A DNA stretch of 36,649 nt from NCBI GenBank assembly GCA_902604225.1, contig CACKXV010000007.1, forward strand, positions 1-36,649, in the 5' to 3' direction. Every line of letters begins with the position of its first letter. Positions within the stretch are counted from its first letter, which is position 1. Positions 1-36,649 of this stretch are shown piece by piece. The notes beneath the pieces were generated by a model. It was not told where the DNA came from. It did no database searches and saw nothing but the letters and a program-made list of their open reading frames with translations. This DNA comes from an uncultured Pelagibacteraceae bacterium (GTDB lineage: Bacteria > Pseudomonadota > Alphaproteobacteria > Pelagibacterales > AG-422-B15). The position numbers were made by a program, and so were the translations under genes.

Positions 1-735
1 GACCTTTCAATTGACTTCAGGCTGGATGAAAAGGAAGAATATAAAAATTGGTATAATTTCGATCATGAAAGTTTTGAATTAAATGAAAATTTTCAATTTG
101 GCCTTACAGAATTTAATAGGGAGAGTATAAAAGAAAGTAAACATGTTGCTAATCCAGGGTGTTATGCAACAAGTGTATTAGTTCCATTAATAGAATTGGT
201 TTCAAAGGATGCAATTGAGCAAGATGATATTATAATTGATGCAAAATCTGGATATTCTGGCGCAGGAAAAACAAAGCCCAAGCATGAGCTCATAAAAGAA
301 GTAAGTGAAAATATTGCAACATATGGAGTTGGTGACCATAAGCACATAGCTGAAATAAATCAGGAGTTATCAAAAAATACTAAAAATAAAGTTGAAGTTT
401 TTTTTGCTGCAAATCTAATACCAGTTGAAAGAGGTATCTTAAGTAATATTTATGTAAATCTTAATAACAAAACATTAAATGAACTTTATGAAATTTTAGT
501 TGAACGATTTAAAGAAGAGAAATTTATTGAAGTACTTCCGATAGGTGATATTCCCAAAACTAAAGATGTAGTTGGTACAAATAATTTAGTAATTGGTTTG
601 AAAAAAGGCTATAAAGAAAATAAAATCTGTATAGTTAGTGCTTTAGATAATCTCTTAAAAGGTGCAGCAGGACAGGCGATACAAAATTTTAACGTAATGA
701 ATGATTTTGATGAAGGCGAAGGGATATTAATGTGA
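1..735 (+). CDS. argC: N-acetyl-gamma-glutamyl-phosphate reductase (5' truncated by window edge)
   Basis: Frame 1 is open from base 1; translation contains the ArgC active-site motif HVANPGCYATSVLVPL, then SGYSGAGK and the conserved GDHKH-type segment. The track ORF at 196 is an internal Met. Confidence 0.93.
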   Translation, partial: DLSIDFRLDEKEEYKNWYNFDHESFELNENFQFGLTEFNRESIKESKHVANPGCYATSVLVPLIELVSKDAIEQDDIIIDAKSGYSGAGKTKPKHELIKEVSENIATYGVGDHKHIAEINQELSKNTKNKVEVFFAANLIPVERGILSNIYVNLNNKTLNELYEILVERFKEEKFIEVLPIGDIPKTKDVVGTNNLVIGLKKGYKENKICIVSALDNLLKGAAGQAIQNFNVMNDFDEGEGILM

Positions 736-926
736 AAAAAATTAATTTATTAGTTATATTTTTATTATCATCTTTTCTATTTATTAGCTGTTCAAAAATT
801 GAAAATTTTTCTTTTTATGAGTACTTCATAAATCCAGATATTTCTGACATTGATATGGGTAATGATATCTCAAGTGATAAACCTGATATTGAGAGCGTTC
901 CTGAAAAGGTAGTAATCAATGAGTAA
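732..926 (+). CDS. small putative lipoprotein (64 aa, GTG start)
   Basis: MKKINLLVIFLLSSFLFISCSK: hydrophobic signal followed by lipobox-like FISC; overlaps argC stop (GTGA) and hom start. Confidence 0.6.
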   Translation: MKKINLLVIFLLSSFLFISCSKIENFSFYEYFINPDISDIDMGNDISSDKPDIESVPEKVVINE

Positions 927-2208
927 AGTTCTGGGTATAGGCATAGCAGGATTAGGAACTGTTGGAACAGGTTTTTTGAAGCAACTAAAAGGTTTGAAAG
1001 CCAAGTCAACAAGATCAGCCAATATAAAGGTTATCAAAATTGCAGTTAAAAGTATTAAAAAGAAGAGAGATCTTCCTATTAAACAATTACCTTTGACTTC
1101 AAATACATTGAGTCTTGCAGAAGATGACTCCATTGATGTTGTTGTTGAATTAATTGGTGGCTCTAAAGGAATTGCCTATAATTTAGTAAAGAGATCTCTA
1201 AAAAATAAAAAGCACGTTATTACTGCTAACAAAGCACTTATGGCAATGCATGGTAATGAATTAGCTAAGATCGCAGAAAAAAATAATGTATCACTAAATT
1301 ATGAGGCTGCTATTGCTGGAGGAATTCCGATTGTTAAAGCAGTAAGAGAAAATTTACGCTTCAACAAGATTAAGAAAATATATGGAATACTTAACGGCAC
1401 ATGTAATTATATTTTGACTAAGATGGATAGGAATCTTGGAGATTTTAAAGATGTACTTAGCGATGCACAAAAGAAAGGGTTTGCTGAACTTGATCCTACC
1501 TTTGATATTGAAGGGATAGATGCAGCTCATAAAATTACTCTTTTATCATGTCTGGCATTTGATGTACCAATAAGTTTTAGTTCAACATATATTGAAGGTA
1601 TTTCAAAAATTGATACCAAAGATTTTAAATATGCAAGCGAATTTGGTTATGTAATCAAATTACTTGCAGTCAGCTCAAAGGTTAGCAACAAAGTTGAACA
1701 AAGAGTCCATCCATGTTTTGTTAAACAAGCGTCAGATATAGCTAAAGTAGAGAATGAGTTAAATGCAGTAATCGTTGAGGACAATGTTATCGGTAAAAAC
1801 ATGTTTCAAGGACCAGGTGCAGGCGCAGGTCCCACAGGAGCATCGGTAATGTCTGATTTAATGGAAATTGTAAGAGGTACAATTAATTTCCCATTAGGCT
1901 CATCAATTGATGCAAAGAAAAAAATTACTTTTCAAAAAATTGAAAATCTATCATTTCCATATTATGTAAGAATCGTTGGACAGGATCGTGCAGGTGTTAT
2001 GGCAAAAATTTCAAGAGCTTTATCTAAAAAAGGCATATCTATTAAAAGCATTATCCAAAAACCATCTAATAAGACAAAATATGCGGAAATAATTTTAATT
2101 ACGCACAAAGTTAAGGAATCGTCTCTGAAAGTTGCTTTAAATCAAATTAAAAGATTACCAGAAGTTGCAGCATCTGCTAAATTCATCAGAATCGAAGATT
2201 CGTTATGA
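919..2208 (+). CDS. hom: homoserine dehydrogenase (C-terminal ACT domain)
   Basis: GIAGLGTVGTGF nucleotide-binding N-terminus, NGTCNYILTKM motif, ELDPTFDIEGIDAAHK, C-terminal ACT-like region (YYVRIVGQDRAGVMAKISRALSKKGISI). Confidence 0.95.
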   Translation: MSKVLGIGIAGLGTVGTGFLKQLKGLKAKSTRSANIKVIKIAVKSIKKKRDLPIKQLPLTSNTLSLAEDDSIDVVVELIGGSKGIAYNLVKRSLKNKKHVITANKALMAMHGNELAKIAEKNNVSLNYEAAIAGGIPIVKAVRENLRFNKIKKIYGILNGTCNYILTKMDRNLGDFKDVLSDAQKKGFAELDPTFDIEGIDAAHKITLLSCLAFDVPISFSSTYIEGISKIDTKDFKYASEFGYVIKLLAVSSKVSNKVEQRVHPCFVKQASDIAKVENELNAVIVEDNVIGKNMFQGPGAGAGPTGASVMSDLMEIVRGTINFPLGSSIDAKKKITFQKIENLSFPYYVRIVGQDRAGVMAKISRALSKKGISIKSIIQKPSNKTKYAEIILITHKVKESSLKVALNQIKRLPEVAASAKFIRIEDSL

Positions 2209-3155
2209 CCATTATATCAACACAATATGCATCAGGAATAGTTGCTGCAACTGAAAAAGCAGCGATTGCCTCGTCTATGTTAATTGGTCTTGGAGATGAA
2301 AAAGCAGCAGATCAAAAAGCAGTGGACGCAATGAGAACCGCATTAAATCAAATTGATTTTAGGGGAAGAATAGTGATTGGTGAGGGCGAGAGAGATGAAG
2401 CGCCCATGTTATACATAGGAGAAGAAGTTGGCACAGGAAGGAATCATGAAGTTGATATAGCTTTAGATCCTCTTGAAGGTACTACAATTACTGCAAAAGG
2501 TATGCCTAATTCTTTATCCGTAATTGCAGCTGCTCAAAGGGGCGGACTTTTATATGCGCCTGATACCTATATGAATAAAATCGCGGTTGGGGGAAATCTT
2601 CCAGATGATATTATTGATTTAGACGCAACTACAAAAGAGAATATACAGAGTATTGCTGATGCCAAAAAAGTTCCAATAAATGAAGTTACAGCATGCGTTT
2701 TAGAACGATCTCGTCATGATAGTATTATCGAAGATCTTAGGTCAATTGGGGCAAAAATAGTTTTAATTCCCGATGGAGATGTGGCTGGCATTATTATGAC
2801 CACTCAGGAACATAGTTCTGTAGATATTTATATGGGTGTAGGAGGAGCTCCTGAAGGTGTACTTGCAGCTGCTGCATTGCAATGTATTGGGGGCCAAATG
2901 CAAACAAGACTTGTAATAAACAATGAAGATGAAAAAATCAGAGCTGAAAAGATAGGTATAAAAGACTTAAACAAAAAATACTCACTTGATGAGCTGGCTC
3001 ATGGGGATATTATTTTTTCAGCAACAGGGGTAACCGAAGGAACAATGGTAAGAGGAGTAAGAACAAATCAAAATAAATATGTAACTCATTCTTTAGTACT
3101 AAGAACGGGCGAGTCTTCGTCACAATACATAGAAACATATCACGATATTAATTGA
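2205..3155 (+). CDS. glpX: fructose-1,6-bisphosphatase class II
   Basis: IVIGEGERDEAPMLYIGEEVG, DIALDPLEGTT, YMGVGGAPEGVLAAAAL are GlpX signatures; ATGA overlap with hom. Confidence 0.95.
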   Translation: MTIISTQYASGIVAATEKAAIASSMLIGLGDEKAADQKAVDAMRTALNQIDFRGRIVIGEGERDEAPMLYIGEEVGTGRNHEVDIALDPLEGTTITAKGMPNSLSVIAAAQRGGLLYAPDTYMNKIAVGGNLPDDIIDLDATTKENIQSIADAKKVPINEVTACVLERSRHDSIIEDLRSIGAKIVLIPDGDVAGIIMTTQEHSSVDIYMGVGGAPEGVLAAAALQCIGGQMQTRLVINNEDEKIRAEKIGIKDLNKKYSLDELAHGDIIFSATGVTEGTMVRGVRTNQNKYVTHSLVLRTGESSSQYIETYHDIN

Positions 3156-3158
3156 TAG

Positions 3159-4940
3159 ATGTCCGATAATGAATTAAGCGTCGATATACAATCATTAACA
3201 AATAAAAACTGGAAACTCAAAGAATATAGCGATCGTCAAATAGATTTTATTTCACAGAAATATGGATTGAGTAGATTAGTTTCAAAGTTATTAAATATAA
3301 GAAATATATCGGAACAAGACATACCAAGTTATATAAATCCATCTTTAAAAGAAAGTTTACCTGATCCATATAATTTAGTAGATATGGAAAAATCATGTGA
3401 CCGACTGTACAAAGCTATTTTAGCTAATGAAAAGATAGCAGTATTTGGAGATTATGATGTAGACGGCTCAACCTCTGCGTCATTATTAATAAATTATTTT
3501 AAGAAACTATCTATAGATCTTGATTTTCATATACCCAATAGATTTACAGAAGGCTATGGGCCCAGTAAGGAGGTATTTTCTAAATTTAAAGATAAAGGGG
3601 TCAAAGTAATTTTTACAGTTGATTGTGGAACAATGTCTCACGAAGAGATTGAATTTGCCAATCAAAACAAGCTTGATATTGTTGTGTTGGATCACCACCA
3701 GCCAGAAATTAATCTTCCCAAAGCATTTGCATTAATAAATCCAAACAGGCTTGATGATACATCAGGATTGAATTATTTAGCTGCGGTAGGAGTAACATAT
3801 ATGTTTATCATTGGAATAAACAGAAAGCTTAGGAAAGAAGGTTGGTTTAAAAAAAATGATATAGAAGAACCTAATCTTATTTCATTTCTTGATGTTACAG
3901 CATTAGGAACAGTATGTGACGCAGTTCCATTAAAAGGGTTAAATCGTATTTTAGTTAACAAAGGTTTAGAGGTGATGCAGAAGCTTAATAATCCAGGATT
4001 AAGAGCCTTAGCAGAAAAATCTAATATAAAGCAGAAGGTGTCTGTTTATGATTTAGGCTTCAAATTAGGCCCCAGAATAAATGCCGCAGGTAGACTCGGG
4101 AGGTCAAGTTTTGGGACAGATTTATTGACAGCAAATCAGAAACTAACTGCTGATCAGATTTCAGAGGAGTTAAATAAGTTTAATTCTGAACGGCGAACAA
4201 TTGAAAGCTATGTATTAGACCAGGCTATTGAGCAAGTTACTGAGGATAAACTTAAGAATAAAGTTTTAATTGTTTATGGTGAGGGATGGCATGAAGGAGT
4301 AATAGGAATTATTGCTAGTCGTTTAAAAGATAAATTTAATAAACCTACTATAGTACTTTCAATTACTGATGATGTGGCCAAGGGATCTGGCAGATCTTTA
4401 AAAGGAATTGACTTAGGAAGTTTAGTGGTTGCTGCTCAGCAAAGTCAAATAATTTTAAAGGGTGGCGGTCATGCAATGGCTGCGGGTCTAACAATGGAAA
4501 AAAATAAAATAGATAAATTAAGTCAATTCTTTGAAAAGAAATTGAATAAGGTTGATGCAATTGAGACAAACTTTACCACCATGCTCGCTGATGATAAACT
4601 TAGTATTTCAGCAGTAAATTTAGAGGTACATGATGAGATTGAAAAAGTTGGACCATTTGGCTCAGAGAATCCTGAGCCAAATTTTATATTTGAAAATATT
4701 AAGCTAGCTTCTGTAGATCAGATTGGGGAAGATCATCTCAAATGTCTCATAAAATCAAATGAAAGCTCTTTCATTGAGGCAATGGCATTTAGAAGTTTAA
4801 ACACGAAGCTTGGAGATGAATTAAAAAAGAATAAAGGTGGAAAAATTTCAATATTTGGAAAGATAAAAATAAATGAATGGAATGGTAGAAAAACTCCTCA
4901 ACTGCATATAATTGATATAGCGAATTCCCAAATAAACTAA
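3159..4940 (+). CDS. recJ: single-stranded-DNA-specific exonuclease RecJ
   Basis: DHH family: VFGDYDVDGSTSASLL, VDCGT, VLDHHQPE, GPRINAAGRLG, KGGGHAMAAGLT. Confidence 0.95.
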   Translation: MSDNELSVDIQSLTNKNWKLKEYSDRQIDFISQKYGLSRLVSKLLNIRNISEQDIPSYINPSLKESLPDPYNLVDMEKSCDRLYKAILANEKIAVFGDYDVDGSTSASLLINYFKKLSIDLDFHIPNRFTEGYGPSKEVFSKFKDKGVKVIFTVDCGTMSHEEIEFANQNKLDIVVLDHHQPEINLPKAFALINPNRLDDTSGLNYLAAVGVTYMFIIGINRKLRKEGWFKKNDIEEPNLISFLDVTALGTVCDAVPLKGLNRILVNKGLEVMQKLNNPGLRALAEKSNIKQKVSVYDLGFKLGPRINAAGRLGRSSFGTDLLTANQKLTADQISEELNKFNSERRTIESYVLDQAIEQVTEDKLKNKVLIVYGEGWHEGVIGIIASRLKDKFNKPTIVLSITDDVAKGSGRSLKGIDLGSLVVAAQQSQIILKGGGHAMAAGLTMEKNKIDKLSQFFEKKLNKVDAIETNFTTMLADDKLSISAVNLEVHDEIEKVGPFGSENPEPNFIFENIKLASVDQIGEDHLKCLIKSNESSFIEAMAFRSLNTKLGDELKKNKGGKISIFGKIKINEWNGRKTPQLHIIDIANSQIN

Positions 4941-4985
4941 TCAGTTATTGATTTCATATTATTATTAGATATATAAATGGCATGT

Positions 4986-5061
4986 GGTCCCTTCGTCTAG
5001 CGGTTAGGATATCTGGTTTTCATCCAGAAGATCACGGGTTCGAATCCCGTAGGGACCGCCA
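4986..5061 (+). tRNA. tRNA-Glu (anticodon TTC), CCA encoded
   Basis: ggtccct...agggacc acceptor, anticodon arm tctgg-ttTTCat-ccaga, T-loop ggttcgaatcc, 3' CCA. Confidence 0.95.
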
Positions 5062-5135
5062 TATCTGTGACAATATGGCATTATAAAATCATCCAGAAGC
5101 ATTTACATGGCTCTTATAGGTATTATTTATAGAGT

Positions 5136-5798
5136 ATGACAAATAAGATGTTTTCGCATTATCAGCCAAGAAATTTCAGTGACAAAGTTGCACTTATATT
5201 CACTAAAATGCTAAGACTATTTGCAGATTTTTTTTTTAAGAAAAGGTATGGTCATCGCGCAGTAATACTTGAAACTGTCGCGGCTGTACCTGGAATGGTA
5301 GCAGGTATGCTAAACCATTTAAAAAGTCTCAGAAAGATGCAGGAGGGCCGGGGTTGGATTAAAATACTATTGGATGAGGCCGAAAATGAAAGAATGCATT
5401 TAATGACCTTCATAAATATTGCAAAACCATCTGCTTTTGAAAGATTTTTAGTCATATTTGTTCAAGGAGTATTTTTTAACTTATATTTTTTCATGTACTT
5501 AATCTCCCCGCGTACATGTCATCGGATAGTTGGTTACTTTGAAGAGCAAGCAATCATAAGCTACACTGAGTACTTAGAAGAAATTGACAGTGGCAATATT
5601 GAAAATACCCCCGCGCCAAAAATTGCAATAGATTATTGGAACCTATCAAAGTTTGCTAAACTCAGAGATGTAATTATTGCTGTTAGAAATGATGAAATGG
5701 GCCACCGAGATGTTAACCATGAATTTGTTTCTATTATCGATAATGAGGTTGCAAAAAAAGACATAATCGGCGGTAAGGAATTAAAGACAAAGAAATAG
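5136..5798 (+). CDS. aox: alternative oxidase (AOX, di-iron ubiquinol oxidase)
   Basis: [58 protein letters not shown] match the AOX di-iron carboxylate motifs. Confidence 0.93.
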
Positions 5799-5826
5799 TT
5801 TCATATAACTAATCAATAAATTTATT

Positions 5827-6240
5827 ATGTTGCAATTTGGAATCTTCTTACACTCATTAGTAGTGGGGTTTATGATATTCTTTATGGCGGTGGTTTCACC
5901 AACAATTTTTAAAGTACTGGATGAAACTAACTCTGGAGCATTTCTAAGACAACTCTTTCCGCGTATGTTTTTATATGGATTGATTGCAATGTTACTTGCA
6001 TTTTTAATAACTTTAAATAGTCAGTTAAATATTTATTGGATTATTTCTGCTATTTCCTCAATTTTATTTGCGATAAATCTTTATATAATTACACCTAAAA
6101 TAAACTATCATCGAGATGATGCGAAATTAGGAAATTCTCTATCTGAAAAAAAATTTAAGCAATTTCATTTATTCTCAGTGGCACTCTTTATTTTACAGTT
6201 ACTCGGATCGTTATATTTATTATTAATTTATTATTATTAG
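5827..6240 (+). CDS. small integral membrane protein, DUF4149-like
   Basis: 137 aa, four hydrophobic segments; N-terminus with VVSPTIFKVL resembles the DUF4149/TMEM205-type family; by eye only. Confidence 0.5.
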   Translation: MLQFGIFLHSLVVGFMIFFMAVVSPTIFKVLDETNSGAFLRQLFPRMFLYGLIAMLLAFLITLNSQLNIYWIISAISSILFAINLYIITPKINYHRDDAKLGNSLSEKKFKQFHLFSVALFILQLLGSLYLLLIYYY

Positions 6241-6248
6241 GAGTAGTT

Positions 6249-6434
6249 ATGAAGATTTTAAAAACATTTGATAATGCAAAACTTATTATTGTCGAACTTG
6301 AAGTTAACATGGGAGATAAAAAAAGGAGCGCACCAACACTATGTGCTTCAATTGATGATAAGATAATTCCATTAAGTTCTGCTCACGATGGCAGGCCAAT
6401 ACTAATGAACTTAGATAATGCACTACAGCAATAA
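6249..6434 (+). CDS. hypothetical small protein (61 aa)
   Basis: Complete ORF with ggagt-type RBS just upstream, closely follows 5827..6240; no family recognised. Confidence 0.5.
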   Translation: MKILKTFDNAKLIIVELEVNMGDKKRSAPTLCASIDDKIIPLSSAHDGRPILMNLDNALQQ

Positions 6435-6437
6435 TGC

Positions 6438-7916
6438 TTAGGTTGTGAACTGAGTTATAAACGCTTCTGCTTTAGATAAGATTTTTTTCTTTCTTTCATT
6501 TTTCATTTTATCATAAACGCTTACCATCATGTTTAGTCTTGGATTGCTACTAAAAAATTTTCTATTTTTATTTATAAATCTCCAATAAAGACCATCCACT
6601 GTCTCACACCATTCACCTTTTTTAAAATCCATCATTTTTAAGTAATAACTCGAACCACAGATGTATGGTTTTGTCGCAAATATCCCCCCATCACTAAAAA
6701 GACCCATGCCATAAACATTTGGCACCATTACCCATTCAGAGGAGTCAACAAACATCTCCATGAACCATTTGTAAACTTGTTTGGGTTCAATCTCACATAG
6801 ATTCATTAGACTTGATAGAACCATCAGTCTCTCAATATGGTGCGTCCAACCATATTTCAATGCATTTTTAATTGAATGATCCAAGGGCGGTATTCCAGTT
6901 TCGCCCGAGTACCACTCTTTTTTAAATTTTCTCTTATGTTTAAAAAAATTTCCCTTTTCCATTTCTATTGAGTAATTCTGATAAATACCCCTCATAAATT
7001 CTCTCCATCCAATTACCTGTCTAATGTAGCCCTCTAAAGAGTTTAAATTAACTTTAGTTTTTAATTTTTTTAATCTATCAACGATCTTTTCAGGTGTAAT
7101 TAATCCACTATTGATTAGAGGACTAAGTGCGCTGTGAAATAGAATATTATCTCTTTGACTTACTGCATCCTCATAATCGCCAAATAGGTTTAATTTCTCT
7201 ATTAAAAAATCATCTAGCCACGCTGTTGATTCTTTATGTGTTGTAGGCAACCAAAAATTTTCAGTATTTCCCGGATGATTTTCAAATGTTGTATTTATAA
7301 ATTTCTTTAATACTTTTGTATGCTTAGTTTCAGAAGCTACTGGACGTTTTGGTAACTTAACAGTCTGCGGTAATTTTTTTCTATTATCTTTATCAAAACT
7401 CCATTTTCCTCCAACTGGTTTTTCATCTTTCACTAATAAGTCAAATTTAATACGACTCATTTTGTAATAATTGGCCATTAAAGGTTTTTTTTTGTTTTCT
7501 AGATATTTTTTAAAATCATCTCTTGAATTAAGAAACATAGGGGAGGTGACGATTACTCTTTCTAATCCAATTTCTTTTACTATTTTATTTATCTTTCTTT
7601 CAAAAGGCTTGTCTTCAACTTCAAAAGAGAAAACTCTCTTTGATTTATTTTCTTTGATTGATTTTTTTAATTTATCTTCATATTTATTTGAAAAATTATT
7701 TTTACAATCATAATAATCAGTCTCAAAACCTTTAGATTTTAATAAATCATTGTAACTGCGCATTGATGATAAGAAATGAAGTATTTTTAATTTATGATGC
7801 TTCTCATAAGTGCAAAGACCCAAGTCTTCAGCCATAAATATTTTACAATCTTTGTAATTTTTTAGGTATAGAGGATCAAATAACTGATTTCCTAAAACTA
7901 TAAATATATCATTCAT
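6438..7916 (-). CDS. deoxyribodipyrimidine photolyase-related protein (DPRP / PhrB-like cryptochrome-photolyase family)
   Basis: N-terminal DIFIVLGNQLFDP and C-terminal WREFMRGIYQNY, LDHSIKNALKYGWTHHIERLMVLSSLMNLCEIEP, WVMVPNVYGMGLFSDGGIFATKPY are typical of DPRP proteins. Confidence 0.88.
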   Translation of the reverse strand: MNDIFIVLGNQLFDPLYLKNYKDCKIFMAEDLGLCTYEKHHKLKILHFLSSMRSYNDLLKSKGFETDYYDCKNNFSNKYEDKLKKSIKENKSKRVFSFEVEDKPFERKINKIVKEIGLERVIVTSPMFLNSRDDFKKYLENKKKPLMANYYKMSRIKFDLLVKDEKPVGGKWSFDKDNRKKLPQTVKLPKRPVASETKHTKVLKKFINTTFENHPGNTENFWLPTTHKESTAWLDDFLIEKLNLFGDYEDAVSQRDNILFHSALSPLINSGLITPEKIVDRLKKLKTKVNLNSLEGYIRQVIGWREFMRGIYQNYSIEMEKGNFFKHKRKFKKEWYSGETGIPPLDHSIKNALKYGWTHHIERLMVLSSLMNLCEIEPKQVYKWFMEMFVDSSEWVMVPNVYGMGLFSDGGIFATKPYICGSSYYLKMMDFKKGEWCETVDGLYWRFINKNRKFFSSNPRLNMMVSVYDKMKNERKKKILSKAEAFITQFTT

Positions 7917-7930
7917 ATATTTATATTATT

Positions 7931-8476
7931 TTAGAGACTTAAAGCTTTTTCAATTTCATTTATGAATTTACGTGAACTTGGTTTAGTTAAGGCTGTAAAA
8001 CCAGCAAGTGCATTTCCATTTTTATCAATAATAATTTTGTGAAAATTCCATCTGGGCACTCCCCCGATAAAACCTAATTCTTTTTTTGACCACTGAAAAA
8101 AAGGGTGAGCATTTTTTCCTTTTACAATATTTTTCTCTGTAAGTGGAAAGGTTATATTAAATGTACTTTCACAAAATTCTTTAACTTGTGCATTATCACC
8201 AGACTCTTGATTTCCAAAATCATTAGAAGGAACCCCTATAATAACCAACCCCCTATCTGAATAAGTATTATATAAATCTTGCAAACCATCATATTGGTAA
8301 GTGAAGCCACACAGGCTAGCGGTATTTACAACAACAATGGTTTTCCCTTTATAGTCAGATAATTTGATTATATCTTCCTCATTAATTGATTTAAAAGAGT
8401 GGTCGTGTGCATTCTCTGTCATAGCTGTGCCCATGTATAAAATAAGAGTGATTGTGATTAAAACAAAGTATTTCAT
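7931..8476 (-). CDS. glutathione peroxidase family protein (Cys type) with signal peptide
   Basis: VVNTASLCGFTYQYDGLQDLYNTY, GVPSNDFGNQE, WNFHKIIIDKNG motifs; hydrophobic N-terminus. Confidence 0.92.
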   Translation of the reverse strand: MKYFVLITITLILYMGTAMTENAHDHSFKSINEEDIIKLSDYKGKTIVVVNTASLCGFTYQYDGLQDLYNTYSDRGLVIIGVPSNDFGNQESGDNAQVKEFCESTFNITFPLTEKNIVKGKNAHPFFQWSKKELGFIGGVPRWNFHKIIIDKNGNALAGFTALTKPSSRKFINEIEKALSL

Positions 8477-9768
8477 TAGAAATTTATTAAGATATGTACA
8501 TAAACGCTAGCAAAGTAACCGATTGCTATGATTGGCGTCCATTTCAAATGACCAAAAAAAGTATACATCCCTCTTGATTGTCCCATCAAAGCAACACCAG
8601 CAGCAGAACCTATTGAAAGCATACTTCCTCCAACCCCTGCAGTTAGTGTCACTAATAGCCATTGTGAGTCAGGCATTGCAGGCTCCATAGTTAAAACGGC
8701 AAACATTACAGGAATATTGTCGACAATAGCTGACAAAATTCCAACTAGTATATTCGCATTGGTTGCCCCTAAATCTGTATACATGAATTGAGATACATAT
8801 TCCAAGTAACCTATAAAGCCAAGGCCTCCAACAGATAAAATTACACCAAAGAAAAATAATAAAGTATCCCATTCAACATGTGCAACATTTTCAAAAAAAT
8901 CATATTTTTTTTCTTCAACGTTAGTTGTCTTAATTTTTATATAAAAACTATAAAGTTGCAGGTAAGCTAATCCAGTCATCATTCCAAATACAGGAGGTAG
9001 ATGTAAAAAGTTATGAAAACTAACCGCAGTAAGTATTGTTAAAAGTCCTAAAAGAATTATAACCTTTCCTCCATACTTAATTTCAACAATTTCTTCAGCA
9101 ACATTAGGTTTATGATCTGATACAAAGAAATGCATTATGCCTGCAGGGATTATGTAGTTTACAATAGAAGGAATTACTAATGCAAAAAATTGAAGAAAAT
9201 CAAGTTGGCCTGCTTGCCATACCATTAATGTTGTAATATCGCCAAATGGGCTAAATGCGCCTCCAGCATTTGCTGCAACTACGATATTTACACACGCTAT
9301 CCCAACGAACTTAGGGCTTGAAGATCCAACGGCTACTACAACAGCACATAAAACAAGTGCAGTTGTCAAATTATCGGCTAACGGCGAGAGAAAGAAAGCA
9401 AGAACTCCTGTAATCCAAAATAATTGTCTGTAGCTGAATTGATTTTTAATCAACCATGCTTTTAGAGAATTAAATACATTTCTTTCTTCCAATGCATTAA
9501 TGTATGTCATCGCGACCAATAAGAAGAAGGCAAGTTCAGCATATTCAAGAAAACTATGTCTAATCTCGTGTTCGACCATTTCATAATGAGGCGTACCCGA
9601 ATATGCAAACGCAACTATGCCCCATATTAGACCTGCAGCAAGAACAACAGGTTTAGATTTTCTTAAGTGAGTGAATTCCTCAGCCATCACAAGTGCATAA
9701 GCAAAAACAAAGATAGCTAGAGCCGAGAACCCAGCCCAGTGATAAGTTAAATCTAGTGAATGTTCCAT
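8476..9768 (-). CDS. nhaD: Na+/H+ antiporter NhaD
   Basis: Polytopic protein; FFLSPLADNLTTALVL, NAGGAFSPFGDITTLMVWQAG, SAIVDNIPVMFAVL, GSMLSIGSAAGVALMG are NhaD-like. Confidence 0.9.
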   Translation of the reverse strand: MEHSLDLTYHWAGFSALAIFVFAYALVMAEEFTHLRKSKPVVLAAGLIWGIVAFAYSGTPHYEMVEHEIRHSFLEYAELAFFLLVAMTYINALEERNVFNSLKAWLIKNQFSYRQLFWITGVLAFFLSPLADNLTTALVLCAVVVAVGSSSPKFVGIACVNIVVAANAGGAFSPFGDITTLMVWQAGQLDFLQFFALVIPSIVNYIIPAGIMHFFVSDHKPNVAEEIVEIKYGGKVIILLGLLTILTAVSFHNFLHLPPVFGMMTGLAYLQLYSFYIKIKTTNVEEKKYDFFENVAHVEWDTLLFFFGVILSVGGLGFIGYLEYVSQFMYTDLGATNANILVGILSAIVDNIPVMFAVLTMEPAMPDSQWLLVTLTAGVGGSMLSIGSAAGVALMGQSRGMYTFFGHLKWTPIIAIGYFASVYVHILINF

Positions 9769-11285
9769 TTATTTTTCTCCAATATTTTATGCGCTAAGAA
9801 GAAATAAATAAAACAAAATATCAATAAGATCAATGATACTGAATATGCTTCATTCATTCTATAACTACCCATTAGTCTATATATTGTTTGCGTGAGGGTT
9901 GACAAGTTATTCGTCCCAAAAAAAGAGATTACGACCAAATCACTTGCAGACAATATTGAGGATACACAAAAGGCTGTAATTAATGATTTTTTTAGCCTGG
10001 GCAAGTCAATCGTTAGAAATCTGCTTAATCCATATAGATTTAAACTATTCGCTATATCATCATTTTCTTTTATCACTCGAAAAAATGAAGGTGCCAAATA
10101 ATTGTATGTGAATGGTAAAACAAAAAAAGAATTTAGAATAATTACAATAATAATATTTGGGAGATACATTAAATTTAATTTAAATAACAATATGTAGTAT
10201 CCGACAGCCATCACAGCTGGTGAAAAAATTATTAAACTATAAATTAGGGATTCAGATATTTTAGTCTTCTTATGTGTCAACACTAGTAGATTGTATACAA
10301 TAAATATAGAGGCGATACCTGAAAAAAAACAAATGATTAATGTATTGTAGATTGCCGCCCAAAGATATGTGGAAGTTAATATATATAATAATTCTTTATT
10401 TATTCCCTTTACAATTATGAATAAAATAGGTGAAAAAATAACTAATGTAATAAGCAATAAAATTAACAAACCAAAAAGATTGAGTAAAGTGAGATTAAAA
10501 TATGTTTTAATATGTCGTTTATCATCAATCAAAAAATTCTGACTTCTAAAGTTTTTAAAAAAAATAAAATAAATAGAAAAACAAATTATAAGTTGGAAAA
10601 AAAGTAAATTTAAAGCTGTATTAAAATTGTTTGAAAATACTACTGAGTAATAAATTGATACTTCTAGGGTAGAGTACTTAGGACCTCCTCCTAAAATTAA
10701 GACAGGAGTGAAACTTACAAAACAAATAAATGTTATCAAAACGAAGAGACTAGGAATATTTTTTTTGATAATTGGCCACTCTGATGCAATGAAAGAAGAC
10801 ATTTTTTTCAAGCCCATCTGTCTTGATAACATTTTTTCATTTGGGCTAATGTCATTTAATGATTGATAAATAATTCTGCTTACGAGTGGAGTATTTAAAA
10901 TTACGTGACCGATAAGAATTCCTGTAAGGCCATAAATTTCAAAATAATTTCCATAAAAAGAAAGAATTCCAAATATTGTTATTATTGTTGGAAGTACAAA
11001 TAATATTGACTGAGTTTGTGCAATAATTTTTACAAAATAGAAATTATTATATGTATTCAATAAAAAGGCTAAAAGAGAACCAACAACGATCGACAATAAA
11101 GCTGATAGTAATGATTGATATACGGTAAAAAAAATAATTGAGGATGTGTAATTAGAAAATTCAAAGCTTGCACTTATATTATATTGAGAAAAAATACCAA
11201 TTAAAGGAAGTAAAATTGCTAATGTCACGAATGTTAAGCACAGCCATGGAAATAAGTCTCTATAATTAAGAAGAAGCAACTTCAA
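9753..11285 (-). CDS. thiP: thiamine ABC transporter permease ThiP
   Basis: Two-module binding-protein-dependent permease (~510 aa) directly downstream of thiB and a TPP riboswitch; VSFTPVLILGGGPKYSTLEVSIYYSV is ThiP-like. Confidence 0.88.
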   Translation of the reverse strand: MKLLLLNYRDLFPWLCLTFVTLAILLPLIGIFSQYNISASFEFSNYTSSIIFFTVYQSLLSALLSIVVGSLLAFLLNTYNNFYFVKIIAQTQSILFVLPTIITIFGILSFYGNYFEIYGLTGILIGHVILNTPLVSRIIYQSLNDISPNEKMLSRQMGLKKMSSFIASEWPIIKKNIPSLFVLITFICFVSFTPVLILGGGPKYSTLEVSIYYSVVFSNNFNTALNLLFFQLIICFSIYFIFFKNFRSQNFLIDDKRHIKTYFNLTLLNLFGLLILLLITLVIFSPILFIIVKGINKELLYILTSTYLWAAIYNTLIICFFSGIASIFIVYNLLVLTHKKTKISESLIYSLIIFSPAVMAVGYYILLFKLNLMYLPNIIIVIILNSFFVLPFTYNYLAPSFFRVIKENDDIANSLNLYGLSRFLTIDLPRLKKSLITAFCVSSILSASDLVVISFFGTNNLSTLTQTIYRLMGSYRMNEAYSVSLILLIFCFIYFFLAHKILEKNKWNIH

Positions 11286-12165
11286 GCCATATTTTTATCA
11301 GAGGCTCGGCCTCTAAAAAATTATCATATTTAATCTCTTTTGGCTTCTTAAGCTCTCTCATTCTATCAGGAATGTTATTATCATTCTCTCTTGCAGGGTA
11401 CATGATATTCATCTGAGCAATTATTTTTTGAATGTTATCCCGCATCATAAATTCTATAAATTCTTTTCCAAGATTTTGTTTTTCTGAGTCAGGTCTTACA
11501 TAAACTATTTCTTTTGTTACTAAATGTCCGTCTGTAAATTCAATAGCTTTATATTTATATTCATCTTCATATTCTTGATGATAAAATGGTGAAGTACTGT
11601 AGCTCAAAACTAAGTCAGCTTTGCCTTCAAGAAAAATGCCATATGCCTCAGACCAACCAGGAGTATAAGTTAAAACATTATTGTTAAATTTTTTGAGTAT
11701 AGAAGAAAAGTTATCTGGATGAGTTAGTTTCATCCATCTTAATAAGCCTAATCCAACGGGACTGGTTCTGGGGTCTTGTACGACTATTTTTAAATTTTTA
11801 TGATTAATTAATTCTTCAAATGAATTAGGAATATCTTTTAAGGTTTCTTCATTATATATGAATGAAAAATAACCGTAATCATAAATATTCCAGTTCTCAG
11901 ATTTATAATCAAACTCATGCATTTCTACTCCTAGAATTACATCTTTGTCTTTTAAAAATATTTCATTGGCGAGCGTTCCCGCTTGGCTAGTTGAAACGTA
12001 TTGTACGTCACAGTTACAAATTTTTTCAAACTCTGTTTCAATTACAGGTCCAGGTCCCCATTCTGCAGAAAATGAGTCATAAGTACCTACAACTAACACT
12101 TCCTTTGCAGAAATAGAACTAATCGTTATTAAGATAAAAATTATTGATAATATTTTAGTTTTCAT
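11266..12165 (-). CDS. thiB: thiamine ABC transporter substrate-binding protein ThiB (TbpA)
   Basis: Signal peptide; VVGTYDSFSAEWGPGPVIETEFEKICNCDVQYV, VQDPRTSPVGLGLLRWM, TPGWSEAYGIFLEGKADLVLSYSTSPFYH are ThiB signatures. Confidence 0.94.
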   Translation of the reverse strand: MKTKILSIIFILITISSISAKEVLVVGTYDSFSAEWGPGPVIETEFEKICNCDVQYVSTSQAGTLANEIFLKDKDVILGVEMHEFDYKSENWNIYDYGYFSFIYNEETLKDIPNSFEELINHKNLKIVVQDPRTSPVGLGLLRWMKLTHPDNFSSILKKFNNNVLTYTPGWSEAYGIFLEGKADLVLSYSTSPFYHQEYEDEYKYKAIEFTDGHLVTKEIVYVRPDSEKQNLGKEFIEFMMRDNIQKIIAQMNIMYPARENDNNIPDRMRELKKPKEIKYDNFLEAEPLIKIWLEVASS

Positions 12166-12168
12166 ATT

Positions 12169-12242
12169 GCCTCCGCTAGCATTATCTAGATCAGGTTATG
12201 GGTCGTTTCAAAAGAAACCTCTCAGCAATTGCTCCCCGTTAA
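12169..12242 (-). promoter_or_regulatory. TPP riboswitch (THI element) controlling thiB
   Basis: Reverse complement reads aacggggagcaattgCTGAGAggtttcttttgaaacgACCCataACCTGATCTAGATAATGCTAGCGgAGG, matching the THI-box core, immediately 5' of thiB. Confidence 0.95.
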
Positions 12243-12292
12243 TAAATCAACTATACATTGAAAACATATTCAATTTCAAATAATTTTTTTAA

Positions 12293-12727
12293 ATGCAATT
12301 TAATATTTTAAAAGAGCAGTCTAATTTTATAAAGGATAAGGATCCAGGACCTTTTTCTAAAAATAATGGTTTCATTTATAATTTAGAATTGGATGGTTAT
12401 TACTATAAAGGATTCAGAGTTGAGGAAGTAAATTGTAATAAGGCTGGAATTGCTCATGGAGGTACTTTAATAGCATTTGCTGATGGCATAATGGGCTATA
12501 CTGCATGGAAAAAAGACTCGTTTCCTTGTTTAACTGCGAAATTAAATGCCAATTATGTTGGCCCTGCTCCAAAGGGTTCATGGGTTTATGGATTTGCTGA
12601 AGTTACTAGAGAAACAAAATCTATATTATTTATGAAATGCTCTCTTTATATTAATAATAACGTAATATTCACTGCAGATGGTATTTTTAAAATATTAAGA
12701 AATAGGGGTAAAAAGGACCCGTCATAA
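12293..12727 (+). CDS. hotdog-fold thioesterase (PaaI-like)
   Basis: GIAHGGTLIAFADGIMGYTAW and LTAKLNANYVGPAPKGSWV resemble PaaI/4HBT proteins. Confidence 0.8.
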   Translation: MQFNILKEQSNFIKDKDPGPFSKNNGFIYNLELDGYYYKGFRVEEVNCNKAGIAHGGTLIAFADGIMGYTAWKKDSFPCLTAKLNANYVGPAPKGSWVYGFAEVTRETKSILFMKCSLYINNNVIFTADGIFKILRNRGKKDPS

Positions 12728-12730
12728 TAA

Positions 12731-13678
12731 ATGGAATTTAATAAGGAAAAATTTAGAAAAATTATTAATAAAGACATCGAGATAAACACTTACGTTGATG
12801 GAAGTGGTCCACTTGTCATCATGGTTCATGGCTGGCCAGAGTCATGGTACTCATGGCGACACCAAATAAATTATTTAGTTGAAAATGGTTTTAGTGTAGC
12901 TGTTCCAGACATGCGTGGTTACGGCTTGAGCTCTAAGCCACATGAAATTGAGTCTTATAATATCATGGAGCTGACTTCTGATGTTATAGCAATTGCAGAT
13001 ACTTTAGGAAAAGATACTTTTAATTTAATCGGACATGATTGGGGAGCGCCAGTTGTTTGGAATACATCATTATATCATGCTGATAGAGTAGATAAGGTTT
13101 GTGGTATGAGTGTGCCTCATCAAGTATCTAAAATGCCACCGATAGAAACAATGAAATTTTTATTTAAAGATGTTTTTTTTTATATGCTTTATTTTCAAAA
13201 AGAAGGCTTAGTTGAAAAAGAACTTGAGAAGGATATGAGAAAATCTTTGTTAGCGATATATAGTTCTATTTCTTCTAATGGTGAAAAAATGGAAACATTT
13301 GAGCCCAAACCATTTGAAAAAGAAATGACTTTTCTTAAATCAATGGGTGAGCATACTGAGATTCCACATTTCTTAAACAAAGATGACTTTGATTACTATT
13401 TAAATGAGTTTACTAGGGGTGGCATGAGAGGCCCCATTAATTGGTACCGCAATATTGATCGAAATTGGGAAATGACTAAAGATACTCATGAGAAGAAGAT
13501 TTCCCCTCTTTCCTGTTTTATAGTTGGAGAAGATGACCCAGTAGCCAAATGGACACTTATAAACCCGAGTCTTCACGAAAATTTAGTATCAAGTCATACT
13601 ATTAAGTCTGCGGGACATTGGGTACAGCAGGAGAAGCCAGAAGAGGTAAATAAACTACTTCTAGATTTCTTTAAATAG
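12731..13678 (+). CDS. alpha/beta hydrolase, epoxide hydrolase-like
   Basis: HGWPESWYSWRHQINYL, PDMRGYGLSSKP, LIGHDWGAPVVWNTSL (nucleophile Asp), C-terminal SAGHWVQQEKPEEVN. Confidence 0.88.
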   Translation: MEFNKEKFRKIINKDIEINTYVDGSGPLVIMVHGWPESWYSWRHQINYLVENGFSVAVPDMRGYGLSSKPHEIESYNIMELTSDVIAIADTLGKDTFNLIGHDWGAPVVWNTSLYHADRVDKVCGMSVPHQVSKMPPIETMKFLFKDVFFYMLYFQKEGLVEKELEKDMRKSLLAIYSSISSNGEKMETFEPKPFEKEMTFLKSMGEHTEIPHFLNKDDFDYYLNEFTRGGMRGPINWYRNIDRNWEMTKDTHEKKISPLSCFIVGEDDPVAKWTLINPSLHENLVSSHTIKSAGHWVQQEKPEEVNKLLLDFFK

Positions 13679-13719
13679 ATTGAAGAATTAAAGGTTTTTA
13701 TATACATTCTGCATCACTT

Positions 13720-13796
<77 letters not shown>

Positions 13797-13803
13797 AAAA
13801 AAT

Positions 13804-14841
13804 ATGAGCACACCATCTGAATCATTATTTTATATGCCGCCTGAATGGCATCCACATGAATGTTGTTGGATGCAGTGGCCAACGGAATCTTTTCCGACAA
13901 ATGCAACGCCTTCATGGTCTCATTTTGATTTAGATAAGGGACGTATTGCATGGGCCAATGTTGCTAATTCAATTAGTAAATTTGAAAAATTATTAATGAT
14001 TGTTAATCCAAGTGATCTTAAAAGTGCGACAAAATTATTGAATAGCAATATTGAAATCTTAGAGCTACCAATAAATGATGCGTGGTGCAGAGATTCAGGG
14101 GCCATTTTTTTACTAAATGAAAAAAATCAGTTAGGTGGAGTTGACTCTGATTTTAATTGTTGGGGATATAAAGAAAATTATGAACTTGATGATAAAGTCG
14201 CAAAATTCATGATCGATCATTCAAATTCAAAATATTTTAAAAATAATATGGTTCTGGAGGGAGGCTCCATACATGTGAATGGAAAAGGTACTTTAATTAC
14301 AACAGAGCAATGCTTATTAAATAAAAATAGAAACCCAAATCTGTCAAAAGATCAAATCGAAAGTAATTTAAAAAACTATTTTGGAATAGATAATATTATT
14401 TGGTTAAAGCATGGTACTGATGAAGGTACAGACGGCCACATAGATAACGTAGCCTGCTTTTCCAACAGCGATACTATTTTAACCATGACATGCAATGACA
14501 AGAATGATTCATATTATGATCTTTTGTCAGAAAATTTAGACATATTAAAAACTTCAAAAGATCAAAATGGAAAGCCGTTCAATATTATTGAATTAGAAAT
14601 GTCAAATAAGAGAATTATACCCGATGATGATGAACCAAGTTCTTATATTAATTTTTATATCGCTAATGATGCAATAATATTTCCGATTTTTGGAGATAAA
14701 GAGGCTGATGAAAATGCAGAAAAGGTTATTAAATCACAGTTTCCCAACAGACAGATTGTATGTCTTGATGGTCGTGATATATTGCTGGGTGGCGGAAACA
14801 TCCACTGTATTACACAGCAGCAACCAAGGAGTGTGAAATGA
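13804..14841 (+). CDS. aguA: agmatine deiminase
   Basis: [70 protein letters not shown]. The track start at 13753 lies in tRNA-Pro, so ATG 13804 is used. Confidence 0.94.
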
Positions 14842-15710
14842 AAGAAGTAACTTTAGCAGCAACTCAAATGACTTGTTCAAAAAACAATTCAGAAAATGTT
14901 GATAAAGCTGAAAACATAATAAGGAAAGCAGCTGGTATGGGAGCGCAGATTATACTCATTCAAGAGTTATTTGAGTCAACTTACTTCTGCATGGATCAAA
15001 AAGATGAATTATTTGGACTATCAAAACCATTTGAAAATCACCCCACATTAGAAAAGATGTCGAAATTAGCATCTGAACTTAAAGTGGTTCTCCCAGTTAG
15101 TTTTTTTGAAAAAGCAAATAGAGCACATTACAATGCAATAGCGGTCATCAATGCTGATGGCAATATATTAGGAAAATATAGAAAATCTCATATACCCGAT
15201 GGTCCTGGATATCAGGAGAAGTTTTATTTTAATCCCGGAGATACAGGATTTAAGGTATGGGATACAGCTTACGCAAAAATAGGAATTGGAATTTGTTGGG
15301 ATCAATGGTTTCCTGAAGCTGCAAGAATAATGGCTTTGAAAGGGGCAGAAGTTCTACTTTATCCAACAGCTATAGGTGGTGAACCAGAAGATGATGGGTT
15401 TGATAGTTCAGATATGTGGCAAAGAGCAATGATTGGCCACTCTGCAGCAAATCAAATTCCAGTAGTTGCATCTAATAGAATTGGAACAGAGCAAGGTGAA
15501 GAAATATCAAATTACTTCTATGGAAGATCATTTATCACTAATCATGTTGGAGATAAGATTGCTGAGGCAGGCAGAGAAAAAGAAGAAGTATTAATAGGAA
15601 AAGTAAATCTAGATGAAGCTGAAAACTTACGAAATGTATGGGGCGTATACAGAGACAGACGTACAGATTTGTACAGCGACCTACTTAAATTAGATGGTTC
15701 AGCAAATTAA
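14838..15710 (+). CDS. aguB: N-carbamoylputrescine amidase
   Basis: Nitrilase fold: QELFESTYFCMDQ, YRKSHIPDGPGYQEKFYFNPGDTGF, GIGICWDQWFPEAARIMALKGAEVLLYPTAIGGEP; ATGA overlap with aguA. Confidence 0.95.
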   Translation: MKEVTLAATQMTCSKNNSENVDKAENIIRKAAGMGAQIILIQELFESTYFCMDQKDELFGLSKPFENHPTLEKMSKLASELKVVLPVSFFEKANRAHYNAIAVINADGNILGKYRKSHIPDGPGYQEKFYFNPGDTGFKVWDTAYAKIGIGICWDQWFPEAARIMALKGAEVLLYPTAIGGEPEDDGFDSSDMWQRAMIGHSAANQIPVVASNRIGTEQGEEISNYFYGRSFITNHVGDKIAEAGREKEEVLIGKVNLDEAENLRNVWGVYRDRRTDLYSDLLKLDGSAN

Positions 15711-15712
15711 TC

Positions 15713-15991
15713 ATGAAGGCAAAAATATATAAGCCCTCCAAAACTGCTATGCAGTCAGGAAGATCAAAATTTAATAAATGGGTATTAAAAATCTCTGATA
15801 ATAAAAATCAAATCAGAGATACAATGATGGGTTGGAATGGTGGTAGCAATACATCATCTCAAATTCAATTAAATTTTAAATCAAAAGAAGACGCTATTCA
15901 TTACGCTAAGTCAAATAATATAGATTATGAAGTTCTTGAAACCTCTGTGAGGAAAGTTATAAGTAAATCCTACGCAGATAATTTTAAATGA
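15713..15991 (+). CDS. ETC complex I subunit, NDUFS4-like accessory protein
   Basis: KAKIYKPSKTAMQSGRSKFNKWVLKI, MMGWNGGSNTSSQIQLNFKSKEDAIHYAKSNNIDYEV. Confidence 0.88.
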   Translation: MKAKIYKPSKTAMQSGRSKFNKWVLKISDNKNQIRDTMMGWNGGSNTSSQIQLNFKSKEDAIHYAKSNNIDYEVLETSVRKVISKSYADNFK

Positions 15992-16068
15992 GCGCCCGTA
16001 GCTCAGCTGGATAGAGCAACAGCCTTCTAAGCTGTGGGTCAGAGGTTCGAATCCTCTCGGGCGCGCCA
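15992..16068 (+). tRNA. tRNA-Arg (anticodon TCT), CCA encoded
   Basis: gcgcccg...cgggcgc acceptor, anticodon arm acagc-ctTCTaa-gctgt, T-loop ggttcgaatcc, 3' GCCA; starts on the base after the preceding stop codon. Confidence 0.95.
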
Positions 16069-16078
16069 AATTATAAAA

Positions 16079-16735
16079 ATGAAAAAAATACTTTTATTAT
16101 CTTTAATTATTTTTAGCATTTTACATTCTCAGATCATGGCAGAGAGTGTATACGATCTTCTAATTTCAGGAGAAAGAGAAAAAGGAATTGGAATTTTAAG
16201 AGATCTTGCAGAAAACGAAAACAATAAAGATGCGATGTATGTTCTGGGTTTGCTTTATAATGATGCATCAAGCATAAGATTATGCAGTATAGATGATTTT
16301 TGTTTAGGAAAAAATTTTTCGAACTATAAAAAAGCAAGAAAAATATTTACTCAACTTTATCAAAATTATAATGATCCACGAGCTGCATACGCGCTGGGCG
16401 AGTATTATGATGACCATTGGTATTTTAGCAGTGATTATAAAAAAGCATTTAAATATTATCTATTTTCTGCTGAACACGGAGTACCTGAAGCTCAATTTAA
16501 TGTTGCCAATATGTACGAACATGGCGACGGAGTTAAAAAAGATCTTACGCAATCTGTTCGCTGGTATTTACAGTGCAATACTACTTCCTTATGTGGAGCT
16601 GGAGTAGATGGTATTGATGATTTAATTGATCAACTAACCGGAGAACAATACGAATTGGCTAAATCCTTGGTTGTAAATGACATGAATGAAGTTGATATTA
16701 GAATTACTACTGCACGACAAGTAGTATCCAAATAA
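16079..16735 (+). CDS. secreted Sel1-like (TPR-type) repeat protein
   Basis: Signal peptide MKKILLLSLIIFSILHSQIMA; Sel1-like AAYALGEYYDDHWYFSSDYKKAFKYYLFSAEHGVPEAQFNVANMYEHGDGVKKDLTQSVRWYLQ. The track start at 16034 lies in tRNA-Arg. Confidence 0.8.
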   Translation: MKKILLLSLIIFSILHSQIMAESVYDLLISGEREKGIGILRDLAENENNKDAMYVLGLLYNDASSIRLCSIDDFCLGKNFSNYKKARKIFTQLYQNYNDPRAAYALGEYYDDHWYFSSDYKKAFKYYLFSAEHGVPEAQFNVANMYEHGDGVKKDLTQSVRWYLQCNTTSLCGAGVDGIDDLIDQLTGEQYELAKSLVVNDMNEVDIRITTARQVVSK

Positions 16736-16868
16736 AGATTACACACTATATGTAGAAAAAATACTTTTAAAACTTCTCATGCATTTTTTTATTTAGATTC
16801 CTTCTTGATCTATGATTATAATTTATTCATAAGTTTAATTAATTAATTAAAAAAAGGATTAATCATTT

Positions 16869-17894
16869 ATGAATAATATAAAAAATGCGATTCTTGGATT
16901 ACTTTGCTCAGTATTGATAGTACCAGCTGCTTATGCAGGCACTCTTGACACTGTTAAAGACCAAGGATTTTTCAACTGTGGTGTGAGCCAGGGAGTTCCT
17001 GGATTCTCTAACCCAGACGAAAATGGCAACTGGAGTGGTATTGATGTAGACGTATGTCGTGCAGTTTCAGCAGCTATATTTGGTGATGCGGACAAAGTAA
17101 AATATGTCCCTTTAACTGCTAAAGAGAGATTCACTGCACTTCAAGCGGGTGAAATTGATGTATTGTCAAGAAACACAACTTGGACTTTGTCACGTGATGC
17201 TCAAATTGGTTTAGAATTTGCTGGTGTTAACTTCTATGATGGACAAGGCTTCATGGTCAGAAAAGACTCAGGAATTACAAGTGCTATGGAATTAGACGGT
17301 GCAAGTGTTTGTACTAACCTTGGTACTACTACTGAGTTAAACATGGCAGACTTTTTCAGAGCTAACAGCATGGCATATGAGCCAGTTGTTTTTGAAAAAG
17401 CAGACGAAGTTGTAAATGCTTATGATGAAGGAAGATGTGATACTTATACAACTGATAAATCTGGTTTAGCAGCACAAAGAACAAAGCTTGCTGATCCTGA
17501 TGCGCACGTTGTATTACCTGAAACAATTTCTAAAGAGCCTTTAGGACCTGTTGTTAGAGAAGGTGATGGTGATTGGGCTGACGTTGTAAGATGGTCTTTA
17601 AATGCAATGATTGAAGCAGAAGAATTTGGTTTAACAAATTCAAATGTTAAGACAACTTGTGCTATGACTTCTAACCCTGTGGTTGCAAGACTATGTGGTA
17701 AAGAGGGTGGTACAGGTGCTGGCCTAAACTTAGGTGACAGTTGGTCTTATGACATTGTTTCACTCGTTGGCAACTATGGTGATGTCTACGAGAAACATGT
17801 AGGAGAGAATACTCCAGTGGGTCTTGCGAGAGCAGGTTCACCGAACGCTTCTTATAAAAATGGTGGAGTTTTATACGCACCTCCAGCAAGATAA
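16869..17894 (+). CDS. aapJ: general L-amino-acid ABC transporter, substrate-binding protein
   Basis: GTLDTVKDQGFFNCGVSQGVPGFSNPDENGNWSGIDVDVCRAVSAAIFGD, LSRNTTWTLSRDAQIGLEF, YTTDKSGLAAQR, typical AapJ. Confidence 0.96.
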   Translation: MNNIKNAILGLLCSVLIVPAAYAGTLDTVKDQGFFNCGVSQGVPGFSNPDENGNWSGIDVDVCRAVSAAIFGDADKVKYVPLTAKERFTALQAGEIDVLSRNTTWTLSRDAQIGLEFAGVNFYDGQGFMVRKDSGITSAMELDGASVCTNLGTTTELNMADFFRANSMAYEPVVFEKADEVVNAYDEGRCDTYTTDKSGLAAQRTKLADPDAHVVLPETISKEPLGPVVREGDGDWADVVRWSLNAMIEAEEFGLTNSNVKTTCAMTSNPVVARLCGKEGGTGAGLNLGDSWSYDIVSLVGNYGDVYEKHVGENTPVGLARAGSPNASYKNGGVLYAPPAR

Positions 17895-17936
17895 TTTGCT
17901 TCAACTTTATAAGTAAGATTACTTTAAGTTAAGAAG

Positions 17937-17967
17937 GGAAGGTCATTAATTTGGCCTTCCTTTTTTT
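17937..17967 (+). terminator. intrinsic terminator / attenuator between aapJ and aapQ
   Basis: ggaaggtc-attaattt-ggccttcc hairpin (8 bp with one G-T) followed by ttttttt. Confidence 0.85.
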
Positions 17968-18016
17968 ATGTGATTTAAGTCTAAATATTGTAGTATATAT
18001 CTAAACTAAGATACTT

Positions 18017-19186
18017 ATGAGGCCTTCCAAATTTTCAAATTTCATCTTCAATAGGAATGTTCAAGGAACATTCTATCAAGCAATTACTCTATCATTAGTA
18101 ATCCTTGGTGTTTATTATATTGTTCAAAATACTGCTGAGAATATGATGGCGCGTGGTTTGGCCAGCGGTTTTCATTTCCTAGGGGTAGAGTCTCAATTTG
18201 ACATTGGAATGACTCTTATAGAATACTCTCCAACCTCAACTTACTTTGATGCATTTATTGTAGGTCTATTAAATACATTACTTGTAGCAGGTATTGGAAT
18301 ATTTTTTGCAACAATTGTTGGTTTCGCATTTGGCATTATGCGGTTATCTTCAAATTGGCTTATTGCAAAGATTGCAGAGACGTATATTGAAGTAATAAGA
18401 AATATCCCTCTCTTGCTTCAAATATTCTTTTGGTATTTTGCAGTTCTCAGAGCCTTACCCAAGCCAAAAGAAAGTATAGAATTTATGGATTCTATTTTTC
18501 TAAATAACAGAGGTTTATTTTTACCCGATCCAAACTTTAGTGAAGGCTCTTCAGTAATTTTTTATTTGTTCTGGATAACTATCGTTATTTCTATTTTCAT
18601 TTTTATCTGGTCAAAACGAAGGCAAAATAGGACTGGAATTACATTCCCAGCGTTTTATGTATCGGCAGCTTTAATAGTTGGAGTATTTTTTGCGTCTCTG
18701 GCAGCAACTGGCTTTCCTGTATCTTTTGAGATTCCAGAACTTAAAGGCTTTAATTTTAAAGGTGGTATGAAATTAATACCTGAGCTTGTGGCCTTAACTT
18801 TTGCTCTTTCAATGTATACTGCAGCATTTATTGCTGAGGTTGTGAGAGCTGGTATTATGGCTGTTTCTAAGGGTCAAACTGAAGCCGCAAGATCAGTGGG
18901 ACTAAAAGAAGGCTTAGTTTTGAGACTAATAATAATACCACAGGCTCTGAGAGTTATTGTTCCACCATTAACAAATCAGTATTTAAATCTGACTAAAAAT
19001 TCTTCACTTGCAGCCGCAATTGCCTATCCAGACCTAGTTTTAGTTTTCGCAGGAACTGCCCTGATGCAAACTGGCCAAGCCATAGAAATTATAGGGATGG
19101 TAATGGGGGTTTATTTATTTCTCAGTCTCTTTACTTCAATCCTAATGAATCTTTTCAATCTTACCATGAAAGTAGGTGAACGATAG
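18017..19186 (+). CDS. aapQ: general L-amino-acid ABC transporter permease
   Basis: His/Glu/Gln/Arg/opine permease family; ETYIEVIRNIPLLLQIFFWYFAVL, FIAEVVRAGIMAVSKGQTEAARSVGLKEG, directly after aapJ. Confidence 0.94.
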   Translation: MRPSKFSNFIFNRNVQGTFYQAITLSLVILGVYYIVQNTAENMMARGLASGFHFLGVESQFDIGMTLIEYSPTSTYFDAFIVGLLNTLLVAGIGIFFATIVGFAFGIMRLSSNWLIAKIAETYIEVIRNIPLLLQIFFWYFAVLRALPKPKESIEFMDSIFLNNRGLFLPDPNFSEGSSVIFYLFWITIVISIFIFIWSKRRQNRTGITFPAFYVSAALIVGVFFASLAATGFPVSFEIPELKGFNFKGGMKLIPELVALTFALSMYTAAFIAEVVRAGIMAVSKGQTEAARSVGLKEGLVLRLIIIPQALRVIVPPLTNQYLNLTKNSSLAAAIAYPDLVLVFAGTALMQTGQAIEIIGMVMGVYLFLSLFTSILMNLFNLTMKVGER

Positions 19187-20268
19187 TGTCGGAAATAAAT
19201 AAGAATATTACGCCTCCAGTTATTGAGATCGGGATTCTAGGTTGGCTAAGAAAAAATCTTTTTTCTACTTGGTACAATACTATTTTGACCTTGATTGGTT
19301 TATATTTTATTTACTTAATAATTCCACCACTTCTTTCTTGGATATTTTTTGATGCAACGTTTTCAGGCACGACACGAGAGGACTGCACAAGCAGTGGGGC
19401 ATGCTGGGTATTCATTAAACAAAATATGAAGCTAATTATCTATGGATTATATCCTTCAGATGAACTATGGAGAATAAATATTGCTTACTTTCTGCTTACT
19501 GTGAGTATAATTTATCTACTTATACCTAACCTGAAATATAAAGGCATTGTTGGGGTATTTCTTCTTTTCGTTTTTCCCATCATTTGTATTTTTCTTTTTT
19601 CAGGAGGCTTAGGTCTTGAAAATGTTGAGACTAGACTTTGGGGAGGTCTTTTTCTTACCCTTGTAATTGCAGGTGTTGGAATTGTATTATCTTTGCCAAT
19701 AGGAATTATGTTGGCCTTAGGAAGAAGATCCAAGTTGCCAGTTGTTTCTTTGCTTTCAACAATTTTTATAGAAATATGGAGAGGAGTTCCTCTAATTACC
19801 GTATTATTTATGGCATCAAATATGTTTCCACTTTTTATGCCGGAAGGTGTTAACTTTGACAAATTAATAAGAGCTCTTATAGGAGTAATGTTTTTTTCAG
19901 CTGCTTATCTAGCTGAAGTTGTAAGGGGTGGATTGCAAGCAATGCCTAAAGGACAATATGAGGCATCTCAGGCCGCAGGGTTAACTTATTGGAAAATGAT
20001 GGCTTTAATTATTCTTCCGCAATCACTGAAGGTGGTTATTCCAGCTATTATTGGTAGCTTTATTGCATTATTTAAGGATACAACTCTGGTATTAATCATA
20101 GGCTTGTTTGATTTTTTAGGTATTATTCAATTTGTGGGAACCAATCCTGATTGGCTTGGATTTTCTCATGAGGGATATGTTTTTGCAGCAGCTATTTTTT
20201 GGGTTTTTTGTTTTGGAATGAGCAGATATAGTCAAAGACTTGAAAAGAAATTAGACACAGGACATTAA
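19186..20268 (+). CDS. aapM: general L-amino-acid ABC transporter permease (GTG start)
   Basis: [66 protein letters not shown]. Confidence 0.94.
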
Positions 20269-20272
20269 AAAT

Positions 20273-21010
20273 ATGACATCAGAAACAATGATAGAAATGA
20301 GCAGCGTTCATAAGTGGTTCGGAGAACTTCATGTTCTAAACGATATTAATTTGAAAGTAACCAAGGGAGAAAAAATTGTTATCTGTGGACCTTCTGGGTC
20401 AGGTAAATCTACTCTAATTAGATGTATTAACAGACTTGAAGAGCATCAAAGAGGAGAAATTGTAGTTGAAGGAACGGAACTAACGAATGACAATAGAAGT
20501 GTTGAAAAAATTCGTGGAGAAGTAGGAATGGTATTTCAACAATTTAATTTGTTTCCTCATTTATCTATATTAGATAATTGTTCTTTGGCACCCATATGGG
20601 TTAGAAAGCTGCCAAAAGTTGAAGCCAGAGAAAAGGCGATGGAATATTTAAAAAGAGTTCAAATTGACGATCAGGCTCATAAGTACCCAGCACAATTGTC
20701 TGGTGGCCAACAACAGAGAGCAGCAATTGCTAGAGCATTATGCATGGAGCCAAGAATTATGTTATTTGATGAACCAACATCAGCCCTGGATCCTGAGATG
20801 ATTAAAGAAGTCCTTGATGTCATGGTTGGACTTGCTGAGGGCGGTATGACCATGATTGTTGTTACGCATGAGATGGGGTTTGCCAAAGAAGTTGCTGATA
20901 AAATTATATTTATGGATGAGGGGCAGATAGTAGAGAGCAAAAACCCAACTGACTTTTTTTCCAATCCTGAGAGTGAGAGAACTAAGACATTTCTTAGTCA
21001 AATACTGTAG
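20273..21010 (+). CDS. aapP: general L-amino-acid ABC transporter ATP-binding protein
   Basis: Walker [10 protein letters not shown], signature LSGGQQQR, Walker [16 protein letters not shown], last gene of the aap operon. Confidence 0.95.
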
Positions 21011-21012
21011 CT

Positions 21013-21088
21013 TGGCTCCCCGGACTGGACTCGAACCAGTGACAAAGCGATTAACAGTCGCTTGCTCTACCAACTGAGCTACCGGGGA
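21013..21088 (-). tRNA. tRNA-Asn (anticodon GTT), CCA encoded
   Basis: Reverse complement tccccggtagctcagttggtagagcaagcgactGTTaatcgctttgtcactggttcgagtccagtccggggagcca. Confidence 0.95.
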
Positions 21089-21164
21089 ATAGCTATATCT
21101 TATATCAAATGTTATCTTGCATATCTAGTTTTACTTTATTTGGAAATATATTAAATAGTAAGTT

Positions 21165-22181
21165 GTGACTGTACAAAAAGACAATATTTATGAATTTGGA
21201 TTTGGAAGAAGCGATGATGTTTCAAAGAACACCAATCTACTTGACGAGGCTGTATTCAGTTTCCTCTACGGGGGTTTATTTAGGGTATTAAAGTCATTGT
21301 CCCTAAGTAGCATTCTTGATTTAGAGATTGTATTCAGACTTTATGTTAATTTTTTTAAAGGTCTTTCATTCTATGATATTCAATACTTCACTCAATCCCC
21401 TGAAAGAACTTTGTGGAGACGCTTAAAGTATCTTGAGGAGAACGGAGTAATAAGGAAATCAAAAAATCAGAAAGACAAAAGAACAATAAGATTTTTACTA
21501 TCTAAAAACTCCTATGAAACTCTTAGTAATTCTATACCAAAAGAAGATTTAGCAATAACTATTTCTAAAATTGCAATGTCTTATGCAGATAAGCTCTGGA
21601 TGTTTAACGTAAGAGATCCTAACAAAGTACGAAAAACATTACTTAACCTCGCTAGAAGCTCAGTGTCGCTTAATGAAAGTAATTATCTCTGTCAATTTGC
21701 ATTTGGCTTGTCATACTATTATGGCGGAAATTTTGATTTATCTCTCAATCATTCATATAACTCGATTAAGCTAAATAAAAAATTTGCTCATGGTAGAAGA
21801 TTATTTGGTTCCTCTCTTTATCAGATTGGAGATAAAAAAAGAGCGACTAAAGAAATGGAGAAAGCGCTTGAATTGTATGAAGATACTTACGGACAGTGGA
21901 GAACATTCTTTGAGTTATGGCGATTTAGTTTTCTAGATGAAGATGGAAACAATGCAAAAAAATATGCAGAAAAATTGGTTAAACTTCAACCTGAATACCC
22001 TCAGTCATACATTGGGTACCTGACCACATTTGAGAAAGGTAGCAATATTAAATCGATGAAAGCTAAGCTGATGGAACTTATTCCCAACTTCAGTCCTGCT
22101 ATGATTAGAAATTTTCATTCTTGGATTAGGGAAGATCAGGCAGATAAAATTATCAATAGCTTAAGAAAGCATATAACATGA
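21165..22181 (+). CDS. hypothetical protein: N-terminal winged-helix-like region plus C-terminal TPR-like repeats (GTG start)
   Basis: MarR/wHTH-like RTLWRRLKYLEENGVIRKSKNQKDKRTIRFLLSKNSYETL; C-terminal helical repeat region (AHGRRLFGSSLYQIGDKKRATKEMEKALELYED). Confidence 0.55.
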   Translation: MTVQKDNIYEFGFGRSDDVSKNTNLLDEAVFSFLYGGLFRVLKSLSLSSILDLEIVFRLYVNFFKGLSFYDIQYFTQSPERTLWRRLKYLEENGVIRKSKNQKDKRTIRFLLSKNSYETLSNSIPKEDLAITISKIAMSYADKLWMFNVRDPNKVRKTLLNLARSSVSLNESNYLCQFAFGLSYYYGGNFDLSLNHSYNSIKLNKKFAHGRRLFGSSLYQIGDKKRATKEMEKALELYEDTYGQWRTFFELWRFSFLDEDGNNAKKYAEKLVKLQPEYPQSYIGYLTTFEKGSNIKSMKAKLMELIPNFSPAMIRNFHSWIREDQADKIINSLRKHIT

Positions 22182-22182
22182 A

Positions 22183-22256
22183 TGGAGGCCACGACCGGAA
22201 TCGAACCGGTATACAAGGATTTGCAGTCCTCTGCGTAACCATTCCGCCACGTGGCC
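22183..22256 (-). tRNA. tRNA-Cys (anticodon GCA), CCA encoded
   Basis: Reverse complement ggccacgtggcggaatggttacgcagaggactGCAaatccttgtataccggttcgattccggtcgtggcctcca; U73 discriminator as expected for Cys. Confidence 0.95.
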
Positions 22257-22345
22257 AAACAATGAAGCTTATATCATCAATAATTAAAAACTGTGAATAA
22301 TTTTAATAAACATGTATATCAAATTTCAACCTAATAAAGATTCTT

Positions 22346-22996
22346 ATGGAAATTAATGCTGACAACTTAAGAATGGTTAAAGGGCAAATCAAGCCAATAA
22401 ACGGCATGACTGAAAAGTTAGTTTCTATATTTAATTCTTTAAATAGGGAAAGTTTTATACCTGAAGAATTTAAAGAAAGTGCTTACATTGAAAAAAATTT
22501 GGCTCTTTCTAATAATAGAGTTATCCTAAAACCTGAAATAGTTGCAAAGATTGCAATGCATATAGATTTAAAAGAAAATGAAAATGTACTAATTTTAGGT
22601 TCAACTACAGGCTACTTAACAGCAATATTATCATTAATAGCCGAAACTGTAATTGTTGTAGAAGAAGATGATAAATATATAAAGTCTTCAGAAATAGCTA
22701 CAAAAGAAAATAATCTTAATAATGTTATTTATATAAATAAAAGTATTTCAAACGGTTGTATTGAGCAAAGCCCTTTTAATGCTATTATTATTGAAGGTGC
22801 CGTAGATCATGTTCCTCAAAAATTATTGAATCAACTCGAAAATAGAGGAAGACTAATCGCAATTTTGTCAGAAAATGGCTTATGCAATGCAAAAATGTTT
22901 ACAAGAAAAGAAACTATGTTTCATTCCGAGCAATTATTTCCTTGCGCTCTACCAGTATTGCCTTCTTTTAAAGAGAAAAACATCTTTAGTTTTTGA
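22346..22996 (+). CDS. protein-L-isoaspartate O-methyltransferase family protein
   Basis: MVKGQIKPINGMTEKLVSIFNSLNRESFIPEEF, VLILGSTTGYLTAILSLIAETVIVVEEDD, FNAIIIEGAVDHVPQKLLNQLENRGRLIAIL. Confidence 0.85.
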   Translation: MEINADNLRMVKGQIKPINGMTEKLVSIFNSLNRESFIPEEFKESAYIEKNLALSNNRVILKPEIVAKIAMHIDLKENENVLILGSTTGYLTAILSLIAETVIVVEEDDKYIKSSEIATKENNLNNVIYINKSISNGCIEQSPFNAIIIEGAVDHVPQKLLNQLENRGRLIAILSENGLCNAKMFTRKETMFHSEQLFPCALPVLPSFKEKNIFSF

Positions 22997-23027
22997 TAGC
23001 CAATAGATATAACAACATGTGTAACCT

Positions 23028-23417
23028 ATGAATCAAAGCAATAAAGATACTGACGACATATTAGACGCCATTAAATCAATGATGAGCAATGATCAGAATA
23101 ATAGCGAACAGCGACTTCCAAAAGATATCATTGAATTAACCAAACCTATTGATGAAAAGCAAATCAATGAAAGCGAAACAAGTGTTCTTGAATTAACACA
23201 ATTGGTTGCTGATGAGGCGCCTGATGAAACAGTTACTGCGAAAGCACAGGACTTGAAAATAAGCGAAGATCAAATTCGGAATGTGGTAAAAAGTACAATA
23301 GATTCTTTACCTGAAGAGACAATCGACAATATTATAAATGAAGAACTCAAAAGAGTTGTTTTAGAAAGATTAAGTTCAGTAAAGATAAGTATAAGTTCTC
23401 AAGATAATAAAGAATAA
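23028..23417 (+). CDS. DUF2497 / PopZ-like protein
   Basis: N-terminal DILDAIKSMMSNDQ, middle VLELTQLV, C-terminal helical LPEETIDNIINEELKRVVLERL; directly upstream of valS as is common in alphaproteobacteria. Confidence 0.75.
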   Translation: MNQSNKDTDDILDAIKSMMSNDQNNSEQRLPKDIIELTKPIDEKQINESETSVLELTQLVADEAPDETVTAKAQDLKISEDQIRNVVKSTIDSLPEETIDNIINEELKRVVLERLSSVKISISSQDNKE

Positions 23418-26060
23418 ATGTTAGATAAATATTATCAACCTGATTTAGTTGAAGAAAAAATCTATAAGCAATGGGAAGAAGATGGAGACTTTAAGGCTCC
23501 AATTGGTTCAAAAAATAAACACTACAGCATAGTTATACCTCCACCAAATGTAACTGGAAATTTACATATGGGGCATGCATTAAACAACACGTTACAGGAC
23601 ATTTTAATTAGATTTTATCGAATGAGAGGACGAGACGTATTATGGCAGCCAGGAACAGATCACGCTGGAATAGCTACCGAAATGGTTGTCGAGCGAGAAT
23701 TGAAGAAGCAAAAAATAAAAAAGACCGATCTGTCTCGAGAAGAGTTCATAGAACATGTTTGGAAATGGAAAGATTCATCAGGAAATAAGATTATAAAGCA
23801 ACTCAAAAGGCTTGGTTGCTCATGTGATTGGTCTCGAGAAAGATTTACGCTTGATGAAGGTCTTTCTCAGTCCGTACGTCATGTGTTTGTGAAACTTTAT
23901 AAGGATGGCCTAGTTTATAAAGATAAAAGGCTAAGTAACTGGGATCCCAAGTTAAAAACAACAATCTCTGACTTAGAGGTTATTCAGAAAGAGGTAACTG
24001 GTACTCTCTGGTATATTGATTATGAAATAGAAAATGGAGATGGTCACATAACTATCGCCACTACGAGACCAGAAACAATGCTTGGTGATACTGCAATAGC
24101 TGTTCATCCAGAAGATAAAAGATATACAGATATGGTTGGAAAGTTTGCGATACTTCCAATAGTTGGAAAAAGAATTCCAATTGTTGCCGATGAATACGTA
24201 AAAATCGACCAAGGGTCTGGCGCAGTAAAAATTACTCCTGCTCATGACTTTAATGACTATGAATTAGGAAAAAGGCATAAACTAAAAATAATAAACATTT
24301 TTACTGAAAATGCTGAACTTAATGAAAACTGTCCCAAAGAATACCAAGGCCTTGATCGTTATACAGCAAGAGAAAAAATAGTTAGTGAACTCAAAGAAAA
24401 AAAATTCTTAAGTAAGGAAGAAGAAAATTTACATACAGTGCCATACGGTGACCGATCGGGAGAAGTAATAGAGCCTCTCCTCACTGATCAATGGTTTGTT
24501 GATGCAAAAAAATTATCTATTGAAGCGATTAATAATGTAAAAAATGGCAACACCAAATTTATACCTAGCAATTGGGATAAAGTTTATTTTGAATGGATGG
24601 AGAATATTCAGCCTTGGTGTGTTTCAAGACAACTTATATGGGGTCATCAAATTCCCGCTTGGTATGGTCCGGACGGAAATATCTTTGTAGAAGAAACAAG
24701 GGAAGAAGCCCATATTTCTGCAAATAAATACTATGGTAAAGATGTAAAACTTGTTCAAGAAGATGATGTGTTGGATACCTGGTTTTCATCAGCGCTTTGG
24801 CCATTTTCAACACTAGGTTGGCCTGAGGAAACAGCCGAATTAGAAAAATACTATCCAACTTCAGCTCTTGTTACTGGTTTTGATATTATATTTTTTTGGG
24901 TCGCCAGAATGATGATGATGGGTCTTTATTTTACAAAAAAAGTTCCATTTAATGAGGTTTATGTGCATGCACTAGTAAGAGACGAAAAGGGTCAGAAAAT
25001 GTCAAAATCAAAAGGCAACGTAATTGATCCGCTTGTATTGATGGATGAATTTGGTGCAGATGCTTTACGCATGGCACTGTGCTCTATGGCTGCCCAAGGC
25101 AGAGATATTAAATTATCAAAACAAAGAATTGAAGGTTATAAAAATTTCATTAACAAAATTTGGAATGCTGTAAAACTATGTGAGCTTAATAACTGCTTCT
25201 ACCAAGAAATAGATTCAAAAAAGACAAAAAATATTTTTAATAGATGGATATTGTCTGAATATGAAAATTGTCGAAGCAAAACTCAACTTGCTATAGAAAA
25301 TTATCGATTTAATGAGGCAGCCAATGAACTTTATAAATTTACTTGGAATATTTTTTGTGACTGGTACTTAGAATTTTCGAAAGTCATTTACGTTTCAAAA
25401 AATGATGCGGACATTAAAGAGACGAGAAACATAACCTCCTATGTATTATCAAATGTCATAATAATGTTTCATCCAATAATGCCTTTCTTTACCGAATATT
25501 TGTGGCATCAGGCTTCTAAAATATTAAAAAACGACCCTATAAAAATAAATAAATCAGAATGGCCAAAAGGTATAAGCGTAGATGAGAAGGGCAATAAAAA
25601 AATTAACTTATTACTTGATCTTATTTCCTCAATCAGGTCGACTAGATCTGAAATGAATGTACCAGCAAACGCAGAGATAGATATAAATTACTCGAGTATT
25701 AGTAATGAATTAGGTACTATTTTCGATGAACAAAGAGAAACAATTCAAAGCTTAACAAGATCTAGGTCAATAGCTGAAAAAAAATTTTCAAAGGATGAGG
25801 GTATGGTTCAAGTGATATTTAATGACGGTTTGATCTATTTATCGCTTAAGGGTATTATTGATTTTGAGCAGGAAAAAAATCGTTTACAGGGAAGTTTGTT
25901 AAAAATAGAAAAAGAAATAAATAAGATTAATGAAAAGTTAGATAGTAAAAATTTTATTCAGAATGCTCCAGATGAGATTGTTGATGAACAGAAAAATAGA
26001 CAAAAAGAGTATTTACTTTCTAAGGAAAAAATTGAAGTGGCTATAAAGAGTTTAGGATAA
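23418..26060 (+). CDS. valS: valyl-tRNA synthetase
   Basis: [18 protein letters not shown] (HIGH-type), [14 protein letters not shown] (KMSKS), C-terminal coiled coil. Confidence 0.97.
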
Positions 26061-26062
26061 TT

Positions 26063-27778
26063 ATGAAATTTGATAAAAATAAATTGCCTAGTCGTCATGT
26101 ATCTGTTGGTCCAGAACGTGCACCTCATAGATCATATTATTATGCGATGGGATTGAATGAGGACGACATAGGCAAGCCTTTTGTTGGCGTTGTATCTACT
26201 TGGAACGAAGCCGCTCCATGCAACATTGCTTTAATGAGACAAGCACAATCTGTAAAAAAAGGCGTAACTCAAGCAGAGGGCACTCCAAGAGAGTTTTGCA
26301 CCATTACAGTTACCGATGGGATCGCAATGGGTCATCAAGGTATGAAGTCATCCTTGGTATCTCGTGAAGTAATTGCAGACTCTACCGAACTTACAGTTAG
26401 AGGACATTGTTACGACGCAATAGTAGGACTGGCAGGATGTGACAAGTCTCTTCCTGGTCTGATGATGGCCATGTGCCGCTTAAATGTACCTAGTGTATTT
26501 ATGTACGGGGGAAGTATTCTGCCAGGAAAATACAAAGGTAAAGATGTTACTGTAGTTGATGTATTTGAGGCTGTCGGCAAGTATTCATCTGGTAATGCAA
26601 CTGAAGAAGAATTGCATGAACTTGAATGTGTAGCATGCCCAAGTGCGGGTGCTTGTGGAGGACAATTTACTGCAAACACCATGGCATGTGTTTCAGAAGC
26701 AATTGGATTAGCACTACCATATTCATCTGGTGCCCCAGCTCCATATGAGGAAAGGGATAAATATGCGTACGAAGCTGGAAAGCAAGTTATGCAATTGATT
26801 GAAAAAAATATTCGACCACGAGATATAGTTACGAGGAAGTCACTTGAAAATGCAGCAACTATTGTTGCCGCCACAGGAGGATCTACAAATGCGGGACTTC
26901 ATTTACCTGCAATTGCTCATGAGTGTGGTATCAAATTTGATTTAGATGATGTAGTCGAAATATTTAAACGCACACCTTATCTTGCTGATTTAAAACCTGG
27001 TGGACAGTATGTTGCCAAGGATGTTTATGAGGCTGGAGGTGTACCTATAATTATAAAAACTTTATTTGAAGGTGGCTATATTCATGGAGACTGCATGACA
27101 GTTACTGGCAAAACAATGAAAGAAAATTTAGAAAGTGTGAAATTTAATAAAGAACAAAACGTTATTCGTTCATATGACAACCCTCTAAGTCCTACGGGAG
27201 GAGTTGTAGGCTTGAAAGGTAACTTAGCACCCGATGGAGCGATAGTAAAAGTTGCAGGAATGGAAAATCTTAAGTTCAAAGGCAAAGCAATATGCTTTGA
27301 CTGTGAAGAGGATGCCTTTGAATGTGTAAAAAATAATAATTACAGCGAAGGTGATGTATTTGTTATTCGTTACGAAGGGCCCAAAGGAGGCCCAGGCATG
27401 AGAGAAATGTTGTCAACAACAGCTGCAATATATGGACAAGGTATGGGCGATAAAGTAGCGCTTATAACTGATGGTCGCTTTAGTGGAGCAACAAGAGGAT
27501 TTTGTGTAGGACATGTATCACCTGAAGCTGCAGTTTGCGGAACAATTGCATTGGTTCAAGATGGTGACGAAATAATATTAGATGCTGAAATAGGAGAAAT
27601 TCAGCTTAATGTGCCAGAAAATGTCCTGGAAGAAAGAAAAAGTAAGTGGAAAGAGAGAGTAACTGATTTCAACTCAGGAACCCTATGGAAATACTCAAAG
27701 ACAGTAGGGTCTGCCTCATCAGGGGCTGTAACCCATCCAGGAGCAAAGGAAGAAACGCACACTTACGCTGATATTTAA
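26063..27778 (+). CDS. ilvD: dihydroxy-acid dehydratase
   Basis: [82 protein letters not shown]. Confidence 0.96.
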
Positions 27779-27925
27779 AGGTTTTTCATTATTTCACTAA
27801 AAATAGAGGTATAAGCTAAATTTTAATAAATCCCAAGAAAATCTAGGTTTTTCATGAGTCTAATTTTCTTGAAAAATCATCACTATTAATTGATACTTTA
27901 TATATGTAAATCTTTAATAGGGGAG

Positions 27926-27942
27926 ATTCCTTAAGAAGGAAT
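27926..27942 (+). promoter_or_regulatory. hairpin overlapping the likely Shine-Dalgarno of the TolC-family gene
   Basis: attcctt-aag-aaggaat perfect 7-bp inverted repeat; the 3' arm contains aagga, 9 nt upstream of ATG 27950. Confidence 0.4.
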
Positions 27943-27949
27943 ATTTATC

Positions 27950-29287
27950 ATGACATTAATCATTTCAATTTTAAAAAAATTTCTTGTAATCACAATATTC
28001 GCTTCATTTACACTTATAAATGCTAGTGCACAGACATTAACAAATATGGTTAATCAAATTCTTGATAGCCATGAGGATATTGTAAATGCAAAAAAAGAAT
28101 TAGAAGAGGCAGATAGAGATATAACAGATGCTCTTCTAGCATATGCTCCGGATTTATCAGTAAAATATGAGGCAGGAAGGAATGATAAATATGAGGCAAG
28201 TTCAAATTCACAGTTAGATTTCAAAACGTGGGATTGGACTTGGAAACAAAAGATAATGGATTCAGGTGCTACTCTTAATGGCATTAGAAATAAACAATTG
28301 GAGTCTGAAAAGTCTCAGTTAGATTTTATCACAGCTAGAAATGATTTATTAATTGAGGCCGCAGATGCATACCTTGGACTAATAAAAGCTGGAGAAAAGC
28401 TCGAGGCTTCAGTAGCAGCTGAAGAAAATACTAGAGCTACTTCTGGACAGGAAGAAATCAGAGTTCAAGTTGGATCTGGATTGGCATCTGATGTATTGAA
28501 AGCAAAAAGACAATTAGCGAGCGCTCAAAAAACTGTAATTACAGATGAGAAAAGTTTTAAATCTGCGGTATTCACTTTTGAGAAACTTTTTAAAACTGAT
28601 GCAGTTGAAGTAAGTAGTCTTGTCAAACCTCGATTAAGTCCAGCGGCATTAGCAATGGTTCCAAATTCTATGGATGCAACTGTAGAGATGGCGCTTGCTA
28701 ATAACAGAGATTTATTGAAATCAAAAATGGATGTTGATATTGCAAGAAATGATTTAAATGTCGCACTTGCTGGATTTGGTCCATCTGTAGATGGAGAATT
28801 AAAATACTCTGATAAAAAAGATGCGTCTCATACAGGTGGCAGTCATCATGAAGAGCAATTAAAGGTAACTGTTGAGTTTCCTATCTCAGGTCTTTATATG
28901 GAATTGCCAGGTTACTTGAATGATCGTTCTGCTTTAGACAGAGCAATCAATGATCTAGCTGTTAAAGAGAGAGATACTATAAAAAAAGCGAAGGATGCTT
29001 GGATTGAATATTCAAATGCTAGAACGATGCTATCTTACAGTGAAAATGAAGCAACGATTGCTCAAGAACTTTTGACGATTGCTCAAAAAGAAAGAGCTGC
29101 TGATCAGACTGATGCTGCGGCTGTTCTGTCAGCTGAAGAGACACTCGAGAGCTCATTAAAGGATTTGTCTGATGACAGCATGTCTCTTGTAACTTCTGTT
29201 TATGAAATCCTTGATGTAATTAATTTACTAGAACCGTCAATGATAGAAAATACAAAAGTTGAGGGAACATTCAACTCATCATCATAA
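27950..29287 (+). CDS. TolC-family outer-membrane efflux/secretion channel protein
   Basis: Signal peptide; LLIEAADAYLGLIKAGEKLEASVAAEENT, VGSGLASDVLKAKRQLASAQ (TolC-type helical motif), second internal repeat from about NRDLLKSKMDVDIARNDLNVALAGFGPSV. Confidence 0.82.
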   Translation: MTLIISILKKFLVITIFASFTLINASAQTLTNMVNQILDSHEDIVNAKKELEEADRDITDALLAYAPDLSVKYEAGRNDKYEASSNSQLDFKTWDWTWKQKIMDSGATLNGIRNKQLESEKSQLDFITARNDLLIEAADAYLGLIKAGEKLEASVAAEENTRATSGQEEIRVQVGSGLASDVLKAKRQLASAQKTVITDEKSFKSAVFTFEKLFKTDAVEVSSLVKPRLSPAALAMVPNSMDATVEMALANNRDLLKSKMDVDIARNDLNVALAGFGPSVDGELKYSDKKDASHTGGSHHEEQLKVTVEFPISGLYMELPGYLNDRSALDRAINDLAVKERDTIKKAKDAWIEYSNARTMLSYSENEATIAQELLTIAQKERAADQTDAAAVLSAEETLESSLKDLSDDSMSLVTSVYEILDVINLLEPSMIENTKVEGTFNSSS

Positions 29288-29347
29288 GGATTAATTAGAA
29301 TAAAATATAATATTAATATCAAGATTAAATTAGAAAGGAATAATTAA

Positions 29348-32300
29348 ATGCCAGTAACTCCAGCAGAAGCTCAAGAGTTTTTTCAGGAGGTTGCGTCCGC
29401 AGCATCACCGGAAGAACAGCAGGCATTAATACAAGAATACGCAGCTAATAATGACAATCCAGACGAAATGTTGGCCGCTGTGGTTCAAGCGAACCCTGCA
29501 GCTGCTCAACAAATTGCATCTGCAACTGCTCAGGCAATACCTGAACAAGCAGCAGAGATAGCTGGAGCAATTGCTGCAGCTGCACCACAAACTGCAAATG
29601 CTACTGCTGCTGCAATGGCATCAGCTGCACCTGATATTGCACAAGATGTTGCATCAGATGTTGTGAATAACGCTCCTGCCGCTGCAGGTGCTGTCGCTGC
29701 ATCCCTTACACAAATTAATCCTGAGGGCGCTGCTGAAATGGCAGCTGCAATTGCTGAGTCAACACCCGCTGCAGCAGGCGCTGTTGCTGCTGCCGTTGCA
29801 CAAGCTGCTCCTGAACATGCCGTTGAAGCCGCTGCCTCAATGGCTGCTGCAAATCCTGCAGCTGCAAGTGGAGCTGCAAGCGCTGTAGCTGCCGCTGATC
29901 CTGAAGCTGCTTCTCAAGTCGCAACTGCAATGGCACAAGCCGCTCCTGAAGCTGCTGCTGCTGTAGCTGCTGGCGTTGCATCTGGCGTCGCTCAAGCTGC
30001 AATTGCAGAAGTAAATCAAGAAACAGCACAAGCTAATGCTGAAATTCAAGCTGATGCTCAAGGCCAAATAGGCGATGCACAAGCTGATTTTGCCGAAGCC
30101 ACAGGCGCTGGATCTGAGTCTGCTCTTGCTGACGCACAAGGTGAGATTGCCGACGTTCAATCTGCTGCTCAAGACGCTTTGATTGAAAGCAATCAAGCAG
30201 GACAAGAAGCTGCTCTAGCTGCCTCACAAGAAGCTACTGCTGAAATTATATCTGAAATGATTGCAATGAATCCTGATGCTGCTGCAGAAATTATAGCTGG
30301 AACTGCAGCATCAAATCCTGAGGCTGCTGCAGAAATTGTTCAAGAAATGATGGAGTCAAATCCAGAAGGTGCTGTTGAAATGTGTGCAGATATTGCTGAG
30401 GCAAACCCTGCCGCCGCTGCTCTTGCAACAGAAGCAATTATAGAGTCCAATCCTGAACTTGCTATTGAAGCTACTGCTGCTATGGCTGAAGTTGCACCTG
30501 CTGCAGCTGGCGCTGCTGCAGAAGTAATGGCTGAATTAGCTCCTGAACAAGCAGGTGAAGCTGCGATTGCAATGCAAGATGCTGCGCCTGAAGCTGCTGC
30601 TGCAATTGCTGGCGGGGTTGCTCAAGGCAATCCTGAAGTCGCTGCTGAGGTAGCTAACGAAATGGCTGCCGCTGATCCTGAAGCAGCTGCTGATATTGCA
30701 ACAGGTGTCGCCGTTGCTGCACAAGCCAATGCTCAGGCTGAAGTTGCTGAGGCACAAGCTGAAGCCCAAGCTCAAGTAGCTGAGGTTCAAGAAGAGCTTG
30801 CTGACGCCGTCAGTGAAGCACAAGCAGATTTAAATTCTGATGATCCAAATATTGTTGCCGATGCTCAAGCCACTCTAGCAGACGCACAAGCACAAATTGC
30901 AGATGCTCAAGCTGCTGGACAAGAAGCTATTGCAGAAGTCCAAGGTGCTGCAGCAGAGACCGCACAAGATTTAGCTGGTGATATCGCTGGCGCGATGATG
31001 GAAGCTAATCCTGAAGCAGTTGCTGACATTGCAGAACAAGTAGCTGAGTCTGCACCAGGTACTGCTGCTGGCATAATGAATGCTGTAGCTGAGGTTGCTC
31101 CAGAACAAGCTGTTGAAGCTGCCGCAACAATGGCTGATGCAAACCCTGCCGCTGCAGGTGCTGCCGTGGAAGCTGTCACTGAAGCTTTACCTGAATTAGC
31201 GACTGAAGCTGCTGTGGCTATGGCGGAAGCTGCTCCAGAAGCTGCAGCAAGTATTGCTGCAAGTGTCGCTCAAGCAAATCCAGATGCTGCAACTGAAATT
31301 GCATCTGAAATGGCAAACGTTGCTGCAAACAATGAAAACTTTTCTCAAGATGAAGCTCTAGCTATGCAAACTGCAATTGCAACTCAAGTTGCAAGTGCTG
31401 CACCTGAAGCTGCCGCAGAAGTTGCGAGCGCAATGGTAGAGTCAATGACAACTGGTATTGAAGGTAATGCCAGTGAAGGTGCTTTAGCTGAAGCCGCTGC
31501 TGCGATGACAGCAAATGTTGCATCTGCTGCAACCCAAGCTGATCCTGAAGGAGCCGCTGACTTAGCAAGTACCATGATGGAACAAATGGCTGAGATACCA
31601 GGTATTGAGCCTGAGGCATTGGCCGAGACTGGTGCGGGCATGACAGCAAATATGGCTGCAACTGCCGTCGCTGCTGATCCAGAGGGAGCCGCTGATTTAG
31701 CTGGTGCCATGATGGATGTTATGGCAGATATTCCAAACGTTCCTGAAGATTTTGACATGGCTGGTCAAATGGCTGAGATGACAACTAATATTGCGACCCA
31801 AGCTACAGCAGCAGCTCCCGAGCAAGCTGCTGAATTAGCTGGAGCAATGATGGAGCAAATGGCAGATATTCCTGGCGCTCCTGATGATTTTGATGCTGCC
31901 GCGCAAATGGCAGAAATGACAGCAAATATAGCAACTGCAGTTGCAGCTGCGGATCCTGAAGCTGCAGGTGAAATTGCTGGTCAAATGATGGAACAAATGG
32001 CTGAGATCCCTGGCGTTTCTTTAGAAGACATGGCTGAGTTTAACAATGATATGGCTGCACAGGTTGCGCAAGTTGCACCTGAAACAGCAGGGGATGTATT
32101 GGGAGCAATGGCTGCTGCTGATCCTGGTGCTGCAGCTGAACTAGCAACTGCAATGGCAGAAGCTAATCCTGCTGCCGCAGGTGAGGCGATGGCAGGACTT
32201 GCTGAAGCTGCGCCAGAACTTATTGCAGATGTTGCTGGAGCAGTTGCTGAAGCTGCACCAGAATTATCTGGAGTCCTAGCTGCCGGAGTTGCATCTGGTA

Positions 32301-35300
32301 ACCCAGAAGTTGCAGCTGAGGCCGCTCTTGCTTTATCAGAAGTTAATCCAGACGCTGCCGCACAAATCGCTGCAAGCACTGCTGCTGCTAATCCAGAATT
32401 CGCTGCAGAAGTTGCAGCTGCAATGGCTGAAGCCAATCCTGATGCCGTAGCCGATATGGCTGCCGCTGTTGCACAATTTGCACCAGACGCTGCTGCATCT
32501 GTTGCATCTGAACTTATTTCTAATGATCCTGAAGCTGCAGGTGAACTCGCAGCTGCAATGGCCGAAGCAAACCCAGCTGCTGCTGGAGATATTGCTGGCG
32601 CGTTGATGGAGTCTGCTCCTGAACAAGCTGTGGCTGCCGCTACAGCAATGGCTGAAGCTAGTCCTGCTGCCGCTGCATCTGCAGCACAAGGTATGGCTGC
32701 TGTTGTTGCCGATGCAGGTTTCTTTGATGGTGGAAGTGCTGACATAGCAACTCAAGCTGCTGCTGCTATGGCAGAAGTCGCACCAGAAGTTGCTTCCTCA
32801 GTTGCCGCTGGTATCGCTAGTGGTAATCCTGAAATGGCTGCCGAGGTTGCAGTCGCAATGGCAGAAGCCGCTCCAGATGCTGCTTCCGCAATCGCAGGTG
32901 GAATGGCTAGAAGCGCACCTGATGCCGTTGGCGATGTTATTGGGGCAATGGCTGATGCTAACCCAGAAGCTTTGAATGATATTGCATCAGGTGTTGCCCA
33001 ATTTGCACCAGCTGCTGCTGGTGATGCAATGGCTGCTGTTGTAGAAGCAAATCCAGAAGCTGCAGTTGCTGCCGCAACTGCAATGGCTGCTGCTAATCCC
33101 GCTGCTGCTCAAGATATTACTGCCGCTATAATAGAAGTTGACCCCGGCGCTGCCGCAGATACTGCCGCTGCATTAGCAGAAGCAGTCCCTCAAGCCGCTG
33201 GAATGATTGCTGCAGGTGTTGCAGAAGCTGCACCCGAGGCTGCTGCGGATGTTGCTGGTTCGCTTGCTGAAGCTAACCCAGCTGCCGCTGCTCTAATTGC
33301 CACTTCTGTTGCACAAGCTGCACCAGAACTCGCAGGTGATATTGCTGCTGATATGGCCGCCGTTAATCCTGAAGCTATGGCAGGAGCTGTTGCAAATATT
33401 GCAGCAACTGTTGCTGCTGCGAACCCAGATTTAGCTGCAGACATTGCAGGAGATATGGCTGCTATTAATCCGAATGCCGCTGGCGCAATTGCAAATGTTG
33501 TTTCAGCTCAAGCTCCAGAAGCCGCAGCCGAAGCTGCAGCCGCATTAATTCAAGCTAATCCAGATGCCGCTGGCGCAATAGCTGCTGGAGTTGCTGCTCA
33601 AGCACCTGAAGCCGCCGCTGAAGCTGCTACGGCATTAGTTGAAGCTAATCCAGATGCCGCTGCCGCAATTGTTGGTGGAATGGCAAATGCAAATCCAGAC
33701 GCTGTTGCTGATGTTGCAGGGGCTATGATGGAAGCTGCTCCTGAAGCTGCCGCTGCTATGGCTGGTGCTGTTGCTCAAGCTGCGCCTGAAATGGCTGGAG
33801 ATATGGCAATAGCAATTGCTGAGAGTAATCCTGAACTTGCTGTTGAAGCTGCTGCTGCAATGGCAGAAGCAAACCCTGCTGCTGCACAAATGGCCGCAGA
33901 AGGTATGATGGAAGCTGCACCTGAGCTTGCTGCGGACGCTGCAAATGCAATGGCTGCTGCTGCCCCTGAAGCTGCTGCAGATATTGCTGGTGGAATGGCA
34001 ATGGCTAACCCTGATGCTGCTGCAGAAATTGCTGGCGCGATGGTCGAAGCTAATCCCGAAATGGCTGGAGACATTGCTACTGGAGTTGCGATGAGTGCTC
34101 CTGCCGCAATGGAAGATGTGGCTAGTACTTTAATTGAAGCTAACCCTGAAGCGACAGCAACTATGGCTGCTGTTCTTGCTGAAACTGCACCGGGCGCTGC
34201 TGATAACATGATGAATACTGTTGCAGATATTAATCCTGAAGCTGCACTTGCTGTTGCTGGTGCAATGGCTGAAGCTAATCCAATGGCTGCTGAGGGAACC
34301 GCTGGCGCAATAGCAGATACGTTGCCTGATCTTGCTGCTGATGCAGCAGGTGCTATGGCCGCTGCTAATCCTGACGTAGCAGGTGATATTGCTGCAGGTA
34401 TGGCTGCTGCTAATCCAGAAATTGCTGGCGACGTCGCTGGCGCTATGATGGATGCGGCGCCTGAAGCTGCACAGGGAATTGCACAAGGAATTGCCTCCGC
34501 AGCCCCTGACCAAGCTGCAGATGTTGCTGGCGCAATGGCAGAAGCTAACCCAGAATTTGCTGGTGATATTGCTGGCGGAATGGCTGCAGGAGACCCTGGT
34601 CAAGCTGCAGATATTGCAACTGCAATGGCTGCTGCAAACCCTGACGCTGCAGGTGAAATTGCTGGTGGCGTTGCTGAATTTGCTCCTGCTGCTGCAGGAG
34701 ATGTTGCTGGCGCTATGGTTGAAGCCAATCCTGAAGCTGCGATAGAGATGGCAACGGCAATGGCTGAAGCTAACCCACTTGCTGCTGGCGCTGCAATGGG
34801 GGCAATGGCTGAAGCAGCACCTGAGATCGCTACTGATGCTGCAGCTGCAATGGCTGAAGCTAATCCTGATGCAGCTGGTTTTGCTGCTCAAAGTATGGCT
34901 GACGCTGTTCCAGAATTAGCCGCTGAAGCTGCAACGGCAATGATGGAAGTTGCACCTGACTCTGCTGGTGCAATTGCAGGAGGAGTTGCAAGAGGAGATG
35001 TCGATATTGCCGCTCAAGTTGCAACTGATATGGTTAACGCTAATCCAGAATTAATGGGAGATATTGCAGGAGGTGTTGCTCAAATGGCTCCTGGTGCTGC
35101 TGGTGACGTAGCTGGCGCAATGGTTGAAGCAAATCCAGATGGCGCAGCCGATATGGCCGCTGCTGTTGCTGAAAATGTCCCTGGAGCAGCTGGTGCTGTT
35201 GCAGGCGCTATAGCAGAAGCTGACCCAGCACTTGCTGCTGAAGCTGCTGGTGCGATGATGGAGGCAAACCCTGCTGCTGCTTCTGCAGCTGCTGCTGGTA

Positions 35301-36649
35301 TGGCAAATGCCGCACCTGAAGTTGCGGGTGATGTTGCTGGTGCCATGATGGAAATTGCAATGGCACCTGACTTTGCTGCTGACTTTGTTGAAAATGCTAC
35401 TACTGCGAATCCAGACATGAGTCCTGAACAACTTGATGCGCTAGTAGAGAATTTCGCAGGAAATGCGGTTGGCTCAATTGCTCAAGGTATGGCAGTAGGT
35501 GATCCTGATATAGCTGGTGATATGGCAGGGATTATGATGGATGCTGCTATGGCCAATCCTGAAATGGCTGAAAATTTTGTAGGTGAAATTGCAGGCGGTA
35601 TGGCTGCAGGCGCGCCTCAACAAGCAGGAGATATTGCTGTTGGCATGATGGAAGCAAATCCTGAGATGGCTGGAGATATTGCTGGCGGAGCTGCCGCAGG
35701 CAACCCACAAGTTGCAGCAGGAGTTGCAATGGAAATGGTTGGATCAGATCCGAGTTTAGTTAACGATATTGCTGGTGGGGTTGCTGAAATGGCACCTGCC
35801 ACTGCAGGTGGTGTTGTTGGCGCAATGGTCGCTGATAATCCTGATATTGCAGCTGGAGTAATTGATGCAGCAATGACAGCAAATCCAGCCGCCGCTGGTG
35901 CCGTTGCTGGTGGAGTTTTAGCTGCAGTTCCTGATGGGGAAGCTGCTATTGGAATTATGCAAGAAGTTGCAGCTGCTAATCCAGAAGCTGCTGGTGCCTT
36001 TGCAGGAGGTATAGCGCAAGCTAACCCTGTTGCTGCCGGTGAAATGGCTGGTGGTTTGGCTGCAATTGATCCTGGACTAGCAGGAGATATGGCAGGCGCC
36101 ATGGCAACTGCTAACCCTGCTGCTGCAACGATGGTTGCTGCAGGAGTAGCTGAATTTGCTCCAGATGCTGTGGGAGCAATTGCTGGTTCTATGGCTGAAG
36201 CTAATCCAGCTATTGCAGGACAGGTTGCTGCTGGTATGGCTCAGTTTGATCCTGGTGCCGCAGCACAGTTTGCTGGAGATTTAGTTGCTGCTAATCCCGA
36301 TATGGCTGCGAATATTGCAAGTGGAATGGCACAATTAGCTACGCAAGGTGGTATGGCAGATTTAGCTGGTGAGTTTATGGGTCAAATGGCGGCAGCTAAT
36401 CCTGAAATGGCTGGCATGATGGCAGCTGGGATGACTCAAATGATGGGTAATCAAGGCGCGGCATTCATGGCTGATATGGGCGATGTAATGGGGGCCGATA
36501 TGGCAGCTCAATTACAGGCTGATATGCAATCACAAATGGCAGATATGCAAGCAATGATGCAAAGTGCAATGCAGGGCGGAGACATGTTTATGGGGCCAAT
36601 GATGACGGGTGACATGATGGGACCTGCTGACTTTGGTGGAATGATGGAT
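29348..36649 (+). CDS. giant Ala-rich 15-residue-repeat protein, 3' truncated by window edge (2434 codons, no stop seen)
   Basis: ATG 29348 preceded by gaaagga RBS; frame open to 36649 by manual translation (MPVTPAEAQEFFQEVASAASPEEQQALIQEYAANNDNPDEMLAAVVQANPAAAQQIASATAQAIPEQAAEIAGAIAAAAP...). Absent from the ORF track because it lacks a stop in the window. Confidence 0.95.
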   Translation, partial: MPVTPAEAQEFFQEVASAASPEEQQALIQEYAANNDNPDEMLAAVVQANPAAAQQIASATAQAIPEQAAEIAGAIAAAAPQTANATAAAMASAAPDIAQDVASDVVNNAPAAAGAVAASLTQINPEGAAEMAAAIAESTPAAAGAVAAAVAQAAPEHAVEAAASMAAANPAAASGAASAVAAADPEAASQVATAMAQAAPEAAAAVAAGVASGVAQAAIAEVNQETAQANAEIQADAQGQIGDAQADFAEATGAGSESALADAQGEIADVQSAAQDALIESNQAGQEAALAASQEATAEIISEMIAMNPDAAAEIIAGTAASNPEAAAEIVQEMMESNPEGAVEMCADIAEANPAAAALATEAIIESNPELAIEATAAMAEVAPAAAGAAAEVMAELAPEQAGEAAIAMQDAAPEAAAAIAGGVAQGNPEVAAEVANEMAAADPEAAADIATGVAVAAQANAQAEVAEAQAEAQAQVAEVQEELADAVSEAQADLNSDDPNIVADAQATLADAQAQIADAQAAGQEAIAEVQGAAAETAQDLAGDIAGAMMEANPEAVADIAEQVAESAPGTAAGIMNAVAEVAPEQAVEAAATMADANPAAAGAAVEAVTEALPELATEAAVAMAEAAPEAAASIAASVAQANPDAATEIASEMANVAANNENFSQDEALAMQTAIATQVASAAPEAAAEVASAMVESMTTGIEGNASEGALAEAAAAMTANVASAATQADPEGAADLASTMMEQMAEIPGIEPEALAETGAGMTANMAATAVAADPEGAADLAGAMMDVMADIPNVPEDFDMAGQMAEMTTNIATQATAAAPEQAAELAGAMMEQMADIPGAPDDFDAAAQMAEMTANIATAVAAADPEAAGEIAGQMMEQMAEIPGVSLEDMAEFNNDMAAQVAQVAPETAGDVLGAMAAADPGAAAELATAMAEANPAAAGEAMAGLAEAAPELIADVAGAVAEAAPELSGVLAAGVASGNPEVAAEAALALSEVNPDAAAQIAASTAAANPEFAAEVAAAMAEANPDAVADMAAAVAQFAPDAAASVASELISNDPEAAGELAAAMAEANPAAAGDIAGALMESAPEQAVAAATAMAEASPAAAASAAQGMAAVVADAGFFDGGSADIATQAAAAMAEVAPEVASSVAAGIASGNPEMAAEVAVAMAEAAPDAASAIAGGMARSAPDAVGDVIGAMADANPEALNDIASGVAQFAPAAAGDAMAAVVEANPEAAVAAATAMAAANPAAAQDITAAIIEVDPGAAADTAAALAEAVPQAAGMIAAGVAEAAPEAAADVAGSLAEANPAAAALIATSVAQAAPELAGDIAADMAAVNPEAMAGAVANIAATVAAANPDLAADIAGDMAAINPNAAGAIANVVSAQAPEAAAEAAAALIQANPDAAGAIAAGVAAQAPEAAAEAATALVEANPDAAAAIVGGMANANPDAVADVAGAMMEAAPEAAAAMAGAVAQAAPEMAGDMAIAIAESNPELAVEAAAAMAEANPAAAQMAAEGMMEAAPELAADAANAMAAAAPEAAADIAGGMAMANPDAAAEIAGAMVEANPEMAGDIATGVAMSAPAAMEDVASTLIEANPEATATMAAVLAETAPGAADNMMNTVADINPEAALAVAGAMAEANPMAAEGTAGAIADTLPDLAADAAGAMAAANPDVAGDIAAGMAAANPEIAGDVAGAMMDAAPEAAQGIAQGIASAAPDQAADVAGAMAEANPEFAGDIAGGMAAGDPGQAADIATAMAAANPDAAGEIAGGVAEFAPAAAGDVAGAMVEANPEAAIEMATAMAEANPLAAGAAMGAMAEAAPEIATDAAAAMAEANPDAAGFAAQSMADAVPELAAEAATAMMEVAPDSAGAIAGGVARGDVDIAAQVATDMVNANPELMGDIAGGVAQMAPGAAGDVAGAMVEANPDGAADMAAAVAENVPGAAGAVAGAIAEADPALAAEAAGAMMEANPAAASAAAAGMANAAPEVAGDVAGAMMEIAMAPDFAADFVENATTANPDMSPEQLDALVENFAGNAVGSIAQGMAVGDPDIAGDMAGIMMDAAMANPEMAENFVGEIAGGMAAGAPQQAGDIAVGMMEANPEMAGDIAGGAAAGNPQVAAGVAMEMVGSDPSLVNDIAGGVAEMAPATAGGVVGAMVADNPDIAAGVIDAAMTANPAAAGAVAGGVLAAVPDGEAAIGIMQEVAAANPEAAGAFAGGIAQANPVAAGEMAGGLAAIDPGLAGDMAGAMATANPAAATMVAAGVAEFAPDAVGAIAGSMAEANPAIAGQVAAGMAQFDPGAAAQFAGDLVAANPDMAANIASGMAQLATQGGMADLAGEFMGQMAAANPEMAGMMAAGMTQMMGNQGAAFMADMGDVMGADMAAQLQADMQSQMADMQAMMQSAMQGGDMFMGPMMTGDMMGPADFGGMMD
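29976..30268 (+). other. Gln/Ala-rich coiled-coil-like interruption 1 within the giant CDS
   Basis: VASGVAQAAIAEVNQETAQANAEIQADAQGQIGDAQADFAEATGAGSESALADAQGEIADVQSAAQDALIESNQAGQEAALAASQEATAEIISEMIAM; the Pro-marked 15-aa register is lost. Confidence 0.7.
30719..31006 (+). other. Gln/Ala-rich coiled-coil-like interruption 2 within the giant CDS
   Basis: AQANAQAEVAEAQAEAQAQVAEVQEELADAVSEAQADLNSDDPNIVADAQATLADAQAQIADAQAAGQEAIAEVQGAAAETAQDL; similar to interruption 1. Confidence 0.7.
31541..32074 (+). repeat. block of 41-46-aa super-repeats within the giant CDS
   Basis: Unit starts at 31541, 31676, 31814, 31952 (spacings 45, 46, 46 aa, then 41 aa); each has DPEGAADLAGAMMDxMA(D/E)IPxxx...(Q)MAEMTxNIATxVAA-like content. 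Confidence 0.75.

Follow-up and report, generated by a model that had tools for sequence, protein, structure and literature searches.

The repeats of LapA, BapA, SiiE and MpAFP are of the beta Ig-like or the coiled-coil type, and the repeat numbers of adhesins usually vary between species. RsaA of Caulobacter is an S-layer protein exported by a T1SS, and known S-layer domains tend to be beta and compact. SAR11 cells rank among the most abundant of the ocean and, to our knowledge, have not been credited with making large secreted surface proteins. In the literature, MpAFP is a giant T1SS adhesin (PMC4083281), SwmA and SwmB, giant exoproteins of marine Synechococcus, are linked to motility and grazing defence (PMC4949707), and S-layer proteins are known cargo of T1SS/ABC exporters (PMC8277102).

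The window, by which we mean the whole stretch of DNA analysed (36,649 nucleotides), is contig C7 of genome G000 and ends inside a gene for a giant Ala-rich protein that lies next to a tolC gene. We take the host lineage to be SAR11 subclade II (GTDB family AG-422-B15). The features at the right end of the window are:

26063..27778, +: ilvD (dihydroxy-acid dehydratase, named by eye), left neighbour and marker of the locus, outside the system
27950..29287, +: TolC-type outer-membrane channel of the T1SS (PF02321 OEP, E=7.8e-35, above cut-off)
29334..29339, +: AAAGGA, Shine-Dalgarno-like, 8 nt 5' of the giant ATG (direct sequence reading)
29348..36649, +: giant gene, 5' part, 2434 aa (ORF reading; orthologues in relatives)

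Elsewhere in the window, a photolyase-related protein (DPRP, 6438-7916, minus strand; PF04244, 2.4e-55) is encoded near a CitMHS-type transporter (8476-9768, minus strand).

A repeat array in an open frame

The sequence-only reading had described one stop-free frame from the ATG at 29348 to the last base, and this was borne out, with 2434 codons, 0 stops and an open 3' end. The remaining five frames contain 43-235 stops over the same stretch, and the longest open run in base-shuffled versions does not exceed 242 codons. Since the contig totals exactly 36649 bases and stops there, the giant gene is truncated by the assembly. The open frame is real and selected, as it is kept in ten other assemblies, with low dN/dS in the nine compared. 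An early stop, a frameshift or a chimera, any of which was to count against the frame, all fail as objections.

The composition of the 2434-aa part is extreme: 36.6% Ala, no Trp, two Arg and no Lys, compared to a Lys share of 7.7% in 15 other proteins of the window. The protein is very acidic (computed pI about 4) and has at most one Cys. By computation, trypsin cuts this part only twice and returns three peptides of 1188, 694 and 552 aa. We discarded high expression as a reading of the codon usage: the gene favours T-ending codons, but its bias does not clearly follow that of ribosomal genes (r = 0.23, p = 0.13).

A search with a unit profile (NPEAA[A/G][D/E][I/V]AGAMAEA) detected around 129 units of 15 aa, with the unit NPEAAGDIAGAMAEA, which cover 79% of the 2434 aa. 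The repeat had been said to build the protein almost wholly; its existence is confirmed, and the extent was slightly overstated. Autocorrelation at lags 15, 30 and 45 is 0.31, 0.35 and 0.30, respectively, versus 0.17 in shuffled versions (z = 23, 30 and 21). The 30-aa period is slightly stronger than that of 15 aa, which indicates that units alternate pairwise. Within the protein, we distinguished the following segments:

29348..29491, +: N-terminal cap, aa 1-48, highly conserved (alignment; AF2 helices with pLDDT ~65-70)
29987..30268, +: insert 1, aa 214-307, Gln/Ala-rich long helices (AF2 helices 200-254 and 257-307)
30719..30961, +: insert 2, aa 458-538, Gln/Ala-rich long helices (AF2 helices 444-494 and 500-537)
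31322..32074, +: units alternating with 26-32-aa linkers, aa 659-909, period ~46 aa (periodicity, unit profile)
33422..35356, +: longest unbroken run, 43 tandem 15-aa units, aa 1359-2003 (unit profile)
36503..36649, +: start of the Met-rich region, at the contig break (sequence; Met-rich tandem repeats in a relative)

By eye, no signal peptide was seen in the cap. In the alignment, an 18-aa indel in insert 1 and 7-aa indels in insert 2 separate lineages. Within aa 601-900, the strongest lag is 46.

When we modelled 28 units with AF2 (the first of the 43-unit run), each folded as one helix, and the inserts gave long helices. Overall the models are all helical with a mean pLDDT of ~82, a pTM of only 0.60 and shallow alignments of 10-11 close rows. 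The array is predicted to be a very long alpha-solenoid of Pro-capped helices, interrupted by helical inserts and of uncertain geometry. Foldseek associated the AF2 models only with generic HEAT/karyopherin-like alpha-solenoids (TM <= 0.34). Searches of Pfam, NCBIfam and PDB sequences with the array returned no convincing family, and we found no published description of the giant protein in the open-licence literature. PF09280 (XPC-binding) reached 55.5 bits against the whole giant protein (cut-off 26.4), and we rejected membership since 0 independent stretches pass and only 13-44 of the 57 positions are matched. Neither the Lys-free array nor the Met-rich region thus has a convincing match to any library family.

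The secretion locus and the 3' half of the gene

The product of 27950-29287 also matches TIGR01844 (type_I_sec_TolC) with E=1.6e-36, below the curated cut-off. Apart from the MAG NAT245, the relatives that we name bear the title Pelagibacteraceae bacterium AG-/AH-...; in those relatives that we read, ilvD is again the left neighbour. Intact loci of the same genus have the order ilvD - tolC - giant - ABC - HlyD-type adaptor, which is contiguous in G026, G012 and G010, and the complete giants of relatives measure 2958, 3058 and 3176 aa. The relatives' ABC transporters (548-551 aa) are closest to the LssB/PrtD models, without the N-terminal 140 positions of LssB, and their HlyD-type adaptor matches TIGR01843 above cut-off (E=4.5e-96). 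Extra genes occur 3' of HlyD in L061 (16219-17163 and 17166-18110), L063, L153 and L158. They include an inverse-autotransporter beta-domain protein (PF11924, 1.4e-31 in L061, with similar-looking ORFs in L063, L153 and L158) and, in L061 and L063, an uncharacterised protein of 314-329 aa.

By searching the window's own genome with a relative's ABC transporter, we found contig C16, which holds the following piece:

G000:C16, L149:9992-11914, -: giant gene, 3' half, 640-aa piece (Met-rich, RTX, C-terminus)

In gene direction, C16 carries the Met-rich stretch, the RTX repeats, the C-terminus (...SITDADFVAL), the ABC and HlyD genes and, past HlyD, APS-kinase-like, adenylyltransferase-like and aprA-like genes, in the same order as in relatives. 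Both halves of the relatives' gene order are present in this genome, with TolC in the window and ABC and HlyD on C16 past the 3' half. There is no exact overlap between the ends of C7 and C16, and we joined them by synteny rather than through overlapping reads. Joined in this way, the two contigs would form one giant gene, with the 5' three quarters in the window. From two relatives with a common anchor sequence, we estimated a Met-rich gap of ~160-170 aa, which returns a joined protein of ~3,230-3,250 aa (2434 plus the gap estimate plus 640). The 3' end of the gene, for which an extension of the contig had been proposed, could be located on C16 of the same genome.

The Met-rich region is 408-515 aa long, contains 33%, 40%, 40% and 41% Met in four proteins (median 40%) and is characterised by MGPDP, MGMDP and MDPMM motifs. 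It is followed by a C-terminal domain of 148-290 aa, in which only some giants have RTX motifs. PF00353 matches the 3' half of the window genome (E=5.5e-10, 39.5 bits versus a cut-off of 23) and the giant of G012 (60.2 bits). GGxGxD is absent from the giants of G026, G010 and G017, and PF00353 has no match in those of G026 and G010. The giants end in an acidic residue followed by mostly non-polar ones (DADFVAL, SDSDFTVA, SDADFTIV); these ends look like those of T1SS substrates, in which an uncleaved C-terminal signal would direct export. The claim that the protein is unlike known repeats consequently holds for the array, with no convincing library family, and not for the RTX part, where PF00353 and the T1SS locus identify a characterised kind, a strong match that lies beyond the window end. 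For the same reasons the suggestion of an undescribed family was half right: it applies to the array and the Met-rich part, which have no convincing match, and not to the RTX tail and the T1SS.

We also looked for components of related systems. LapG (Peptidase_C93) was found in 0 of 7 genomes, with a control match in Caulobacter. By eye, no retention module with a dialanine site was seen in the alignment or the AF2 model, where the array starts at ~aa 49, and no acyltransferase gene was recognised among the ORFs neighbouring the giant gene.

Conservation, distribution and apparent absences

We aligned ten other assemblies to the window protein and computed dN/dS for nine of them. Whole-length values range from 0.034 to 0.086, with a top single-segment value of 0.19 (L080), which confirms the strong selection that had been supposed from the size of the gene. 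In orthologues from other genomes of the single-cell type, the array is retained unit by unit. Over the shared part, two of the ten aligned assemblies have no indel and five have short deletions in common (three within the inserts, of 18, 7 and 7 aa, and one of 1 aa elsewhere); L078 has those common deletions and a 9-aa insertion, L080 has 10 aa deleted, and the L082 alignment is partial and more diverged. Since the indels are few and small, the units remain in register.

Identity between the window and G012 is ~97-98% in the array, 95% in TolC, 87% in HlyD and 70% in ABC, and the corresponding values for G026 are ~92%, 76%, 66% and 49%. The C-terminal part of the window genome is 35% identical to that of G012. 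As judged from these identities, the array is frozen and evolves more slowly than its own exporter, and the secretion module is fast-changing. Between G017 (L070) and G012 (L062), flanking genes share 93-99% identity and the ABC genes 51%. When L070 is compared to L062 and L149 together, the flanks are 92-99% and the ABC genes 50-51% identical, and the C-terminal domain, ABC and HlyD resemble a module swapped between lineages. From sequence comparison, the secretion module seems to have been exchanged between lineages.

Array orthologues are detectable in 15 genomes of one genus, the window's own included, and the N-terminal profile matches 14 of the 397 genomes of the order, all in the same genus. 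Outside this SAR11 genus, we found the array in one unplaced MAG only. A scan of 385 genomes from the wider class yielded nothing beyond a FecR-like protein that has a dozen similar units, and no array was found in phages and viral contigs. The locus in NAT245 (L082) is a SAR11 locus within a MAG titled Gammaproteobacteria, a title that is probably wrong. Two orphans, L064:6464-11491 (minus strand, G022:C12, 1675 aa) and L065:7273-9522 (minus strand, G030:C11, 749 aa), have diverged array sequence, RTX C-termini and no adjoining T1SS genes that we recognised; they may use the exporter of the giant.

HlyD is present in 11 of the 14 genomes of the genus that were tested, including four in which no array orthologue was found. 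For several near-complete genomes we considered true absence, and rejected it in G001, G023 and G038, as HlyD is present and contigs begin or end inside the ORF 5' of ABC. In G001, G014, G023, G025 and G038, ilvD is unmatched, which indicates that the whole region is missing from these assemblies. Several apparent absences are therefore assembly breaks, and a call of absence cannot be relied on in this set. In G005 the system is truly absent from this site: sulfate-assimilation-type genes, which are unusual for SAR11, follow ilvD, and no HlyD lies above cut-off. In place of the T1SS cluster, L116:13991-17582 of this genome carries a PAPS-reductase-domain protein, a CysN/APS-kinase fusion and DUF2061.

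Three sequence irregularities were also observed. In L075 (AG-430-P03 contig 28) an inverted tolC fragment is joined to ilvD, probably as an amplification chimera. The frame L155:1222-1881 (G030:C19) resembles a periplasmic binding protein at its start and the T1SS ABC transporter at its end, and is probably a chimera. The frame 5' of ABC in L157:1-1416 (G022:C11) starts Cys/Leu-rich, probably because the Met-rich repeats contain a frameshift or because the frame is the wrong one.

Proposed role, rival readings and known systems

Judging from the locus and the sequence, we consider it very probable that the giant protein is exported by the T1SS. Our preferred reading, which we hold to be reasonably probable, is that the protein is an RTX giant exported by the T1SS, with a body that forms a long acidic alpha-solenoid and serves as an extracellular fibre or coat. 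The fibre or coat role taken separately, to which the anatomy of the protein points, has about an even chance; the surface or structural role proposed in the sequence-only reading is the likeliest one here as well. The chain would leave in one step through ABC-HlyD-TolC, directed by its C-terminus, and would fold outside the cell, aided by calcium on the RTX part as predicted. Since the orthologues of G026, G010 and G017 have no RTX motifs, the calcium-dependent step may not be general. The exported protein could form an extended fibre or coat, attached to the surface or released, that serves in adhesion, keeps grazers or phage at a distance or brings cells into contact, and the Met-rich part would be a variable outer or sticky segment. 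A bolder version, which we put forward tentatively, is that this is a new class of extracellular fibre or coat, in which the Lys-free Ala-rich single-helix solenoid serves as a ruler or spacer of nearly fixed length with a hypervariable Met-rich tip, and that it may be a main surface or released protein of this whole SAR11 genus, missed by tryptic metaproteomics.

Some of the same evidence could indicate an S-layer or capsule-like coat that tiles the cell as RsaA does. T1SS export with an RTX C-terminus, a pI of about 4 and at most one Cys would agree with it, and the near-constant length of the array is compatible with a lattice. However, a solenoid of ~130 helices and a region with 33-41% Met are unlike known S-layer domains, and this reading is rather unlikely. 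We regard as unlikely that the function resides in the Met-rich part, either as a secreted binder of soft metals (copper, silver or mercury) or as an oxidant quencher, with the array as its carrier. Selection points to the array, which is frozen, whereas the Met-rich region is fast-changing and of low complexity, and the part of the ORF that is assembled 5' of ABC in G038 is Pro/Gly-rich with ~1% Met. This reading would account for 408-515 aa with 33-41% Met, for the 65-99 MxxM motifs per complete protein (n=3) and for the presence of the Met-rich region in every copy whose assembled array reaches it.

It is very unlikely that the giant has a structural or scaffold role inside the cell and adjoins the T1SS by chance. 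The alpha-solenoid models do resemble cytoplasmic karyopherins and HEAT proteins at low TM, but the order tolC - giant - ABC - HlyD recurs in each intact relative, and RTX C-termini are found in the window's own genome and in the orphans L064 and L065. RTX repeats and a T1SS in one locus also recall pore-forming RTX cytotoxins. This role is highly improbable for a protein with 0 Lys in 2434 aa to receive acyl groups, no acyltransferase gene seen in its neighbourhood and an array without a hydrophobic pore domain. Finally, assemblies break nearby, and the inverted tolC piece of L075 is typical of amplification chimeras; an assembly or reading artefact has nonetheless almost no probability, given a frame that is in register in ten other assemblies and the dN/dS values of 0.034-0.086 in nine.

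If the preferred reading of an exported fibre or coat is correct, a T1SS with a ~3,200-aa substrate, whose array is under strong genus-wide purifying selection, would mean that SAR11 makes something large outside the cell. With only two tryptic sites in 2434 aa, standard trypsin metaproteomics would hardly see the giant protein, and the proposed check of metaproteomes would fail with such digests. Glu-C, Asp-N or chymotrypsin digests could detect it, given 205 Glu, 143 Asp and 257 Phe/Trp/Tyr/Leu/Met sites in the 2434 aa. Because assemblies break in or before the Met-rich part, the gene is truncated in most contigs and appears to be missing from some genomes. Both blind spots are testable and correctable.

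Compared to RTX/T1SS proteins of the HlyA/PrtB/LapA class, the locus has the same ABC, HlyD and TolC in one place, no signal peptide seen and, in the 3' half of the window genome, GGxGxD nonapeptides and an acidic-plus-non-polar C-terminus. It differs from them in that the giant body is Ala-rich helical and Met-rich rather than Ig-like/beta, protease, lipase or pore, and in that several giant orthologues have no recognisable RTX motifs. As in LapA, BapA, SiiE and MpAFP, a huge repetitive secreted protein lies beside its own T1SS. Unlike in LapA-type adhesins, no LapG was found in 7 genomes and no retention-like N-terminus was seen, and in contrast to giant adhesins the array length of the SAR11 giant hardly varies between species. 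Compared by description, SwmA and SwmB are also giant exported proteins of an open-ocean bacterium; however, Synechococcus belongs to a different phylum and SwmB has ~10,800 aa.

At a smaller scale, XPC-binding/STI1-like motifs (PF09280) share, by eye, short helices with a Pro about every 15 residues, but the likeness is composition-driven and limited to a two-helix piece. The FecR-like protein of a distant alphaproteobacterium (G752:C13, L145:6751-8634, minus strand) contains ~12 similar 15-aa Ala-rich units. It differs from the giant in its length of 627 aa, its Lys-rich tail and its front, FecR-like by eye, and no T1SS genes were recognised beside it; its units are probably of independent origin or very old.

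Follow-up and report, generated by a model that had tools for sequence, protein, structure and literature searches.

A giant reading frame at the edge of a contig from an uncultured Pelagibacteraceae bacterium raises the question of what a protein built largely from a 15-residue repeat folds into, where it goes and what it does. The window, by which we mean the whole 36,649-nucleotide stretch of DNA analyzed, is one contig (C7) of a 0.8 Mb genome that is 56% complete. The giant gene occupies positions 29348-36649 of the forward strand and encodes 2434 residues in a single frame, reaching the end of the contig without a stop codon (Table 1).

Table 1. Coordinates, within the window, of the giant gene, its parts and the gene upstream of it
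Feature	Position	Strand	Basis
TolC-family channel in the outer membrane (445 aa), forming the outer part of the type I secretion system	27950..29287	+	Pfam OEP 7.8e-35
Giant gene, 5′ part, 2434 codons, open at contig end	29348..36649	+	ORF, orthologue comparison
Non-repeat N terminus, residues 1-48, MPVTPAEAQEFFQEV..., well conserved	29348..29491	+	alignment
Helix block 1, 11 exact 15-aa units, residues 49-213	29492..29986	+	unit runs
Spacer 1, Pro-free, rich in Ala, Gln and Glu, resembling a coiled coil by eye	29987..30268	+	sequence
Helix block 2, 10 units, residues 308-457	30269..30718	+	unit runs
Spacer 2, Ala/Gln/Glu-rich, residues 458-553	30719..31006	+	sequence
Helix block 3, 7 units, residues 554-658	31007..31321	+	unit runs
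Irregular section, 18/25 Pro spacing, Met-rich motifs, residues 659-909	31322..32074	+	Pro spacing list
Helix block 4, 14 units, residues 910-1119	32075..32704	+	unit runs
Helix block 5, 14 units, residues 1145-1354	32780..33409	+	unit runs
Helix block 6, 35 units, longest exact run, residues 1359-1883	33422..34996	+	unit runs
Helix block 7, 7 units, residues 1899-2003	35042..35356	+	unit runs
Helix block 8, 8 units, residues 2089-2208	35612..35971	+	unit runs
Helix block 9, 8 units, residues 2211-2330	35978..36337	+	unit runs
Transition into Met/Gly/Pro/Asp tract; contig stops at tract start	36338..36649	+	orthologue comparison

The repeat is evident from proline spacing. Exactly 15 residues separate the prolines in 106 of the 138 Pro-Pro gaps, whereas shuffled sequences contained a mean of 7.8 such pairs and a maximum of 17 (1000 shuffles). 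The autocorrelation of proline is 0.75 at lag 15, 0.69 at lag 30 and 0.66 at lag 45, compared to a shuffled maximum of 0.08, and that of Kyte-Doolittle hydrophobicity peaks at lags 30 (0.35) and 15 (0.32). The hydrophobicity spectrum of the reading frame contains helical periods of 3.7-3.8. These analyses bear out an original prediction, made from the DNA letters, that prolines would recur at exactly 15 residues with matching peaks at 15 and 30. They also recover its consensus unit, as the computed profile reads Asn, Ala or Asp at position 1, Pro at 2, Glu, Ala or Asp at 3, Ala at 5 (89%), Asp or Glu at 7, Ile, Val or Ala at 8, Ala at 9 (83%), Met or Val at 12 (72%), Ala at 13 (72%) and Glu at 14. 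Counting units only in runs of at least four, we obtained 114, so the predicted array of more than 100 units is present; however, it is not one continuous run but nine separate blocks of exact 15-residue spacing, each with 7-35 units. The blocks are interrupted by Ala/Gln/Glu-rich spacers (residues 214-307 and 458-553), an irregular section (about 659-909) where prolines are spaced by 18 or 25 residues, and short linkers.

Within runs, units two apart are more alike than in shuffled order (30.55 versus 27.2 ± 0.74, a score reached in 0 of 2000 shuffles), while adjacent units are less alike (24.8 versus 27.15). Because the lag-2 score lies above and the lag-1 score below shuffled order, the evolutionary repeat is a 30-residue pair of helices. 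The two-helix pairing that had been proposed from the single unit is thus present in the sequence, and it recurs in the structural models described below.

The composition of the 2434 residues is extreme. Alanine makes up 37%, and 348 Asp and Glu residues are accompanied by two Arg and no Lys, making the protein very acidic; there is one Tyr, one His, one Cys and no Trp. With so few Lys and Arg residues, the body would be nearly uncut by trypsin. Side chains contain 0.09 nitrogens per residue, compared to 0.31 in neighboring proteins, and thus carry a low nitrogen cost. The GC content of the gene is also raised (about 0.50 versus 0.33). Since its GC3 (0.227) is similar to that of neighboring genes, the shift is a by-product of alanine codons, and we rejected the idea of a GC island or foreign gene. 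The scarcity of Lys and Arg, the abundance of alanine and the low side-chain nitrogen are what might be expected if the body were foldless, low-complexity sequence maintained through drift in composition, slippage or economy of nitrogen.

To model the fold, we used AlphaFold2 on the first 20 units of block 6 (300 residues), with an alignment of 17 rows of orthologous and paralogous slices. The model contains 20 helices, with a mean pLDDT of 85.8 and a pTM of 0.72. A second RTX protein type of 1675 residues, which carries a shorter array of the 15-residue repeat, is encoded by another genome (G022, L020:4464-9491); we found no orthologue of it among the other genomes searched. This paralogue is far less Ala-rich and shares 25-33% identity with the other rows of its alignment, and its model is a similar solenoid with 22 helices (pLDDT 86.3, pTM 0.79). 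Both alignments were shallow, and since the second (11 rows) drew rows from the first protein, the models depend in part on each other. Both models agree with the original prediction that each 15 residues form one helix with proline in its first turn, and neither contains the disorder or β structure that would speak against it. AlphaFold2 can return confident yet unrealistic solenoids for perfect repeats, the reported artefact being β-solenoids (PMC11795689). The repeats examined here, unlike those, are imperfect. On the basis of these models, the body is predicted to be an α-solenoid, in which stacked helical hairpins form an open superhelix.

In Foldseek searches of the PDB, matches were limited to weak alignments, interrupted by gaps, with TPR, ARM and HEAT-like repeats and with designed helical repeats (best E value 1.1e-3). 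Among the matches listed, which included the TPR region of OGT, Armc8, importins and designed repeats, the query-normalized TM-score did not exceed 0.43. No Pfam or NCBIfam model covered the 15-residue unit in the proteins tested, the Pfam scan of the giant protein matched no TPR, HEAT, ARM or other catalogued helical-repeat profile, and querying PDB sequences with a profile of the unit gave nothing meaningful (best E value 0.28). Since the structural matches are weak and generic and the family scans empty, we place the repeat as a new family within the α-solenoid class, not as a proven new fold. The solenoid part of the earlier proposal of a new α-solenoid or superhelical fold thus stands, while the suggested new fold finds no support in the Foldseek matches, which belong to the known solenoid class. 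The 30-residue hairpin sits just below the range of 31-42 residues cited there for helical repeats.

One catalogued family required separate scrutiny. The XPC-binding model (PF09280) reached a summed Pfam score of 55.5 bits against a cut-off of 26.4, with no stretch at E ≤ 1. XPC-binding domains share with the giant protein short helices that open with Asn-Pro at a similar spacing, but they occur in a eukaryotic RAD23 context that is absent here. As no individual stretch is significant, we rejected homology; the resemblance likely reflects convergence on NP-capped helices.

Orthologues of the giant gene occur in the same genus, for example in the Pelagibacteraceae single-cell genomes AG-337-G06 and AG-333-C14, and none was found among the sampled genomes from other genera of the order. 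Between species, the body is 90-98% identical to that in the window, with dN/dS values of 0.03-0.09. For the same species pairs, identity is 91-97% for IlvD, 74-95% for TolC and 70-92% for ValS. By this measure, the body is as conserved as IlvD and mostly more conserved than TolC or ValS. For most pairs, pS is also lower than in neighboring genes (0.26-0.52 versus 0.37-0.79), which could reflect strong codon selection and high expression.

The arrangement of the repeats is equally constant. Each exact run is equally long in the three complete orthologues, and no unit has been gained or lost. Insertions and deletions are confined to spacers, linkers and the irregular section (residues 245-262, 485-516, 701, 1119-1132 and an insertion near 792); spacer 1 is the site of an 18-residue deletion in some species. 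Slices within one giant protein are only about half alike, in contrast to the 90-98% identity between species. This pattern, together with the low dN/dS, the significant 30-residue superperiod and the confident helical models, largely refutes the low-complexity explanation, which we now consider very unlikely. Slippage was rejected because run boundaries are identical across species. We also rejected a phage origin, as scans of viral contigs revealed no relative and PHROGs gave no match.

How the gene ends became clear from its orthologues and from a second contig of the window genome. The original prediction missed that the gene lies in an operon for type I secretion and extends past the body into a Met-rich tract and a C terminus resembling those of type I substrates. 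The three complete orthologues (L011, L012 and L013) encode 3058, 2958 and 3176 residues. Their helical bodies are followed by a tract of 406-511 residues, in which Met accounts for 33-41% and is accompanied by Gly, Pro and Asp (MMGPDPMMMGMDPMM...), and then by a C terminus of 154-299 residues. In L013, this C terminus contains RTX repeats (PF00353, 1.9e-17); the non-RTX C terminus of L012 matched no Pfam family. The two halves of the window genome's giant gene sit on separate contigs, C7 and C16 (G000:C16, locus L105). Contig C16 begins inside the Met tract and encodes RTX repeats (PF00353, 5.5e-10), followed by an ABC exporter and HlyD. RTX nonapeptides of the form GGxGxDxUx are present in the 3′ end of the window genome's gene and in L013, and absent from eight orthologous loci. 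In contrast to the conserved body, the Met tract differs among orthologues in both length and sequence, and the C termini are of different types.

Many 5′ contigs end, and many 3′ contigs begin, inside the Met tract. Since so many breaks fall there, they appear to stem from assembly. If genomes with either end (TolC or ABC) are counted, 28 of 43 in the genus carry part of the locus, and the exporter is present in eight of the ten that are at least 90% complete. We therefore rejected the idea that the gene is missing from part of the genus, as the apparent figure of 15 of about 40 mostly reflects assembly breaks. The order ValS-IlvD-TolC-giant also occurs on a contig filed under a gammaproteobacterial MAG (L047, NAT245), which is probably misbinned Pelagibacterales DNA.

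The genes on either side point to type I secretion. Wherever a relative has both genes on one contig, TolC immediately precedes the giant gene; in the window, it also matches TIGR01844 (type_I_sec_TolC, 1.6e-36), under the curated cut-off of that model. The order is TolC-giant-ABC-HlyD in all three complete orthologues, and ABC and HlyD genes also follow the giant gene in L021, as they do on contig C16. The ABC exporter, of about 550 residues, matches type I exporter models strongly (2.9e-101), though under their curated cut-offs, while HlyD exceeds the TIGR01843 cut-off of 208.65 bits in both the window genome (306.6) and L012 (319). In L012 (17609-18568) and L111 (4160-4960), the type I genes are followed by a stand-alone inverse-autotransporter barrel (IAT_beta, about 1e-29) with no passenger.

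C-terminus type tracks exporter type. All eight loci whose ABC protein is nearer to that of L080 encode a substrate C terminus without RTX, and all 15 loci with an ABC protein nearer to that of L088 have RTX-like nonapeptides, giving agreement in 23 of 23 loci, a count uncorrected for shared ancestry; in L101 and L102, the ABC protein is almost equally distant from the two references. Across this divide, the bodies are about 91-92% identical (RTX, window and L013; non-RTX, L011 and L014). Judged from these comparisons, the C terminus and exporter change together while the body stays the same, and this covariation is the best evidence that the giant protein is the exporter's substrate. Operon context and the C-terminus/exporter pairing thus both suggest that it is exported by its own type I system.

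We propose that the giant gene encodes an acidic α-solenoid rod that is exported to the cell surface by its own type I system, and assign this reading a probability of about 70%. The solenoid is predicted from the models; export, folding outside the cell, surface location and role are what we infer. The protein would be a dedicated substrate, an acidic exoprotein of about 3000 residues, recognized by the neighboring ABC exporter through a signal at its C terminus, either RTX or non-RTX. The chain would pass unfolded, C terminus first, via HlyD and TolC. Outside the cell, the body would fold into stacked 30-residue α-hairpins that form an extended rod with coiled-coil-like hinges, and the Met/Gly/Pro/Asp tract would be a flexible linker between rod and C terminus. 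TPR superhelices rise about 0.9-1 nm per hairpin; at a similar rise, the exact units alone would span roughly 50-60 nm. The role would most likely be structural, as a long rod or coat projecting from or covering the cell, with adhesion, spacing, and shielding from phages and grazers as candidate uses. Pfam recognized no anchor or LapA-type retention module in the protein, and the N terminus matched no Pfam or NCBIfam model, including the LapA-type retention module with its LapG cleavage site. Since no such module was recognized, the protein may be released rather than surface bound.

Another explanation is that the protein is a giant RTX-type adhesin, in which the helical body is a spacer and the Met tract and variable C terminus bind algal mucilage, particles or cells. 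Giant type I substrates with repetitive stalks, such as SiiE and MpAFP, are typically adhesins. A conserved body with a varying Met tract and C terminus would fit this role, as would the barrel gene after the operon in L012 and L111. However, Pfam and NCBIfam scans detected no ligand-binding or Ig-like domain, and a near-invariant body of 2400 residues is odd for a mere spacer. Since the body is strongly conserved, and stalks usually vary in repeat number while the exact arrays here do not, a passive spacer is disfavored. We regard an adhesin of this type as possible but rather unlikely.

The functional end could instead be the Met-rich tract, acting as an extracellular sink for Cu(I) or oxidants that the rod keeps off the cell. 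Thioether clusters bind Cu(I) and are easily oxidized, and the tract is present in every complete orthologue and in the majority of 3′ fragments. Yet the recovered parts of the fragments at L087, L095, L097 and L099 are rich in Gly and Pro and contain few Met, implying that Met may be replaceable. By eye, there is no His/Cys pattern typical of copper proteins, and the annotated operon genes include no recognized copper gene. We consider such a sink improbable.

Returning to the proposed surface rod, we asked where else its repeat occurs. Profile searches detected the 15-residue unit in unrelated Proteobacteria, in three of 385 genomes of the class (L054-L056, L058) and seven of 399 genomes of the phylum (L113-L119). 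The tested proteins show 15-residue spacing beyond shuffles, and nearly all share the hydrophobic positions 8 and 12; L055 has one rival lag, and L117 is weaker. Five are small proteins (185-402 residues) built of the unit and adjoining polysaccharide-related genes (L113, L114, L115, L116 and L056). Their neighbors include Poly_export/SLBB (L115, L116 and L056), a BBP2_2 barrel (L113 and L115), a sugar epimerase (L114) and Wzz. Possibly, these proteins are a recurrent unnamed component of exopolysaccharide loci; a neighborhood survey of one family found them in two of five genomes, too few to generalize, and a plasmid search for a small repeat protein found none. The unit also forms C-terminal arrays in FecR-domain proteins (APESAAAIASSVTTA; L054:862-2979 and L055:1060-2943) and C-terminal tails on MFS transporters (L118:1-2037, confirmed by Pfam, and L119:1378-3387, by eye). 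Shared ancestry could account for this distribution, as could independent convergence on short helices rich in Ala. Tentatively, and with less than even confidence, we suggest that Proteobacteria share the 15/30-residue repeat as a building block of the envelope and that, in one genus of the SAR11 order, it has grown into a giant, near-invariant surface rod with a Met-rich linker and type I export.

A protein conserved like a central metabolic enzyme stands out in streamlined ocean bacteria, which are rarely credited with large surface proteins, and a gene of about 3000 codons is costly for a genome of roughly 1.3 Mb. Standard tryptic marine metaproteomics would detect next to nothing of the body, which is almost devoid of trypsin sites, so such a surface structure could have been overlooked. 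Under the more tentative reading of a shared envelope repeat, the rod would be a main surface structure of an ocean bacterium, missed by tryptic proteomics. For protein design, the repeat provides a short helical module.

Among known systems, the giant protein resembles the giant type I exoproteins and RTX adhesins (SiiE, MpAFP and the RtxA/LapA type) in its thousands of repeat residues, in the RTX-type C terminus of many members and in the adjacent ABC, HlyD and TolC genes. It differs from them in having all-α 15-residue repeats instead of Ig-like β domains and a Met-rich tract; no LapA retention module is recognized, and some C termini lack RTX. To our knowledge, the giant type I exoproteins described so far have bodies of β-sandwich repeats. 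With TPR, ARM, HEAT and designed helical repeats it shares stacked helical hairpins, but its hairpin is 30 residues long, with two near-equal short helices that each start with proline. The nearest parallel is Giant1-3 of Apilactobacillus kunkeei, giant extracellular, mostly alanine-rich proteins predicted to form elongated rods of α-helical repeats (PMC12863079). These have parallel helices, repeats of 103-366 residues, an N-terminal β-solenoid and no transport genes near their cluster (PMC12863079), and thus differ in repeat length, architecture and secretion. Giant type I exoproteins and α-solenoids are each already known; the databases and literature searched contained neither the two combined nor this repeat family, nor did they contain such a Met-rich tract.
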